64,000 bases of DNA from contig NZ_KB900614.1 in NCBI RefSeq assembly GCF_000379065.1, positions 766,107 to 830,106 of the forward strand, written 5' to 3'. This DNA is from Salinispora mooreana (GTDB lineage Bacteria; Actinomycetota; Actinomycetes; Mycobacteriales; Micromonosporaceae). Both the position numbers and the translations under genes were made by a program. Positions 1 to 64,000 of this stretch are shown here, one piece after another. The notes beneath the pieces were generated by a model, which was not told where the DNA came from, did not search any database, and saw nothing but the letters and a program-made list of their open reading frames with translations. Numbering within the stretch: position 1 is the first letter of the stretch; each line of letters begins with the position of its first letter.

Positions 1-11
1 CGGGTGGACAG

Positions 12-1478
12 TCATGCGAACAATTCCCCGACTCCGCTCGGAGTATTCACGTTAGCGGAGTCAACCGCCCGCCAGATTGCGGGGTGGCGACCCCACCCCC
101 CACCAAGCCGCTCCAGCTGAGCAGCAACAGCAAGCAACCGCCCATCATCACCCAGCCGACCACTCAGAAGGACCCCAACCGGCAACCCACCAGCAGTACC
201 ACCCACCGGAAGCGACACCGACGGACCACCCGTAACATTAAACACAGCACAATACGGCGAAAACCGCCGCTGACGGTCAAAATCATCCGCCGGATCACAA
301 CCATCAGCAAACCAACCCACCGACGCCTGCGGCACAGCAAGAGTAGGACAAAGCAGCAGATCACACCCCGCAGTCCGACGCATCCCGAGCCGGACCTGCG
401 CCTGGAGCTCACCGAGTGCGGCGGTGAGACTGGCAGCGGAGATCGCCGCCCCGCGCTCCCGCAACAACCGGGTCAACGGCAGCAGCTGGCTCTCACGCTC
501 GGGCGGCACCGGGGCGAGCGCGAGCACGTACCAGACGATCTCGAACAGCGGCCATGCCGTCGGCGTCAACGGCGGTGGCACCTCGACCACCTCATGACCA
601 GCGGCGGTGAGCAGCGCGGCAGCCTGGTCCACGGCGGTAACGCAGTCCGGGTGTACCGACTCGTCGGCGAGCATCGGGGCGGTGAAGCGGCCAATCCGCA
701 GCCGGCCCGGCGTGGCGGCCCGGGCCGCCGCGAGCCAGCCACCGGCCGGCGGTGGCGGCGCCAGGTAGGGCTCACCGGGAACCGGCTGAGCCAACACGTC
801 GAGCAACGCGGCCACGTCGGCCACAGTCCGCCCGATCGGGCCGCTGGTCGGCAGGCCGTACGCACCGAAGCCGACCGGACCACCCGAGACCACCCCGCGG
901 CTGGGCTTGTAGCCGACCAACCCGCACATCGAGGCCGGGATACGCAGCGAGCCGCCACCGTCGGAGCCCTGGGCCACCGGAAGGAGACCGGCCGCCACCG
1001 CGGCCGCCGCACCACCGCTGGAGCCACCGGCGGTATAGGCAAGATCCCACGGGTTACGTGCCGGCGGGGCGACCCGCCCTTCGGAGTAGAGCGAGCAGCC
1101 CAGCTCGGAGGTGGTGGTCTTGCCGAGGCTGACCAGGCCGGCGGCCCGGATGAATCGGACCACGTCCGCGTCGACCGGCGGGACGAAGTCGGCGAAGGCA
1201 GCGGAGCCGAAGGTCGTGCGCACGCCGGCGGTGAGGGTCAGATCCTTGATCGCCGTGGGCACACCGTGCAACAGCCCCCGCGCCGGGATCGGAACGGCGT
1301 CAGCCGCGTCGGCGGCAGCCAGGGCCGCCTCCGGGGTCACGGTGACGAACGCGCCGACGGTGTCACCGAGCGCCGCCACCCGGGTCAGGTGGTGTTCGAC
1401 CAGTTCTCGGCTGGTCCGCTCGCCGCTGGCGATCGCGGCGGCCTGCTCCAGTGCGGTCAGATCGTGCGGCTCGGTCAT
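12..1478 (-). CDS. Amidase-signature hydrolase, last gene of the tryptophan catabolic operon
   Basis: 488 aa from the ATG that overlaps the preceding stop (ATGA), chosen over a longer reading because of this coupling. The amidase-signature Ser-Ser-Lys core is visible: Lys in AIKDLT, the Gly/Ser-rich [14 protein letters not shown] stretch and the nucleophile region [10 protein letters not shown]. Such enzymes hydrolyse amides or aryl-amides in the cytoplasm. The operon otherwise lacks N-formylkynurenine formamidase, so this gene is the best local candidate for that step (inference); deamidation of another intermediate is the alternative. Roughly positions 95-370 (the C-terminal part) use many T-ending codons, unlike the strongly G/C-ending codons of the rest of the gene and operon, suggesting a mosaic gene. 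Confidence 0.9.
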
Positions 1479-2560
1479 GCCGTTATCCTGCCCGCTGCCC
1501 GATCGGGCCACTGCCCCGACAGGCCGTACGGGCCCGCCGCGGTGGGTTCGCCCTGCCCCCGAGGGGAGAGAAAGCGCAGCGCGTTACCGCCGAGCAGGCC
1601 GGCGCTTTGGTCCGGGGTGAGGAAGTCGGAGCGGTGCACGACCGCACCGACCGGACGTTCCCCCAGTGGATAGGGATAGTCGCTGCCCAGCAGCACCTGG
1701 TCAACTCCGATCGTGTCGACCAACAGCCGCAGCGCCGCCGGTTCGAACACCACCGAGTCGACGAAGAACCGGTCCACGTACGAGCTGGGGGGCCGGGCGG
1801 AGGCACCGCGGACCAGATTGCCGCGACGGTGCCAGGCGTTGTCCGCGCGGCCCAGCCAGAACGGGAAGCTGCCACCGCCGTGCGCGAAGCAGATCCGCAA
1901 CGCCTCCGGCACCCGATCGAAGACCCCGCCGAGGATCATCGCCAGCACCGACAGGTGGGTCTCGGCCGGCATCCCGGTAAGCCACCGCGCCATCCACCGA
2001 TCCAGCCGGGGCCCGCCGGGCATGTCCCACGGGTGGACGAAGACCGGCGCGCCGACCTCGGCGCAGTGGGTCAGGAACTCGACGATGCCGCTGTCGTCCA
2101 GGTCGAGGTCGCCGACGTGGTTGCCAATCTCCACCCCGGCATGCCCGGCGGCGAGACAGCGGTCCAGCTCGGCGCTGGCGACCTCCGGGTCCTGCAGCGG
2201 CACCTGGCAGAACGGAACCAGCCGACCGTCCCCGGCAGCCGTGATCTCCAGCATCCGGTCGTTGAAGATCCGAGCCACCTTGACCGCCTGGGCGGCAGGG
2301 CGGTCATAGCAGAAGAAGACAGGCGTCGGCGAGACCACCTGCACGTCGACACCGTCGGCAGCCATGTCCGCCAAGCGGATCGCCGGGTCCCAGCACTCCG
2401 GGCCGATCGGGCGGAACTCCGTCTCGCCGACCATGATCATCGCAGCGCGCTCGGAGTCGACCCGCAGCCAGGGCCAGCCAAAGCCACCGCAGGCCGCAGC
2501 GAGGTCCGGCCAACCCCGCGGTACGGCGTGCGAGTGCACATCGATAACCGGGGTAGCCAT
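1475..2560 (-). CDS. nbaD: 2-amino-3-carboxymuconate-6-semialdehyde decarboxylase (ACMSD)
   Basis: 361 aa amidohydrolase-fold metal-dependent decarboxylase. It begins VIDVHSHAVP (the HxH metal ligands), carries the later His in CFAHGGGSFP and the Asp in LLGSDYPYPLGE, all ACMSD hallmarks. It removes CO2 from the ring-opened product of 3-hydroxyanthranilate, steering carbon away from quinolinate/NAD and into the catabolic branch. The start ATG shares one base with the dioxygenase stop (TGATG), so a longer upstream extension in this frame is rejected. Confidence 0.95.
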   Translation of the reverse strand: MATPVIDVHSHAVPRGWPDLAAACGGFGWPWLRVDSERAAMIMVGETEFRPIGPECWDPAIRLADMAADGVDVQVVSPTPVFFCYDRPAAQAVKVARIFNDRMLEITAAGDGRLVPFCQVPLQDPEVASAELDRCLAAGHAGVEIGNHVGDLDLDDSGIVEFLTHCAEVGAPVFVHPWDMPGGPRLDRWMARWLTGMPAETHLSVLAMILGGVFDRVPEALRICFAHGGGSFPFWLGRADNAWHRRGNLVRGASARPPSSYVDRFFVDSVVFEPAALRLLVDTIGVDQVLLGSDYPYPLGERPVGAVVHRSDFLTPDQSAGLLGGNALRFLSPRGQGEPTAAGPYGLSGQWPDRAAGRITA

Positions 2561-3084
2561 CAGCTCTTGCCCGGATGCAGCGTGCCGCACTGGTCGCAGG
2601 TCCGCGCCGCCTCGTCGGCGTAGAAGGCGGCGAAGACCGGAGGCAGGTCGGCGGCGATGTCCCGGACCTGCAACTCCACCTCGTGCACCTTGTTGGTGCA
2701 CTCGGGGCAGTACCACTGGAACCGTTCCAGGGTGCCCTCCTCGCGGACCCGCTCGATCACCACACCGATCGAGCCGGCCTCCGGTCGCTGCGGCGAGTGC
2801 GGAACTCCGCGCGGCAGCATCCACATCTGCCCCTCGCGGATGTGCACCGTCTGCGGCCCGTCCGGAAGCATCAGGTTGACCTGCATGTCCCCTTTGACCT
2901 GGTAGAAAAACTCCTCATACGGTTCGACGTGATAATCGGTGCGCTGGTTCGGCCCGCCGACGACCATGACGATGAAGTCGGAGCTGCCGGGGAGCAGTTC
3001 CTTGTTGCCCACCGGCGGCTTCAGCAGGTGCTGGTTGTCCACGATCCAACCGGGGAAGCTGAACGGCGCAGCGATCTCGCTCAC
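2560..3084 (-). CDS. nbaC: 3-hydroxyanthranilate 3,4-dioxygenase
   Basis: 174 aa, the usual length of bacterial HAO. A GTG start overlaps the upstream stop (GTGA). This cupin Fe(II) enzyme opens 3-hydroxyanthranilate to ACMS. Visible catalytic elements are Arg and the metal ligands His and Glu in [14 protein letters not shown] (residues about 47-60) and His in [12 protein letters not shown]-terminal rubredoxin-like second metal site is present as CPEC near residue 125 and CDQC near residue 162, typical of the bacterial form. Its immediate neighbour is the decarboxylase acting on its product. Confidence 0.96.
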
Positions 3085-3539
3085 AACGGACCTCCTTCGG
3101 GGCGCAGGGCGACGGCCTGCATTTCGATCAACAGGTGCGGGTGCGGGAGCTGGTGGACCGCCACGGTGGTCCGGGTCGGCCCGCTCGCGTCGAAGAACTC
3201 CGCCCACACCTCGTTGTAGCCGCCGAAGTCGTTCATGTTGACCAGGTAGCTGGTCACCTGCACCAGGTCGGCCAACCCGGCGCCGACTGGGTGGAGCAGA
3301 TCCCGGATGTTCGCGATCACCGCCCGGGTCTGGGCCCGGATATCGAGGTCGGTGGTGCCGAACTCGTCAACGGCGACACCCGCAAAGGTGTTGTCCGGGC
3401 GGCGGGAGGAGGTGCCGGAGACGAAGATGACGCCACCGGCGACCTTGACGTGCGGGAACGCCCCACGCGGCACGGCCTTCCCGGCCACGACCCGGGCGGC
3501 TGCCCGCCCGCCGGGCTCCGGCGCTGCCCCGCCGGTCAC
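3081..3539 (-). CDS. amnD: RidA-family 2-aminomuconate deaminase
   Basis: 152 aa RidA/YjgF-fold protein with the family Arg in [19 protein letters not shown]. In meta-type aminophenol and 3-hydroxyanthranilate pathways this family hydrolyses 2-aminomuconate to 4-oxalocrotonate and ammonia, and its position between the decarboxylase and dioxygenase genes supports that role. The GTG start overlaps the preceding stop (GTGA). A general enamine/imine deaminase is the alternative, but the context makes the pathway role likely. Confidence 0.88.
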
Positions 3540-4309
3540 GCCGCCGCCCGCAGCGACGCGGTGCTGAGCTTCTCCACCACCGCGCGGACGTGCGCGCCGG
3601 GTCGCAGCGCGACGGCGGCCGTTGCGGCGCCGGCCAGAAAGACCCAGCCCGGGTGGAGCCGAACCCCGCGCTGGCCGGCGAGCCGGACCCCCTCGTCGAA
3701 GGCGCGGCGCGGGTCGCCGAGAATCGCCGCGGTCGACCCCACCTGGGCGACCTGGCCATCGATCTCCAGCAGCACGCCAAGGTTATCCAGGCCATCCGGC
3801 ACCGGGCACCACGGCCCCACCACGAAGGCCCCCGCCGACGTGTTGTCGGCGATCACGTCCGGCAGCGAGAAGGTGAAGTTCGCGTACCGGGAGTCGATCA
3901 GCTCGATGGCCGGGGCGACCGCCCGGACCGCGGTGGCGAACTCCGCGACCGGCTCACCCGGCTCGGGCTGCCGGTCCAGCAGGAAGGCCACCTCCGGCTC
4001 GACCCGGGGGTGGATGAAGTCTCCGACGGAGACGGTCCCGCCGTCGGCGACCCGCATCCGGTCGGTGAGCCGGCCCCAGATCACCTCGTCCACCCCGACC
4101 TGGGCCATCTTCGCCTTACTGGTCAGCCCCATCTTGACGCCCACCAGCCGCTCACCCCGATCCAGCCGGCGGCGCACCAACTCGGCCTGCACCGCGTACG
4201 CGGCATCGACGTCGAGCCCGGTCTCGGCGGCGAGCTGGCCGATCGCCGTACCCCGGTCGGCCGCCGCGACCAATTGTCCGGCGATCCCGGCGATATCTGC
4301 TCCGATCAC
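3536..4309 (-). CDS. dmpH: 4-oxalocrotonate (2-oxo-3-hexenedioate) decarboxylase
   Basis: 257 aa member of the fumarylacetoacetate-hydrolase-like hydratase/decarboxylase family. The stretch [19 protein letters not shown] followed by a WG and TD element matches the decarboxylase rather than the hydratase branch, and the metal-binding [11 protein letters not shown] is present. It decarboxylates 4-oxalocrotonate to 2-oxopent-4-enoate, normally in complex with the hydratase, which is encoded separately at 6281-7078. The GTG start overlaps the aldolase stop (GTGA). No 4-oxalocrotonate tautomerase gene is seen in the operon. Confidence 0.9.
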
Positions 4310-5361
4310 GTCTCCTCCTTGCCGGCCAGGTCCAGCGCCACATCCACGATCATGTCCTCCTGGCCACCGACCATCTGACGCCGGCCCAGCTCGACCAGGA
4401 TCGAGCGGACGTCCACGCCGTAGCGTTCGGAAGCCCGCTCGGCGTGCCGCAGGAAACTGGAGTAGACGCCGGCGTAGCCCAGCGCGAGCGTCTCCCGGTC
4501 CACCCGCACCGGCCGGTCCTGCAACGGCCGGACCACGTCCTCGGCCGCGTCCATCAACGCGAAGACGTCGCAGCCGTGCTCCCAACCGTGCAGCTCGGCG
4601 ACCGCGGCAAAGACCTCCAGCGGCGCGTTGCCCGCGCCCGCTCCCTGCCCGGCGAGGGAGGCGTCAACCCGGACGGTTCGGCCGGCCGGCGCATCCAACG
4701 GCCCATCCCCAAGGATCCGGCCGTGCTCCACCGCGACCACGCTGTTCGCCACCCCGAGCGAAAGGTTGTGATGGGCGTGGATGCCAATCTGCGTCTCCGG
4801 ATCGAGCACCTGACGATAGGCGTCGACTCGTTCGGCCACGTCAGACATCAGCAGCCGGCCACCGGAGTCGGTGACATAGACACAGTGCGCGCCGTACGAC
4901 TCCATGAGCTTGGCCTGTGCCGCCAGCGCGGCCGGGTCGTTCATGTGGGCCATCATCAGGAACCCGGAGACGTCCATCCCGTTCTCCCGGGCCCAGCCGA
5001 TGTGCTGGGCGGAGATGTCGGCCTCGGTGCAGTGGGTGGCGATCCGAACGCTGGTCACGCCGAGGGCCCGCGCCGCCTTCAGGTCGGCGATGGTGCCGAT
5101 TCCGGGGACCAGCAGCGTCGTCAGCCGCGCCGAGGTCAGCACCTCGGCCGCCGCCGCGATCCACTCCGCGTCGCTCGCCGCACCGTGCCCGTAGTTGACA
5201 CTCGACCCGGCCAGCCCGTCACCGTGCGCCACCTCGATCGCCGCGATTCCGGCGGCGTCGAGGGCGGCGGCGATCGTCCGTACCTGGTCGACGGTGTAGC
5301 GGTGGGCGATGGCGTGCATCCCGTCCCGCAGCGTCACATCCTGGAGGTAGAGCTGGGTCAT
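4306..5361 (-). CDS. mhpE: 4-hydroxy-2-oxovalerate aldolase
   Basis: 351 aa DmpG/MhpE-type class II aldolase. The N-terminal [17 protein letters not shown] carries the metal-site Asp, and [16 protein letters not shown] carries the paired His ligands. It splits 4-hydroxy-2-oxovalerate into pyruvate and acetaldehyde and forms a channelling complex with the acylating acetaldehyde dehydrogenase, encoded directly upstream with a 4-nt overlap (ATGA). Length matches the family. Confidence 0.96.
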
Positions 5362-6284
5362 GCCGGCACCGCCCGTCGGGCGATCAGCCGCTCCGCGGTG
5401 CGCAGCGCGGCCGAGGTCATGATGTCCAGGTTGCCCGCGTACGTCGGCAGGTAGTGCCCGGCACCGGAGACCTCCAGGAACGCCGAGACCTGCAGGCCGG
5501 TGAGGCGCCGACCGAGCGCCGGTAGGTAGCTGTCCACCCGGTCGAACTGCACATCCTGTTTCAGGCGGTAACCGGGGACGTACTCCTGTACGGCATGGAC
5601 CATGTCGGCGATGGCGGCGGCGATCGCGGCTTGGTCCGCGTCGGTGTCCGGGCAGAGGCAGTACACGGTGTCCCGCATCAGCAGCGGCGGATCAGCCGGG
5701 TTGAGCACGATGATGGCCTTACCCAGCTCGGCGCCGCCGACCACCTCGATCGCCCGGGCAGTGGTCTCGGTGAACTCGTCGATGTTGGCCCGGGTCCCCG
5801 GCCCGGCCGACTTCGCGGCGATCGAGGCGACGATCTCCCCGTACGCGACCGGGGTGACCTGGCCAACGGCGGCGACGATCGGCACGGTCGCCTGCCCGCC
5901 GCAGGTGACCATGTTGACGTTGGCTTCCTGTAGGTGTTCGTCCAGATTGACCGGCGGCACCACGTACGGCCCGACCGCGGCAGGGGTCAGGTCGACCACG
6001 GTCCGACCGTGGGCGCGCAGCACGGCGTCGTGGTGTCGGTGCGCCCCGGCCGAGGTGGCGTCGAAGACCACCGCCACGTCGGCGAACTCGGGCAGCGCCA
6101 CGAGCCCCGCCACCCCCTCGGCGGTGGTGGTGACGCCGAGTCGCCGGGCCCGAGCCAGTCCGTCGGAGTCCGGGTCGATGCCCGCCATGGCGACCATCCG
6201 CAGGCTGTCGCTTAGCCGCAAGACTTTGATCATCAAGTCGGTCCCGATATTCCCGGAACCGAGCACTGCCACCCCGACGCTCAT
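5358..6284 (-). CDS. mhpF: Acetaldehyde dehydrogenase (acylating)
   Basis: 308 aa DmpF/MhpF. Rossmann motif [12 protein letters not shown] at the N terminus, and catalytic Cys in [12 protein letters not shown]. It oxidises acetaldehyde to acetyl-CoA with NAD and CoA as the last step of the pathway, taking its substrate from the adjacent aldolase. Start and stop overlap the neighbouring genes by 4 nt each. Confidence 0.96.
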
Positions 6285-7078
6285 TCTTCGACCTCCTTCG
6301 CAAAGCAGGTACGTACCGATCCGAGGCCGGAGATCCGCGCCTCATATGCCGCGCCGGGCGTCACCGGCACCAACGGGCCAAGCGCCCCGGAGAGCACCAC
6401 GTCGCCCGCCCGCAGCGGATCACCGGAGCGGGCGAGGGTCCGCGCCAGCCAGGCCAACGCGTGCAGCGGGTTGCCGAGGCAGGCCGCCGCGGCACCGACC
6501 GAGACCAGCTCCCCGGCCTGCTCCAGCACCATGCCGGCGAGACGCAGGTCCACATCGGCGAGCCGGCGGGGCGTGGTGCCCAGCACGAACAGCCCGCTGG
6601 AGGCGTTGTCCGCGATCGTGTCCACGATGGCGATGTCCCAGCCGGCGATCCGGGAGTCGACAATCTCTATCGCCGGTAGCAGGTGATCGACCGCCCGGAT
6701 CAGGTCGGCGGTGGTGATCCGCTCGTCCGGCAGGTCCGCGCCGAGCACGAACGCGATCTCGGCCTCCACCCGGGGCTGGAGCAGCAGGCCAGGCGGCACC
6801 TCCACCCCGTCGGGCACCGCCGTGGCCTCGGTCAGCACCCCGAAGTCCGGCTGGTAGACGCCGAGGCTCTCCTGCACGGCTGCGGAGGTCAGACCAATCT
6901 TGGCGCCGACTCGCCGGTGCCCCTGCCGCAGCCACTGGCGCACCTGCGCCTGTTGCACAAGGTACGCCGAGTCAATGTCCCCGTCGGGGATGAGCCGCCC
7001 GCGCAGCGGAGGGCAGGGTCTACCGCTCTCCCGAGCCTCGGTGAGCTCCCGGGCGGCGGTCTCGTAGTCGACGGTCAT
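6281..7078 (-). CDS. mhpD: 2-oxopent-4-enoate (vinylpyruvate) hydratase
   Basis: 265 aa MhpD-like hydratase. [18 protein letters not shown] and a following QPDFG element, the metal-site [12 protein letters not shown], and the C-terminal [11 protein letters not shown] are characteristic of the hydratase branch. It adds water to 2-oxopent-4-enoate to give 4-hydroxy-2-oxovalerate, the substrate of the aldolase two genes on. It shares a family with the decarboxylase at 3536-4309, but the two differ clearly in their signature segments. ATGA overlaps at both ends. Confidence 0.93.
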
Positions 7079-8580
7079 GTCAAGTCCACACAGACGTTGG
7101 TGAGCTCGGAATAGAAGCCCAGCGAATGAATACCGCCCTCCCGGCCGACGCCGGAGGACTTCACCCCGCCGAACGGGGTACGCAGGTCACGCAGATACCA
7201 GGTGTTGACCCAGACGATCCCCGCGTCCAGCCGGGCACCGGCCCGGTGGGCCCGACCCACGTCCCGGGTCCACACCGCCGCCGCCAAGCCGTACTCGGTG
7301 CCGTTGGCCAGCGCGTACGCCTCCTCCTCGTCGTCGAAGGGCGCCACGTGCACGACCGGACCGAAGATCTCCTCCCGGTTGGTCCGCGCATCGGGACCGA
7401 GCCCGGCGAGCACCGTCGGCTGGATGTACGCGCCGCCGTCGCGGGCGTCGCCGAAGCGGGGCGTACTCCCGCCGGCGAGGACCTCCGCCCCGTCGGCGCG
7501 GGCCAGCTCGTAGTGGCCGAGCACCTTCTCCCGGTGGGTGGACGAGATCAGTGGCATGTTTGCCGTGGCCTCGTCAACGGGCCACCCGTACGGCAGCTCG
7601 GCGGCGCGCTCGGCCAGCCGGGCGGTGAACTCCGCGAAGACCGGACGCTGCACGTAGATACGTTCGGTGCAGAGGCAGACCTGGCCGCCGTTGGTGAAGC
7701 TGGACCGTACCGAGCCGGCCACCGCCGCCGACAGATCGGCATCGGCAAAGACCAGCCCGGCGTTCTTGCCGCCCAGCTCGAAGGAGACCGCCTTCACCCC
7801 GTCGGCGGCGGCCCGCATGATGGCTCCGCCGGTGGTCGACTCGCCGGTGAAGGTGATCGCATCAACGTCGGGGTGCCGGGTGAGGAACTCCCCCGCCGAG
7901 CCGGGTCCGAAGCCGTGCACGACGTTGAAGACGCCCTCGGGCACACCGGCGGCGGCCATCACCTCGGCGAGCAGGGTCGCCGAGGCGGGTGTCTCCTCAC
8001 TGGGCTTGACCACCACCGCGTTGCCGCACGCCAACGCGGGCGCGACCTTCCAGGTGAGCAGGAGCAGCGGCAGGTTCCACGGGACGATCACGGCGACCAC
8101 GCCGACCGGCTTGCGCAGCGCATAGTTCAGCGCCTGGCCACCGGAGGGGGTGCGGGTGCTGAACGACTCGGTCGGTGTGGTCGCGGCGATCTCGGCGAAG
8201 GCACGGAAGTTGGCCGCGCCGCGCGGGATGTCCAGCGTGCGGGCCTGCGAAATCGGCTTGCCGGTGTCGGCCACCTCGGCGGTGACCAGGTCATCGAAGC
8301 GGTGCTCCAGCTCGTCGGCGACTCGGAGCAGCACCTCGGCGCGCTCTCGTTCGCCGAGCCGGCCCCACGGGCCGCGCAGCGCGGCGCGGGCGGCGGCTAC
8401 CGCGTCGTCCACTCTGGCCTGATTCGCCGCAACGACCTCGAAGATCGGCTCCCCGGTGACCGGGCTGTGCTTGGTGAAACGGCGACCAGCGTCAACGAAC
8501 TCGCCGGCGATGAAGTTGGGCAGCAGGGCCGGCCCATCCGGTGCCCGGCCCGTCATCTGGCGCGAATCCCACCGGGTCAT
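7075..8580 (-). CDS. amnC: 2-aminomuconate-6-semialdehyde dehydrogenase
   Basis: 501 aa NAD-dependent aldehyde dehydrogenase. Catalytic Glu lies in VSFELGGKNAG and catalytic Cys in TNGGQVCLCTERIYV; the C-terminal GRVxG-type element reads FGGVKSSGVGREGG. By operon context it oxidises the semialdehyde made by ACMSD to 2-aminomuconate. The ATG that overlaps the monooxygenase stop (ATGA) is used as the start. The family alone does not prove substrate, but the neighbouring genes leave little choice. Confidence 0.92.
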   Translation of the reverse strand: MTRWDSRQMTGRAPDGPALLPNFIAGEFVDAGRRFTKHSPVTGEPIFEVVAANQARVDDAVAAARAALRGPWGRLGERERAEVLLRVADELEHRFDDLVTAEVADTGKPISQARTLDIPRGAANFRAFAEIAATTPTESFSTRTPSGGQALNYALRKPVGVVAVIVPWNLPLLLLTWKVAPALACGNAVVVKPSEETPASATLLAEVMAAAGVPEGVFNVVHGFGPGSAGEFLTRHPDVDAITFTGESTTGGAIMRAAADGVKAVSFELGGKNAGLVFADADLSAAVAGSVRSSFTNGGQVCLCTERIYVQRPVFAEFTARLAERAAELPYGWPVDEATANMPLISSTHREKVLGHYELARADGAEVLAGGSTPRFGDARDGGAYIQPTVLAGLGPDARTNREEIFGPVVHVAPFDDEEEAYALANGTEYGLAAAVWTRDVGRAHRAGARLDAGIVWVNTWYLRDLRTPFGGVKSSGVGREGGIHSLGFYSELTNVCVDLT

Positions 8581-9914
8581 CCGCGCCTCCCTCGGCGGAG
8601 CACAGCCCCGACCACGCCGGCCAGCAGGGCCGCTGCGCCCCCGGCCGCCGCGCCCAGCAGTTGGTGCTGGCGACGGACTCGACGGCGCACCTGCGCATAC
8701 GGGGTGGTCGAGAAGGAGACCAGCTCGTACCGGGACACGTACCGGCCGGGCAGCGCCCGCTCCAGCGTCTGCTCCACCCGCCGGCTGAGCTGGAACAGCG
8801 GCGAGGCGACCCGGTCGCGCATCTCGACGAAGTTGGCCAGCGCCATCTGGGCGATCGCCTCGGTGTTGGCCTGCCGGCGGCGATGAAACAGCGGTAGCGC
8901 GGCGGACCAGTCGTCGGCACACTCGTCGAGGCAGCGGTCCAGCTCCACCACGTCCTCGAAGGCACAGTTGGCGCCCTGGCCATAGAACGGCACGATGGCG
9001 TGCGCCGCGTCGCCGAGCAACCCGACTCTCCCGTTCACCTGCCAGGGGTCACAGCGGACGGTGCCGAGCACACCGACCGGATTGTGTAGATAGTCGTCAA
9101 CCAGGTTCGGCGCGAGTGGGAGCAGGTCCGGGTAGTGCTGCGCGAAGAATCGCTCGATCGCCGCCGGGCTGCCCAGTGAGGCGAAGCTCGCGGTGCCGTG
9201 GGTGGGCCAGAAGAGCGTACAGGTGAAGGAGCGGTCCGGGTTCGGCAACGCGATCATCATCGACGTGCCCCGCGGCCAGATGTGCAGTGCCTCCGGGTCG
9301 AGTGCGAAGGCCCCGCCCAGCGGTGGAATGGTCAGCTCCTTGTAGCCGTAGTCGAGAAAGTCCAGGCTCTCCCGCACCAGGCCGTGGCCGAGGAGCTGGC
9401 CACGGACCGCCGAGCCGGCCCCGTCGGCGCCCAGGACCACCGATGCGGTGGCGGTGACCTTCCCCGGTGGGGTTTCGAAGGTCATCTCCCCGGCGCCCGG
9501 GTCGAGGTCAACCAACCGGTGGTCGAAGGCGACCCGCACGCCGGGCAACGCGGCAGCCGCGGTCAGCAGGGCGTTGTTCAGCGCCCCCCGACTGATCGAG
9601 TTGATCGCGCGGTCCCCGGCCGCGCTGTACGCCTGAAACTGCGGCTCGCCGGCCACCGGGTGAATCATCCGGCCGCGCATCGGCAACGCGTCGGCCATCA
9701 CCCGGGCGTCCAGACCGATCCGGCGCAGCGCGTCCAACCCTCGTTCGGAGAGCGCCAGGTTGATGGAGCGACCCCGCTCAACCCGACCGATCCGGGGGTC
9801 GGGGCGGCGTTCGTAGAGGGCGACCGGATAGCCCCGCCGGGCCAGGAAGGCGGCGAGCAGGCAGCCGGAGAGTCCGGCACCGACGACGGCGACCTCGGCG
9901 TGCTCTGTGCTCAT
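8577..9914 (-). CDS. kmo: Kynurenine 3-monooxygenase
   Basis: 445 aa FAD-dependent aromatic hydroxylase. FAD motif VAVVGAGLSGCLLA, the KMO-typical GRSINLALSERGLDAL, and the second FAD motif GDAAHAIVPFYGQGANCAFE are all present. It converts kynurenine to 3-hydroxykynurenine with NADPH and O2. The last about 30 residues contain a hydrophobic segment (LLGAAAGGAAALLAGVVGAV) followed by Arg-rich residues, which looks like a C-terminal membrane anchor as in mitochondrial KMO. The ATG shares one base with the kynureninase stop (TGATG). Confidence 0.95.
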   Translation of the reverse strand: MSTEHAEVAVVGAGLSGCLLAAFLARRGYPVALYERRPDPRIGRVERGRSINLALSERGLDALRRIGLDARVMADALPMRGRMIHPVAGEPQFQAYSAAGDRAINSISRGALNNALLTAAAALPGVRVAFDHRLVDLDPGAGEMTFETPPGKVTATASVVLGADGAGSAVRGQLLGHGLVRESLDFLDYGYKELTIPPLGGAFALDPEALHIWPRGTSMMIALPNPDRSFTCTLFWPTHGTASFASLGSPAAIERFFAQHYPDLLPLAPNLVDDYLHNPVGVLGTVRCDPWQVNGRVGLLGDAAHAIVPFYGQGANCAFEDVVELDRCLDECADDWSAALPLFHRRRQANTEAIAQMALANFVEMRDRVASPLFQLSRRVEQTLERALPGRYVSRYELVSFSTTPYAQVRRRVRRQHQLLGAAAGGAAALLAGVVGAVLRRGRRG

Positions 9915-11227
9915 CAGTGCACCTCCACCGTAGCGGCCAACGCGTTGGCCACCCGCCAGCAGTCGTGGTACGTCGAGTAAAGCGGCACCGGTGCGAACCG
10001 GACAACATCTGGCTCCCGAGCGTCTGCGACCACCCCGTGCTCCAACCGCAGCCGCTTCGCCAACTCGGCGGCGCTCCCGGTGCCGATCCGCACCGACAGC
10101 TGAGCGCCCCGGCGGGCCGGGTCGCGCGGAGTGACCACTGCCAGCGGCCGCCCCGGGGTGACCTGGTCCAGCAGCCACTCCAGGTAGCCGGTGAGCCGGA
10201 CACTGCGCTCCCGCAACGCCGTCATGCCGACCGAGTCGAAGAGCTCCAGTGACGTGCGCACCGGCCCCATCGCGAGGATCGGCGGGTTGGAGACCTGCCA
10301 GGCCTCCGCCGTCGCCGGTGGTCGGGCCACCGGCGACATCTCGAACCGGGTAGCCGCCTCGGTACTCCACCAGCCCTCAAACCGGGGCAGCGTCGGATCG
10401 GCGAGGTGGCGCTCGTGGACGAACACGCCGGAGAGCCCGCCCGGCCCGGAGTTCAGGTACTTGTAGGAGCACCACGCCGCGAAGTCGACATCCCAGTCGT
10501 GCAGGGCCAGCGGCACGTTTCCCGCAGCATGCGCCAGATCCCAGCCGACCACCGCGCCCGCCGCCCGGCCGGCGGCGGTGATCTCGGGAATCTCCATCAG
10601 CTCGCCGGTCAGGTAGTTGACGCCGCCGAGCAGCACCAACGCGATCGTGTCCCCCTCCGCCGCGAGCAGGTCACGCACATCGGCCGTACGCAGGGTGTCC
10701 TCGCCGGGACGGGGGGTCAGGCGGAGCACGGTGGTATCCGGATCGAGGCCGTGGAACCGGGCCTGGCTACGGACGGCGTAGCTGTCCGAGGGAAAGGCGC
10801 TGTCCTCGATGACGATCCGGGTACGGGTGCCGGTCGGCCGGTAGAAGCTCACCATCAGCAGGTGCAGGTTGACGGTGAGGGAGTTCATCACCACCACCTC
10901 CGTCGACCGGGCACCGACCAGCCGGGCGGTCGGCCCGGTCAGCAACTCGTGGTAGGGCAGCCACGGTCGCATGGCCGCCAGATGTCCTTCCACCCCGAGG
11001 CAGCGCCAGGCCTCCAGATCGGCGAACAACTCGTCCCTGGTTGCCCGGGGTTGTAGGCCCAGCGAGTTCCCGGCCAGGTATGCGGCCTGCTGGTAACGAC
11101 CGCCGTCGGCGGGCGGGACATGGAACAGGTGCCGGTGGCCGGGGTCAGCGGTGTCCAGACGGTTGGCCGCCTTCTCCTCCTGGCTCAGCTCTTCCTTGTG
11201 CATGCGTTCGCTCAGCTCCCCGCTCAC
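9914..11227 (-). CDS. kynU: Kynureninase
   Basis: 437 aa PLP enzyme cleaving (3-hydroxy)kynurenine to (3-hydroxy)anthranilate and alanine. AAYLAGNSLGLQP near the N terminus, WDLAHAAGNVPLALHDW, and the PLP lysine in AAWCSYKYLNSGPGG are diagnostic. The GTG overlapping the dioxygenase stop (GTGA) is taken as start; an internal ATG 8 codons further is the alternative. Confidence 0.95.
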   Translation of the reverse strand: MSGELSERMHKEELSQEEKAANRLDTADPGHRHLFHVPPADGGRYQQAAYLAGNSLGLQPRATRDELFADLEAWRCLGVEGHLAAMRPWLPYHELLTGPTARLVGARSTEVVVMNSLTVNLHLLMVSFYRPTGTRTRIVIEDSAFPSDSYAVRSQARFHGLDPDTTVLRLTPRPGEDTLRTADVRDLLAAEGDTIALVLLGGVNYLTGELMEIPEITAAGRAAGAVVGWDLAHAAGNVPLALHDWDVDFAAWCSYKYLNSGPGGLSGVFVHERHLADPTLPRFEGWWSTEAATRFEMSPVARPPATAEAWQVSNPPILAMGPVRTSLELFDSVGMTALRERSVRLTGYLEWLLDQVTPGRPLAVVTPRDPARRGAQLSVRIGTGSAAELAKRLRLEHGVVADAREPDVVRFAPVPLYSTYHDCWRVANALAATVEVH

Positions 11228-12120
11228 ATCTCGGTCCGGGCCGACCACAGCTCCGGGAAGACCACCCGGGCCATGCTCCGTTGCAACCAGGCCAGCCCGG
11301 CGGAGCCACCACTGCCGACTTTGGCGCCCATCGCCCGCTGCACCGCCTTGACGTGGTGCCAGCGCCAGTCGCCGAACCCCTCGGCCACCTCGGTCAACGC
11401 CTCGCCCAGCAGCCGAAGCTGGTCATCCGCGCTGGCGGCGTAGATGCGCACCCAGGCCGCCTCCACCGCCGGATGCGGCTGGTGCTCCTCGGCGACGTCG
11501 CGGCCGAGCAGCTCCCAGGGAAGGTCGTGGCCCTGCCGGGCGAGCAGAGCGAGCACGTCGTCCCAGAGGCTGGGGGCGTTCAGTGCGGCGGTCAATTCGG
11601 CGTGCACCTCGACCTGCCGACGGAACGGACGGATCAGGGCGGGATCGCGGAGACCGAGCAGAAACTCCAGGTGGCGATACATCGCCGACTGGAAGCCGGA
11701 GCCCTCGCCGAGGAGATTGCGGAACCGGTTGAAGTCGGCGGGGGTCATCCAGCGCAGGCTCCGCCAGGCCGCGTTCAACCCGTCCAGGTGCAGGGCGGCG
11801 CGACGCAGCGGGGCCAGGGCGTCCCGAATCCGATCCGCCCGCAGCAGCCGCTGGGCCTCGCGCAGTTCGTGGCAGGTCAGATTGAAATACAGCTCCATGA
11901 TCTGGCTGGTCATGAGGAAGGACATCTCGCCCGGATCACTGCTCAGCGGTGTCTGCAACCGGTGCAGAGTGCTGGCCTGGAGGTAGGTGTCGTAGGGAAC
12001 CCGCCCAGTGAACTCCAGGGTCGGCTCACCACCGTTGCGGTCGGCTCGGGTGGCGCGTTGCCGCGGAGTTACCGGCGGCAACGCCGCCGCGGTGGCCGCC
12101 CGTGGTTCTGTTCGTTCCAC
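11224..12120 (-). CDS. kynA: Tryptophan 2,3-dioxygenase, divergent, first gene of the operon
   Basis: 298 aa heme dioxygenase making N-formylkynurenine. The GTG at 12120 is preferred because a strong GGAGGGAG ribosome site precedes it by about 10 nt; an ATG 10 codons upstream has none. The GSGFQSAMYR element (substrate-site Arg) and the proximal-His region WRWHHVKAVQRAMGAK followed by a GSGGSAG loop fit the family. Odd feature: where TDOs have the distal His in the pattern THQ..ELWF, this protein has MTSQIMELYF, i.e. Ser, the residue found at that position in indoleamine dioxygenases. N-terminal residues 1-35 are low complexity. Confidence 0.88.
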   Translation of the reverse strand: MERTEPRAATAAALPPVTPRQRATRADRNGGEPTLEFTGRVPYDTYLQASTLHRLQTPLSSDPGEMSFLMTSQIMELYFNLTCHELREAQRLLRADRIRDALAPLRRAALHLDGLNAAWRSLRWMTPADFNRFRNLLGEGSGFQSAMYRHLEFLLGLRDPALIRPFRRQVEVHAELTAALNAPSLWDDVLALLARQGHDLPWELLGRDVAEEHQPHPAVEAAWVRIYAASADDQLRLLGEALTEVAEGFGDWRWHHVKAVQRAMGAKVGSGGSAGLAWLQRSMARVVFPELWSARTEM

Positions 12121-12289
12121 CAGTCCGCTCCCTCCGCTCGAGCCGGCCATCCGGCCGTACTGCGGTAGCGGTCATGATGCCGCTACGGGCCGCGCCAGTG
12201 GAATGCCGAGACAACGGCTATCACGGCAGTTCACCTACCAATCACAAGGCGATACCCAGTCATGGTTGGAGAACGTAAGGTTCCCCAGT
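12121..12289. promoter_or_regulatory. Divergent promoter region between the tryptophan operon and the Lrp-type regulator
   Basis: A 169-nt gap between two divergent starts. It contains a perfect 7-bp inverted repeat, GTAGCGG and CCGCTAC, at 12165-12171 and 12180-12186 around an 8-nt spacer, lying 45-66 nt upstream of the operon's first start. An Lrp/AsnC operator is plausible (inference). No convincing -10/-35 pair was recognised. Confidence 0.4.
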
Positions 12290-12766
12290 GTGGACGAAAT
12301 GGACTGGGCCCTGCTGCGCGAACTACAGGCCGACGCCCGGCTGTCATACAGCGAGCTGTCCCGACGGGTACACCTCTCCCCACCGGCGGTAGCCGAGCGG
12401 GTGCGCCGGCTCGAGGAGGCCGGTGTCATCACCGGCTATCACGCACACGTCGACCCGGCCCGAGCCGGGCGAACGGTGGTCGCGCTGATCCGTATGTCCT
12501 GCTACGGGGCCCGCTGCATCCTCAACAGCCCGGAGACCACGGCGTGGCCGGAGATCATGCAGATCCATCGGATCACCGGCGACGCGTGCAGCATGCTGAC
12601 CGTCACCGCCGGCTCGATCGAGGAGTTCGAGGCGGTTATTGATCGGCTCGCTCCGTATGGCCAACCGTCCAGCACGATGGTGCTCTCCACCCCGCTCGGC
12701 TGGCGTCCGATCACTCCGCCCGGCTCCGCTGACAGCGAACCGGCCCCGTCCCGCCGCCGCCGCTGA
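12290..12766 (+). CDS. Lrp/AsnC-family transcriptional regulator
   Basis: 158 aa. The GTG start follows a TAAGG ribosome-site-like sequence by about 9 nt and gives the usual family length. N-terminal winged HTH (DEMDWALLRELQADARLSYS, then a recognition helix around LSPPAVAERVRRLEE), followed by an RAM-type ligand domain (residues about 60-145). Divergent from the tryptophan operon, so a tryptophan- or kynurenine-responsive local regulator is likely (context inference). The last about 15 residues are a Pro/Arg-rich tail abutting a repeat. Confidence 0.92.
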   Translation: MDEMDWALLRELQADARLSYSELSRRVHLSPPAVAERVRRLEEAGVITGYHAHVDPARAGRTVVALIRMSCYGARCILNSPETTAWPEIMQIHRITGDACSMLTVTAGSIEEFEAVIDRLAPYGQPSSTMVLSTPLGWRPITPPGSADSEPAPSRRRR

Positions 12767-12856
12767 CCGCACGTGAGGGTTTGCCCGGAAGGCCGCTAAG
12801 CACCCGCGAGGCGTTACCCGCAGGCCGCTGACCGCACGCGAGGGTTTGCCCGGAAG
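12760..12856. repeat. Three tandem copies of a 32-33 bp GC-rich repeat
   Basis: Copies at 12760-12792, 12793-12824 and 12825-12856. The first and third agree at 31 of 32 bases (consensus begins CCGCTGACCGCACG); the middle one is degenerate. The first copy overlaps the end of the Lrp gene. Function unknown; it may be a remnant of a small dispersed repeat family. Confidence 0.75.
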
Positions 12857-12920
12857 CCAGCGGGAAAGCAGGCCGCGGTACCCGGGGAGGATCCGGTGGT
12901 GGGCACCGGGAGGGGGAATC

Positions 12921-13415
12921 ATGCGGGGTCATCGCGTACTCGCCATGCTGGCCTTGGTAACGGCGTTCGTCCTGTTCGGGGGCGCACCTGCCAGCGCCGG
13001 GGAGCACACCTTCATCGAAGTCACGCCGAACCCGGCGCAGGCCGGCACCCGGGTCGATCTCCGGGCCAGCTGCGACAAGGACAACAACCGTCAGGCGACG
13101 GTGCACTCGGACGCCTTCGATGGTCAGGTCTTCCTCCGACCCGACAACGGCTTCCTCACCGGCCACGCCAGCATCCCGAGAAACAAGGAGGCCGGCGACT
13201 ACCGGGTCGACCTACGCTGCGAAAACAACAAGACCGCCAGCACGACACTGACCGTACTCAACATGTCCCAGCCGACGAAGGGACCGGCGACCGGTGGCGG
13301 TGGCACCGCCGTCGGTCGCACCGGCTCCTACCTACTGGTCGGGGGCGTGGTGGCGATGGCACTGGCCGTCGGCTTCGGCTTCTTCGGTAACCGCCGCACC
13401 GGGAACGGTTCCTGA
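12921..13415 (+). CDS. Secreted protein with C-terminal membrane segment, putative sortase substrate
   Basis: 164 aa. The ATG follows a GGGAGGGGG ribosome site. Signal peptide (hydrophobic core after MRGHR, cleavage near PASA), then an extracellular Ig-like/beta domain of about 90 residues (HTFIEVTPNPAQAGTRVDLR, two Cys), then KGPATGGGG, a single transmembrane helix and Arg-containing tail. The C-terminal layout is that of a sorting signal, but there is no LPxTG; a PATGG-type motif may substitute. The sortase gene starts 13 nt downstream. Confidence 0.85.
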   Translation: MRGHRVLAMLALVTAFVLFGGAPASAGEHTFIEVTPNPAQAGTRVDLRASCDKDNNRQATVHSDAFDGQVFLRPDNGFLTGHASIPRNKEAGDYRVDLRCENNKTASTTLTVLNMSQPTKGPATGGGGTAVGRTGSYLLVGGVVAMALAVGFGFFGNRRTGNGS

Positions 13416-13428
13416 CCCAACCGCCACC

Positions 13429-14268
13429 ATGGCCCGAGCAGACAGACGTACTCGACAGCGTGCGGTCCGGGCCGGCACCCGGCGCGCGGTGTCGTCGGCT
13501 GCCCGGCTGGCTGCCGGGACCGCCCGCCGGCTACGCCGAGCCGCCGGGCAGGCGTCCGCGGCCAGCGTCGTCACCACCGACCCGGCCACCGAGCCGCTGC
13601 CCCCGCGCCCGCGCCGACGGTGGGTACCGGCCCGGCGGCGGTTGGGTATCTCCCGCAGCCCCGGGATACCCGTACTGGTCATCGGGACCCTGATGATGCT
13701 GATCATCGCCATGCTCGGGGTGGAACAGGTGACCGGCGTCAGCATCCTCCCGGAGCGGTTCACCGCCGGGCTGCGCCCGCCGCCGAAGAAGTTTCCGGTG
13801 CTACCAGCGAGCGATCCGGTCGCCGTGGAGATCGGTGCCATCGATGTCACAGCCCCGGTGCACAGCGTCGGGCTGGCACCGGACGGCACCATCGCGGCGC
13901 CGGAGGCGGCCCGTGCCCAGGAGGCGGGCTGGTACGACCAGGGCCCCACACCCGGGCAGTACGGTCCGGCGGTCCTCGTCGGGCACGTGGACACCGACAC
14001 GGGGCCCGCGGTCTTCCAGGGGCTGCGTAACCTCCGCGCTGGCGACCGGGTCGAGGTGGACCGGTCCGATGGGCAGGTCGCGATCTTTGAGGTCAACTCG
14101 GTGGAGCGGTTCGACAAAGAACGATTCCCGACCGACCAGGTGTTCGGGGATTTCGACCGACCGAACCTGCGGCTGGTGACCTGTGGTGGCGAATGGGTTG
14201 GCGGCCAGACCGGCTACGCCGACAACGTGGTGGTCTTCGCCTCTTTGGTCGAGGCGCGGAGCGGCTGA
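13429..14268 (+). CDS. Class F sortase
   Basis: 279 aa membrane-anchored transpeptidase. Arg-rich cytoplasmic N terminus of about 75 residues, a transmembrane helix (IPVLVIGTLMMLIIAMLGV), then the sortase domain with catalytic His in AVLVGHVDTDTG and Cys with nearby Arg in NLRLVTCGGEW. It would attach proteins to the cell envelope; the preceding secreted protein is the obvious candidate substrate. ATG start lies 13 nt after the previous stop, so the two are probably co-transcribed. Confidence 0.88.
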   Translation: MARADRRTRQRAVRAGTRRAVSSAARLAAGTARRLRRAAGQASAASVVTTDPATEPLPPRPRRRWVPARRRLGISRSPGIPVLVIGTLMMLIIAMLGVEQVTGVSILPERFTAGLRPPPKKFPVLPASDPVAVEIGAIDVTAPVHSVGLAPDGTIAAPEAARAQEAGWYDQGPTPGQYGPAVLVGHVDTDTGPAVFQGLRNLRAGDRVEVDRSDGQVAIFEVNSVERFDKERFPTDQVFGDFDRPNLRLVTCGGEWVGGQTGYADNVVVFASLVEARSG

Positions 14269-14287
14269 GCCGCCGGGGCCAGGCCGC

Positions 14288-14821
14288 TCAGGCGGCTTCG
14301 GGCTCGCGCAGGTCGAGCCAGTCGACCCAGCGCGGGTCGGGAGGTCGGTGGCCGAGCACCCGCCACGCGATACCTTTCGGTGCCGTCGGCGGGGCGGGGA
14401 GCCGCCAGCCCAGCTCAGCCGGGGTCTTGTCGCCCTTGGTGTGGTTGCACCGGGCGCACGCCGCCACCACGTTCTCCCAGGAGTGCCGACCACCACGGCT
14501 CCGCGGGAGGACGTGATCGATGGTCTCCGCCGGGCCCCGGCAGTAGGCGCACCGCCACCCGTCCCGCGCGAAGATCGCCCGCCGGGACAGCCCGACGTGG
14601 GCCCGGAACGGCACCCGGACGAAGTGGGTGAGCCGCACGACCGAGGGCACCGGCAGCGCGTCGCGGGCGCTGTGTAGGACACCGTCGCCATCGGCGACGC
14701 AGACAGCCTTGGCGGTGAGCACCAGGATGGCAGCACGCCGGACAGACACGACACACAGGGGCTCGTAGGTGGCGTTGAGGACCAGCGCGCCGGAGCCCAC
14801 CGTGGGTCGTATGTCAGGCAT
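14288..14821 (-). CDS. HNH endonuclease domain protein
   Basis: 177 aa. The ATG is preferred over a GTG 9 nt upstream because GGAGG lies 10 nt before it. A Zn-binding pair CAYC, the HNH core DHVLPRSRGGRHSWENVV and the second pair CARCNHTKGDKTP are complete. This stand-alone HNH family is common in actinobacterial chromosomes; its substrate is unknown. Converges with the sortase gene. Confidence 0.88.
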   Translation of the reverse strand: MPDIRPTVGSGALVLNATYEPLCVVSVRRAAILVLTAKAVCVADGDGVLHSARDALPVPSVVRLTHFVRVPFRAHVGLSRRAIFARDGWRCAYCRGPAETIDHVLPRSRGGRHSWENVVAACARCNHTKGDKTPAELGWRLPAPPTAPKGIAWRVLGHRPPDPRWVDWLDLREPEAA

Positions 14822-15083
14822 CGCGCTCACCCCTCCGGTTCAGCGCCCCTCACTCGCACCACCGGACGGAAACGGGCGCAGCGACCCACCGGCCGGACGT
14901 CGACCCCAGATGATCGTCGTCCGTGCGCCAATCGTCCCTGATAAGGCTCGGGATTGCACGTGTTAATCGGGGGTACCCCGCCGGGGCTGTCGGGAGGTGT
15001 CCGGCCCGGGCCCGTCGGACGCGTCTCGCCGTCGTCGGCGGGCCGCACGCGGCAACCGGAGCCGGCTACGGTACGAAAGCAGG

Positions 15084-16127
15084 GTGGATGTCTCCATCGT
15101 TCCGGCCGCGACCGCCGACTCCCTCGCCGCCGATGAGCCCAGCACGACGTGTCTTGAGGAGCCGCTCTGCGCCGTTCTCCACGACCTGACCGGCGCCGTG
15201 TGGTTCGCCGAGGGCAGCTACTGGATCTTGATCAAGCCACTCCGAATCGCACTGATTCTGGTGCTGGCCCTGGTGGCCCGGTGGCTGATCAGCCGGACCA
15301 TCAAGCGCCTCGTCCGCAGCACCAGCAGTGCGGGCATGCCGATGATGCTGCGACCGTTGCGGGAGCGAATCCCCACCACGGCCGCCGAGCCGGGTGAGTT
15401 CGTGCCGGAGCGACGCCGACAGCGCGCCGAGGCGATCGGCTCGGTGCTGCGCAGCCTCTCCACGGCCTTCATCTTCGGCATCGCGTTGCTGATGGTGCTC
15501 AAGGAGTTCAGCTTCGAACTGGCACCGCTGCTCGCCAGCGCCGGCATCGTCGGGGTGGCCTTGGGCTTCGGCGCGCAGAGTCTGGTGAAGGACCTGATCG
15601 CCGGGCTCTTCATGCTGATCGAGGATCAGTACGGCGTCGGGGACACGGTCGACTTCGGTGAGGCGACCGGGACTGTGGAGTCGGTCGGCCTACGGGTGAC
15701 GACGGTACGCGACGCGCGCGGAGTTCTCTGGTACATCCGCAACGGAGAGATCATCCGGGTCGGCAACAAGAGTCAGGGCTGGGCGCTGGTCGTGGTGGAC
15801 CTGCCGATCGGCTTCGCCAGCACCGAGGAGGCGACCGCGGTGCTGCGGGACGCCGCCGCATCGGTCGCGGTGGACCCGGAGCTGGCGGCGGAGGTGATCG
15901 AGCCGCCCGAGGTGCTGGGTGTCGAGCAGATGACGATGGACGGCGCGGTGATCCGCACCGTGGTGAAGACAACGGCGGACGGCCAGTTCGCCGTCGGCCG
16001 GGAACTGCGTCGCCGACTGGCCGGCGCCCTGGAAAACTCCGGCTTCACCGATAAGATCGCGGCGGCCCGGTTCCCGGGCCTGCCGGCACAGGCGTCCCGG
16101 GTGGGCGGCGCCAGCGGCACGCCGTGA
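15084..16127 (+). CDS. MscS-family mechanosensitive ion channel
   Basis: About 347 aa; the GTG start is uncertain because the frame is open 87 nt further upstream. Predicted helices at about residues 45-70 and 130-155, then the pore helix with GIVGVALGFGAQSLVKDLIAG and the MscS beta domain (VGDTVDFGEATGTVESVGLR). Releases solutes on hypo-osmotic shock at the cytoplasmic membrane. The about 260 nt upstream hold no gene and probably the promoters of this gene and of the HNH gene. Confidence 0.9.
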   Translation: MDVSIVPAATADSLAADEPSTTCLEEPLCAVLHDLTGAVWFAEGSYWILIKPLRIALILVLALVARWLISRTIKRLVRSTSSAGMPMMLRPLRERIPTTAAEPGEFVPERRRQRAEAIGSVLRSLSTAFIFGIALLMVLKEFSFELAPLLASAGIVGVALGFGAQSLVKDLIAGLFMLIEDQYGVGDTVDFGEATGTVESVGLRVTTVRDARGVLWYIRNGEIIRVGNKSQGWALVVVDLPIGFASTEEATAVLRDAAASVAVDPELAAEVIEPPEVLGVEQMTMDGAVIRTVVKTTADGQFAVGRELRRRLAGALENSGFTDKIAAARFPGLPAQASRVGGASGTP

Positions 16128-16338
16128 CCGCAGCGGCGATGTCGGCCGACCGTCCCTTCGACTATCCTCCTTTCGTTCAGTCGGCGATCCGACGATCAAC
16201 CATTTCACCCTGGCCGGTTGTCGGTGATTCCGGCAGAATCCGATACAGCTCCCCGACAGCGGAGGATTTTCCTCGCTGATCGACGAATCGGACGATGCCT
16301 CCCGGCTCGGCCACTCAGGAGTGCCTGGTCCGGGAACG

Positions 16339-17808
16339 ATGGAGGCGATGGTGCCCAACGGCCAACCTTCTCCAGCCCGTCCGGCCACCTTCAGTGAGGT
16401 ATTCGCCCAGCGCGAGTACCGATTCATCCTGACGGCCGGAGTCCTCTCCTGGGTTGGTGACTACCTCGCGAAGGCTGCGGTGACCCTCCTGGTCTACCGG
16501 GAGACCGAGTCGGTAGCGCTCTCCGCGGCGGCCTTCGCCATCAGCTACCTGCCCTGGTTGATCGGCGGTCCACTGCTCGCGACCGTCGCCGAACGGCACC
16601 CCCACCGAGCCGTGATGGTCACCTGCGACCTGATCCGGATGGTGCTGCTGCTGGTCATCGCGGTGCCTGGGATGCCGACTCCGCTGATCCTGGCGCTCCT
16701 CTTCACCGCCACCCTCGCCAACCCCCCAAGTCAGGCCGCCCGGTCGGCGCTGATGCCAAAGATCCTGACCGGTGACCGCCTCGTGGTCGGGTTGTCGATC
16801 AACGCCAGCGTCGGCCAGGCCGCGCAGGTCGTCGGCTACCTGTCCGGCGCGGCGATCGCGGCGGCCAGCCCCGCCCTCGCCCTGCTGGTCACCTCGGTGA
16901 CCTACGCCGTATCCGCCACGCTGATCCGCCTCGGGGTGGTCGCCCGACCAACGGCGATGAAGGCTGAGCACCGCAGCCACCTGCTGCGGGAGACCGGCGA
17001 GGGATTCCGCGTGGTCTTCGGTCAACCCGTGCTACGCGCCATCGCTATCCTCGTGTTAAGTGCCATGCTCTTCTCCATCGTCCCGGAAGGGCTGGCGGCG
17101 GCGTGGGCTGGCCGGCACGCCGACGACCTGGACCAGGGCCTCGCCCAGGCGGTCATCATGGCCGCCGTCCCGGTCGGGTACATCCTCGGCGGCCTGATCG
17201 TCGGCCGCCTGGTCGCGCCGGCGCGGCGGATCGCCCTGATGCGTCCGCTGGCAGTGCTCGCTCCGCTGCTTCTGGTTCCCACCCTGCTCGACCCGTCGCC
17301 ACTGGTGGTGGCGCTGCTGGCCGCCGGGTGCGGATTCGCCGTCGCCGGACTGCTGCCCACAGCCAACGGCCTGTTCGTACAGGCTCTGCCGGACGGCTAC
17401 CGGGCTCGCGCCTTCGGTGTCATGGCCTCCGGCATGCAGGTGGTCCAGGGTCTGGCGGTTCTGGTCACCGGGCTGCTTGCCGAGCGGTTCTCCATCCCGC
17501 TCGTGGTTGGCCTCTGGAGCAGCGCCGGAGTGCTACTGATGACCGCTGCGGCGCTGTCGTGGCCGAGTCAGGCGAAGGTTGACGCCGCGATCAAGACGGC
17601 TTCGCAAGCTGAGGCACCCGATCCAGCGCCGGTACCGCCCGCCCCCCGGCCGGGACCAGACCGCTCCGGGGGCCAGCCGGCCGACAACCCGGGCGAGGGC
17701 CAGCAGGACGCCCGGGGAGTGGCATCGCAACACGGTGTCCTGACCGGGTCCGAGGCAGGCCCGGGAGGTGATCCGGCCCACGTCCGGCCAGCGGCGGACG
17801 GCCGCTGA
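16339..17808 (+). CDS. MFS transporter
   Basis: About 489 aa with some 12 hydrophobic segments and a Pro/Gln-rich cytoplasmic tail of about 65 residues. The first loop motif is [17 protein letters not shown]. Resembles drug-efflux-type actinobacterial MFS proteins; substrate unknown. Starts at 16321 (GTG), 16339 or 16348 (both ATG) are possible. The 16128-16338 gap has a small hairpin (GAGGA TTT TCCTC near 16262-16274) and no gene. The globin gene begins 19 nt after the stop. Confidence 0.85.
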
Positions 17809-17827
17809 AACCTGGCAGGATGGAGCG

Positions 17828-18256
17828 GTGCATCCCGCAGGCGAATCGGGCAGCCCCGCCCCCTCGACGAGTTTCTTTGATGCGGTTGGCGGCGAGCCCA
17901 CCTTCCGTAAGCTGGTGGACGCGTTCTATGCCGGCATCGCCGACGACCCGCTACTGCGTCCGATGTACCCAGAGGAGGATCTGGGGCCCGCCGCGGAGCG
18001 GCTCACCCTGTTCCTGATGCAGTACTGGGGCGGGCCGAACACCTACTCCGCCCAGCGGGGGCACCCGCGACTTCGGATGCGGCACGCACCGTTTCGGATC
18101 GGAGTGGCCGAACGGGACGCCTGGCTGCGACACATGCGGCAGGCGGTGGACCGGCTGGACCTGCCACCGGAGCTCACCACCGCTCTCTGGGACTACCTGG
18201 AGCGGGCTGCGTACTTCATGGTGAACGCGCTGGAGGACCCGGCCACGCCAGCGTGA
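17828..18256 (+). CDS. glbO: Group II truncated hemoglobin
   Basis: 142 aa from a GTG preceded by GGATGGAG. Helix B/E region [20 protein letters not shown] (Tyr near B10), then MQYWGGP, the proximal-His helix [13 protein letters not shown] and Trp in RDAWLRHM (G8 position) match trHbO proteins. Binds O2/NO; likely roles are nitrosative or oxidative stress protection. Closely follows the MFS gene. Confidence 0.92.
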
Positions 18257-18278
18257 CCCGGCAGACCCGGGCGGGTCA
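18254..18278. terminator. Small convergent hairpin
   Basis: TGACCCG at 18254-18260 pairs with CGGGTCA at 18272-18278, and the repeat contains or touches both stop codons of the convergent globin and YbjN-like genes. Without a T tract, so only a weak candidate. Confidence 0.4.
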
Positions 18279-18791
18279 GAGCAGGGCACCTTCGTCGTGC
18301 AGCCAGTCAACGAAGCTGGTGGCCACCGCCGCCCCACAGTCGATCATCTCGACCAGGAGCGCGTCGTGCACACCAGCGGCGAATGGCACCTGCAGCTCGG
18401 CATAGATCGGGAGCTGGCCGCGCTCGGACGGGTCTCCGATGTACGCCTTACAGAAGCGACGAGTGTGGTTCCACTCGTTGACCACCCGGTAGGCGCGATC
18501 CTCCCAATCCGACGGGACTGTCGCATGCGGCCGGACGCGCAGCACCAGGATCTCGTCATCCGGACCCTCGAGCGCGACCAGGACCGCGTGCCGCTCCCAC
18601 ATCGCCAGCAGGTTTCCGTCGCCGTCGGCCAGGTGGCGCACGTCGAGCCGGTCGAGCGCGGCGCTGATCCGGCCGAGCGTGACCGGTGCGACCATGGCGG
18701 CTGCGTCCGCGGTCGAAGAATGATCGGCCCCGATGTAACTGTCGCCCGGTTTCCGGGGAACCGGCGGGCTGACCCGGACCGTGTCCTCCAC
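18276..18791 (-). CDS. YbjN domain-containing protein
   Basis: About 171 aa from a GTG preceded by GGAGCAGGG. The core (residues about 40-160) has the YbjN/type III chaperone-like alpha-beta pattern with YRVVNEWNHTRRFCKAYIG. In actinobacteria this family is common and of uncertain role, possibly a chaperone or stress regulator. No membrane segments. The 18792-18991 gap upstream holds an 8-bp inverted repeat (CGGATCCA/TGGATCCG) but no gene. Confidence 0.8.
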   Translation of the reverse strand: MEDTVRVSPPVPRKPGDSYIGADHSSTADAAAMVAPVTLGRISAALDRLDVRHLADGDGNLLAMWERHAVLVALEGPDDEILVLRVRPHATVPSDWEDRAYRVVNEWNHTRRFCKAYIGDPSERGQLPIYAELQVPFAAGVHDALLVEMIDCGAAVATSFVDWLHDEGALL

Positions 18792-18991
18792 TGTGACCCT
18801 GCTCCGGCTGTCCGGCTCACCGCCGTCAACAGAACCGGGGCGCCACGACCACCACGGCATCGCTCACCCACCTCACTCCCCAGCGGATCCAGCCCCTAAC
18901 GCTGCGTTGGATCCGAGGATGGACGGTACCCGGACAGCCGGGAAGAAGCACCCCCCTAATGAGCTCCCCAGGACAGAAGGACGAGGGTGGA

Positions 18992-19717
18992 TCACCCGGA
19001 CTGCTGACCAAGGATAGGTCGAACGGTTAGATCTGTCACCCTCTGCAACCATACTGCCCCGTAAGGACCAACCAGGCCAACCCACTGACCGACCGCCCGG
19101 ACCTGCACTCCACCGGGCGCCTCCGGCGCACCGAGAAAGCCCATCCGCACCAGGCCCTGGACCAGCCGCTGGGGCACCTCGACCGGCGCGGCGGGAGAGT
19201 CGTCCGGAGTGACGACCACCGGCACATGATCCAGGAGCGCATCGCGCAACACCCGCTCCCCGAGCGCCCTACCCCCCACTCCATGCCCGGCGGCATCCCG
19301 AAGGGCCACCGCCGCGGCTTCGGCGACCCGCCGCAGCTCGGCTGCGGGGAGCGTCTCCACCCGCCGACTGGCGGACGGCGGCAGCGGCCAGCGCCACTGC
19401 GCGTCCCGGCGGGCCGGCAGCGCCGAGCCACCCGCAGTCAGCTCCGCCAACAGTTCACTGGCGGCAACGGTGGCGTCACCAGGGCCACCGCCGGCCACCG
19501 TGTGAGCTACCAGCACCCCCCAGGGCAACCGCGCCCAGAGGGCGGTCCGCTCCGACCGGCTGGCGGGCCGCATCCGCACCAACGCCCCCCGGTCCAGCCG
19601 GACCAACCGGGCCAGGAACGTGCCTGCGTCAACGACATCGGTCAGCCCATGGCCCACCCCACGGGGTACCGGGGGTGGGCTACCACCCCCGGTACCCACG
19701 GTGTCCGGGCCGGTCAC
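18992..19717 (-). CDS. Conserved hypothetical protein, translationally coupled to a thioesterase gene
   Basis: 241 aa, not recognised. Start GTG overlaps the thioesterase stop (GTGA). Ala/Arg-rich, soluble, with a probable helical middle and a C-terminal region (VQRLVQGL-like helix then GPYGAVWLQRVTDLTVRPI) that looks globular. Third gene after ettA and the thioesterase in the same direction. Confidence 0.75.
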   Translation of the reverse strand: MTGPDTVGTGGGSPPPVPRGVGHGLTDVVDAGTFLARLVRLDRGALVRMRPASRSERTALWARLPWGVLVAHTVAGGGPGDATVAASELLAELTAGGSALPARRDAQWRWPLPPSASRRVETLPAAELRRVAEAAAVALRDAAGHGVGGRALGERVLRDALLDHVPVVVTPDDSPAAPVEVPQRLVQGLVRMGFLGAPEAPGGVQVRAVGQWVGLVGPYGAVWLQRVTDLTVRPILGQQSG

Positions 19718-20160
19718 GCTGTCCCCTCCTGGATGAGGTAGCTGCCCAGGAAGCCACGCTCCTCGGCGGAGAGGCGACGCGGCAGCTGCCGGCTCAGATC
19801 AAACGGCACCAGCACCGACCGGGCCCGACTGACCAGCAGGTCACCGTCGTACATCTCGTAGTCGACGGTGACGGAGGCGGCCCGAATCTCCGACACCCAG
19901 AGCTCGATCCGGACGGTTGGGGCCGACTCCGCGGTGGCCCGCCCGAGCGCGTAGTCGACCGGCCTCAGGTAGTCGACCTCGTGCCGTCGAATGACCACAC
20001 CGTCAGCGAACGAGCCGACGCCCCAAGCCCGGCCCCCGGCGAACATCAGGGCCACCCGCGCCTCCTCGTAGAGGGTGAGGAAGCGCGAGTTGTTGACATG
20101 CCCGTACGCGTCCAGGTCGGACCAGCGGAGCGTGCAGTGGTAGACGAACCGGTCCGCCAT
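19714..20160 (-). CDS. Hotdog-fold acyl-CoA thioesterase
   Basis: 148 aa of the 4-hydroxybenzoyl-CoA thioesterase type; the N-terminal LRWSDLDAYGHVNNSRFL carries the catalytic Asp and HVNN element. Hydrolyses acyl-CoA thioesters; the physiological acyl group is unknown. Begins 3 nt after the ettA stop and overlaps the following gene, so the three form an operon. Confidence 0.9.
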   Translation of the reverse strand: MADRFVYHCTLRWSDLDAYGHVNNSRFLTLYEEARVALMFAGGRAWGVGSFADGVVIRRHEVDYLRPVDYALGRATAESAPTVRIELWVSEIRAASVTVDYEMYDGDLLVSRARSVLVPFDLSRQLPRRLSAEERGFLGSYLIQEGTA

Positions 20161-20163
20161 GTG

Positions 20164-21840
20164 TCAGTCGCGGGTGAGCTTGCGGTAGGTGACCCGGTGC
20201 GGCCGGGCTGCCTCGGCACCGAGACGCTCAATCTTGTTCTTCTCGTACGCTTCGAAGTTGCCCTCGAACCAGAACCATTTCGCCGGGTTCTGATCGTCCC
20301 CCTCCCAGGCCAGGATGTGGGTGGCGACCCGGTCCAGGAACATCCGGTCGTGGGAGATGACCACGGCACAGCCGGGGAAGTCCAGCAACGCGTTCTCCAG
20401 GCTGGAGAGGGTCTCCACGTCCAGGTCATTGGTCGGCTCGTCCAGCAGGATCACGTTGCCGCCGATCTTGAGCGTCAACGCCAGGTTAAGTCGGTTGCGC
20501 TCGCCCCCGGAGAGGACCTTGGTCGGCTTCTGCTGGTCCGGCCCCTTGAAACCGAAGGCTGCTATGTACGCCCGCGACGGCATCTCGACCTTGCCCACCA
20601 TCAGGTGGTCCAAGCCGTCGGAGACGACCTCCCAGACGGTCTTGTCCCCGGTCAGACCCGCCCGGGTCTGGTCCACGTACGACAGGGAGACGGTGTCACC
20701 GACCTTCACGCTGCCCGCCGTCGGCTGCTCCAGCCCGACGATGGTCTTGAAGAGGGTCGTCTTACCGACACCGTTCGGGCCGATGATGCCGACAATGCCG
20801 TTGCGCGGCAGGGAGAAGCTCAGGTCGTCGATCAGCACCCGGTCGCCGAAGGCCTTGGTGAGGTTCTGCACCTCGATCACTGAGCTACCCAGACGCGGGC
20901 CCGGCGGGATCTGGATCTCCTCGAAGTCCAGCTTCCGGGTCTTGTCCGCCTCGGCGGCCATCTCGTCGTACCGGTCGAGACGGGCCTTGGACTTGGTCTG
21001 GCGCGCCTTGGCGTTCGAACGAACCCACTCCAACTCGTCAGCGAGCCGCTTCTTCATCTTGGCGTCCCGCCGGCCCTCGACCGCCAACCGGGCCGCCTTC
21101 TTCTCCAGGTAGGTGGAGTAGTTGCCCTCATAGCCGACGGCCCGGCCCCGGTCCAGCTCCAGGATCCAGCCGGCCACATTGTCCAGGAAGTAGCGGTCGT
21201 GCGTGATCGCGATGACGGTACCGGCGTACTTGGCCAGATGCTGCTCCAGCCACTGCACGCTCTCCGCATCGAGGTGGTTGGTGGGCTCGTCGAGCAGGAG
21301 CAGGTCGGGCGTCTCCAGCAGCAGCTTGCAGAGCGCGACCCGACGCCGCTCACCACCGGAGAGCTGGGTCACGTCGGCCTCCGGCGGCGGGCAGCGCAAC
21401 GCGTCCATGGCCAGTTCGAGCTTAGAGTCGATATCCCACGCGTCGGCGTGATCCAACTCCTCCTGGAGGCGGCCCATCTCGGCCATCAACTCGTCGGAGT
21501 AGTCGGTGGCCAGCTGCTCCGCGATCTTGTTGAACCGCTCCAGCTTGGCCTTGGTCTCCGCGACCGCCTCCTCGACGTTGCCGAGGACCGTCTTCGCGTC
21601 GTTGAGCGGCGGCTCCTGGGCCAGCATGCCGACGGTGTAGCCGGGCATCAGCCGGGCCTCACCGTTACTCGGGCGGTCCAGCCCCGCCATGATCTTCAGC
21701 AGGCTGGACTTACCGGCCCCGTTCGGGCCGACCACACCGATCTTGGCGCCCGGCAGGAAGCTCAGCGTCACGTTGTCGAGCACGACCTTGTCGCCATGCG
21801 CCTTGCGCGCCTTATCCAGGACGTAGATGTACTGGGCCAC
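20164..21840 (-). CDS. ettA: ABC-F ATPase EttA, energy-dependent translational throttle
   Basis: 558 aa soluble ABC-F protein with two nucleotide-binding domains: Walker A GPNGAGKSSLLK and signature LSGGERRRVALC, then GPNGVGKTTLFK and LSGGERNRLNLAL, each with a DEPTNHLD or DEPTNDLD Walker B. Inter-domain linker around residues 240-310. Length and sequence fit EttA, which binds the ribosomal E site and gates entry into elongation according to ATP/ADP. GTG start with an upstream GGAGGG. Confidence 0.94.
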   Translation of the reverse strand: MAQYIYVLDKARKAHGDKVVLDNVTLSFLPGAKIGVVGPNGAGKSSLLKIMAGLDRPSNGEARLMPGYTVGMLAQEPPLNDAKTVLGNVEEAVAETKAKLERFNKIAEQLATDYSDELMAEMGRLQEELDHADAWDIDSKLELAMDALRCPPPEADVTQLSGGERRRVALCKLLLETPDLLLLDEPTNHLDAESVQWLEQHLAKYAGTVIAITHDRYFLDNVAGWILELDRGRAVGYEGNYSTYLEKKAARLAVEGRRDAKMKKRLADELEWVRSNAKARQTKSKARLDRYDEMAAEADKTRKLDFEEIQIPPGPRLGSSVIEVQNLTKAFGDRVLIDDLSFSLPRNGIVGIIGPNGVGKTTLFKTIVGLEQPTAGSVKVGDTVSLSYVDQTRAGLTGDKTVWEVVSDGLDHLMVGKVEMPSRAYIAAFGFKGPDQQKPTKVLSGGERNRLNLALTLKIGGNVILLDEPTNDLDVETLSSLENALLDFPGCAVVISHDRMFLDRVATHILAWEGDDQNPAKWFWFEGNFEAYEKNKIERLGAEAARPHRVTYRKLTRD

Positions 21841-22165
21841 GGTGCGGGCTACCCTCCATCGATCAACGGGTGTGGTCTAACGCGGGCGGGGGCCGCGGAT
21901 GCGGAGCCGAGGTCGCCCGTCGCGGGCCGATCACGCCGGCCCGCCGTCAATCCTGACAGGTCACCCCGCCTGCGCCCACATCACCCCGCCGGGCCGGCGC
22001 CCGGCCGGGCCATCCGGCAGACCAACAGAAATTGTCAACAAGATCACTTTTGGGGTTCAGTGCCGCCAGGCGGGTGAGCTAAGTCCGGCACGGTACACCA
22101 GACGCCGCAGCTACGCTCAGTACGCTCGTCGCGGTGGATTCGTCAACACCCGGAGGTGGCCCAAC
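21841..22165. promoter_or_regulatory. Divergent intergenic region between ettA and otsA
   Basis: 325 nt with no credible gene. It contains an AT-richer segment around 22028-22055 with a TTGTCA element (22032-22037) but no matching -10 that I can identify, and a TACGCTC direct repeat near 22111-22127. Probably carries promoters for both neighbours. Confidence 0.4.
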
Positions 22166-23566
22166 GTGACCGTCCGCAGCTCCTTTGTCGTAGTGGCCAA
22201 TCGACTGCCCGTTGACGAGGTGAGCACACCCGAGGGACGGCAGTGGCGACGTAGCCCGGGAGGGCTCGTGACCGCACTGCACCCTGTCCTCGCCGAGCAC
22301 CACGGGACCTGGGTGGGCTGGGCCGGCGGTACGGGGGCCGCCCCGGAGCCGTTGGATCTGGAGGGCATCCGGCTGCATCCGGTGCCGTTGAGCGCGGAGG
22401 AGTTGGAGCGCTACTACGAGGGGCAGTCCAACGCCATGATCTGGCCGCTGTATCACGACGCGGTCGAGACCCCGGTGTACAAGCGCCGCTGGCGGGAGAC
22501 GTACCGGCTGGTGAACGCCCGCTTCGCGGAGGCGGCGTCGGATGTCGCGGCGGAGGGTGCCACGGTCTGGGTGCAGGACTACCAACTCCAGCTGGTGCCG
22601 GCGATGCTCCGCGAGCGCCGCCCCGACCTACGGATCGGCTTCTTCCTGCACATCCCGTTCCCACCGATCGAACTGTTCATGCAGATGCCGTTCCGCACCG
22701 AGATCCTCCGCGGGCTACTCGGCTCCGATCTGGTGGGCTTCCAGCAGCGGCTGGCGGCGCAGAACTTCGTCCGACTGGCCCGGCACCTGCTCGGGCTGCG
22801 CTACGAGGGGCAGATGATCCAGGTCGACGGCCGCCGGGTGAAGGCGGGCGCGTTCCCCATCTCCATCGACACGCAGGAGATGGAGCGGCTCGCGGTGGAT
22901 CCGGCGATCCGGGCGCGGGCGGAGGAGATCCGCGAGGAGCTGGGGAACCCGCGCACGATCATCCTGGGGGTCGACCGGCTCGACTACACCAAGGGCATCG
23001 AGCTACGCCTCAAGGCCTTCCGCGAGCTGCTCTCTGACGGAAAGCTGACAGTTCCGGATGCGGTTATGGTGCAGGTGGCGACGCCGAGCCGGGAACGGGT
23101 GGAGCACTACCAGGCACTTCGCGTCAAGGTAGAGCGCGAGGTTGGTCGGATAAATGGCGAATTTGGCCGGGTTGGGGTACCGGCGGTGCATTATCTGCAT
23201 CAGTCGTACAGTCGCACCGAACTGGCCGCGATGTACGTCGCCGCCGACGTGATGATGGTGACCCCGCTGCGAGACGGAATGAATCTGGTGGCCAAGGAGT
23301 ACGTAGCGGCGCGCGCCGATCGGGGTGGCGCGCTCGTGCTGAGTGAATTCGCCGGCGCGGCCACTGAGCTGCGCCAGTCGTTCCTGTGTAACCCGCACGA
23401 CCCGGACGCGGTCAAGGAGGCCCTACTGCGGGCCGTGCACGTGGAGAAGCCGGAGGCCCGTCGCCGCATGCGGACAATGCAACGTCATCTGCGCACCCAT
23501 GACGTGGGGCACTGGGCGAAGTCCTTCCTCACCGAACTCGGCGTACCGGGACCGGATGCCTCGTGA
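22166..23566 (+). CDS. otsA: Trehalose-6-phosphate synthase
   Basis: 466 aa GT20 glycosyltransferase joining UDP- (or GDP-) glucose to glucose-6-phosphate. [10 protein letters not shown] near the N terminus, [18 protein letters not shown] and [18 protein letters not shown] are diagnostic. The GTG start has a GGAGG 9 nt upstream, so the long upstream open frame is not used. Its stop overlaps the fused phosphatase gene (GTGA), making a two-gene trehalose operon. Confidence 0.95.
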
Positions 23567-26166
23567 ACGCCGGCACCACACTCAGCAACCCGGTCGGTGG
23601 CGGCCTGGAGCAGGAGCTGCGCACCGCGATCGGCCGCATCGCCCGCGTCCCCCAGCTACTGATCGCCTGTGACTACGACGGCACCCTCGCCCCGATCGTC
23701 GAGGACCCGAGTCGGGCCGTACCGCTGCCGGAGGCCGCGGCGGCGGTGCGTGCACTCGCCTCGCTACCGCAGACCAATGTGGCCGTCGTCTCCGGGCGGG
23801 CGCTGCGCGACCTGGCCGCCCTGTCCCGGCTGCCCAGCGAGGTCCATCTCGTCGGCAGCCACGGCTCCGAGTTCGACATCGGCTTCGTCGAACGGCTCTC
23901 CCCCGAGCTGGTTGCCGTCCGCACCCGGCTCCGCGACGCGCTCCGCGAGATCGTCGCCACCCACCCCGGGGTTCGGCTGGAGCGCAAGCCGGCCAGTGTC
24001 GCCGTACACACCCGCGGGGTTGACCCGCAGGTCGCCGCCGCAGCCGTCGAGGCGGTCCGCAACGGCCCCGCAACCTGGGACGACGTCACCGTCACCCAGG
24101 GCAAGGAGGTCATCGAGCTGTCGGTGGTCGCCACCCACAAAGGCACCGCCGTTGACCAGCTACGCACCCAGCTTTCGGCCAGCGCGGTGCTGTTCATCGG
24201 CGATGACGTCACCGACGAGAACGCCTTCGGCAACCTGCACGGGCCAGATGTCGGCATCAAGATCGGGCCCGGCGAGACCAGGGCGCAGTATCGGGTGACC
24301 GAGCCGATCGAGGCCGCCCGCGCTCTCGGCCTGCTGCTGGAGACCCGACGAAACTGGCTCTTCGGCGAGCGGGCGGTGCCGATCGAGCGGCACTCGATGC
24401 TGGCCAACGGCCGGACGGTCGCGCTGCTCACGCCCGAAGCCAAGGTCACCTGGCTGTGCAACCCCAAGCCCGACTCGGCCGCCATCTTCGCCGACCTGGT
24501 CGGCGGCAGCCCCGCCGGTTACTTCAGCGTCGTGCCGGAGCGCGGTGGCATCCCGCTCGGCCAGCGCTACCGCTCCAACACGATGACCGTGGAGACCCGG
24601 TGGTCCGGCCTGACCGTGACCGACTGGCTGGACACCCCGGATACCGAGACCACACCGGACGGGCCGGCGATAGTCAGCGCCGACTCGACCCTGGTCCGGG
24701 TGCTCACCGGACACGGCCGGGCGCAGCTGGAGTTCGCCCCGCGGCCCGAGTTCGGCCAGGTCGCCGTCCAGCTCCAACCGCTCGATGACGGGCTGCTGGT
24801 GCTCGGCTCCAACCACCCGGTCGCGCTCTACTCCCCCGGCGTCACGTGGGAGGTGGTCAGCGACGGTGTGTACGAGACGGCGAAGGCCGTCGTTGACCTC
24901 TCCGCCGCGGGCGGGCCGGTCGTGCTGGAGATGCGCTTCGGCACCCCCAGCCTGGAACACCACCGGCAGCCGATTCACGAACGGCAGGCCGCTGCGGAGC
25001 AGCCCTGGAAGGACTGGGTGGCCACGCTGCGGCTGCCGACCACCGGCCGAGACCTGGTCGCCCGCAGCGCGCTCACCCTCCGCGGGCTGTGCCACCAGCC
25101 GAGCGGTTCGATCCTGGCCGCCGCGACCACCTCCCTACCCGAGGAGCTGGGCGGCGTCCGCAACTGGGACTACCGCTACTGCTGGCTCCGCGACGCGGCG
25201 CTGACCGCCCGTGCTCTGGTCGACCTCGGTTCCACCGAGGAGGCCGAGGCGCTGCTGCGCTGGATCGACGGAGTCGTTGACCGCACCGGTGGGCACCCCG
25301 AACGGCTACACCCGCTCTACACGGTTGACGGTTACGAGTTGGGCGCCGAGGCCGTCATCGACACCTTGCCCGGCTACGCCGGCTCCCGGCCCGTCCGGGT
25401 CGGTAACCTCGCCAACCACCAGCTCCAACTCGACGTCTTCGGTCCGATCGCCGACCTGATCGCGGCCGTGGCCGACGCTCGCGGCTCCGTCCGGGACGAC
25501 GAGTGGCGGGTCCTGGAGAACATGGTGGAGGCGGTCCGCCGCCGCTGGCACGAACCGGACCACGGCATCTGGGAGGCGCGCCTGGCGCCACGACACCACA
25601 TCTTCTCGAAGGTGATGTGCTGGCTGACCGTCGACCGGGCGCTGCACGTGGTCCGCAAGCACGGCGGCGAGGAGCAGCCCGAGTGGGTGGAGCTACGCGA
25701 CCGGATCGGGGCCAACGTACTCGAGTTCGGCTGGCACGAGCAGGCCGAGGCGTACAGCGTCGCGTACGGGCACGAGGACAGTGACGCCTCCTCGCTCTGG
25801 ATCGGCCTCTCCGGCCTGCTCCCCGGGGACGACCCCCGCTTCGTCTCCACCGTCCTCAAGATCGAGGCAGATCTGCGCAGCGGCCCGGTGGTCTACCGCT
25901 ACCACTGGGAGGACGGCCTACCCGGTCGGGAGGGCGGCTTCCATATCTGCACCTCGTGGCTGATCGAGGCGTACCTGCGTACGGGCCGCCGGGGCGACGC
26001 GGAGGAGTTGTTCAGCCAGATGATCGACACTGCCGGACCGACCGGGCTGCTGCCCGAGCAGTACGACCCGCTGACCGAGCGCGGGCTGGGCAACCACCCG
26101 CAGGCCTACAGCCACCTCGGCGTGATCCGCTGCGCCCTGCTGTTGGACAACATGCTCAAGCAGTGA
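23563..26166 (+). CDS. Fusion of trehalose-6-phosphate phosphatase and GH15 glucoamylase/trehalase-like domain
   Basis: 867 aa. Residues about 25-265 are a HAD-type OtsB phosphatase: nucleophile motif [12 protein letters not shown] and [10 protein letters not shown]. Residues about 270-867 are a GH15 hydrolase: [19 protein letters not shown], probable general acid in [13 protein letters not shown] followed by [13 protein letters not shown], and probable base in [20 protein letters not shown]. The phosphatase step makes trehalose; the GH15 half could hydrolyse trehalose or another alpha-glucoside (mycobacterial GH15 trehalases are known). Having synthesis and possible breakdown on one chain is unusual. 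GTG start overlaps otsA. Confidence 0.93.
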
Positions 26167-26209
26167 GCCGCGGCCCGACAGCCGACCCGCGCCGCGTCGG
26201 CCGAGTCTC

Positions 26210-26246
26210 CTCGTGGTGGCGGCCCGCACCGGGCGGCCACCACGAG
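26210..26246. terminator. Strong hairpin between convergent genes
   Basis: Arms of 17 nt (26210-26226 and 26230-26246, beginning CTCGTGGTGGC) pair with a single mismatch around a 3-nt loop. It lies between the convergent trehalose and siroheme genes; no T tract, as is usual in high-GC actinobacteria. Confidence 0.65.
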
Positions 26247-26276
26247 CACAGGGCCGCCACTGGCGGTAGGCCGCCC

Positions 26277-27530
26277 TCAGGAGTCCAGCGCCCCGACCAC
26301 GTCGCCGACGACCACGACCGCCGGGGGGCGGAGGCCCGCCGCAGCCACGTCGGCAGCCACCACGCCGAGCGTTGAGCGGACCGTACGCTGGGCGCCGGTC
26401 GTGCCCTCCTGCACGACCACGGCCGGGGTCTGGGCCGGACGACCATTGACGACCAACGTCGCGGAGATCGCCGCCAGGTTCTTCAGTCCCATCAGAATCA
26501 CCAACGTGCCACGCAGCCCGGCGAGGTGCTCCCAGCGCACCATGGAGGCGGACGAGTCCGGCGGAACGTGCCCGGAGACCACGGTGAACTCGTGCGCGAC
26601 CGCCCGGTGGGTCACCGGGACACCGGCGCTGGCCGCGGCGGCGACGGCGCTGGTCACTCCGGGTACCACCGTCACCGGTACGCCCGCCCCGGCGCAGGCC
26701 AGCAGCTCCTCGCCACCGCGGCCGAAGACGTATGGATCGCCTCCCTTGAGCCGGACCACGGCCTTGCCGGCCAGGGCCCGGTCCACCAAGATCCGGTTGA
26801 TCTCCTCCTGGGTACGGGCCGGGCCGTAGGGAATCTTGGCGGCGTCCACCAGCTCAACCTCGGAACCCAACTCGTCCAGGAGCAGCCCGGGCACGAGCCG
26901 GTCGGTGACCACCACCTCCGCCTCGATAAGCAACCGCCGCCCCTTGACAGTGATCAGCTCCGGGTCACCCGGTCCCGCGCCGACCAGGGCGACCTGGCCA
27001 CCGCGGCGGGTTGGGCGCACCGGCGGTACGGCATCGCCGGACCCGGCATCGGCCGGCGGCGGGGCCAGGCGACCCGGCCCGGCGGCGAGCAGGTCCCGGA
27101 CGGCATCCCGAACGGCCATCGCCCGGCGGGGGTCACCGCCGCCGAGAACCGCCACCGTCACCGGGCCCTGCCGGGTCACCGCCGGCGTCCACGCGGTGGC
27201 GGCGACGCGGTCATCGGCCCGTACACAGAAGATCCGCCGCTCCTCGGCCCCCTCGCTGATCGCGGCGGCGGCGCTCGGGTCATTCACCGCGACCTGCACC
27301 AGCCAGGCGCCGTCGAGGTCGTCCGCGACGAACCGCCGCCGCTGCCAGCGCAGCCGGCCGGCATCGGCGTGGGCGCGCAGCGCCGGGGTCAGCTCCGGCG
27401 CGACCAGGAGGACGTCCGCGCCAGCGTCGAGCAACGCCGGCACCCGTCGGGTGGCCACGACTCCGCCACCGACCACGACCACCCGCCGGCCGGCCAGCCG
27501 CAGACCAAGCGGGTACGGATTGCCGCTCAC
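26277..27530 (-). CDS. cysG: Siroheme synthase-type fusion: precorrin-2 dehydrogenase and uroporphyrinogen-III C-methyltransferase
   Basis: 417 aa. N-terminal NAD-binding domain (RRVVVVGGGVVATRRVPALL) of the Met8/CysG_N type, then SUMT domain with VGAGPGDPELITVKG, RLKGGDPYVFGRGGEE and PGVTSAVAAAASAGVP. Makes precorrin-2 and sirohydrochlorin for siroheme and cobalamin. GTG start chosen at the beginning of homology; the ribosome site is weak. First of the cobalamin-associated genes here, followed upstream in the same direction by cobT. Confidence 0.88.
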   Translation of the reverse strand: MSGNPYPLGLRLAGRRVVVVGGGVVATRRVPALLDAGADVLLVAPELTPALRAHADAGRLRWQRRRFVADDLDGAWLVQVAVNDPSAAAAISEGAEERRIFCVRADDRVAATAWTPAVTRQGPVTVAVLGGGDPRRAMAVRDAVRDLLAAGPGRLAPPPADAGSGDAVPPVRPTRRGGQVALVGAGPGDPELITVKGRRLLIEAEVVVTDRLVPGLLLDELGSEVELVDAAKIPYGPARTQEEINRILVDRALAGKAVVRLKGGDPYVFGRGGEELLACAGAGVPVTVVPGVTSAVAAAASAGVPVTHRAVAHEFTVVSGHVPPDSSASMVRWEHLAGLRGTLVILMGLKNLAAISATLVVNGRPAQTPAVVVQEGTTGAQRTVRSTLGVVAADVAAAGLRPPAVVVVGDVVGALDS

Positions 27531-27564
27531 GCCGCCGTTCCGCCCGGTCGGATGGTCGGTGCAC

Positions 27565-28656
27565 TCATTTCTGCGCCACCCCCGCCGAATCGAAGGTGGC
27601 GACCTCGTGCAGCACCCGGACGGCACCCGCGACCACCGGTAGGGCCAGCAGCGCCCCGGTGCCCTCGCCGAGGCGCAGCCCAAGGTCGACCAGGGGGGTC
27701 AGCCCCAGTCGGCGCAGTGCCACCGTGGCTCCCGGCTCGGCCGAACGGTGGCCGGCCACCATGGCGCCGGTGGCAGCCGGGGCGAAGGCCGCGGCGGCCA
27801 GCGCGGCCGAGTCGGCGATGACGCCGTCGAGCAGCACCGGCACCCGTCGGGCGGCGGCGCCCAGGACCAGCCCGGTGAGGGCCGCGTGTTCCAGGCCACC
27901 GACCGCGGCCAGCACGCCCAGCGGGTCTGTCGGGTCCGGCTCATGCCGGCGCAACGCCGCCCGGACCACCTCGATCTTGCGCTGGTGCGTCGGATCGTCC
28001 ACTCCGGTGCCCCGGCCGGTCACCGTGGCGGGGTCAGCCTCGGCGAAGACCGCGATCAGCGCGGCGGCCGGCGTGGTGTTGCCGATACCCATATCCCCGG
28101 TGAGCAGGATGGCGGCTCCGGCATCGATGAGTTCGCCGGCGACCCGGATGCCCGTCTCCACCGCGGCCCGGGCCTCATCCCGGGTGAGGGCGGCGGTGAC
28201 GGCCAGATCCCGGCTACCGCGCCGGACGTTCGCCTCGACCAGCCGGGGTCCGGCGCCGCTGATCGGGGCCGAGCCGGGCGGGGTGGCCGCAATGGGGGTT
28301 GGCGGCGTGGCAACCCCGATGTCCACGACGGTGACCGCGGCGCCGGCCTGCCGGGCGAACGCGTTGACCACCGCCCCGCCGGCAAGGAAGTTGCCGATCA
28401 TCTGCCCGGTGACCTCCTGGGGCCAGGGCGTCACACCCTGGGCGTGCACCCCGTGGTCGCCGGCGAAGACGGCCACCGCGGCCGGCTCGGGCAACGGCGG
28501 CGGGCAGGTGCCGGCCAGGCCGGCGAGACGAATGGAGAGGTCTTCCAGCACCCCGAGGGAACCCGCGGGTTTGGTCAGCCGGCTCTGCAGGTCCGCGGCG
28601 GCGGTCATCGCCTGCTCGTCGAGCGGTCCGATCGCCGCCCTCGTCGTCTCCAGCAT
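27565..28656 (-). CDS. cobT: Nicotinate-nucleotide-dimethylbenzimidazole phosphoribosyltransferase
   Basis: 363 aa. TKPAGSLGVLEDL, the FAGDHGVHAQGVTPWPQEVT stretch, GDMGIGNTTPAAAL and the C-terminal EGTGALLALPVV match CobT. Activates the lower-ligand base for cobalamin. Two adjacent ATGs exist; the second, with GGAGG 4 nt upstream and TGATG overlap with the preceding gene, is taken as start. Confidence 0.95.
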   Translation of the reverse strand: MLETTRAAIGPLDEQAMTAAADLQSRLTKPAGSLGVLEDLSIRLAGLAGTCPPPLPEPAAVAVFAGDHGVHAQGVTPWPQEVTGQMIGNFLAGGAVVNAFARQAGAAVTVVDIGVATPPTPIAATPPGSAPISGAGPRLVEANVRRGSRDLAVTAALTRDEARAAVETGIRVAGELIDAGAAILLTGDMGIGNTTPAAALIAVFAEADPATVTGRGTGVDDPTHQRKIEVVRAALRRHEPDPTDPLGVLAAVGGLEHAALTGLVLGAAARRVPVLLDGVIADSAALAAAAFAPAATGAMVAGHRSAEPGATVALRRLGLTPLVDLGLRLGEGTGALLALPVVAGAVRVLHEVATFDSAGVAQK

Positions 28657-29768
28657 CATCCCTCCAGAATCTCTGCCAGCACGGTGGTGAAGGCGTCGGT
28701 CGTCGCCGGATCGCGGACCGCGATCCGCAGCCAGTCCGGGCCCAGCCCGGGGAAGGTGTCACCACGGCGCACTGCCCAGCCTCGCTCGCGCAGGACACGG
28801 CGAACCGCAGCGGCGCCCGGGTGGTGGACGAGGACGAAGGCGCTCGCCGGCTGGCCGACGACGCGTACCCCCGGTAGGGCCGCCAGGCGGGCGAGGAGAT
28901 GGTCGCGGTCGGCGGCGAGGTCGGCCGCGATCTGACGTTCAGCTCGCACCGCCTCGGGGCCAGCGCAGGCTGTCGCGGCAGCGAGGGCCGGGGTGGAGAC
29001 CGGCCACAGCGGCTGTACGGCGGCCAGGCGGTCCAGCAGAACCGCTGCCCCGAGCAGGTAGCCGACGCGCAGCCCGGCCAGCCCCCACGTCTTGGTGAGG
29101 CTCCGCACAACCAGCAGACCGGGCAGGTCGGAACGGGCCGCAAGCGACTCCGGCTCGCCGGCGACTCCGGGCGCGAGGGTGGTGTCGGCGAACGCCTCGT
29201 CCACCACGAGAACCCGGCCGGGCCGGGCGAGCGCCGCCAGGTCGACGGCCGGGTGCAGCACCGAGGTCGGGTTCGTGGGATTGCCGATCAGGACCAGATC
29301 GGCATCCGCCGGGACCCGGGCGGGGTCGAGCCGGAATCCGTCGCCGGGGGTGAGCAGCACCCGCTCGACCCGGTGCCCGGCCGCACGCAGGGCCGCCTCC
29401 GGCTCGGTGAACTGCGGGTGCACCACCACCGGGCGACGGATCCCGCGCAGCGCCTGGGCGATCAGCACGAAGCCCTCGGCAGCACCGGCGGTGAGCAGCA
29501 CCTGCTCCGGTTGTCGACCGTGCCGGGCGGCGACGGCGGCCCGCGCCGCAGCGGAGTCCGGATACCGGGCCAGGTCACCGAGGGCAGTGGTGATCGGGTC
29601 GGCCAGCCAGTCTGGCATCGAGGCCTGGCGCACGTTCACCGCGAGGTCGACCAGGCCGGGTACGGCCTCGACATCTCCATGGTGGCCAAGGTCGAGCTCC
29701 GGTACCGCCGGGGCATCCGGCAGGTTGTCCGGCGGCGCGGCCCCTCCCCCGCTCGACTGCGTATGCAT
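28656..29768 (-). CDS. cobC: CobC/CobD-like class I/II aminotransferase of cobalamin synthesis
   Basis: 370 aa PLP enzyme related to threonine-phosphate decarboxylase. PLP lysine in VRSLTKTWGLAGLRVGYLLG; GNPTNPTSVL and VVDEAFAD are the usual substrate and cofactor motifs. In the cobalamin context it would supply the aminopropanol linker precursor; a histidinol-phosphate-like aminotransferase is the alternative. ATG with CAGGA upstream. Its stop overlaps cobT. Confidence 0.85.
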   Translation of the reverse strand: MHTQSSGGGAAPPDNLPDAPAVPELDLGHHGDVEAVPGLVDLAVNVRQASMPDWLADPITTALGDLARYPDSAAARAAVAARHGRQPEQVLLTAGAAEGFVLIAQALRGIRRPVVVHPQFTEPEAALRAAGHRVERVLLTPGDGFRLDPARVPADADLVLIGNPTNPTSVLHPAVDLAALARPGRVLVVDEAFADTTLAPGVAGEPESLAARSDLPGLLVVRSLTKTWGLAGLRVGYLLGAAVLLDRLAAVQPLWPVSTPALAAATACAGPEAVRAERQIAADLAADRDHLLARLAALPGVRVVGQPASAFVLVHHPGAAAVRRVLRERGWAVRRGDTFPGLGPDWLRIAVRDPATTDAFTTVLAEILEG

Positions 29769-29877
29769 GACCGCGATCCTGCCGGGAAGGGGGCGCGTGG
29801 CACAGCGCATCGTGACGTGGGCCGCGTCACGGGCGACGGGTTAATGAATATTTCTCTAGCACGAATCGGAAATGTCA

Positions 29878-29883
29878 TAACTT
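29878..29883 (+). promoter_or_regulatory. TANNNT box 6 nt before the PBP gene, leaderless promoter candidate
   Basis: TAACTT is followed by AGCCCT and then the GTG start, the spacing expected when transcription starts at the initiation codon. The surrounding 29840-29883 is notably AT-rich for this window. No clear -35 box. Confidence 0.45.
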
Positions 29884-29889
29884 AGCCCT

Positions 29890-32022
29890 GTGAGCAACCG
29901 TCCCCTTGCTGCCGCCGGTCGTCTCGTCCCACTTCTCCGCGCCGGGCTGATCGCCGGCATCGTCATCGCCGCCCTGGCCTACCCGATCGCCGCCGCAGCC
30001 GGCCTCGGCACCAAGGTCACGGCGCACGCGATGGAACACAAAACCAAGATCCTCAAAACGGCCCTGCCGGCCGAGACCTCGTACCTGTACGCGCCGGATG
30101 GCAAGACCGTCCTGACGATGTTCTACGAGGAGTACCGGCAGTACACAAAGCTCGCCGACATGTCGCCGAACATCCAGCAGGCCATCGTCGCCGCCGAGGA
30201 CGCCCGCTTCTACCAGCACAGCGGCGTCGACCCCAAGGGCATCGCCCGCGCCTTCGTGGCCAACGCCCGCTCCAGCGGCATCTCCCAGGGCGCCTCCACC
30301 CTGACCATGCAGTACGTCCGGATGGCCCTGCGCGACAGCGCCACGACCCCGAAGGAGGTGCAGGAGGCGACCCAGCAGACCAGCCTGCGCAAGGTCCGGG
30401 AGATGCGGCTGGCCATGGACCTGGAGAAGGAGCTGACCAAGGAACAAATCCTGGAGCGATACCTCAACTCCGCATACTTCGGGCATCGCGCCTACGGCAT
30501 CTACGCCGCCAGCGAGATCTACTTCTCCAAGACCCCGAAGGACCTCTCCGTGGTCGAGGCCGCCACCCTCGCCGGACTGGTCAAGTCGCCATCCCGGTTC
30601 GACCCGGCCAGCTCCGACCAGAAGGAGGCGACCGCCCGCCGCAACTACATCCTGGACCGGATGACCGCACTCGGCTACCTCTCGCCGGACGCCGCCACCA
30701 GCGCCAAGTCCGAACCGATCCAGCTGACCCTGAGCTACCCGTCCAACGACTGCGCGTCGGTGCCACAGGAGTGGAACAGCTGGGGATTCATCTGTGACTA
30801 CGTGAAGAACTGGTGGAGCGCACAGCCCGCGTTCGGCGAGAACCGCCTGGAGCGGATGGACAAGCTGCGCCGGGGCGGGTACCGGATCGTGCTCAGTGTG
30901 GACCCAAAGATCCAGGAGGCGGCCGAGGAGAACGTCGGCACGAAGGGGAACACCGGCAGTCCCTTCGCCAACGGCATCGTGCTCACCGAACCCGGTACCG
31001 GGCGACTCAAGGCGATGGCGGTGAACCGGACCTACTCCCTGAACCTGGGCGAAAATCCGCTCAGCGGAAACCCAGAGGCCGGCCCGAAGGTCAAGGCCAA
31101 CTACCCGAACACGGTCACCCCCCTGCTCGGCGGCGGTGACCTGCCCGGCTACCAGGCGGGATCAACCTTCAAGATGTTCCCGATGCTCGCCGCCCTCGAC
31201 GCGGGTATGACGCTGAACACCACCTTCAACGCGCCGCACCGGTACCGGTCGGAGATCTACAACGGCTGGGCCCCATCGAACGCGAGCGGCGCCATGTCCG
31301 GCATGCAGACCATGTGGTCTGGCTTCGGCAAATCGGTCAACACATACTTCGTCTGGCTTGAGGAGCAGGTCGGGGCAGACCGGGCGGTACGCCTCGCCGA
31401 ACAGCTGGGGCTGCGCTGGCGCACCGATGTGGACCGGCACCACGCCGCTCCAGCGAACGCGAAGACCTGGGGCGCCTTCACCCTGGGGGTCTCCGACGCC
31501 ACCCCGCTGGAGATGGCGAACGCCTACGGCGCCGTCGCCGCCGAGGGCCGGTACTGCGAGGCGATCCCGGTCCAGGCGATCTACAACCGGGACGGCACCC
31601 CGGCGATCTACCGGACGGCCGGCGGGATCGAGCGGGAGGTCGCCAAGCCCCGCTGTCGCCAGGTGGTCAGCGCCGACGCCGCCCGGGCCGCCACCGACGC
31701 CGCCCGGTGCCCCACCGGCGACACCCCAGCCCGAGGCGGCTGCGGCGGTTGGTCGACGGCGGACAGCGTCCGCGGCACCGTCGGCCGCCCGGTGGCCGGC
31801 AAGACCGGTACCACCGACAGCACCCGGTCGGCCTGGTTCGTCGGGTTCACTCCCGAACTCTCCGCGGCCAGCTTCATCTCCGATCCGGACAACCCCTTCA
31901 ACGCCGTCGGTGACGGTCAGTCGCAGATTCCCATCCACGCGGTCGCGAACACCCTGCGCGACGCGCTGGAGGACAAACCGACCCGCGACTTCACACCCCC
32001 CTCGGACGCGATCGTCGGCTGA
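29890..32022 (+). CDS. ponA: Class A penicillin-binding protein (transglycosylase/transpeptidase)
   Basis: 710 aa, bifunctional peptidoglycan synthase. Short cytoplasmic N terminus and a membrane anchor at about residues 15-40. GT51 domain with AAEDARFYQHSGVD and QGASTLTMQYVRMAL. Transpeptidase motifs: SxxK in YQAGSTFKMFP, SVN in FGKSVNTYFVW, and KTG in VAGKTGTTDST. No C-terminal PASTA domains. GTG start, probably leaderless (see 29878). Confidence 0.93.
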   Translation: MSNRPLAAAGRLVPLLRAGLIAGIVIAALAYPIAAAAGLGTKVTAHAMEHKTKILKTALPAETSYLYAPDGKTVLTMFYEEYRQYTKLADMSPNIQQAIVAAEDARFYQHSGVDPKGIARAFVANARSSGISQGASTLTMQYVRMALRDSATTPKEVQEATQQTSLRKVREMRLAMDLEKELTKEQILERYLNSAYFGHRAYGIYAASEIYFSKTPKDLSVVEAATLAGLVKSPSRFDPASSDQKEATARRNYILDRMTALGYLSPDAATSAKSEPIQLTLSYPSNDCASVPQEWNSWGFICDYVKNWWSAQPAFGENRLERMDKLRRGGYRIVLSVDPKIQEAAEENVGTKGNTGSPFANGIVLTEPGTGRLKAMAVNRTYSLNLGENPLSGNPEAGPKVKANYPNTVTPLLGGGDLPGYQAGSTFKMFPMLAALDAGMTLNTTFNAPHRYRSEIYNGWAPSNASGAMSGMQTMWSGFGKSVNTYFVWLEEQVGADRAVRLAEQLGLRWRTDVDRHHAAPANAKTWGAFTLGVSDATPLEMANAYGAVAAEGRYCEAIPVQAIYNRDGTPAIYRTAGGIEREVAKPRCRQVVSADAARAATDAARCPTGDTPARGGCGGWSTADSVRGTVGRPVAGKTGTTDSTRSAWFVGFTPELSAASFISDPDNPFNAVGDGQSQIPIHAVANTLRDALEDKPTRDFTPPSDAIVG

Positions 32023-32049
32023 CCTGGGCGCCTATCCGGGCAGGGGGCA

Positions 32050-32067
32050 GCGACCACCGGTGGTCGC
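32050..32067. promoter_or_regulatory. Perfect 18-bp palindrome upstream of the SURF1 gene
   Basis: GCGACCACCGGTGGTCGC reads identically on both strands, with no loop, 33 nt before the SURF1 ATG and 27 nt after the PBP stop. The absence of a loop favours a protein-binding operator over a terminator. Confidence 0.5.
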
Positions 32068-32100
32068 ACCGATCAACCCGCTACGCCTACGGGTAACCTC

Positions 32101-32919
32101 ATGGCCGTGTACCGGTTCCTGCTGACGCCTCGCTGGCTGGGCGCGCTCGCGCTGACCCTGGTCGCGGCGGCGATCATGGTGTTGCTCGCCGACTGGCAAC
32201 TGGCCCGCTACCACGACCGCACCGCGATCAACGAGCGGATCGATGCAGGCCAGCGGATGGATCCGGTACCACTGCCCGAGGCGGCCGCCGCCCCGACCGG
32301 GAACGCCGGCACCGTCGGGCCCGCCCCCACCACCGAACGGACCTGGACGAAGGTCACCGTCACCGGGCAGTACGACCCCGCCAACGTGATCCTGGCCCGG
32401 GGGCGCTCAGTGGACCGTACGGTCGGCTTCGAGGTGTTGACCCCGCTGATGCTGACCGATGGCACAGCCGTGCTGGTCAACCGGGGCTGGGTCCCGCCCG
32501 CGCCGGGTGGGGACGCCACCGTCCAGCCGACCGTGCCCGCGACCCCCGCCGGCCCGGTGACCGTGACCGGCCGGATTCGCCCCGGCGAGGGCGGTTCCCT
32601 CCCGGTCGCCCGCCGCGATGGCAAACTGGAGACCCGCCGCATCAGCCTGCCCCAGCTGGCCGGGGAGCTGCCGTACCCGATCTATGGCGGGTACGTGCTG
32701 CTCGACCAGCAGACCCCAACCGCTGATCCGACCTTCAAGACGGTCCCGGTTGGCTACACGAACAACTGGCAGAACTACGGGTACGTCGTACAGTGGTGGA
32801 TCTTCGCCGGGATGACGCTGCTGGGCTTCGGCTACTTCGCCCGGCGGGAGGCCCAGCGACGGGCCGGAGTGGTGCGCGAACACCCCACCGACCGGACGAG
32901 CGAAGCAGCCTCCACCTGA
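32101..32919 (+). CDS. SURF1 family protein
   Basis: 272 aa with transmembrane helices at about residues 12-30 and 228-245, SURF1-type core (WTKVTVTGQYDP, VGFEVLTPLML, VLVNRGWVPP) and the C-terminal NWQNYGYVVQWWIFAG element preceding the second helix. SURF1 proteins assist heme insertion into, and assembly of, cytochrome c oxidase in the membrane. The roughly 40-residue insert after the first helix is Ala/Pro-rich. Confidence 0.9.
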   Translation: MAVYRFLLTPRWLGALALTLVAAAIMVLLADWQLARYHDRTAINERIDAGQRMDPVPLPEAAAAPTGNAGTVGPAPTTERTWTKVTVTGQYDPANVILARGRSVDRTVGFEVLTPLMLTDGTAVLVNRGWVPPAPGGDATVQPTVPATPAGPVTVTGRIRPGEGGSLPVARRDGKLETRRISLPQLAGELPYPIYGGYVLLDQQTPTADPTFKTVPVGYTNNWQNYGYVVQWWIFAGMTLLGFGYFARREAQRRAGVVREHPTDRTSEAAST

Positions 32920-32980
32920 CTGTTGCGGGCGGCGTCCGCGCCGCCACACCGACACCACTGGCGGGCGGCGCAGCCGGGCG

Positions 32981-33187
32981 TCAGACCGAAACGGGCTCCT
33001 CGATGCGCAGGCCCCGGGCGCGCACCCCGTCAGCGACCCGGGCGAGCGTCGAATCGAGTGCGACCAGCGCAACAGAGAGCTGGCCGAGCCGCTCCTTGAG
33101 CGACTCATCGGACCATGCGGAGACGTCAACGTCCCCCAAAGCACTGACGGCGGCCTCCAGGCGGGCCATCACCTCGTTCGTACTCAT
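32981..33187 (-). CDS. Small conserved alpha-helical protein
   Basis: 68 aa, acidic, predicted almost entirely helical, with a heptad-like pattern (LSVALVALDSTLARVADGV) reminiscent of the N-terminal helix of DUF222/13E12 proteins. No ribosome site is obvious. Function unknown. The 33188-33428 gap upstream has no gene but holds a GTTCCG/CGGAAC inverted repeat (33254-33270) and short imperfect repeats of GGCTCAACTCTGCGC type near 33360-33410. Confidence 0.7.
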   Translation of the reverse strand: MSTNEVMARLEAAVSALGDVDVSAWSDESLKERLGQLSVALVALDSTLARVADGVRARGLRIEEPVSV

Positions 33188-33428
33188 GTACGAAGGCTAT
33201 ACCACCGGAGTGACCGACACGCCGGAAACGCCCAGCCAGAGCAGGACGTTATGGTTCCGACACCCGGAACAGCCGGGGACGCGCCCGCGGAGACAATCCG
33301 CCCAGCGCAGGCGCGTCCGCCCGCAGACCCGCTCCGGAACGCGGAGCTCGGCCTCGCAGGGGCTCAACCCTGCCGGGGCAACTCTGCGCCGGGCTCAACT
33401 CTGCGCTGGGACCCAGTCCCGCTGGAGC

Positions 33429-34790
33429 TCAGTCCCGCCCAGCGATGGCGACGTTGCGCAGCAACAGCGCCTCGGCCAGGCACACCCGGGCGAACTCCCC
33501 CAGGTGCAGGCTCTCGTTCGGGCCGTGCGCCTGGGCGTACGGATCTTCCACACCGGTCACCAGGATCGCGGCCTGCGGGAACATCTCCTGGAACGTGGCG
33601 ATGAACGGGATCGAACCGCCGACCCCGATGTCCACCGGATCGGTGCCGTCCCAGGCGGTACGGAACGCGGCGCGCGCCGCGTCGAACATCGGGCCGGAGG
33701 CGTCGATGCGGCTCGGGTCGCCGTCGTGCTCCAGCGTGACCGACACCTGCGCGCCCCACGGAGCGTGCTTGCTCAGGTGCGCACCAAGCGCCGCGTACGC
33801 CCGCTTGGGGTCATCACCCGGCGCCAGCCGCAGACTCAGCTTGGCCTTCGTGGCCGGGACCAGGGCGTTCGGCGCCACCCCGGTGGCCGGCGCGTCGATG
33901 CCGAGTACCGCCAGGGCCGGCTTGGTCCAGAGCCGGTCAGTGATCCGCTCGGTGCCGATGAACTGCACGCCCTCCGCCAGCCCCGCCTCGGCGCGGAAGC
34001 GGTCCTCCGGATAGTCCACCGCCGCACCACCGCGGCTGACCAGCCCGTCCACGGCCACGTTCCCGGCGTCGTCGTGCAGGGTGGCGAGCAGCCGGGCCAG
34101 CGCGGTCAGCGCGTCCGGCACCGGGCCGCCGTACATGCCGCTGTGTACGGCGTGATCCAACGTGCGGACCTCGACGAAGCAGTTCACGATCCCGCGCAGC
34201 GACGTGGTGAGCGCCGGCACGCCGATGTCCCAGTTGGTGGAGTCGGCGATCACGATGACATCCGAGTTGATCTCGTCCCGGTGCTCGGCGAGCAGCCTCG
34301 CCAGCGAGTCGGAGCCGTACTCCTCCTCACCTTCGATGAACAGCACGACACCCACCGGCAGCGAGTCACCGAACGCCCGCAGCGCCGCGATGTGCGCCAT
34401 GATGCCCGCCTTGTCATCGGCGGCGCCGCGGCCGTAGAGGCGGCCGTCCCGCTCCACCGGCTCGAACGGGTCCGACTCCCACCGCGACCGGTCACCGACT
34501 GGCTGCACGTCGTGGTGGGCGTAGAGCAGCACGGTCGGGGCGCCGGGCGGCGCCGCCTTCGTCCCGATCACGGTCGGCTGCCCCCCGGAGCGGGCCAGCC
34601 GCACCTCAAGACCGCAGTCCCGCAGTAGCTCCGCGACCGCTGCCGCGGAACGCTCCACCTGGACGTGGTCGAAGCCGTCGAACGCGATACCCGGGATCCG
34701 GACGAGGCGCTCGAGGTCCGCCCGGACGCCGGGCAGCTCCCGCTCGAGCGCAGCCCGCAGATCAGACTCGGACATGATCGGTGTTGTCAT
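33429..34790 (-). CDS. M20 family dipeptidase
   Basis: About 453 aa zinc peptidase. Metal and catalytic residues seen in VLLYAHHDVQPVG, YGRGAADDKAGIMAH, FIEGEEEYGS, VIADSTNWDIG and the C-terminal YAQAHGPNESLHLGEF; dimerisation-domain element DHAVHSGMYGGPVPDAL. Likely hydrolyses dipeptides or N-acyl amino acids in the cytoplasm. Start among three close ATGs is uncertain; the chosen one overlaps the end of the upstream kinase gene by about 29 nt. Confidence 0.9.
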   Translation of the reverse strand: MTTPIMSESDLRAALERELPGVRADLERLVRIPGIAFDGFDHVQVERSAAAVAELLRDCGLEVRLARSGGQPTVIGTKAAPPGAPTVLLYAHHDVQPVGDRSRWESDPFEPVERDGRLYGRGAADDKAGIMAHIAALRAFGDSLPVGVVLFIEGEEEYGSDSLARLLAEHRDEINSDVIVIADSTNWDIGVPALTTSLRGIVNCFVEVRTLDHAVHSGMYGGPVPDALTALARLLATLHDDAGNVAVDGLVSRGGAAVDYPEDRFRAEAGLAEGVQFIGTERITDRLWTKPALAVLGIDAPATGVAPNALVPATKAKLSLRLAPGDDPKRAYAALGAHLSKHAPWGAQVSVTLEHDGDPSRIDASGPMFDAARAAFRTAWDGTDPVDIGVGGSIPFIATFQEMFPQAAILVTGVEDPYAQAHGPNESLHLGEFARVCLAEALLLRNVAIAGRD

Positions 34791-35442
34791 GTCCGGCATC
34801 GTATGCCGGCCCTACCCACCCGCCTCGCCGCAGGTAGTACCGGGCCCGGTCGTGGGGCAGTGTTGGCGCGCCGTCAACCACCAGGTCCGCTCGGCCGCAG
34901 GTGCCGTCGGCGGCGAAGTGGGCCCGCTCGCCCGCGTGCCAGCGACGCAGCTCCGGCAGGATCCCGGGGCCGTCCCGGGCCACCGCCCGGGTGAGCCGCA
35001 GCTGCGCCGGGGCGGTCACGAACACGGCAAGGCTCAACTCCCGCGCCACCGCGGCTCGCGCCGCGCTCACGCCATCCAGGAGCAGGACCGGTGACACCGG
35101 CACCGGCACCGGGCGAGGCAGGAACGACCGCCGGACCCAGCTGAACCGCCGGTACTCCCCCGCCCGCCCCGCCCGCGCCGGCGCCAGCACCCACTCCTCC
35201 AGCCGGGACCAGAAGGTGAGCTGGTCAGCCCAGCCGTCAAGCAGGTCGTCGGTGTGTATCACCACGGGCCGGACCCGGCCGGGACCGGCGACGAGCGCGT
35301 CGGCGAGCCGCGCCGTGAACCAGCTCTTGCCCGCGCCGCTCGGTCCGTCCACCGCCACCAGCCGGGTCTTCCCCAACCGCGCCGGCGCCGCACACACCCG
35401 CGCTGCCAGCCGGGCGTACGACTCCATCACCGCTACTGCCAC
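34762..35442 (-). CDS. Uridine kinase-like P-loop kinase
   Basis: About 226 aa. Walker A VAVDGPSGAGKSWFTARL, then VVIHTDDLLDGW (Asp after the kinase strand) and LLLDGVSAARAAV. Resembles small actinobacterial uridine/nucleoside kinase-like proteins; substrate unproven. Start chosen at a GTG; an ATG five codons later (35427) is possible. Overlaps the dipeptidase gene downstream. Confidence 0.8.
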   Translation of the reverse strand: MAVAVMESYARLAARVCAAPARLGKTRLVAVDGPSGAGKSWFTARLADALVAGPGRVRPVVIHTDDLLDGWADQLTFWSRLEEWVLAPARAGRAGEYRRFSWVRRSFLPRPVPVPVSPVLLLDGVSAARAAVARELSLAVFVTAPAQLRLTRAVARDGPGILPELRRWHAGERAHFAADGTCGRADLVVDGAPTLPHDRARYYLRRGGWVGPAYDAGHDNTDHVRV

Positions 35443-35563
35443 GGCCTGACCGTATCCGGCGGTAGCGCCGCGCCACCTCGGTCCGTCGCCCGTTCGGGCG
35501 GTCGTACCGCTGGCCGACGCCGTTCGACCGCGCGCCGCCGGGCGCGGGCGGCATGATCGGCTG

Positions 35564-35980
35564 GTGTCCCACAGCGTGATGAGTCCAGGCGTTGATGCCC
35601 TGTTGGAGCAGGCCCGCGCCGGGGTGCGCCGGCTGACCCCGCACCAGGCCGTCGAGGCGATCCGCGCCGGGGCGTTGCTGATCGACACCCGCACCGAACT
35701 GCAGCGGGCGGAGCAGGGTGAGCTGCCCGGCGCGATCGTCATCGAGCGGGCGGTGCTGGAGTGGCGGCTGGACCCGGCCAGTACCTGGCGGATCCCGGAG
35801 GCCACCCGGTACGACCGGGAGGTCGTGGTGGTGTGCCGGGAGGGTTACAGCTCCAGCCTGGCCGTGGCGGGCCTACGCGCGCTGGGCCTACGTCGCGCCA
35901 CCGACGTCATCGGAGGGGTGCAGGCCTGGCGGGAGGCGGAACTTCCGCTCTCCGACCGCCCCGCCGACGTCCGCCACTGA
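35564..35980 (+). CDS. Rhodanese-like domain protein
   Basis: 138 aa single rhodanese domain. LLIDTRTELQRAEQGELPGA and the active loop VVVVCREGYSSSLAV with catalytic Cys, followed by RATDVIGGVQAWREA. A sulfur carrier or sulfurtransferase in the cytoplasm. GTG start; an ATG five codons on is an alternative. Ends next to a tandem repeat. Confidence 0.9.
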   Translation: MSHSVMSPGVDALLEQARAGVRRLTPHQAVEAIRAGALLIDTRTELQRAEQGELPGAIVIERAVLEWRLDPASTWRIPEATRYDREVVVVCREGYSSSLAVAGLRALGLRRATDVIGGVQAWREAELPLSDRPADVRH

Positions 35981-35988
35981 CACCGGGA

Positions 35989-36064
35989 CCGGATCCCCAC
36001 CAGGCGGCCGGATCCCCGCCAGGCGGCCGGATCCCCGCCAGGCGGCCGGATCCCCGTCAGGTGG
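35989..36064. repeat. Four tandem copies of a 19-bp repeat
   Basis: Unit CCGGATCCCCGCCAGGCGG at 35989, 36008, 36027 and 36046, with one to three differences per copy and a decaying fifth partial copy. It sits between the convergent rhodanese and cobQ genes and runs through the cobQ stop codon. Confidence 0.85.
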
Positions 36065-37631
36065 CGGGATCCCGGTCGGACCCGCCCGGTTCCCGGTCCG
36101 GTGCGCCCGGCGGGATGAACGGCAGACCCGACGGCGGTCCGGTGTCAATCAGCCGCCATAGTGCGGCGGTGTCCAGATGCTCCTCGACCAGATCCCCAAG
36201 CAGGTCCAGGGAACGTTCGCGGGCGCTGGCGAAGGAGGTGTCCGGGGCCGCCCGGAACCCGTGTCGGCCCGCCTGCCGGGCCACCTCGGTCAAGAAGCGG
36301 CGGCGGAACCCGTCCGACTCGAACGCACCATGCCAGTGGGTGCCGTACACCGCCCCGGCGACCGCGCCCTCACCGGTGCCGTCGGCGTACGTGAAGAGCG
36401 GCGCGAGGTCGGGGTCGGCGGCCGAGACGTACCCGTGGTGGATCTCGTAGCCGCGGACCGGGACGCCATCCCACCCGGTGCCGGCCGACTGTCGGACCGT
36501 CTTGCCCGGGTCGAAGGTGACCTCGACCGGCAGCAACCCCAGGCCGGGTACGCTGCCCTGCCCGCTCTCCACCGGATCGTGGATGCGGCGGCCGAGCAGC
36601 TGGAAGCCTCCGCAGATGCCGAGCAGGGGCCGCCCGGCGCCGGCGTGGGCAAGCACGGCATCCGCGAGGCCGGTCTGGCGCAGCCAGGCCAGGTCCGCCA
36701 CCGTCGCCTTGGAACCAGGCAGCACGACCAGGTCGGCGGCGGCGAGCTCGGCGGGCTCGACGGTGAGGCGCACCCGCACGCCCGGCTCGGTGGCGAGCGC
36801 CTCGACATCGGTGGCGTTGCTGATCCGGGGCAGCCGGACCACGGCCACGTCCAGCCAGTCGCGGCCGCGGGGCGCGGCCGGACGGCCGAGTACCCGCCCG
36901 TACGCCAGCGAGTCCTCCGCGTCGAGCCAGAGGTCAAGCGACCAGGGCAGCACCCCGTAGGTGGGCCTTCCGGTGACCTGGCGCAGCATGTCCAGGCCCG
37001 GCGCCAGCAGGCCCGGGTCGCCGCGAAACTTGTTGATGACGAATCCGGCGACCAACGCCTGGTCGGCCGGCTCCAGCAGGGCCACCGTGCCGAACATGGA
37101 GGCGAACACCCCGCCACGATCGATGTCCCCGACCACGATCGCGGGCAGGTCGGCCTGCCGCGCCAGCCCCATGTTGACGTAGTCCCCGGCCCGTAGGTTG
37201 ATCTCCGCCGGGCTACCCGCTCCCTCGCAGATCACCACGTCGTAGGCCGCCCGAAGCTGCGCCAGGGCCGCGTACGCGGTTTCGGCGAGACGGGGTCGCA
37301 GCTGCCGGAACGTACCGGTGGTGAGGGTGTCGACCGCTTCGCCGAGCAGCACCACCTGGCTGCTCCGGTCGCTGCCCGGCTTGAGCAGCACCGGGTTGAA
37401 CCGCAGCTCCGGGGCCAGGCCGCAGGCCGCCGCCTGCATCGCCTGCGCCCGTCCGATCTCACCCCCGCGCCCGTCCGGGCCGACCACGACCGCCGAGTTG
37501 TTGGACATGTTCTGCGCCTTGAACGGCGCCACCCGCACGCCCTGCCGGTGTAGCCAGCGGCAGATCCCGGCGGTGAGGACGCTCTTGCCGGCGTCCGAGG
37601 TGGTTCCGGTGACGAGCAGCCCGCCACTCAC
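36057..37631 (-). CDS. cobQ: Cobyric acid synthase
   Basis: 524 aa amidotransferase. N-terminal ATPase: [15 protein letters not shown] and [16 protein letters not shown]-terminal class I glutaminase-like domain with nucleophile Cys in [12 protein letters not shown] and His in [10 protein letters not shown]. Amidates the b, d, e and g side chains of the corrin. GTG start overlaps the cobD stop (GTGA). The last about 25 residues are Pro/Asp-rich and run into the tandem repeat, so the C terminus may be repeat-extended. Confidence 0.95.
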
Positions 37632-38629
37632 CGCCGCCTCCCGCGTACGGCTCGTAGCCCTCCGCTCATCGCCCGGCGGCCCACGGCGGAGAGCAGACGC
37701 CCCACGGTCAACGGGTACGCCGTCGCGAGCCCGAGCGTGGCGAGCCCGACGGCGGCGGAGACCCGGGCCACCCGAGGAAGGTGGCTCGCATCTGGGCGCG
37801 GCCCATCGCCGAGGAATGGACGCACCTCGACCCGGCCGGCGTAGACGTTACGCCCGCCGAGCCGGACACCGAGCGCCCCGGCGACCGCCGCCTCGCACTG
37901 CCCGGCGTTGGGGCTGGGATGGTCGTTCCGGTCCCGGCGCCAGACCCGCCAGGCCCGCTCCCGGTCTCCTTGGGCCAGCGGCGCCACCGCGACCGTCAGC
38001 AGCCCGGTCAGCCGGGATGGAACGAGGTTGAGCAGGTCATCGAGGCGGGCTGCGGGAGTGCCGAAGCGCGCATATCGGAAGGAACGGTGGCCAACCATCG
38101 CGTCGAGTGTGTTCGCCGCCCGGTAGCCCAGCAGCCCGGGCAAGCCGGCGACCGCGCCCCAGAACAGCGGGGCGACAACGGCGTCGGAGGTGTTCTCGGC
38201 GACCGATTCGACAGCGGCGCGGGCCAACTCCGGCTCGTCCAGCGTTGACGGATCCCGCCCGCAGAGATGCCCCAGGCGTTGCCGGGCCGACGGCAGGTCA
38301 CCATCGCCCAGCGCCGCACCGAGCACCGTCGCCTCACGGCGCAACGTGCGACCACCGAGCACGGCCCAGGTGCCAGCAGCCACGACCGCGCCCCGCGCCA
38401 AGGGACGCCCTCGGGTGGCGACCGTCACCGCGGCACCGAGCGCCACCGGAACTCCCACCGCCAGCGCGGTGTAGGCCGCGCCAGCCGCCCGGTCCGGCCG
38501 GTAGATCCGCCGCTCCAGGGCACTCGCCGCACGGCCGAACCCAGCCACCGGGTGCCCTCGGCGAGGGTCACCGACCAGCACGTCCATCGCGTACCCCGCG
38601 ACGAGCCCCGCTACCGTCGCCTGCCGCAC
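37628..38629 (-). CDS. cobD: Adenosylcobinamide-phosphate synthase
   Basis: 333 aa integral membrane protein (CobD/CbiB). [51 protein letters not shown] and [18 protein letters not shown] are diagnostic. Attaches the aminopropanol arm to cobyric acid, using the product of cobQ. GTG start with GGAGG 8 nt upstream. The cobC-type gene is about 9 kb away. Confidence 0.95.
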
Positions 38630-38751
38630 CGGCCATCACCTCCGGCCGGTCAGCGTAGCTGAGCCCCACGTCCGGCCGGCCCGGCCGTCTCGCTTGATCC
38701 GTTGACGGCGGACGGGGCCGGGCGGCAACCGGGACGAGGACTGTGCCCACC

Positions 38752-38810
38752 GGGTGACGGCCCGGTGGACAGGCGGGGTGACGGCCCGGTGGACGCGCGG
38801 GGTGACGGCC
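38752..38810. repeat. 24-bp tandem repeat, about 2.5 copies
   Basis: Units starting GGGTGACGGCCCGGTGGAC at 38752 and 38776, with an 11-nt partial copy at 38800. Lies in the 269-nt gap between cobD and the ssb paralogue, which holds no convincing gene. Confidence 0.8.
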
Positions 38811-38898
38811 TTTGCCAGCCGGCACCCCGCCCCCGTCGCGCCCTTTCCCACCAGACCTTCGCCGGCCGGCACCAACCACCGCCCGAGACTGGTCGGCG

Positions 38899-39624
38899 TC
38901 AGACGGACACCCGCCCCCGGCCCCGTCGGCCTCGGCTACCGCTGGGTGCCGGCCCGGCGCTCATACCGGTCGGATCGGCTTGGCTGGCTTCGTCGGTCAC
39001 CTCCGCGGGGCTGTGCGGGCTTTCAGCGGAGGCGGACCCGTCGGCCTGACCAGGGCCAGCGTCACCCCGGCCCGCGTCAACGATCGGGTCATCCAGGAGA
39101 TCCCCATCGGCATCGGCAGCGGGCGGGTGGTGCAGCGCGGGCAGCTCGACCTCCTCGTCGGCTTGCTGGTCGGCGGGGGCAGCCGACGCCGGCTCAGCCT
39201 GCTCACCGGGCACTCGCGGCTGAGCCGTGGGATCCGCCGTTGTGCCGGTCGTGGCCACCGCTCGGTTGCGCAGAAACCGACCCCGGCCGCGGGACAGGTC
39301 GTGCCCGACCGCGACGGCCTCCAGTTCGTAGTGGGTTCGGTGGCTGCCGGCATCGTCGGTCCAGTCCCGGGTGTGGAGCCGCCCCGAGACGATCACCGGA
39401 TCGCCGACCATCACCGAGGCCACGACCCCCTCGGCGAGTCGACGCCAGCAGCTGACCCGAAGGCGGAGGCTGTTGCCGTCAACCCAGCGACCGCTCTCGC
39501 GGTCCAGGCGGCGCGCGGTCGAGGCCACCTTGAAGTTGGCCACCAGGGTCTGGCTCTGGTTGGTGCGCCGCCACTCGGGCGCGGTCACGGCGGTGCCGAT
39601 CACCGTGACGTGGGTGTCGAACAT
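38899..39624 (-). CDS. ssb: Single-stranded DNA-binding protein paralogue
   Basis: About 241 aa: an OB fold in residues 1-110 (TVIGTAVTAPEWRRTNQSQT, ASTARRLDRESGRWVDGNSL, ISGRL-type strand PVIVSGRLHTRDWTD) and a long disordered acidic/Pro-rich tail ending in a basic GRRGRGR stretch. It lacks the acidic DDxPF-type tip of housekeeping SSB, so it is probably a second, SsbB-like protein. GGAGG precedes two adjacent ATGs; the second is used. Confidence 0.85.
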   Translation of the reverse strand: MFDTHVTVIGTAVTAPEWRRTNQSQTLVANFKVASTARRLDRESGRWVDGNSLRLRVSCWRRLAEGVVASVMVGDPVIVSGRLHTRDWTDDAGSHRTHYELEAVAVGHDLSRGRGRFLRNRAVATTGTTADPTAQPRVPGEQAEPASAAPADQQADEEVELPALHHPPAADADGDLLDDPIVDAGRGDAGPGQADGSASAESPHSPAEVTDEASQADPTGMSAGPAPSGSRGRRGRGRVSV

Positions 39625-39712
39625 CATCCCTCCTGGGTCAGGTTGTCATCGCGAGTTGCTCGACCTGAGCCTGACCGGCCCCGTCGGGCGCTGCCATCTG
39701 GCTGCGGTGGGC

Positions 39713-39740
39713 TGTGGACAACGGGGCGGGGTGTGGACAA
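39713..39740 (-). promoter_or_regulatory. Two DnaA-box 9-mers upstream of the ssb paralogue
   Basis: TTGTCCACA occurs twice on the minus strand, at 39732-39740 and 39713-39721, same orientation, 19 bp apart, 89-116 nt upstream of the ssb start. The 9-mer is the high-GC actinobacterial DnaA-box consensus. The rest of the 39625-39924 gap contains no gene. Confidence 0.55.
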
Positions 39741-39817
39741 CAACCTGTTCAAAGACCCGGTGTGCTAGGGGCATCTGGCCCTGGGACAGCAGCGGAGCAA
39801 GCAGCAGAATTGACCAT

Positions 39818-39843
39818 GTTCCGGAACGGAAGAAAATGGGTAC
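39818..39843 (+). promoter_or_regulatory. Stress-sigma-like promoter before the hibernation-factor gene
   Basis: GTTC at 39818-39821 and GGGTAC at 39838-39843 with a 16-nt spacer resemble SigB/SigF-group promoters of actinobacteria (GTTT-N14-16-GGGTAY). They lie about 80 nt before the start of the next gene. Inference from pattern only. Confidence 0.35.
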
Positions 39844-39924
39844 ACCTGGATCAAAGGTCAGCAACCGGACGAAGGGGTCTGTGATCATGATGACGATCAC
39901 CACCAGCACCGGCCAGGCGCAGTC

Positions 39925-40314
39925 ATGAGCGGGGTCACGAACCCGGCCACCGTCAACGAGTGCCTCCGGGTGGGCGCCGGCTTTGCGCAGGGCGATCGGG
40001 CGTGGATCGCCGATCAGTTCGGCATGCTCGATGCCCGGCTCGCCAGCTTCCACGCCGACGCCACCGAGCTGGAGGTGTCGGTCAAGAACCGGGAGACTAA
40101 GGGTCAGAAGGTCACCCTGGAGTGCTGGATCGCCGGCCGGCAGAAGATCGTCACCACCTCGGCGGAGGAGGACCTACAGGCGGCGCTCAACGACGTCCGG
40201 GACGACCTGCGTCGCCGCCTCAACGACGCGAAGACCCGCCAGGAGCCCCGGCACAACAAGCACCTGCGCGACACCGGCCCGTCGGCCACGGCAGCGCAGG
40301 ACGCCGACGACTGA
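39925..40314 (+). CDS. Short HPF/RaiA-like ribosome-associated protein
   Basis: 129 aa. The beta-alpha-beta-beta-beta-alpha arrangement, with ELEVSVKNRETKGQKVTLEC, GRQKIVTTSAEEDLQAALND and the helix DVRDDLRRRLNDAKTRQE, matches the S30EA/YfiA fold. It lacks the C-terminal dimerisation domain of long HPF. Likely stabilises idle ribosomes. Start ATG at the beginning of the open frame; its TGA is followed by a strong hairpin. Confidence 0.75.
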   Translation: MSGVTNPATVNECLRVGAGFAQGDRAWIADQFGMLDARLASFHADATELEVSVKNRETKGQKVTLECWIAGRQKIVTTSAEEDLQAALNDVRDDLRRRLNDAKTRQEPRHNKHLRDTGPSATAAQDADD

Positions 40315-40330
40315 CGGTTCGCACCACCAC

Positions 40331-40374
40331 ACGGTAGCCCTCCTCCAGCACGACGGCTGGAGGAGGGCTACCGT
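40331..40374 (+). terminator. Perfect 18-bp stem terminator
   Basis: ACGGTAGCCCTCCTCCAG at 40331-40348 pairs fully with 40357-40374 around an 8-nt loop. It starts 16 nt after the hibernation-factor stop. No T tract, typical of actinobacterial hairpin terminators. Confidence 0.8.
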
Positions 40375-40391
40375 CCAGTAGCTAGCCGGCG

Positions 40392-40397
40392 TACCGT
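40392..40397 (+). promoter_or_regulatory. TANNNT box 7 nt before the hydrolase gene
   Basis: TACCGT is followed by CTCAGTC and the GTG start, spacing consistent with a leaderless transcript. Confidence 0.4.
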
Positions 40398-40404
40398 CTC
40401 AGTC

Positions 40405-41442
40405 GTGGAACCCGACGTGCTGGGGCCGCCCTACGAGCGGCACACAATCGACCTGGGCACCGACGACGAGGGGCCGGTGGTGGCGACCCTGGTGCGCCGC
40501 CGCGCCGAGCGGCCCACCAACCGTGCGGTGCTCTACGTGCACGGCTATGTCGACTACTTCTTCCAGACCCACGTCGCCGACCACTTCGCCGCCCAGGGCT
40601 GGGACTTCTACGCCCTGGACCTGCGCAAGTACGGTCGCAGCCTGCTCCCGCACCAGACGGCGAACTTCTGCCTGGACCTCGGTGACTACTTCACGGAGTT
40701 GGACGCCGCCGCAAAGATCATCAGATCGGATGACGGGCACGACACCCTGCTCGGCATGGGCCACTCCACCGGCGGCCTGATCGTCTCACTCTGGGCGCAC
40801 GCCCGGCGGGACGCCGGTGTGGTTGACGGGCTCTTCCTCAACAGCCCCTTCTTCGACCTGAACCTCCCCTGGGTGCTGCGGCGCCCCGGAGCGGCGGCCG
40901 TCGCCCGCCTGGCCCACCGGTCCCCCAAGCGCGCCATCGCCAACGGCCTCGGCACGGTCTACGGCGAGAGCCTGCACGCCAACCACCGCGGCGAGTGGAA
41001 CTACGACCTCGCCTGGAAACCACTCGGCGGCTTCCCGATCCGGGCCGGCTGGCTGGCCGCGATCCGGCGGGGCCAGCAACAGCTCCACGCCGGGCTGAAC
41101 ATCCCGGCACCGATGCTCGTGGCCGCCTCGGCGCGCAGTTTCAAGGGGCTGAAGTGGCGGGAGGCGGCCGCCAGCGCTGACTCGGTGCTGGACGTGGAGC
41201 ACATGGCGCGCTGGGCACCCCGGCTCGGCCGGCACGTCACCCTGCTCCGGGTTGACGGCGGGCTGCACGACCTCACGCTCTCCGCGCCCGCCGTCCGCGA
41301 CAGGGTCCTGACAGAGGTCGGACGATGGACCGAAGGATTCCTCGGTGCCGGGAGAATCGACAGCCGTCGCCCAACAACGCAGGCGGCACCGTCGACGCCT
41401 CACCAGGCCACCGGGGCGACGTCGACGGCGCCGCAGGCCTGA
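40405..41442 (+). CDS. Alpha/beta hydrolase (serine aminopeptidase/monoacylglycerol-lipase type)
   Basis: 345 aa. Oxyanion region VLYVHGYVDYFFQTH, nucleophile elbow GMGHSTGGLIVSLW, and catalytic His in RVDGGLHDLTLS define the fold. Belongs to the Hydrolase_4/lysophospholipase-like group; substrate unknown. C-terminal about 25 residues are low complexity (Thr/Ala/Pro). Transcribed from its own probable leaderless promoter. Confidence 0.88.
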   Translation: MEPDVLGPPYERHTIDLGTDDEGPVVATLVRRRAERPTNRAVLYVHGYVDYFFQTHVADHFAAQGWDFYALDLRKYGRSLLPHQTANFCLDLGDYFTELDAAAKIIRSDDGHDTLLGMGHSTGGLIVSLWAHARRDAGVVDGLFLNSPFFDLNLPWVLRRPGAAAVARLAHRSPKRAIANGLGTVYGESLHANHRGEWNYDLAWKPLGGFPIRAGWLAAIRRGQQQLHAGLNIPAPMLVAASARSFKGLKWREAAASADSVLDVEHMARWAPRLGRHVTLLRVDGGLHDLTLSAPAVRDRVLTEVGRWTEGFLGAGRIDSRRPTTQAAPSTPHQATGATSTAPQA

Positions 41443-41527
41443 TTGCCGCCGGACGCGGCCACCGCCACCCGCTCCCCCGCAGGCCGGGCCCGCAGCGGTA
41501 CCCTTCTCGGGCAACATTCCACGGCAC

Positions 41528-41600
41528 GCGCCCGTAGCTCAGCGGATAGAGCAGGGGACTTCTAATCCCAAGGCCGCAGGTTCGAATCCTGCCGGGCGCA
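41528..41600 (+). tRNA. tRNA-Arg (anticodon TCT)
   Basis: 73 nt cloverleaf: acceptor GCGCCCG/CGGGCGC, D-stem GCTC/GAGC, anticodon loop CTTCTAA with TCT, T-arm GCAGG-TTCGAAT-CCTGC, discriminator A. CCA is not encoded. Reads AGA codons. A patch of broken and atypical genes follows directly. Confidence 0.96.
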
Positions 41601-41656
41601 CAAATAGTTCTTTCCTCCGATCGATCCCCATGGTAAGCCTCCTAGCTCCCGGCCGG

Positions 41657-42284
41657 TCAGCCGAGGCGGGGCCGACTCCAACGACGTGGGAGGAGGAGCC
41701 GGTGGTGGACATCGACAGGCTGCTGCCACGCACACGCACACCGCGGGACTATCTGGACCTCGTTACGGACCCTCGAATCGATCAGAACGGGCTGCAGGCT
41801 CTCGCCCATTGTTCCTACTCCTTCGTGGGTCGGTCGGGCGTGTCGCAGGGTGGGTCCGGTCGATGGAGTTCGCGGGAGACGGTCAGGGCGGCGAACACGA
41901 CGGTCAGCCTTCGACGGTTGGGCCCCAGAATGACCGTCTATGAGTGCTGGGTTCTGCAGCTGGACTGCCTCGGGTCTAACGAACAGTTGCCGCTTTCGTA
42001 CCGCCTCACCCACAGGGTCAAGCTCGTAGCCCTCCATCCACGCCCATCCGGGGTAGGTCGGCCAGTTTAATGCCTGGATCACCCGGACCGTGATCGGGCG
42101 AACGAACTGCGGAGAGGCCCGTCGGTCGAGGCGGATCGTGTCTCCCGCCCGTAGCTTGCAGGTACTCGCGCACTGGACGATCACCTAACTGCTCGATCGC
42201 CACGGCCGCGGCAACGATCACCACCACAAGCAGCGCAGTCAGCTTCTGCCGAGTCGTCGGCGGCTCTGTGGAAGTTGCCGGCAC
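41657..42284 (-). pseudogene. Frameshifted small membrane-anchored protein
   Basis: From GTG 42284 the frame gives a short N terminus then a clear transmembrane helix (LTALLVVVIVAAAVAIEQL). Just after it, near 42181, the protein-like reading jumps frame and continues (TCKLRAGDTIRLDRRASP, then NWPTYPGWAWMEGYELDP and LFVRPEAV) to about 41930 or beyond. Neither frame alone makes a sensible protein, so a +1 disruption is likely; two overlapping small genes are the alternative. A 29-codon open frame (42373-42284) ends exactly where it starts. The 3' end is uncertain. Confidence 0.35.
41702..42070 (+). pseudogene. Truncated N-terminal gene fragment
   Basis: Two consecutive GTG codons follow a strong GGAGGAGGAG site. 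The first about 43 residues (VDIDRLLPRTRTPRDYLDLV, DPRIDQNGLQALAHCSYSFV) look like a genuine conserved N terminus, possibly of a repeat/HEAT-like protein; beyond about 41830 the sequence loses coding character and overlaps the antisense fragment above. Probably a truncated gene. Confidence 0.35.
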
Positions 42285-42399
42285 TACTGGGACCGCTCGC
42301 CGTCTGACAGCGGAGGTGTCCCGTGCGGATCCCGGTTGCGGTGCAGCTCCTGGTGGCTACTGTCGTCGGCCATCACAACCGCCGCAGACCAGCAAGCAC

Positions 42400-42562
42400 A
42401 GACTGCAAAACCGCTAGGTCCGGAGGGCCAGCGAGTAAAGCTCGCGAAACCTCCTGTGAGTCCGGGTGGGAAGCGGCGTGGCGCATGCGCACTCGTCCGG
42501 CGCTGGTATTCGGGCCCACGGCGTGGCGTGCGTTCGTCGCGCAGTTCCCCGAGCAGTCCTGA
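42400..42562 (+). pseudogene. DUF397 domain remnant with frameshifts
   Basis: The end of one frame reads RPALVFGPTAWRAFVAQF then PEQS and a stop, the typical C terminus of actinobacterial DUF397 proteins. The preceding conserved half (GPEGQRVKLAKPP) lies in another frame near 42410-42450. DUF397 genes normally pair with a helix-turn-helix regulator, which is absent here. Interpreted as a decayed copy. Confidence 0.5.
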
Positions 42563-42592
42563 CCCCACCAGCCAAGCGCAGACTCCTGGCAC

Positions 42593-42638
42593 ACGAGAAA
42601 CTGCCCAGCCCTGGTCTTCCAGGGCTGGGCATTCTCGT
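42593..42638. terminator. Long bidirectional hairpin terminator
   Basis: TGCCCAGCCCTGG (42602-42614) pairs with 42619-42631 around TCTT, extended by ACGAGAA (42593-42599) and TTCTCGT (42632-42638) with a 2-nt bulge. It ends the minus-strand beta-helix gene. Confidence 0.8.
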
Positions 42639-42652
42639 TCGCTACCCGTCGA

Positions 42653-44320
42653 TCAGCCGAAACAGTTCTCGATCGGGTCCGGGCTGCCCTCGCAGTTGGT
42701 CGGCGCGTTGCCCTTGATCGCGGACTTGTTGTCCACCGTGACCTCGCCCCGCTCGTTGAACACGCCACCTGGCGCGAAGGTGGAGCGGTTGTGTGACACC
42801 TTCGAGTTCGACAGCTCGACCTCGCCGCGTACGTTGTAGACGCCGCCAGCACGGCTGCCTGCGTAGTTGTCGGAGATCATGCTGCCCCGGAAGGTGACCA
42901 TGCTCCGGTGGTTGGATACACCACCACCACGGACAGACCGGTTCTTCTTGATCTCACTCTTCACCACGTTGGCGACGGCACCGTCCCGCAGGTCCAGGCC
43001 ACCACCCACCACGTTAGCGATGTTGTCCAGCAATTCTGTTTCCTTGAGGTAGAGGTTGCTCCGGTCTACCGCCGAGATGCCTCCACCGGTTTCATTCGCC
43101 ACGTTCCGCTTGATCTGTGACCGATCAATCATGGTGTCGCCGCCGACGTCCGACAGGCCTCCGCCGGGACCGAACGTTGCGTTGTCGAAGATCTCGGTCT
43201 TTTCGATCCGGACCGTGCCGCCGTTAATATCCCGGCGGTCGGCATCGAACTTCGCACCGTTGGCGATGCCACCGCCGGCGCTGATGGCGTTGTTGGTGGT
43301 CACCTTTGACTTGCTGATTTTTAGCACGCCGGCATTGAAGATTCCGCCACCATACCGCAAAGAGGTGTTTTGGTCTGCGGTGGTGTGGTAGAGGTCGGCC
43401 TTGCCGAAGTTGGCGATCCCGCCCCCGACTCCGCCAGCCTGGTTGTCAACGAGGATGGTCTTCTCGAATTCAGCCGTGCCCCCGTCCTGCACCAGGACAC
43501 CACCGCCATCGTTCGAGCGCCATTCGAAGTGGTCGGTCTTGGCGGCTTTTGTTGCGTCCACGGGGCTGGCTGTCAGCAATGCTGCGGACTCCGCATATCT
43601 GGGCATAACGTCCGGGTTGCCGGACTGGGGCACCTCGGCAGAGATTGAGAAGGACGGCATCACCCCGGGAACCGTACCCCCATCAAGCGGAATATCGGTC
43701 ACCAACGGACCGACTTTGCCGCCCTTGATGACCAGATCCCTGACCTTCAGGTGCCCGCTCCGGCCGACGTTGAGAATTCGGAAATTGTCGGCTTGGTCGT
43801 TCCGGACGATTTTGGTGTTGTCGCCGTGGAGCGCGATGCGTTCCTGGATGATCGGCAGGCCGTTGCCCTCGTTGTCGGAACGGGTCAACGTGTAGGTGCA
43901 GTCCTTTGCCAGCTCCAGTACGCCGCCCTGGTTATTGTTGGCGTAGATGATCGCCTGGATCAGCTTGTCAGTCTTGCAGGGCACCTCCTTCCCCCGCTCT
44001 TTCTTCCCCCGGTTCCCCTCGTCTCGCTTACCGTCCCAGCCGCCCTCGCGGTTACCGTCCCAGCCGCCCTCGCGGTTACCGTCCCAGCCGCCCTCGCGAC
44101 CTTCGCGGCCCGCGTCGGCGCCCTGATCGCCACTCTTGGCAATCTGAGCGGCGCTCCGGGCCAGGTCCTGAGCGCCGGCTCCGACCCCGGTAAGACCAAC
44201 CGCGGCGATGCTGACCACCCCGGTAAGGCCGGCGACGCCGCTGGTGAGCCAGAGCTTGCGCCGCCGCTTCGACGCAGCCCCCGGGTTGACGGCGTTGTTC
44301 TGAGCTTGGTAGTTGGACAT
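42653..44320 (-). CDS. Secreted right-handed beta-helix repeat protein
   Basis: 555 aa. N-terminal signal-like region (SKRRRKLWLTSG, then a hydrophobic stretch), followed at about residues 72-100 by three GGWDGNRE-type 8-residue repeats and a Lys/Arg-rich linker. Residues about 110-540 consist of recurring GGG(I/V)xN and SxVSxNxA-type turns typical of parallel beta-helix proteins (pectate-lyase or polymorphic-membrane-protein-like). The C-terminal NCEGSPDPIENCFG has two Cys. No catalytic residues recognised; an adhesin or polysaccharide-binding/lyase role is possible. Codon use is less GC-biased than in the neighbours. GGAGAGGG precedes the ATG. Confidence 0.8.
   Translation of the reverse strand: MSNYQAQNNAVNPGAASKRRRKLWLTSGVAGLTGVVSIAAVGLTGVGAGAQDLARSAAQIAKSGDQGADAGREGREGGWDGNREGGWDGNREGGWDGKRDEGNRGKKERGKEVPCKTDKLIQAIIYANNNQGGVLELAKDCTYTLTRSDNEGNGLPIIQERIALHGDNTKIVRNDQADNFRILNVGRSGHLKVRDLVIKGGKVGPLVTDIPLDGGTVPGVMPSFSISAEVPQSGNPDVMPRYAESAALLTASPVDATKAAKTDHFEWRSNDGGGVLVQDGGTAEFEKTILVDNQAGGVGGGIANFGKADLYHTTADQNTSLRYGGGIFNAGVLKISKSKVTTNNAISAGGGIANGAKFDADRRDINGGTVRIEKTEIFDNATFGPGGGLSDVGGDTMIDRSQIKRNVANETGGGISAVDRSNLYLKETELLDNIANVVGGGLDLRDGAVANVVKSEIKKNRSVRGGGVSNHRSMVTFRGSMISDNYAGSRAGGVYNVRGEVELSNSKVSHNRSTFAPGGVFNERGEVTVDNKSAIKGNAPTNCEGSPDPIENCFG
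44028..44099. repeat. Three tandem copies of a 24-bp repeat inside the beta-helix gene
   Basis: Units at 44028-44051, 44052-44075 and 44076-44099 (beginning TTACCGTCCCAGCCGCC) are identical except the last base. They encode the GGWDGNRE repeat and keep the frame, so copy number could vary without breaking the gene. Confidence 0.9.
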
Positions 44321-44428
44321 TAAGCTTTCTGCCCTCTCCTCATACCATAAAGGGATATATCACCTGAAGTGGACACCCCTGCCACAAACTGGTTGCAGCC
44401 CCCAGAAGCACGATATGAGAACCTTTCT

Positions 44429-44464
44429 CGTTTTGTGGGCTTACCTTAAGTAAACCCACAAACG
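44429..44464. promoter_or_regulatory. AT-rich inverted repeat upstream of the beta-helix gene
   Basis: CGTTTTGTGGGCTTAC pairs with GTAAACCCACAAACG (one bulge, one mismatch) around CTTAA. It lies about 110-145 nt upstream of the beta-helix start in an unusually AT-rich gap (44321-44561) with no other gene. Could be an operator or the terminator of the preceding remnant. Confidence 0.4.
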
Positions 44465-44561
44465 GCTTACCGTGGCTTTTTCAGGACGAGTACCGGCTCC
44501 GGTATCAGGTGGTATTTCCCAGCAAGGCCGGTAGAGCACTAGCTAGGCAGCGAATACCGAT

Positions 44562-44696
44562 ATGACCGTCGTGCAGAGCGGCTTCCCGGCTCCCGAGGTC
44601 CGTGACTTCTTCGCCAACGAGGTGTGGGACGGTGCGCTCGCCCGGGTCGAGGCATTCCTGGTCCGTCAGCGCGGAACCGAGCCTGCTGATGCCTAG
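44562..44696 (+). pseudogene. C-terminal remnant of an SRPBCC/AHSA1-like protein
   Basis: 44-codon open frame; MTVVQSGFPAPEVRDFFANE and VWDGALARVEAFL match the final helix of SRPBCC (AHSA1-type) domains. An in-frame stop lies 6 codons upstream, so the N-terminal part of the domain is missing. No ribosome site. Confidence 0.5.
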
Positions 44697-44807
44697 GCAC
44701 GGGCATCAACGAGCCGCGGTGAGCCGGCCAGGGCGGCACCAGGCGCTTCCAGCCGGTCCACAGATAGCGCACAGCCAACACCTGAGATCAGCGGCCACAG
44801 TGCTGGT

Positions 44808-45779
44808 ATGACTTCTCCTCGATCCGGTTCTGGTCGACCCACCCGCCGCGTCTTCCTGCTCGGTGGGCTCGCCGCCGCCCTTGGGGTCTCGGCGTGTGGC
44901 CGTACGACGGTCACCGGGGTCAACGACCCCTCGTCGTCGGCGGCCTCGGTTGACGCACCGACCACCGCGGTGTCGACCGAGCTGACGGGCAGTTACTCGA
45001 TCGCCGCCAGCGCCACCGGAACGCAGATCGACGTGACGGTCACCGGAAACAGCCGGATCATCCGCGCCAACGGACTGCCGAACCACCCGAGGGGCAGCTT
45101 CCCGAACGCGAACAACCCCCACACCGTCTCAGCCCAGGCGTACGAGTTTCAGCTTCCGCTGCACGGCACGCGGGCCAGTAGCGCCACCAACGTTGTCCTG
45201 CCGCAGCCCTTCGGCATCGCGGTCAACGGGGTCCTCTTCGATCCCCTCGCCGCCGAGTGGTACCAACGGGACCCGGCCTCCGGCTGGACGATCGAGGCGA
45301 TCGGGCCCAGGGCGACCCTCGGCCTGGACGACAACAACGCCCACGTGCAGCCGACCGGGGCCTACCACTACCACGGCCTGCCCACGGCTCTCGCCGATCA
45401 GCGGGACCCGAACCGCCACTCCCCGCTGCTCGGCTGGGCCGGCGACGGCTTTCCCATCTACGCGGGACTGGGCTACCGCGACGCCTCGGACCCCACCTCC
45501 GGCATCGTTGAGTTGACCTCCTCGTACCGGCTGCGCTCCGGCCGACGTCCGGATGGCCCGGGCGGAGCATACGACGGCACGTACACCGAGGACTTCGAGT
45601 TTGTGGCCGGCCACGGTGGGCTGGATGTGGCCAACGGCCGGCACGGGGTCACGCCCGAGTACCCCGACGGCACCTACTACTACGTCCTCACCGACACGTT
45701 CCCGTTCATCCCACGACAGTTCGTCGGCACCCTCGCGGAGAGCTTCCGCCGCTCGGGACCCGGGGGTGGGCCCCGGTAG
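44808..45779 (+). CDS. YHYH domain lipoprotein
   Basis: 323 aa. Twin-arginine-like signal (PTRRVFLLGGLAAALG) with a lipobox ending in LGVSAC at Cys30, then a Thr/Ser-rich linker and the YHYH domain containing the namesake GAYHYHGLP and GWAGDGFPIYAG. Exported, probably lipid-anchored; function of the family unknown. Two downstream Tyr-rich segments (GTYYYVLTDTFPFIP) close the domain. Confidence 0.88.
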   Translation: MTSPRSGSGRPTRRVFLLGGLAAALGVSACGRTTVTGVNDPSSSAASVDAPTTAVSTELTGSYSIAASATGTQIDVTVTGNSRIIRANGLPNHPRGSFPNANNPHTVSAQAYEFQLPLHGTRASSATNVVLPQPFGIAVNGVLFDPLAAEWYQRDPASGWTIEAIGPRATLGLDDNNAHVQPTGAYHYHGLPTALADQRDPNRHSPLLGWAGDGFPIYAGLGYRDASDPTSGIVELTSSYRLRSGRRPDGPGGAYDGTYTEDFEFVAGHGGLDVANGRHGVTPEYPDGTYYYVLTDTFPFIPRQFVGTLAESFRRSGPGGGPR

Positions 45780-45845
45780 TCGGTGACTGGATCCGTTGCC
45801 GCTGCCGTCGACGGTCCCCTGCCCGTGGGCCCCGGAGCCGGCGCC

Positions 45846-46574
45846 TCAGGAGCGATCCAGGGCGGCGGCCTCGGCCGGGGTGGGTGCGCTCCCGCCCAGG
45901 TGCGCCGGGAGCCACCAGGTGTCGTCGGGGCCGGCCGGGCTCTCCGGGTACTCGCGTTGGTTCCGGTCAACCAAAGCGCTCAGCCGCTCGGCCAGGTCGG
46001 TGGTCATCGCGTTTCCGTCCGGGTAGGCAGCCGGGTTCATCGGCTCCCCGATCAGGATGGAGATCGGGGTGTGCCGCCGGCTGAGGGCGCGTGGCCGTCC
46101 CTTGGTCCACAGCCGCTGCGTTCCCCAGACCGCCACCGGCAGCACCGGCACCTCAGCTTCCCGGGCCATCCGGGTCGCACCGCTCTTGAGGTGCTTGACG
46201 GTGAACGACCGGCTGATCGTCGCCTCGGGGAAGACCCCGACCACCTCGCCTCGCCGCAGCGCGGCAACCGCCTCGACGTAGGAGCCGCTGCCGGCCCGGC
46301 GATCAACCGGGATGTGCCGCATCCCCCGCATCAGCGGCCCGGAGATCCGGTGCGTGAACACCGACTTCTTGGCCATGAACCGGACCAGCCGCTTCGACTC
46401 GCGCGCACCCAGGCCGCAGAAGATGAAGTCGAGGTAGCTGACGTGGTTGCTGGCCAGGACAGCGCCACCGGTACGGGGAACGTGGTGGGCACCCTCGATG
46501 GTGATTTTCAGGTCGAGTACCCGGAACATCGTCTGGGCGGCGGCGATCACGGGCGGATACACGAGTTCCGGCAT
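45846..46574 (-). CDS. plsC: 1-acyl-glycerol-3-phosphate acyltransferase family protein
   Basis: 242 aa. Acyltransferase block I VLASNHVSYLDFIFCG (HxxxxD), block III VGVFPEATISRSF and block IV PVLPVAVWGT are present. Transfers an acyl chain in phospholipid (or related lipid) synthesis at the membrane. A perfect palindrome lies directly before its start. Confidence 0.9.
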   Translation of the reverse strand: MPELVYPPVIAAAQTMFRVLDLKITIEGAHHVPRTGGAVLASNHVSYLDFIFCGLGARESKRLVRFMAKKSVFTHRISGPLMRGMRHIPVDRRAGSGSYVEAVAALRRGEVVGVFPEATISRSFTVKHLKSGATRMAREAEVPVLPVAVWGTQRLWTKGRPRALSRRHTPISILIGEPMNPAAYPDGNAMTTDLAERLSALVDRNQREYPESPAGPDDTWWLPAHLGGSAPTPAEAAALDRS

Positions 46575-46580
46575 CCGCTG

Positions 46581-46599
46581 ACCTTACCCCGGGTAAGGT
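46581..46599. promoter_or_regulatory. 9-bp palindrome just upstream of the acyltransferase gene
   Basis: ACCTTACCC and GGGTAAGGT flank a single C, 7 to 25 nt before the ATG on the minus strand. Its position over the ribosome site or promoter suggests an operator. No regulator gene is adjacent. Confidence 0.45.
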
Positions 46600-46714
46600 G
46601 ACCGACCGGTAGGTGGAAGCCGTGTTTGTTCCCGGCTGCCGACCCCGACTGGCGGCCAGGATTGCGGGCCTGACTGCTGCCCCGGCTGCGGGACCGCGGG
46701 CGGGACCACACCCC

Positions 46715-48772
46715 TCAGTCGCCGCGTTGGCGCAGGTCGAGGCGGCCGCGGGCGAATGCGTCCAGACGACCCCACCGGCCCGGGATGTCCAGCACCTCGA
46801 TCCGACCCATTCCCACGGGTAGCCGCGGCTCGACAGCCAGGTGGCCCTGGTGTGGCTCCAGCCCGAGCATCGTCCGCAGCAGCAACAGCGGGGCGCCGGT
46901 GGACCAGGCCTGAGGCGTACACGCGGTCGGGTACTCGACTGGGAACTTGGTCAGCTCCCGTGGGTAGCCGCCGAACGCCTCCGGCAGCCTACCGTCGAAA
47001 TAGCGGGCGGCGTCGAGGATGCCGTTGGCGATCGTCGCCGCCTCCTCCGCGAAGCCGTACTTGCGCAGGCCCCAGGCGACGAACGAGTTGTCGAACGGCC
47101 AGATGGCGCCGTTGTGGTAGCCGATGGGGTTGTATCGAGCCTCCCCCTTGGCCAGCGTCCGAACCCCCCAGCCGGAGAAGAGCCGTGGTCCCACCAGGTG
47201 TTCGGCGATTCGCGGGGCTCGCTCGTCGGCAACGATTCCGCTCCACAGTAGATGTCCGATGTTGGAGCTGAGCACATCGCACTGCCGACCGTCCGGGTCC
47301 AGGGCGAGTGCGTAGTACCCGCCGTCCTCCACCCACCACTCCCGGTTGAACCGTTCCTTGAGGTCAGCCGCCTCCCGCTCCAACTGCTCGGCAAAGGCCG
47401 GGTCGTCCCAGAACTCGCGGGCCAGCCGAGCCGCTCGCACCTTCGCGTCGTACGCGTATCCCTGCACCTCGCAGGTGGCGCGGGGAAACGGTGGCAGGGT
47501 GCCGTCGCGGTAGGAGATGGAGTCCCAGGAGTCCTTCCAGCACTGGTTATCCAGCCCGGTGTCGGTGTTGCGTCGCTCGTACCAAACATAACCGTTGCCC
47601 ACCAGGTCGGCGTAGTTGTCGATCCACTTCAGGGCGGCTCGGCACTCGACCTGCAACGCCCGCACCAGGTCTGCGTCTCCACTCCATCGCTCGTACTCGT
47701 CGAGGAGCACAATGAAGAGCGGGGTCGCATCCACCGAGCCGTAGTACGGCGAGTGTGGTTGCTCCTCGAAGGCCGCCGTCTCGCCGTACCGCATCTCGTG
47801 CAGAATCCGGCCCGGGTCCTCCTCCCGGAAGTCGTCGAACCGGGTGCCCTGGAGGGCAGCGAGGATCTGTAGCGTCGTCTTGGACAACTCCGGGGTGAAC
47901 GGCAGTACCTGCAGGCAGGTCAGGATGCTGTCCCGGCCGAACATGGTCATGAACCACGGCAGTCCGGCAGCCGGTAGCGCCGCCCCACCCAGCGAGAACG
48001 GAACGAAGCGCAGCGCCGCCAGGTCAACCAGGCAGCGGCGGTACGTCGTGGTCAGATCCTCGCGTTCACTGTTGACCTTGGGAGCGTCCGCGATCCACTT
48101 CCTGAGATCCTGTTGCAGGGCGAGCCGCTCGGCGCCGTGCGCACGCAGGCCCATGCGCAGGTCCCGGCCGCCGGGGCCGAGGGTCAGGGTCCGGACGTCG
48201 ATCTCCGCCACCCACTGCTCATTCGCCGCCAGGTGCAGGGTGTACGCGAAGCCCCCCTGGTCGAACCGCGCCGGCACCGATGAGGTGATCACGGTCTCGC
48301 GCCGGAAGTTGCCGCGCCGATAGCCCAGCCGTAGCCGGTCCGACTCGACCTCGGTGTATATCTCACCCTTCTTACTGAGCTGGTCGTCCTTGACCTCGAA
48401 CAGGTCGGCGAAATCGGCTGCCGCTGCCATCCGGACCTCCAGCTCGACCGAATTCTCGTCGTGATTGAGAATGGTGAGCGTCTCCCGGAAGCTTCCCCCC
48501 ACCGCCCGTTCCCGGACGACCGAGAGCTTGGCGTCCACGTAGTGCGTCGCCGCCCCTGGCACCAGGAAGAACCGTGCCTCGTAGTACTGCAGGTCGTCAT
48601 AGGAGAGCGGGTTGAGTCGCTCGCCGTTGATCGTCAGCACCCAGGTGGACAGGAAGCGGGTGTCGAGCGAGAAGAGACCCGTCGGCTCGGTCGCCGTCGC
48701 CTCAATGTCCCCGCTCTCCTCGGACACCACGAAGGTGTTGCCGTCGAGGATGCGCACCGTGTTACCCGGCAT
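46715..48772 (-). CDS. Glycogen-debranching-type amylo-alpha-1,6-glucosidase
   Basis: 685 aa. N-terminal GDE-N-bis-like beta domain (VRILDGNTFVVSEESGDIEA, SLDTRFLSTWVLTING), residues about 1-215, and a C-terminal (alpha/alpha)6 glucosidase domain with PWFMTMFGRDSILTCLQVLP, NQCWKDSWDSISYRDG and YHNGAIWPFDNSFVAWGLRK. Probably removes alpha-1,6 branches from glycogen-like glucan. TGATG overlap with the preceding small gene. ATG start. Confidence 0.9.
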   Translation of the reverse strand: MPGNTVRILDGNTFVVSEESGDIEATATEPTGLFSLDTRFLSTWVLTINGERLNPLSYDDLQYYEARFFLVPGAATHYVDAKLSVVRERAVGGSFRETLTILNHDENSVELEVRMAAAADFADLFEVKDDQLSKKGEIYTEVESDRLRLGYRRGNFRRETVITSSVPARFDQGGFAYTLHLAANEQWVAEIDVRTLTLGPGGRDLRMGLRAHGAERLALQQDLRKWIADAPKVNSEREDLTTTYRRCLVDLAALRFVPFSLGGAALPAAGLPWFMTMFGRDSILTCLQVLPFTPELSKTTLQILAALQGTRFDDFREEDPGRILHEMRYGETAAFEEQPHSPYYGSVDATPLFIVLLDEYERWSGDADLVRALQVECRAALKWIDNYADLVGNGYVWYERRNTDTGLDNQCWKDSWDSISYRDGTLPPFPRATCEVQGYAYDAKVRAARLAREFWDDPAFAEQLEREAADLKERFNREWWVEDGGYYALALDPDGRQCDVLSSNIGHLLWSGIVADERAPRIAEHLVGPRLFSGWGVRTLAKGEARYNPIGYHNGAIWPFDNSFVAWGLRKYGFAEEAATIANGILDAARYFDGRLPEAFGGYPRELTKFPVEYPTACTPQAWSTGAPLLLLRTMLGLEPHQGHLAVEPRLPVGMGRIEVLDIPGRWGRLDAFARGRLDLRQRGD

Positions 48773-49143
48773 CAACGAACCTCCCGCTCGAAGGCTCGGC
48801 GCGGCCCGCGTGAGCGTGGGTCGCCCGGGAAGAGCCGCTCCACCTGGACGAAGAGCCGTGGGTCCCCGCTGACCGTCAGGTCTCCCCGCAGGCTGGCCGC
48901 GATGCCGTGTTCCCGACCGGCGGCCAGCTCCTCGAAGAGCGCCGGGCTGAGCCCGATGGTCGCGTCGGCCTCGAGGTCCTCCCGGCTCACCCGCAGTTGC
49001 CCCCGGTCGATCCGGACGAGCCAGTGCGTCGTGTGCGCCCCCTCGTGCAGGTCGAACCGGACCGTCCCGGTGGTCCTCATCAACAGCGGCTCGTAGCCCC
49101 GCCGGTCGAGCTCCTTGAAGAAGGCCGTGGTCGCTTCCGACAT
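48772..49143 (-). CDS. SCP2/sterol-carrier-like small protein
   Basis: 123 aa from an ATG with GGAGGGGAG upstream. The fold suggested by TTGTVRFDLHEGAHTTHWLV, DLEADATIGLSPALFEELAA and GDLTVSGDPRLFVQVERLFP resembles SCP2 domains. Its stop overlaps the debranching enzyme start, implying coordinated production; a functional link is not obvious. Confidence 0.8.
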   Translation of the reverse strand: MSEATTAFFKELDRRGYEPLLMRTTGTVRFDLHEGAHTTHWLVRIDRGQLRVSREDLEADATIGLSPALFEELAAGREHGIAASLRGDLTVSGDPRLFVQVERLFPGDPRSRGPRRAFEREVR

Positions 49144-49290
49144 GGGTCTCCCCTCCCGCCGGTCCCGTCCACACGCGCGACTGGGTTGCCCGTGGCACAT
49201 CCCGACGTCATGCCGTTACCTCCACGCACAGGTGCCCGATCCGGACCCGGTCAACCTCGCCCGGATCGGGTGAACCCTGGCCGGGCCGCG

Positions 49291-49707
49291 CTAGTTGTTC
49301 GGGTCGTCCGCGCTGATGTCCGCGAGCACCGACTGCGGTTCGCGCTCCACCGCCAGGTCCCCCATCGACACCAGGCCGATCAGCTTCCCGTCCTCGACCA
49401 CCGGCAGGCGACGCACCGCGTACGTCCGCATCAGGTCGGCGGCGGCCACGGCGTCGTCGTACTGGCTGACCGTGATCACATCCCGGGTGGTGATCTCATT
49501 CAACCGGGTCGAGGCCGGGTTTCTGTTCTCCGCCACCGCCCGAACAGTAATGTCACGATCTGTCACAATGCCAACGACATCGTCACCGTCCGTGACCACG
49601 ACGTCTCCGATGGCGCAGTCCCGCATCTCCTGGGCGGCCGCGATGAGCGTGTCGTTGCCGTCCATCGTCACCAACCGGGTCGTCATGAACTCTCCGACCG
49701 TTGTCAT
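49291..49707 (-). CDS. Tandem CBS-domain protein
   Basis: 138 aa, ATG with GAGGGGAG upstream. Two CBS repeats: DVVVTDGDDVVGIVTDRDIT and RRLPVVEDGKLIGLVSMGDL. Such stand-alone pairs bind adenosine nucleotides; several mycobacterial relatives are hypoxia/dormancy-induced. An upstream extension of the frame has no start support. Confidence 0.92.
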   Translation of the reverse strand: MTTVGEFMTTRLVTMDGNDTLIAAAQEMRDCAIGDVVVTDGDDVVGIVTDRDITVRAVAENRNPASTRLNEITTRDVITVSQYDDAVAAADLMRTYAVRRLPVVEDGKLIGLVSMGDLAVEREPQSVLADISADDPNN

Positions 49708-49789
49708 GGTGCTCCCCTCTCGCTGTCGGCACCGCGGTCTACCCCCCACCCGGCGGCAGGTAACGAGCCCGGACCCGAGGGGTTGCCGC

Positions 49790-50227
49790 TCAGCCGCGCG
49801 GAGGCAGGCCGTAGACGTGCTCGACATGCAGCCGCAACACCAGCCGGCGCTGCGCCACCATCTCCCGGCGGAAGTCGTCCCAGTCCGGGTGTTCCCCCTG
49901 CATCGCACGGTAGAGGGCGACCAGTTCCTCGACCGTGGGGTCGTCCCCGCGCTCGGCGACCGGAGTCAGCTCGGCCCGCCCCTCGGCGACCGCGTACGCC
50001 CAGCCGTCGCCGCTGCTGACGTGGAAGCTGGCCCGCGGATCCCGGCGCAGGTTGGCGACCTTGGCCCGGTTGCCGGTGACCGAGATCCGGATCAGCCCGG
50101 CCGCCGGGTCGTACTGGTAGAGCACGGTGGAGAGCTGCGCCGGCCCGTCCCGTCGCAATGTCGCCAACACACCCATCCGGTGCTCCGCGAGGAGCTCGAG
50201 CAGCGGCGCCTGGCTCTGGTCGGTCAC
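49790..50227 (-). CDS. PPOX-class, probably F420-dependent, oxidoreductase
   Basis: 145 aa split beta-barrel protein. LLAEHRMGVLATLRRDGPAQ, GLIRISVTGNRAKVANLRRD and the C-terminal RRLVLRLHVEHVYGLP match the Rv1155-like family. GTG start with GGGAGG 6 nt upstream. Cofactor is inferred from family; FMN or heme binding are alternatives. Confidence 0.85.
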   Translation of the reverse strand: MTDQSQAPLLELLAEHRMGVLATLRRDGPAQLSTVLYQYDPAAGLIRISVTGNRAKVANLRRDPRASFHVSSGDGWAYAVAEGRAELTPVAERGDDPTVEELVALYRAMQGEHPDWDDFRREMVAQRRLVLRLHVEHVYGLPPRG

Positions 50228-50309
50228 GGTTGCCTCCCTCGTCGGGTCACCAACAATCCAAGCACGTCGGCACCGCCGGGGGGGTGTGAGCGGTGCCGAC
50301 GGGCCGGGT

Positions 50310-51416
<1,107 letters not shown>

Positions 51417-52763
51417 TCAGCGAGTGCTGGTCACGACCTCCCCCAGGCCGGTCGCCGCCAGCTCGGCCCGGATCAGGGCGGCGTCTCCCTCGACCACCAG
51501 CGTCAAACCCTCCGGGTGCAGGTGCGCGGCGGCGGCCGCCGAGACCTCCTCGACCTCGGCGGCGAGCAGCGCCGCCCGCAGCCGGGCATGGTAGTCGTCT
51601 GGCAGGTCGTGGACGACCAGCGTGGTCAGCGCCGCGGCGATCGCCCGCGGCGTCTGCAACTCGACCGAGAGCTGGCCGGCCAGCCAGGAGCGGGCCACTG
51701 CCAGCTCCGGTTCGGTCACCCCGGTCTGCTGGGTACGGGTGATCTCGCCGACCGCCTCGACCAGGGCGGGCGCGGTCACCGCGGTCTGCACGCCGGAGCT
51801 GACCGCGAACCGCCCGAACCGGCGAGACGACACGAAGTCGCCGCGGATCCCGTACGTGTAGCCCCGCACCTCCCGGATCAGGTGGTTGAGCCGGGAGGTG
51901 AAGGCACCACCGAGTACGGTCCCGGCGAGCCGCATCGGCACATGATCGGGATGCGCACGGTGCGGCGACGGATGCCCGAGCCGCAGCGTCGACTGCACCG
52001 AACCCGGCCGGTCCACCAGGATAATCGTGCGGCCGTCGCGCGGGGTGACCTCGACCGGGCCGCCCCGGTCCACCGCGCCGCCACCGGTGCCGGCGAACGC
52101 CGTTGCCGCGAGCGCGTCCAGGTCGAGTCGCTCCAGGTCCCCGACGACGACCAGGGTGCCCGGCCGGAGGAACCACTCCGAGTGGAAGATGCGGACGTCC
52201 TCGACCTCCAGCGCGGCCACCGTCTCCGGATCGCCGTACAGCGGTCGGCCCCAGCGGTTCTCGGCGCCGAACAGGTCAGCCCGCAGCGCCGCATCGGCCC
52301 GCGGACCCGGATTCGCCCAATCCATGCGCTGGGCGGTCGCCTCGTCGTCGCGAACCCGACGAACATCGTCCGGTTCCAGCCGCGGCGTGCGCACCGCCTC
52401 GGCCAACAGCTCCACGGCGGCGGGCAGCCGGTCCACCGGTACCTGCACGCTCACCTGGAAGGAGTCCCAGTCCAGGCCGGCCACCAACTCGGTGCCGAGC
52501 GCCTCGATGGCCAGTGCGTACGCCGTCGCGTCCCGCTGCGCTGTCCCCTCTTCCAGCGCCTTGGCGAGCACCGCCCCCAGCCCCTCGCGCCCCTGTGGTT
52601 CGCGGCCGGCACCGGCATCGAGCAACAACAGCGCCACCGCCAGCGACTGCCCCGGCAGGTGCGCGGCGATCAGTTGCCCACCCGCGACACCGCGGCGAAG
52701 CACCTTCGGAAACCGGTACGGTCGGGCGGCCCCCGGACCGGGCCGGGTGCTGATCAGCGTCAT
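51417..52763 (-). CDS. M16 peptidase-like protein, non-catalytic partner
   Basis: 448 aa. M16 fold with the C-terminal R/Y pair in LNHLIREVRGYTYGIRGDF, but the HxxEH zinc motif is absent where expected (LGAVLAKALEEGT). It starts inside the stop of the active M16 gene (ATGA), so the two probably form a heterodimer, as in other bacterial M16B pairs. Confidence 0.9.
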   Translation of the reverse strand: MTLISTRPGPGAARPYRFPKVLRRGVAGGQLIAAHLPGQSLAVALLLLDAGAGREPQGREGLGAVLAKALEEGTAQRDATAYALAIEALGTELVAGLDWDSFQVSVQVPVDRLPAAVELLAEAVRTPRLEPDDVRRVRDDEATAQRMDWANPGPRADAALRADLFGAENRWGRPLYGDPETVAALEVEDVRIFHSEWFLRPGTLVVVGDLERLDLDALAATAFAGTGGGAVDRGGPVEVTPRDGRTIILVDRPGSVQSTLRLGHPSPHRAHPDHVPMRLAGTVLGGAFTSRLNHLIREVRGYTYGIRGDFVSSRRFGRFAVSSGVQTAVTAPALVEAVGEITRTQQTGVTEPELAVARSWLAGQLSVELQTPRAIAAALTTLVVHDLPDDYHARLRAALLAAEVEEVSAAAAAHLHPEGLTLVVEGDAALIRAELAATGLGEVVTSTR

Positions 52764-54052
52764 GAGCTCTCCTCGGGCAGGTAGGTCAGGGTCACCCGGT
52801 CGGCGGGGGCGAGCACCTCGGCGGCCACCGCCGCGATCTGCTCGGCGGTTACCGCCAGCCACGCCGGCAGCCGCTCGGCCGCCCGGCGCGGGTCGCCGAA
52901 CTGTGTCGCGTACCGGCCGAGGGTGTCGGCCCGGCCCTCCACCGTCGACATCTGCCGCCACCAGGCGGTGCTGAGCAACGCCTTGGCCCGGTCCAGCTCC
53001 GCGGCGGTGACCGGCACCGTGGCCAACTCGTCAACAACCTCGCCCAGCCCGGCGGCCAACCGCTCGGCCGGTACCCCGGGGCGGGCGGTGGCGGTGGCGA
53101 TCAACGGCGCCGGGGCGTATGCCAGGTCCACCCCGTACGCCCCGACCAGGTCCGGCTGCGCGATCCGTTCCCCGTCGGCGAGCCGTTGGTAGAGCCGGCT
53201 GCCCCGCCCACTGCCGAGGACCGTGGCGAGCACGCTGGTCACGTCATAGCCGGCGGTGCCGAACGGGTGGGTACGGTGCGCGACGTACACCCGGGGCGCG
53301 GGAACCTCGGTGATGACCGTCTCCGTCGTCGCCACGCCGGTGCCGGAAACGTGCTGGCCCGCCGGCGCGGCCGGGATCTCCGGTCGGGATGGGATCGCGC
53401 CGAAGTACTTCTCCGCCAGGGCGAAGACCTCAACGGCGGAGGTGTCGCCGACGACCGTGAGAACAGCGTTGTTCGGCGCGTAGTACGCGGTGTGAAACGC
53501 CTGGAAGGTGGGGAGGTCGGCGGCGTTCAGGTCGGCCATCGAGCCGATCGTCGCGTGGTGGTACGGGTGGCCGGGCGGGTAGAGCAGCGGCAGCAGCCGC
53601 AGCCACGCGTCGCCGTACGGGACGTTCTCGTAGCGCTGCCGTCGCTCGTTCTTGACCACGTCCCGCTGGTTGTCCAGGGTCTCCTGGGTCAACGCCGGCA
53701 CCAGCCCGCCCATCCGGTCGGCCTCGAGCCAGAGGGTCAGCTCAAGGTGCTCGGCGGGGACCGTCTCGAAGTAGTTGGTGCGGTCCGGGTTGGTGGTGGC
53801 GTTGAGGGACCCACCACACCCCTGGACCAGCTTCATGTGCTCGGTCTTCGCCACGTTGGTCGAGCCCTCGAACATCAGGTGCTCGAAGAGGTGGGCGAAG
53901 CCGGTCTGCCCCTCCGGCTCGTGCCGGGAGCCGATGTCGTACCAGAGGTTCACGGCCACGGCTGGGGCGGTGCGGTCCTCGCTCACCACCACGCGCAGGC
54001 CGTTGTCCAGTCGGGTCGTCTCGATGGGCCAGGGAAAACCGCTGTCGGGCAT
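52760..54052 (-). CDS. M16 zinc peptidase, catalytic partner
   Basis: 430 aa. Inverted zinc motif in GFAHLFEHLMFEGSTNV (HxxEH) with the downstream Glu in the DNQRDVVKNERRQRYEN stretch. Processing-peptidase-like; bacterial M16B relatives degrade or process small peptides. The neighbour supplies the R/Y pair domain. ATG start; no signal peptide. Confidence 0.92.
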   Translation of the reverse strand: MPDSGFPWPIETTRLDNGLRVVVSEDRTAPAVAVNLWYDIGSRHEPEGQTGFAHLFEHLMFEGSTNVAKTEHMKLVQGCGGSLNATTNPDRTNYFETVPAEHLELTLWLEADRMGGLVPALTQETLDNQRDVVKNERRQRYENVPYGDAWLRLLPLLYPPGHPYHHATIGSMADLNAADLPTFQAFHTAYYAPNNAVLTVVGDTSAVEVFALAEKYFGAIPSRPEIPAAPAGQHVSGTGVATTETVITEVPAPRVYVAHRTHPFGTAGYDVTSVLATVLGSGRGSRLYQRLADGERIAQPDLVGAYGVDLAYAPAPLIATATARPGVPAERLAAGLGEVVDELATVPVTAAELDRAKALLSTAWWRQMSTVEGRADTLGRYATQFGDPRRAAERLPAWLAVTAEQIAAVAAEVLAPADRVTLTYLPEESS

Positions 54053-54145
54053 GGGAGGACGCTATCCGATCTCCGGGGCGCGTGGACGGTGCGGCGCGGG
54101 ACGGGGACCGACACGCCGACTCAGCCGCGGGCCCCGCCGGCTCGC

Positions 54146-55297
54146 TCAGCGGAACGGGCCGCGTACCTCGTAGGTGATGCCGCCCGAGGACGATCCGGAG
54201 GTGCCGCGCTGAGACGAGAAGTAGAACCGGGTGCCGTCGGGGGAGAACGCCGGACCGCAGATCTCTGACCGGGACTGACCGGTGATCCGCAGGAACGGGG
54301 CGACGACCTCGTCCGGGGTAATGATGTTGATCTCCATGTTGCCGCCGTCCTCGGCGACGTAGAGGTCACCGCCGGGCGTACCGGTGATGTTGTCCACCCC
54401 GGTCAGCGGTGCGGTGCCGGAGACCAACGAGTCGTCGTACGCCAGGTCGATGCGCTCGTTGACCGCGTCGTAAGCCCAGACCCGGTTGTCCCCCTTCGTG
54501 GTGAACCAACAGGTCCCGCCGGCGTACCAGCAGCCCTCTCCGCCGTTGAACCGCTTCGCCCCGGAGACCTGATCTCGGGTGTACGTCGGCGAGCCGTCCG
54601 GGTCGGGCACCGGGGTCCAGGAGACCGGCCCGCTGGTGGCGGTGCCAGCCACCAGCACCTCCAGGGTGCCGGCCGAGAGGTCACCCCAGGTCGTCGGCCG
54701 GAACCGGTAGAGGCAGCCGTCGCTCTCGTCCTCGGTGAGGTAGACCACCTGCCGATCTGGATCGCAGGCGGCAGCCTCGTGCTTGAACCGACCCATCGCG
54801 TCCCGCCGAAAGGCGTTCGCGCCACCGGTAGGGTCGGTCTCGTAGACGTAGCCCCGGCTGACCTCCTCGCAGGAGAGCCACGTCTGCCACGGCGTCGCCC
54901 CGCCGGCGCAGTTCTGCCGGGTGCCCGACAGGATCTGGTAGGCCGAGGCGACGCTGCCGTCGGCGTGGAACCGGATCGCCGACGCGCCGCCACCCGGGGT
55001 GATCTCCGAGTTGGAGACGTAGATCCAGCCGGCACCGGCGACGAAGCAGGCGCCGCCGTCGGGCGCGTCGTGCCACGGGTACGCGGTACCGGTGACGGCC
55101 TGCCGGGAGCGGGCCACGATCCGACTGGTGAATCCCACGGGTAGCTGGATGCCCAGGGCGTCGGCCGACTGCAGGGGCCCGTAGGGGCTCTCCCCAGGCT
55201 GGGCGGGGTCGGCCAGTGCGGCGCCGGCCCAGAGGCTGCCGGAGAAGGCGGCGGCGCCACCGGCGACGCCGGCGCGGAGCAGAGTACGACGATCCAT
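54146..55297 (-). CDS. Tat-exported PhoX/DUF839-like protein
   Basis: 383 aa. Tat-type signal (MDRRTLLRAGVAGGAAAFSG), ATG with GGAGG upstream. The mature part is a beta-propeller of the alkaline phosphatase PhoX family: WLSCEEVSRGYVYETDP, HEAAACDPDRQVVYLTEDES, GDLYVAEDGGNMEINII. PhoX enzymes hydrolyse phosphomonoesters outside the membrane using Fe/Ca; it is at the short end of the family, so activity is uncertain. Confidence 0.85.
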   Translation of the reverse strand: MDRRTLLRAGVAGGAAAFSGSLWAGAALADPAQPGESPYGPLQSADALGIQLPVGFTSRIVARSRQAVTGTAYPWHDAPDGGACFVAGAGWIYVSNSEITPGGGASAIRFHADGSVASAYQILSGTRQNCAGGATPWQTWLSCEEVSRGYVYETDPTGGANAFRRDAMGRFKHEAAACDPDRQVVYLTEDESDGCLYRFRPTTWGDLSAGTLEVLVAGTATSGPVSWTPVPDPDGSPTYTRDQVSGAKRFNGGEGCWYAGGTCWFTTKGDNRVWAYDAVNERIDLAYDDSLVSGTAPLTGVDNITGTPGGDLYVAEDGGNMEINIITPDEVVAPFLRITGQSRSEICGPAFSPDGTRFYFSSQRGTSGSSSGGITYEVRGPFR

Positions 55298-55423
55298 CGA
55301 AAACCTCCGGGAGAGGGAGTGGTCGGTCGGTGGAGCCATGAACCTATCGATATCGCCATCGAAGCTGGTAAAAATCAGATGAGCTTTTCCGAACGGGCCG
55401 GTGGCCATTGCCGTCGAGTCGGG

Positions 55424-55429
55424 TAGACT
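55424..55429 (+). promoter_or_regulatory. -10 box of the DAHP synthase leader transcript
   Basis: TAGACT lies 7 nt before the leader-peptide GTG, so transcription would begin at or next to the start codon. The -35 region is weak. Confidence 0.5.
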
Positions 55430-55436
55430 CACCGAC

Positions 55437-55496
55437 GTGACACGCTCGTATCGATGGTTTAGGCAGCCGGCTCTCCCGCCGGTGACCTCATCGTGA
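55437..55496 (+). CDS. Attenuator leader peptide with Tyr, Trp and Phe codons
   Basis: 19 aa, VTRSYRWFRQPALPPVTSS. Within four codons it has TAT (Tyr), TGG (Trp) and TTT (Phe); TAT and TTT are rare choices in this GC-rich genome. It is followed by a hairpin at 55478-55486/55503-55511 covering its stop and then an intrinsic terminator upstream of the DAHP synthase. This is the layout of a ribosome-mediated attenuator sensing aromatic aminoacyl-tRNAs. Confidence 0.75.
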   Translation: MTRSYRWFRQPALPPVTSS

Positions 55497-55521
55497 GCTG
55501 ACGTCACCCGCACGAGCCGGC

Positions 55522-55549
55522 AAGGCAGGAGCTTCCGCTCCTGCCTTTT
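55522..55549 (+). terminator. Intrinsic attenuator terminator
   Basis: AAGGCAGGAGC pairs with GCTCCTGCCTT (11 bp) around a TTCC loop and is followed by TTT. It is the only hairpin in the window with a clear T tract, and it lies between the leader peptide and the DAHP synthase start. Confidence 0.85.
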
Positions 55550-55605
55550 TGCGTACGAGCAGCCGGCTCTCCCGGGCACCGGCCCCGGGCACGGTCGGCG
55601 AAGGG

Positions 55606-56703
55606 ATGCCCACCGTGACCACCTCCGAGACGAACCGGATCAGCGACCAGCGGATCGACCGCGTGGTGCCGCTGACCACCCCGGCCCTGCTGCACCACGA
55701 GCTTCCCCTGGACAGTCCGCTCACCTCGGCCGTACTTGCTGGCAGACGGGCCGTCGGCCGAGTGTTGGACCGCACCGACGACCGCCTCCTGGTGGTGGTC
55801 GGCCCCTGCTCGGTGCATGACCCGGTCGCCGCCCTCGCCTACGCGCACCGCCTCCGCGAGCTCGCCGACCGGCTCGCCGACGACCTGCTCGTGGTGATGC
55901 GGGTCTACTTCGAGAAGCCGCGCTCGACCGTCGGTTGGAAGGGGCTCATCAACGACCCCGGGCTGGACGGTTCCGGTGATGTGAACACCGGCCTGCGACG
56001 GGCCCGGGCGCTCCTGATCGACGTGCTGCGCCTGGGTCTTCCGGTCGGCTGCGAGTTCCTGGACCCGATCACCCCGCAGTACATCGCCGACACGGTGGCC
56101 TGGGGCGCGATCGGCGCCCGGACGGTGGAGAGCCAGGTGCACCGTCAGCTCGCCTCCGGCCTGTCGATGCCGATCGGAATGAAGAACCGTCCCGACGGCA
56201 GCATCTCCACCGCGGTGGACGCCATCCGGGCGGCCGGCGTGCCGCACGTCTTCCCCGGCATCGACGCCTCCGGCACCCCGGCAATCATGCACACCCGCGG
56301 TAACACCGATGGCCACCTGGTGCTCCGCGGTGGTGGCAACCAGCCGAACTACGACGCCGAGTCGGTGAACGCCGCGCTGGCGCTGCTACGCGCCGCCGGG
56401 CTTCCCGAACGACTGGTCATCGACGCCAGCCACGCCAACAGCGGCAAGGATCACCGCAACCAGCCGCTTGTCGCCGCCGACGTGGCCGCCCAACTCGCCG
56501 GCGGCCAGCACGGCATCGTCGGCGTCATGCTGGAGAGCTTCCTCCTTCCGGGTCGGCAGGACCTGGACCCGACCCGGGAGCTGACGTACGGACAGTCGAT
56601 CACCGACGCCTGCATCGGCTGGGACACCACTGAGGAGGTCCTGGCCGAGCTGGCGGCCGCCGTGCGCACCCGGCGTCGGGCTCCGGCCGTCACCCCTGCC
56701 TGA
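55606..56703 (+). CDS. aroG: Type I 3-deoxy-7-phosphoheptulonate (DAHP) synthase
   Basis: 365 aa, first enzyme of the shikimate pathway. LLVVVGPCSVHDPVAAL, SMPIGMKNRPDGS, LRGGGNQPNYDAE, IDASHANSGKDH and GVMLESFLLPG are diagnostic of the AroF/G/H type. Many actinobacteria use a type II enzyme, so this is probably a second, separately regulated isozyme (inference). Expression appears to be controlled by the upstream attenuator. ATG start; a GTG three codons on is possible. Confidence 0.95.
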   Translation: MPTVTTSETNRISDQRIDRVVPLTTPALLHHELPLDSPLTSAVLAGRRAVGRVLDRTDDRLLVVVGPCSVHDPVAALAYAHRLRELADRLADDLLVVMRVYFEKPRSTVGWKGLINDPGLDGSGDVNTGLRRARALLIDVLRLGLPVGCEFLDPITPQYIADTVAWGAIGARTVESQVHRQLASGLSMPIGMKNRPDGSISTAVDAIRAAGVPHVFPGIDASGTPAIMHTRGNTDGHLVLRGGGNQPNYDAESVNAALALLRAAGLPERLVIDASHANSGKDHRNQPLVAADVAAQLAGGQHGIVGVMLESFLLPGRQDLDPTRELTYGQSITDACIGWDTTEEVLAELAAAVRTRRRAPAVTPA

Positions 56704-56752
56704 GGCGCCGGGCGGGTGGTTTACCGGGTACGGCCCCGGGTAGTTGGGCGCC

Positions 56753-56989
56753 GTGACCGACAACCCACCCGTAACCGCGGTGCCCGAGACCGAGTCGGAC
56801 CTGCGCCGTCTCGACGACCTACTCGAGGATCTCTACCGAGGCCAGGAACGGATCAGCCAGGGCGATATCTACCGGCGGGCGGTCGCCGCCCAGATGCCGG
56901 CGGGGCTACTCACCCGCATCGGCGGACTACCCGAGGGCGAGTACTCCGTGGACGAGGCGGCCGACCTGCTGGGCGGGTCGGCCACCTGA
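56753..56989 (+). CDS. Small acidic conserved protein
   Basis: 78 aa, GTG start. Helical (DLRRLDDLLEDLYRGQERIS) with a C-terminal LPEGEYSVDEAADLLGG reminiscent of DUF2795-type small proteins. No function known. Follows the DAHP synthase at 49 nt. Confidence 0.65.
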   Translation: MTDNPPVTAVPETESDLRRLDDLLEDLYRGQERISQGDIYRRAVAAQMPAGLLTRIGGLPEGEYSVDEAADLLGGSAT

Positions 56990-57082
56990 CCCTGGCCGCC
57001 GCCGAGGAGCCCGGTCCGCGGGGTCCGGCGATGCACGCGACCGGGCACACAGCGGCGATGATCCGACGTGAAGGAGAGTGAC

Positions 57083-57289
57083 ATGTCCCAGCCTGCCCAT
57101 CGGCGCTCTGAGCAGCAGGAGCGGCTCGCGGCTCTCGGCCAGCCGCCGGAGGGCCGGGACACGCTGCCGGAGCCGGACTTCGCCGGGGAGCACGATGTCA
57201 CGGCAGTTGATCGAGACATCATCACCGGCGCGGACGCCGACGAGCGGGAGGCGGAGTCTCCCCGAGGTTGGTCGGGCGAGGAGAGCTGA
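57083..57289 (+). CDS. Small hydrophilic protein
   Basis: 68 aa from an ATG with GGAGAG upstream. Highly charged and probably disordered, rich in Glu, Asp and Arg. Not recognised. Ends before a very strong hairpin. Confidence 0.65.
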   Translation: MSQPAHRRSEQQERLAALGQPPEGRDTLPEPDFAGEHDVTAVDRDIITGADADEREAESPRGWSGEES

Positions 57290-57321
57290 GCGCCGGCTCC
57301 GGGGCAGGCCGACAACCTGCA

Positions 57322-57363
57322 CGAGCACGGGCGGGGCCGGTAGCCCGGCCCCGCCCGTGCTCG
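57322..57363. terminator. Perfect 19-bp stem terminator between convergent genes
   Basis: CGAGCACGGGCGGGGCCGG (57322-57340) pairs fully with 57345-57363 around a TAGC loop. It separates the small protein gene from the convergent DUF1360 gene. Confidence 0.85.
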
Positions 57364-57387
57364 GACGACGGATGTCCTGCTGGCTGG

Positions 57388-57915
57388 CTAATCCTCGCTC
57401 TGTTCGGCAGCCTGCTGCGCTGTCGCGTACGCCAGCTGCAGGAAGTCCGACACCGTCACGGCGGTGAGAGCGGTGGCGACGAGACGGGTCAGACGCGGCG
57501 CCAGCACCAGCCCACCGGTGAGCCCGGTAGCTACCCAGACGGCCAGGCAGAACGGGCAACAAAGCAGCTCACCGACGGCGTGCCGAACGGGGCTGCCCGA
57601 GTCGCGTACCTCCTCCATCACCTCGCCGCCACCGATCGGCCGGGCGTAGCGGGTGAACGGGGCCCGCAGCGGACTGGTCACGGCGTCCTTGGAGAGCAAT
57701 CGACTGAGCTTGTGGGTCGCGATGGCCAGCAGGACCACGTCGACCGTCGCGGGCCGCTCCGGCACCGACCGCCGCGTCAACCTCACCAGGCCGGCGATTG
57801 TGGCAGTCACCCCAGCGTAGGTGCCCATGGCCACGAGATAGCCGCCGAGCGGCCGGTACTCGTGTGGCGCGTAGGCCCGACGCAGACGAGTCACCTTTGC
57901 CCTCAACTCGGTCAC
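57388..57915 (-). CDS. DUF1360 membrane protein
   Basis: 175 aa, GTG with GGGAG upstream. Helices at about residues 25-45 and 125-160; [20 protein letters not shown] and [15 protein letters not shown] are the DUF1360 signatures. Unknown function; some relatives are sporulation-associated in other phyla. Confidence 0.85.
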
Positions 57916-57968
57916 CCAGTCTCCCTCGGTCTGGTCGCCGGACCGAACGGCCCAGCGATTGCGCCGGC

Positions 57969-58286
57969 TCAGCCCGCCTGCAGGTTGTCCTCCACCGCCT
58001 GGGCGAGGTCTGCCAACGCCTCGTCTACCAGCCGGTCGGCGGTGCCACCGGTCAGGTCGAGCCGGATCCACGCCCCACCGGCGTCGGCCGGGTCGACCCG
58101 GATCTGGGCGGTCCAGTCCCCGACGGCCTGCCAGTGGGCCGTCAGCTCCGCCGGGCGGATCTCAGTAGCCGGCCGGCCGCCGGCCCACAGTGGCTCGGGG
58201 AGCCACGCCGACATCCGGTTCGGATCAACTGCCGTGTTGAACACGACCTCCGGGGGCGCCGACATACCCCGCTCGGCCGACGCCAT
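57969..58286 (-). CDS. SRPBCC-like small protein
   Basis: 105 aa. [20 protein letters not shown] and the C-terminal helix [17 protein letters not shown] resemble a short polyketide-cyclase/START-type fold. ATG shares one base with the stop of the upstream gene (TGATG). Confidence 0.75.
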
Positions 58287-58606
58287 CAGGACTCCCGCAG
58301 TCGGCTCGGGTCGAGCTCCCGCCCCGGGTACCGGGCGAGGTACTCGGTCTCGAGCTCGGCGGTGCGGCGCAGGTGGGTGGCGAGCGCCGCGTCGGCGGCG
58401 TGCCGCAGGGTGTCCAGCCGCGTGCGGTGCAGGCTGTGCAACTCGCGGATGAGGTCGGCATCGCCGAGTTCGGCCGGATCGACGCCGAGCACCTCGCCGT
58501 CGGAGTCCGCCGGGTCGGAGGCCCGGTCGTGCAGGTGGTCTCCATCCCATTCGGGCATCCGCTGCTCCGGGCTCGGGTACTCATCCCGCCGCACAGATCC
58601 GGTCAT
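58286..58606 (-). CDS. DUF6158-like small helical protein
   Basis: 106 aa; two adjacent ATGs, the second used. Acidic N terminus ([14 protein letters not shown]) then a long helical hairpin ending [20 protein letters not shown]. Family assignment is from memory and tentative. Coupled to the SRPBCC-like gene. Confidence 0.7.
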
Positions 58607-58717
58607 CATCGCCCCCTTCGCTGTTCTGGGCTGGCGTCTGGCCGGATGCCCACCCGAGATGCCGGCAAACCAGCCCGCCACCAGGACACGGCTGTCGGAA
58701 CGCGCTCCCGCCCCCGG

Positions 58718-58723
58718 TACCCT
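58718..58723 (+). promoter_or_regulatory. TANNNT box 7 nt before a membrane protein gene
   Basis: TACCCT, then CGAGGCC, then ATG: leaderless spacing with no ribosome site. Confidence 0.45.
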
Positions 58724-58730
58724 CGAGGCC

Positions 58731-59144
58731 ATGAAGCGGCTCTGGACCCCGGCGTGGATCGTGCGCCACGTGGCCATGGTCGTGCTCGTTGTGGGCTTCC
58801 TCGGGCTTGGCTGGTGGCAGCTCAGCCGCGCGGCCGGCGGCAATCCGATCAGCTGGGGATACGCCGTGGAGTGGCCGGTTTTCGCCGGCTTCGTCGTCTT
58901 CGTCTGGTGGCGGGAGGTCCGCCAGGAGCTCCGCGGGCCCGAGGCGCCAGGCCCAGCGGCGGAGACCACCGAGTCGTCCGCGACCGTCGAGCCGACCCGG
59001 TTGGCGGTGCGCCGGCCGGTACGGGTCAGCCGTACGGCGGCCACCGTGCCGGACAGTAACGATCCGGAGCTCACCGCCTACAACCGCTACCTTCGGTGGT
59101 TGACCGACAATCCGGGTGCTCGGCCCGGCGACTACCCCGGCTAG
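58731..59144 (+). CDS. Conserved membrane protein
   Basis: 137 aa with two transmembrane helices (about residues 12-30 and 43-62), [20 protein letters not shown] between them, and a C-terminal soluble part ending [17 protein letters not shown]. Common in actinobacteria; function unknown. Followed after 24 nt by the DUF3817 gene. Confidence 0.85.
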
Positions 59145-59168
59145 GCCGGGTCGGAAGGACGGACGACG

Positions 59169-59504
59169 GTGGGCGCAGCCCTGACCCGGTACCGCGTGAT
59201 CGCCTGGATCGTCGGCGTGGTGCTGATCCTGCTCATGGTGATCGGAATGCCGCTCAAGTACGGCTTCGACTACCCGCTCGTGGTGGAGACGGTGGGCCAG
59301 GCCCACGGCTTCCTCTACATGGTCTATCTGGTGGCCGCCTTCGACCTGTCCCGGCGGGCCGGCTGGCCGTTGTCACGCATGATCTTGGTGATGTTGGCGG
59401 GGACCGTTCCGTTCGTCTCCTTCTTCGCCGAGCGGCGGGTGAGTGGGTGGGTGACCGGGCAGGCCACAACCCCGGAGCCGGTGGCCAACACCCCCGTCCA
59501 TTAG
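59169..59504 (+). CDS. DUF3817 integral membrane protein
   Basis: 111 aa, GTG start with an AAGGA site. Three predicted helices; MPLKYGFDYPLVVETVGQAH and GTVPFVSFFAERRV are characteristic. Unknown function. The 59505-59685 gap downstream holds no gene; a TACCCT box near 59570 may drive the next gene. Confidence 0.85.
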   Translation: MGAALTRYRVIAWIVGVVLILLMVIGMPLKYGFDYPLVVETVGQAHGFLYMVYLVAAFDLSRRAGWPLSRMILVMLAGTVPFVSFFAERRVSGWVTGQATTPEPVANTPVH

Positions 59505-59685
59505 AAGCGCACGTCCTTCCGTTCGGCAACAATCGCCTCGACTTCCCCTGTGGTTCACTCCTGTCCCGGGTTACCCTGTCCGGGTTGGCCCGCGCAGCGC
59601 CGTCCGTCCGGAGGGCACGGGTCCGGCACCGCTGGGCCTCCGCCCCTACCCGGGTGGTGGGGAGAAGGAGAAGGAGCCGTCGCAC

Positions 59686-60657
59686 TTGTCGTCCATCCGG
59701 AAACGACTTCCCGCCCTCGTCGTCGCGGCGATCACGGCCGTGCTGGTCGCACCGGTCACGCCCGCACAGGCCGAGCCCTCCCCCGCCGAGCTGACCCGGC
59801 AGATCGAGAAAGCCTCCGCCGAGCTGGAGCAGGTCGTGGAGGCACACAACACCCTTGCCGAAGACCTCAAGGCGAACAAAGCCGCCCTGACCGAGCTGAC
59901 CGCCCGACTGGGCCCGCTGGAAGAGCAGGTCGCGCAGAGCCGGGCCGAGGTCAACCAGCTCGCGGTGGCCGCCTACAAGACCGGTGAACTCGGCACCGCC
60001 GCCGCACTACTGAACCCGGACGACGCCACGACCCTTGTCGACCGGCTCACCGCCGTCGACCGGCTCGCCCAGGAGCGGCAGAATCGCATCACCGCCTTCA
60101 CCAACGACCAGCGCCAGCTCCTCGCGCAACGGACCCGGCTGGAGGCAGCCGTGGAGAAGGCGACCGCGCAGGCCGAAGGGCTGGCCAGCACGCGCAAGCG
60201 GATCGAGCGCGACCTGGCCGACCTGTACGAGCTACGCCGGCAGGCGTACGGCCGGGCAACCGAGCAATCCACCGCCGACCCGGACCGGGTCCGAGCGGCA
60301 CCATCAGTCTCCGGCGCCGCCGGGGTGGCGGTGCGGTACGCGTACGGGGCGCTGGGCACGCCCTACCGATGGGGCGGGGACGGCCGCAACGGTTACGACT
60401 GCTCGGGCCTGACCTCGGCGGCGTGGCGAGCGGCCGGAAAGTCGCTACCGCACAGCACCCGCCGGCAGTGGGGGGTGGTGGCGCACATCAACCGCCGCGA
60501 CCTGAGCCCCGGCGACCTGGTCTTCTACCGCGGGCTCGGGCATGTCGCCCTCTACGTAGGCAACGGTCAGATCATCGATGCCCCCAGCGCCGGGCGCAAT
60601 GTGGTCAAACGCGACATGAACATCATGCCGATCGCGGGGTACGGCCGGGTCCGCTGA
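59686..60657 (+). CDS. Secreted NlpC/P60 peptidoglycan endopeptidase
   Basis: 323 aa from a TTG start with GGAG upstream. Signal peptide to about residue 30 (ending PAQA), an N-terminal coiled coil (about 35-200), then an NlpC/P60 domain with catalytic Cys in GRNGYDCSGLTSAAW and His in RGLGHVALYVG. RipA-like architecture; cleaves stem peptides during growth or division. Confidence 0.92.
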   Translation: MSSIRKRLPALVVAAITAVLVAPVTPAQAEPSPAELTRQIEKASAELEQVVEAHNTLAEDLKANKAALTELTARLGPLEEQVAQSRAEVNQLAVAAYKTGELGTAAALLNPDDATTLVDRLTAVDRLAQERQNRITAFTNDQRQLLAQRTRLEAAVEKATAQAEGLASTRKRIERDLADLYELRRQAYGRATEQSTADPDRVRAAPSVSGAAGVAVRYAYGALGTPYRWGGDGRNGYDCSGLTSAAWRAAGKSLPHSTRRQWGVVAHINRRDLSPGDLVFYRGLGHVALYVGNGQIIDAPSAGRNVVKRDMNIMPIAGYGRVR

Positions 60658-60663
60658 CCAACC

Positions 60664-60711
60664 CCCGGTCCGAATAGGACCGGGCCGGCATCCCAGCGGA
60701 CGCCGGCCCGG
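60664..60711. terminator. Two overlapping hairpins between convergent genes
   Basis: CCCGGTCC/GGACCGGG (60664-60671, 60677-60684) and CCGGGCCGGC/GCCGGCCCGG (60680-60689, 60702-60711) overlap and are mutually exclusive. They separate the endopeptidase and sigma factor genes and could serve one direction each. Confidence 0.7.
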
Positions 60712-60717
60712 TACCGC

Positions 60718-61710
60718 TCAGGCTGCTGTCTGGAGCCCCTCGGCGCGGGCCAGCTCGCGCAGCCGGCCGAGTGCCTGAATCTCCAGCTGTCGGATCCGCT
60801 CCCGCGAGAGCGAAAAGCGGGAGGCCACCTCGGTCAGCGAGTGCTCCCGACCGTCCTCGAGGCCGTACCGGGCGCGCATGATGCCCGCCGACCGGTCATC
60901 CAGGTGGCTGAGGAGGCCCTCGATGCGCTGCCGCTCCAGACCAGTGAGGACGATCTCCTCAGGTGACGGCGCGTCACTGTCGGCGACCAGGTCACCGAGG
61001 TTGGTGTCGCCGTCGTCACCGACCGGAGTATCCAACGACACGGTGTCCTGCGACCAGCGAACCAGCTCGTTGACCCGCTCGACGGTGACGCCGAGCGCCG
61101 TCGCGATCTGCTCCGGCTCCGGGTCGCTGCCGAGCTCACGGGTGAGCTGCCGGGCCACATTCCGCATCCGGTTGACATCCTCCACCAGGTGCACCGGCAG
61201 CCGCACGGTGCGCTCCTGCTGGGCGATCGCCCGGCTGATCGCCTGGCGGATCCACCAGGTCGCATACGTAGAGAACTTGAAGCCACGCTCGTAGTCGAAC
61301 TTCTCCACCGCCCGGACCAGACCGGTGTTGCCCTCCTGGATCAGATCCAACATAGGCATCCCAGAACGGACATACCGTCGGGCGATCGACACGACCAGTC
61401 GCAGGTTGGCCCGGATGAACAGGTCCTTGGCCCGCGACCCCTCAGCGACCAGCCGCTGGAGCTCCGATTTCTCGACGCCGACCGGGACGCGGTCCTCGTC
61501 GAGCAGGTGCTCCGCGTAGAGGCCGGCCTCGATCGCCTTGGAGAGATCGACCTCCGTGGCGGCGTCCAGCAACGGCGTCCGGGAAATCTCGTGAAGGTAG
61601 ACGCCGACCAGATCGCGCTCCTCGGCGACCTCGTCGGTCCGCATGCCGATATTCTTGTCCACGTTACCCACGGTCCCCTCGCTCGCGCCGGTTGCCCGGT
61701 TCCTTGCCAT
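60718..61710 (-). CDS. RNA polymerase sigma-70 family factor (HrdB-like, group 2)
   Basis: About 330 aa. Region 1.2 (VGVYLHEISRTPLLDAATEV), region 2 (DLIQEGNTGLVRAVEKFDYE, FSTYATWWIRQAISRAIAQQ), region 3 and region 4 (SLTEVASRFSLSRERIRQLE). No region 1.1, so a principal-like or alternative HrdB paralogue (SigB of corynebacteria/mycobacteria) is more likely than the housekeeping factor. ATG is used; a GTG two codons upstream is possible. Confidence 0.92.
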   Translation of the reverse strand: MARNRATGASEGTVGNVDKNIGMRTDEVAEERDLVGVYLHEISRTPLLDAATEVDLSKAIEAGLYAEHLLDEDRVPVGVEKSELQRLVAEGSRAKDLFIRANLRLVVSIARRYVRSGMPMLDLIQEGNTGLVRAVEKFDYERGFKFSTYATWWIRQAISRAIAQQERTVRLPVHLVEDVNRMRNVARQLTRELGSDPEPEQIATALGVTVERVNELVRWSQDTVSLDTPVGDDGDTNLGDLVADSDAPSPEEIVLTGLERQRIEGLLSHLDDRSAGIMRARYGLEDGREHSLTEVASRFSLSRERIRQLEIQALGRLRELARAEGLQTAA

Positions 61711-62136
61711 CCCCACGTCCGCCAGCTCCCTCCCCGTACCTTCCGCTGCTGCTTGTCGGCGCTGACACCTGAACAACAGTTGAGACGCGTCAGGGATTCC
61801 ATATCGTGAGTCGAACGTGTCACGAATGCCTGATAATTAGCTGAGAGCACCATCCATATTTGCTGTCAGCACCTCAGGTGGCCGCCCTGAAGTGAGCACG
61901 ACCTCCGTCAGGTGGATCGACGCTTGCGACCTGGTCAATGGCAACACCACCCCGACCAAGGGCACAGCGACCGGGGTCACCACCGCACTGCGATCCTGGT
62001 CACGCCCCGGATACGCCACGGCGGGCCGGTGGGTTCATCCACACCCATGCTGATACCCGGCGCCAGGGTGAACAATCCGCGGGCAGGTCCCTGCCCATCC
62101 GCGACCAGCTGGCGACCGCCCCACCCTTCGTGCCGA
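61711..62136. other. Gap between the sigma factor start and the kinase end
   Basis: 426 nt. Relatively AT-rich around 61790-61860, where the sigma promoter should lie (a TATGGA box about 17 nt downstream of TTCGTG on the minus strand is possible). Two TCAGGTGG copies occur at about 61875 and 61909. No convincing gene. Confidence 0.35.
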
Positions 62137-62838
62137 TCATTGATGCACCGGAACCCGGGCCGGCGCGTCCGCTGGCTCCGGCGCCGCGCCCCACCAGCTG
62201 AGCAGGTGCTCTCTGATCTGCCGGCTCACCTCGTCCGCCGGACAGTCCGCATCCACCAGCACGAAGGTGGAGTGCTCTGGCAGGCTCCGGTACGCGCGAT
62301 CCGCCGCGATCAGGTATCGCATGCTCTCGTGGTCAGTGCCGCGCCGCTCGATCCGCCGGTACGCCTCAGCGGGGTCAACCGCCAGCAGAAACGTTACCTG
62401 TGGCCGGGGAAAGACCCGGTAGCCGAGGCGGGCCAGCCGCTCCCACCGGTGCCCGCCGTGTGCCCGAATGCTCGCATACTGGCAGGCGGAGTAGCGGTCC
62501 ATCACCGCGACCCGGCCGGTCAGCCGGCGCCCCAGCAGGGCGGCGGCGATGGCGAGCCAGCGCAGAACGGACTCTGCGACCAGGAGGCCGGCCCGCCCGA
62601 GGAGCCGCTGCGCATCCCGCCGACCCAGCCGCCGCGCCACGCGGCCGAGGAAACGCCGGCCGCCGGCGTTGCGATGGTAGGTGGCGGGAAGCCCGACCGC
62701 GGTCAGCGCCGCAGCCAGCCGGTGGGCCTGCGTCGTCTTACCCGAACCGTCGATGCCGATCAGGGCGACGGCACGCAGTCGAGCCCTGCCGCGTCGCCGT
62801 CGGACCCTGCCGCGTCGCGCCCCCTTGAAATCGGCCAC
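62137..62838 (-). CDS. Thymidylate kinase-like P-loop protein
   Basis: 233 aa from a GTG whose TANNNT box (TAGCGT, 62846-62851 minus strand) is 7 nt upstream. Basic N terminus (residues about 5-25), Walker A VALIGIDGSGKTTQAHRL, then VAVMDRYSACQYASIRAHGG (DRY motif) and TFLLAVDPAEAYRRIERRG. Phosphate transfer to a nucleotide is expected, but the basic N terminus and the 60-residue insert differ from housekeeping Tmk. Confidence 0.85.
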   Translation of the reverse strand: MADFKGARRGRVRRRRGRARLRAVALIGIDGSGKTTQAHRLAAALTAVGLPATYHRNAGGRRFLGRVARRLGRRDAQRLLGRAGLLVAESVLRWLAIAAALLGRRLTGRVAVMDRYSACQYASIRAHGGHRWERLARLGYRVFPRPQVTFLLAVDPAEAYRRIERRGTDHESMRYLIAADRAYRSLPEHSTFVLVDADCPADEVSRQIREHLLSWWGAAPEPADAPARVPVHQ

Positions 62839-62997
62839 CCTGCACACGCTATCCGACCCACGCTCCCGCCCCACCGGCCGATCCGCCACCTTTGGTGGTG
62901 GTTGACGGTTTTCCGGCGCGCTGTGCCAGGTGTGGCGGACCACGATGCCGGGTACCGTCCTGACACTTCCGCCCGACCACCAGGAACGGAGAGCCAG

Positions 62998-63582
62998 ATG
63001 GCCGAGCGCGGGACCGAGACCCTGGTGCACACGCTGAAGAAGGTCGCCGCCGTGCTCAAGCAGGAAGAAATCCCCTTCGCGCTCGGCGGCAGCTTCGCGG
63101 TGTACGCGCACGGCGGCCACTCCAGCGAACACGATGTCGACTTCCTGATCCGGGAGTCAGACATCGACCAGGCCCTGGGCGCCCTTGTCGCGGCCGGCTT
63201 CCTCGCCGAGCGCCCGCCCGAGGACTGGCTGGTCAAGGTCTTCGACGACAACCGCGTGGTGGACCTGATCCACCGACCTGTCGAAAGCCCGGTGACGGAC
63301 AAGACCTTCGTCGAGACGATCATCCGGCCGGTGGACGCGATCCACATGCCGGTGCTCTCGGCAACCCAGCTGATGGTGCACAAACTGCTCAGCTTCTCGC
63401 AGCACTACTGCGACTTCGCCCGGGGCCTGCCCCTGGCTCGCTCGCTGCGCGAGCAGATCGACTGGGAACGGGTATGCCGGGACACGCGCCACTCGCCGTA
63501 CGCCGAGGCGTTTCTGGTGCTGCTGGACCGGCTTGAGGTGGTGGCGTACGCCGGCACCCCGGAACGAGAGGGGACACCGTGA
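62998..63582 (+). CDS. Nucleotidyltransferase-fold protein
   Basis: 194 aa, ATG with GGAGAG upstream. The MNT-type motif is clear: FALGGSFAVYAHGGHSSEHD followed by VDFLI. C-terminal helical region (ATQLMVHKLLSFSQHYCDFA). Antitoxin-like or substrate-modifying; no toxin neighbour is seen. Divergent from the kinase gene, overlaps the next gene by 4 nt (GTGA). Confidence 0.85.
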   Translation: MAERGTETLVHTLKKVAAVLKQEEIPFALGGSFAVYAHGGHSSEHDVDFLIRESDIDQALGALVAAGFLAERPPEDWLVKVFDDNRVVDLIHRPVESPVTDKTFVETIIRPVDAIHMPVLSATQLMVHKLLSFSQHYCDFARGLPLARSLREQIDWERVCRDTRHSPYAEAFLVLLDRLEVVAYAGTPEREGTP

Positions 63583-63857
63583 CCGAGCACCGCGACGTTG
63601 ACACACGACGAGCGACCGACGCGTACGTGTCAGCCGAGATTCATCGGCTCCTCGCCGAGGACCCCGACGTCGCCGAGCAGGGCATCACCGTGGTCCGCCG
63701 GGAACTCGGCCTGGTGCTGCACGGCGAGGTGGAGAGCGCGCAACGCCGAGACGAAATTCTCCGGCGGGTCGCCGAGCACTTCCCGGATCTGGCGGTAACC
63801 AGCGACATCGGAGTGATCCGCGCACAGCCGCCCACGGAAATCGAACAACTGCCCTGA
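63579..63857 (+). CDS. BON-domain-like small protein
   Basis: 92 aa, GTG start in the preceding stop. The pattern AEIHRLLAEDPDVAEQGITV, LGLVLHGEVESAQRRDEIL and LAVTSDIGV fits a single BON/OsmY-like alpha-beta domain. No signal peptide. Confidence 0.75.
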   Translation: MTEHRDVDTRRATDAYVSAEIHRLLAEDPDVAEQGITVVRRELGLVLHGEVESAQRRDEILRRVAEHFPDLAVTSDIGVIRAQPPTEIEQLP

Positions 63858-63866
63858 GGAGGCCCG

Positions 63867-64000
63867 ATGGTAGTCCGAATCGCCGCCGTGGGTGACGTAC
63901 ATCTGGACGAGGACGTGGTTGGTCGTTTCCGGCCGGCCCTCGAGGAGGTACCGAACCACGCCGATGTGCTGCTGCTGGCCGGTGATCTGACCCGGCACGG
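63867..64000 (+). CDS. Metallophosphoesterase, N-terminal part (runs off the window)
   Basis: First 44 codons only. ATG with GGAGG upstream, 9 nt after the previous stop. AAVGDVHLDED and VLLLAGDLTRHG are metallophosphoesterase metal motifs (DxH and GDxx). Third gene of the nucleotidyltransferase operon. Confidence 0.85.
   Translation, partial: MVVRIAAVGDVHLDEDVVGRFRPALEEVPNHADVLLLAGDLTRH

Follow-up and report, generated by a model that had tools for sequence, protein, structure and literature searches.

DAHP synthase opens the route to the aromatic amino acids and, in actinomycetes, to many natural products. The closest described control system for its gene is the aroR-aroF attenuator of Corynebacterium glutamicum, described by Neshat et al. 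2014 and summarized in later papers (PMC11802643, PMC7356990, PMC4046766). The leader peptide AroR carries Phe-Tyr-Phe (PMC11802643, PMC4046766); in the available text of a review, phenylalanine limitation raises transcription of the operon and tyrosine availability is without effect (PMC11802643), and the available part of another paper words aroR as translational control by phenylalanine and tyrosine (PMC7356990). Short peptides also precede the actinobacterial amino-acid genes trp, leuA, leuS and ilvB (PMC1262725; PMC8079986), and several of these leaders are themselves leaderless, some being described without a clear terminator (PMC1262725; for Streptomyces lividans, where leaderless leader peptides are already known, PMC8079986); as far as these sources go, they sense one amino acid or one family, and differ in this from what the codons of the leader described here suggest. 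In the LEU element of actinobacterial leuA, a leader peptide is likewise combined with alternative structures in which the SD of the gene takes part; that element, however, is a pseudoknot in which leucine codons pair with the SD, and the available description has no terminator hairpin between rival helices (PMC1262725). The same survey of actinobacteria, published in 2005, reports in the part available no conserved RNA structures for phenylalanine or tyrosine operons (PMC1262725). The uORFC-13-1 motif before Acholeplasma aroF also places an upstream ORF and a terminator 5' of this enzyme, but belongs to another phylum, has at least one Phe codon and a ribosome-binding site, and comprises 24 sequences in the available account (PMC8632094). 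Within open-licence papers we found no description of such a leader outside Corynebacterium; Lopatovskaya et al. 2010 and Wolf et al. 2017, the latter reportedly concerned with Actinoplanes, could hold one.

In the 64,000-nucleotide stretch of Salinispora mooreana DNA analyzed here (the window), a DAHP synthase gene is preceded by a leader of this kind, and leader-peptide control of the gene is well supported by the comparisons described below. The leader probably raises enzyme expression when Tyr, Trp and Phe run short. As in C. glutamicum, where control is described as ribosome-mediated attenuation, an aromatic leader peptide lies 5' of the DAHP synthase gene of an actinomycete; the C. glutamicum peptide has no Trp, whereas that of the window reads Tyr-Arg-Trp-Phe, and the likeness rests on the available published descriptions, not on RNA structure. 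The kind of element is known, and its breadth, the Trp codon and the wiring are new. A widespread element at the entry enzyme of aromatic amino acids and natural products, with no Rfam family above cut-off, raises the question of how leader-peptide control operates although the covarying switch helices miss the terminator and, in one group, there is no terminator at all.

The encoded enzyme matches PF00793 in Pfam (E 1.6e-85) and TIGR00034 (aroFGH) above cut-off in NCBIfam, in agreement with the type I assignment made in an earlier note on this DNA, and it is the sole PF00793 match in the 5.2 Mb genome. The better start is GTG 55615, with 9 nt spacing from GAAGGG at 55600–55605; ATG 55606 abuts the SD. 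Three Micromonospora loci encode enzymes 86–91% identical to it. The same genome holds one type II DAHP synthase (PF01474; G000:C1:371536-372819, minus strand) outside the window, and none of the leader-model matches listed for the genome lies at that locus.

The layout of the element is given in Table 1. The earlier note had recognized here a TANNNT box, a leaderless 19-codon ORF, a hairpin across its stop codon and an 11-bp stem with a T tract, all of which are present; the stem has 10 bp, or 11 with the C-G pair 55532/55537, and a run of five T lies at 55546–55550. Its description of the TAT, TGG and TTT codons as adjacent applies to TGG and TTT, whereas the Arg codon CGA stands between TAT and TGG. 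On the 3' side of the aromatic codons the order is R1, P1', stop codon, R2, T, R3, R4 and SD. R1 and R3 are copies within a 16-nt direct repeat, GCAGCCGGCTCTCCCG, found at 55463–55478 within the leader ORF and at 55559–55574 after T, the core of which is kept across the Micromonospora group; neither R1 to R4 nor this repeat figures in the earlier note. The stop region 55492–55502 reads TGA-N-CTGAC and holds stop codons in two frames, the second of which is used by relatives with one extra base (e.g., L004), so that the C-terminal part of the leader is not conserved as a peptide. For P4a, three both-sided pair changes were counted over 47 sequences, which is not above shuffles (2.8), and 12 cells against 5.0, which is.

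Table 1 Features of the leader region and the DAHP synthase gene, in window positions
Feature	Position	Strand	Basis and remarks
-10 box TAGACT	55424–55429	+	Read in sequence; 7-nt spacer to leader GTG
Leader ORF MTRSYRWFRQPALPPVTSS, 19 codons, leaderless (strong inference)	55437–55496	+	GTG 55437; TGA stop 55494–55496
Control codons TAT-CGA-TGG-TTT	55449–55460	+	TAT 55449–55451, TGG 55455–55457, TTT 55458–55460; alignment and codon choice
R1 (GCCGGCTC)	55466–55473	+	Possible partners R2 or P1' (GCCGG 55478–55482)
P2 hairpin, GGTGAC 55481–55486 / GTCACC 55503–55508, spanning the stop codon	55481–55508	+	Visible in alignment A2; no formal covariation count
R2 (GAGCCGGC)	55514–55521	+	Possible partners R1 or R3
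T, terminator-like hairpin, AAGGCAGGAG 55522–55531 / CTCCTGCCTT 55538–55547	55522–55550	+	Covariation
R3 (GCCGGCTC), same sense as R1, 3' of T	55562–55569	+	Possible partners R2 or R4
P4a hairpin CCCGGG/CCCGGG	55571–55589	+	47 sequences counted
Possible P5, CACGGT/ACCGTG, covering SD and start codon	55590–55617	+	Seen in sequence
R4 (GTCGGC), directly 5' of SD	55594–55599	+	Possible partner R3; no covariation
SD GAAGGG of DAHP synthase	55600–55605	+	Read in sequence
Type I DAHP synthase (aroF-like), 362 aa from GTG	55615–56703	+	Pfam and NCBIfam profile matches

Upstream regions were read at 169 DAHP-synthase loci, made up of 90 of 127 places, 25 of 80 loci (the other 55 having non-actinobacterial titles) and 54 of 55 new genomes (G302 was missed), and the leader is present at 142 of them. 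Clades could be assigned to 140 loci with the leader ORF, including clade A, to which the window belongs, the Streptomyces-like clade S and clade E of the Rhodococcus/Nocardia/Amycolatopsis type; two further loci, L036 (Kribbella) and L147, carry the leader outside any clade, and 29 of the 169 loci are unplaced. The 27 loci without a leader comprise 17 from one family (f18), four from Nocardiopsis/Streptosporangiales, three that are non-actinobacterial (among them L044, with 187 upstream bases) and three single cases. One leader with no R2 anchor (L123) was dropped, leaving 139, and 132 have all elements for the swap test described below; L045 was omitted from alignment A3, and L057 and L213 are apparently one record.

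Codons for Tyr, Trp and Phe are all found in 110 of 129 distinct leaders, those for Tyr and Phe in 18 and those for Tyr and Trp in one, so the aromatic codons that the earlier note expected to be conserved are indeed kept. The aromatic block reads SYRWF in the Micromonospora group, FYWF in Paractinoplanes and WYSWF in other genera of the family; YWRF or YWRY with PGG or LGG in Streptomyces, Catellatospora and Mycobacterium colombiense; and YFWF in Rhodococcus and Nocardia, with varying peptide residues around it. Its occurrence at this share of the loci, with codons for all three amino acids in most distinct leaders and nearly always as TAT and TTT, argues that the element is not a product of chance.

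Codon choice in the leaders is opposite to that in the genes: the leaders of all clades have 139 TAT against 3 TAC and 135 TTT against 21 TTC, and 30 DAHP synthase genes of the window's family alone have 0 TAT against 147 TAC and 3 TTT against 122 TTC. TA...T and the GTG start are found without exception in the Micromonospora-group alignment (47 of 47 rows). A TANNNT box lies 6–8 nt 5' of the start in 140 of 140 assigned leaders, at exactly 7 nt in 109, compared with 36 of 2498 other ATG or GTG triplets in the same regions, a count that is biased by the use of that box in picking some of the starts; the 47 of 47 comes from the alignment. An SD-like motif precedes the leader start in none of the 140 assigned leaders. 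Taken together, these observations make leaderless translation of the leader a strong inference, as the earlier note had supposed in proposing a start without a ribosome-binding site.

A covariance model spanning R1 to T was built from 62 leaders, with the window's own excluded and clade E left out. It finds a single copy in the window's genome (E 8.5e-18; next match 1.25). Under strict filters, it gave ten matches in 396 genomes of the phylum, all ten just upstream of DAHP synthase; six of these had served as training sequences, as had a duplicate record of a seventh, and three clade E genomes in the sample (G180, G255 and G266) gave no match. No Rfam family was found above its gathering cut-off, the only match being RF02651 with 21.1 bits against 111.

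Helix R1:R2 measures 8 bp in the window, and Streptomyces-like leaders extend it to as many as 15 bp. Counted together, R1:R2 and T are paired in 95.2% of cells in 42 Streptomyces-like leaders, compared with 36–44% when slid, with 10 pairs changed on both sides against 4.5 in shuffles; in 62 leaders of several clades the figures are 94.0% against 35–49%, and 11 against 6.3. In neither set did any of 500 shuffles reach as high; R1:R2 covaries strongly. A first column count with automatic placement of R1 was crude, some rows being misplaced. R1:R2 also beats swaps from other clades in 126 of 132 leaders. R2:R3 does so in 104 of 132 and beats the mean of shuffles in 130 of 132; within one clade it showed no covariation on A3, nor in helix 1 on A2 (where five rows are misaligned), and its support comes from the cross-clade swap. 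R1:R2 and R2:R3 flank T without overlapping it. At the level of compared sequences, it is the leader, its codon choice, R1:R2, T and R2:R3 that the comparison establishes.

The pairing of R3 with R4 beats the mean of shuffles in 102 of 132 leaders and swaps in only 65 of 132, and it showed no covariation, with 94.3% of cells paired against 9–60% when slid. By clade, R3:R4 lies above the mean of shuffles in 60 of 66 leaders of A–C pooled, 12 of 12 of M and 16 of 16 of E, but in only 13 of 38 of S; the pairing of R4 with the start region does so in 51 of 66, 11 of 12, 7 of 16 and 21 of 38, respectively. A hairpin P1 (R1:P1') was considered and rejected: 98% of its cells are paired in the Streptomyces-like clade, but it has no both-sided changes, as in shuffles.

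A hairpin with a T-rich tail is found in 116 of 123 leaders outside clade E, in none of the 16 leaders of clade E and in 5 of 139 shuffled regions. A simple terminator scan missed T in the window, probably owing to the overlap of its stem with the T run, and a search that tolerates such overlap finds it. All 16 clade E leaders keep R1:R2 and the R2:R3 hairpin without T, which implies that an R1:R2/R2:R3 switch can exist without a terminator. Loci with the aromatic ORF and R1/R2/R3 that lack the T-rich-tail hairpin are L041, L042, L045, L046, L051, L053, L073, L074, L148, L153, L154, L159, L205, L208, L212 and L225.

In a classical attenuator, antiterminator and terminator share bases. When partners for the arms of T were sought and compared with shuffled upstream sequence, no antiterminator common to all clades was found: the left arm reaches percentiles of 0.32–0.79 and the right arm 0.27–0.80, highest for the left arm in B and the right arm in S, whereas pairing of R2 with the leader lies at 0.94–1.00 in every clade. 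Individual clades offer candidates. In clade S, the right arm of T can pair with GGGUGGAG (94.0% of cells, 58–74% when slid), but this candidate has no both-sided changes, as in shuffles, and its −12.0 kcal/mol compares with −20.6 for T. In 10 of 16 leaders of clade B, UGCCUC of the leader faces GAGGCA at the left arm of T, with no covariation; the duplex has a mean of −18.7 kcal/mol against −20.0 for T, and it could compete in time because it forms first. A doubtful candidate in the window is AGGCAG 55461–55466 facing CTGCCT 55541–55546, although a stalled ribosome would mask it.

In fold models of the nascent RNA with no ribosome, with a ribosome at an aromatic codon or with one at the stop, the predicted probability of T has clade means of 0.84–0.98 and a lowest single value of 0.64. 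Regulation of T by ribosome position was thus rejected for these equilibrium models, in which T gave no response. R2, on the other hand, is switched in the model: it pairs with R1 when the ribosome stands at the first core aromatic codon and with R3 when it stands at the stop. This model lets only RNA 3' of the ribosome pair, so that R1:R2 at the stop is excluded by assumption; in a looser model, R1:R2 can form around a ribosome standing there. With the ribosome at the third-last aromatic codon, the modeled probability of R1:R2 is 0.56 in A, 0.98 in S (for the 30 of 38 leaders having such a codon) and 0.94 in M, falling in S and M to 0.75 and 0.82 at the second-last and to 0.02 and 0.00 at the last; clade E has a weak R1:R2 (0.24). 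For R2:R3 with the ribosome at the stop, the values are 1.00, 0.69 and 0.65 in A, S and M. In clade A, a stall at Tyr gives 0.56 for R1:R2, at Trp 0.11 and at Phe 0.00, so that Tyr alone would act as drawn here. This qualifies the claim in the earlier note that one leader senses all three aromatic amino acids: the codons fit, but in clade A the model favors R1:R2 for a Tyr stall only, and in C. glutamicum, according to the available review text, control responds to Phe limitation but not to Tyr availability (PMC11802643).

On the side of translation, a stall at the first core aromatic codon lowers the modeled opening energy of the start region by more than 0.3 in 23 of 37 leaders of A (higher in 8), 5 of 5 of A2, 21 of 38 of S (higher in 9), 10 of 12 of M (higher in 1) and 9 of 15 of E (higher in 5); in the window's own leader it is lower by 5.2 kcal/mol. 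The effect is opposite in B (8 higher, 4 lower, n = 16) and A3 (3 higher, 1 lower, n = 5). Occlusion of the SD as a general output was rejected, mean SD accessibility being flat and the opening energies mixed. Leaders of the mycobacteria type (L216–L220) have an inverted repeat, such as AGGTGCC/GGCACCT, that encloses the SD of DAHP synthase and competes with an upstream hairpin.

The explanation that we favor, and regard as fairly probable from the compared sequences and the fold models, is a leader acting in cis, through which DAHP synthase expression is tied to the supply of aromatic aminoacyl-tRNA, of the C. glutamicum aroR-aroF kind. Transcription would start at or beside GTG 55437, and the leaderless ORF would then be translated. 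With aromatic aminoacyl-tRNA in short supply, the ribosome would wait on TAT, perhaps also on TGG or TTT, just 5' of R1, and R1:R2 would form, presumably as the ON state. With good supply it would run on to the stop codon; since this codon sits between R1 and R2, the ribosome would part them, and R2 would pair with R3. T would end part of the transcripts, and R3 may act on the translation start through R4. For the output, either T terminates and the switch acts beyond equilibrium pairing, or the switch acts later, on the translation start through R3:R4. The two readings discussed next are output steps within this explanation, and their probabilities are not additive to certainty.

A classical transcription attenuator of the E. 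coli trp type, in which a stalled ribosome lets an antiterminator form in place of T, is what the earlier note had proposed. Its conserved aromatic leader peptide, terminator-like hairpin and position all stand, T being present in nearly all leaders outside clade E, and operon transcription in C. glutamicum is said in the available review text to rise under Phe limitation (PMC11802643). The exchange itself is doubtful, since the clades share no partner for either arm of T, the models predict T wherever the ribosome is placed, and the covarying rival helices flank it; furthermore, T is missing from all clade E leaders. The clade-specific candidates in B, S and the window led us to raise this reading slightly, although that in S is weaker than T and without both-sided changes and that in the window would be covered by the stalled ribosome, and it is now a possibility on the unlikely side. 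Next in our estimate, and also unlikely, comes a translational or mixed attenuator, in which the chain R1:R2/R2:R3/R3:R4/R4:start gates the start of DAHP synthase and T sets a constant level. It would account for clade E, where R1:R2 and R2:R3 are kept without T, and is consistent with the standing of R3:R4 above the shuffle mean in A–C, M and E, with a start region that is easier to open on stalling in most leaders of A, A2, S, M and E, including the window, and with the wording of C. glutamicum aroR as translational control in the available part of one paper (PMC7356990). Against it speak the performance of R3:R4 in swaps, its lack of covariation and its low count in S, together with the reversed opening energies in B and A3 and the flat mean accessibility. 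A bolder formulation, in which the position of the ribosome on the Tyr-Trp-Phe codons throws a chain of rival helices bracketing an autonomous terminator that is dispensable and absent in clade E, with the translation start or an output other than terminator/antiterminator exchange as its main output, was lowered slightly on account of the same clade-specific candidates and is offered tentatively, as the last of these three in probability.

Two further readings dispense with sensing by the ribosome. A constitutive leader, in which T and the other structures always limit expression and the peptide is incidental, would agree with the modeled formation of T whatever the position of the ribosome; it is improbable given a codon choice opposite to that of the genes and an aromatic block that is conserved despite frame changes in the C-terminal part of the peptide. 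Still less probable, to the point that we give it little weight, is a metabolite-binding riboswitch in which the ORF occurs by chance. The long conserved nucleotide stretches would suit it, but no Rfam family is over cut-off, and what the clades appear to share is codon identity and simple helices, with no evident binding junction.

Upstream of the element, the divergent gene at 54146–55297 (minus strand) encodes a PhoX-type alkaline phosphatase (PF05787) with a twin-arginine-like start, and beyond it lies an M16 peptidase gene at 52760–54052, also on the minus strand.
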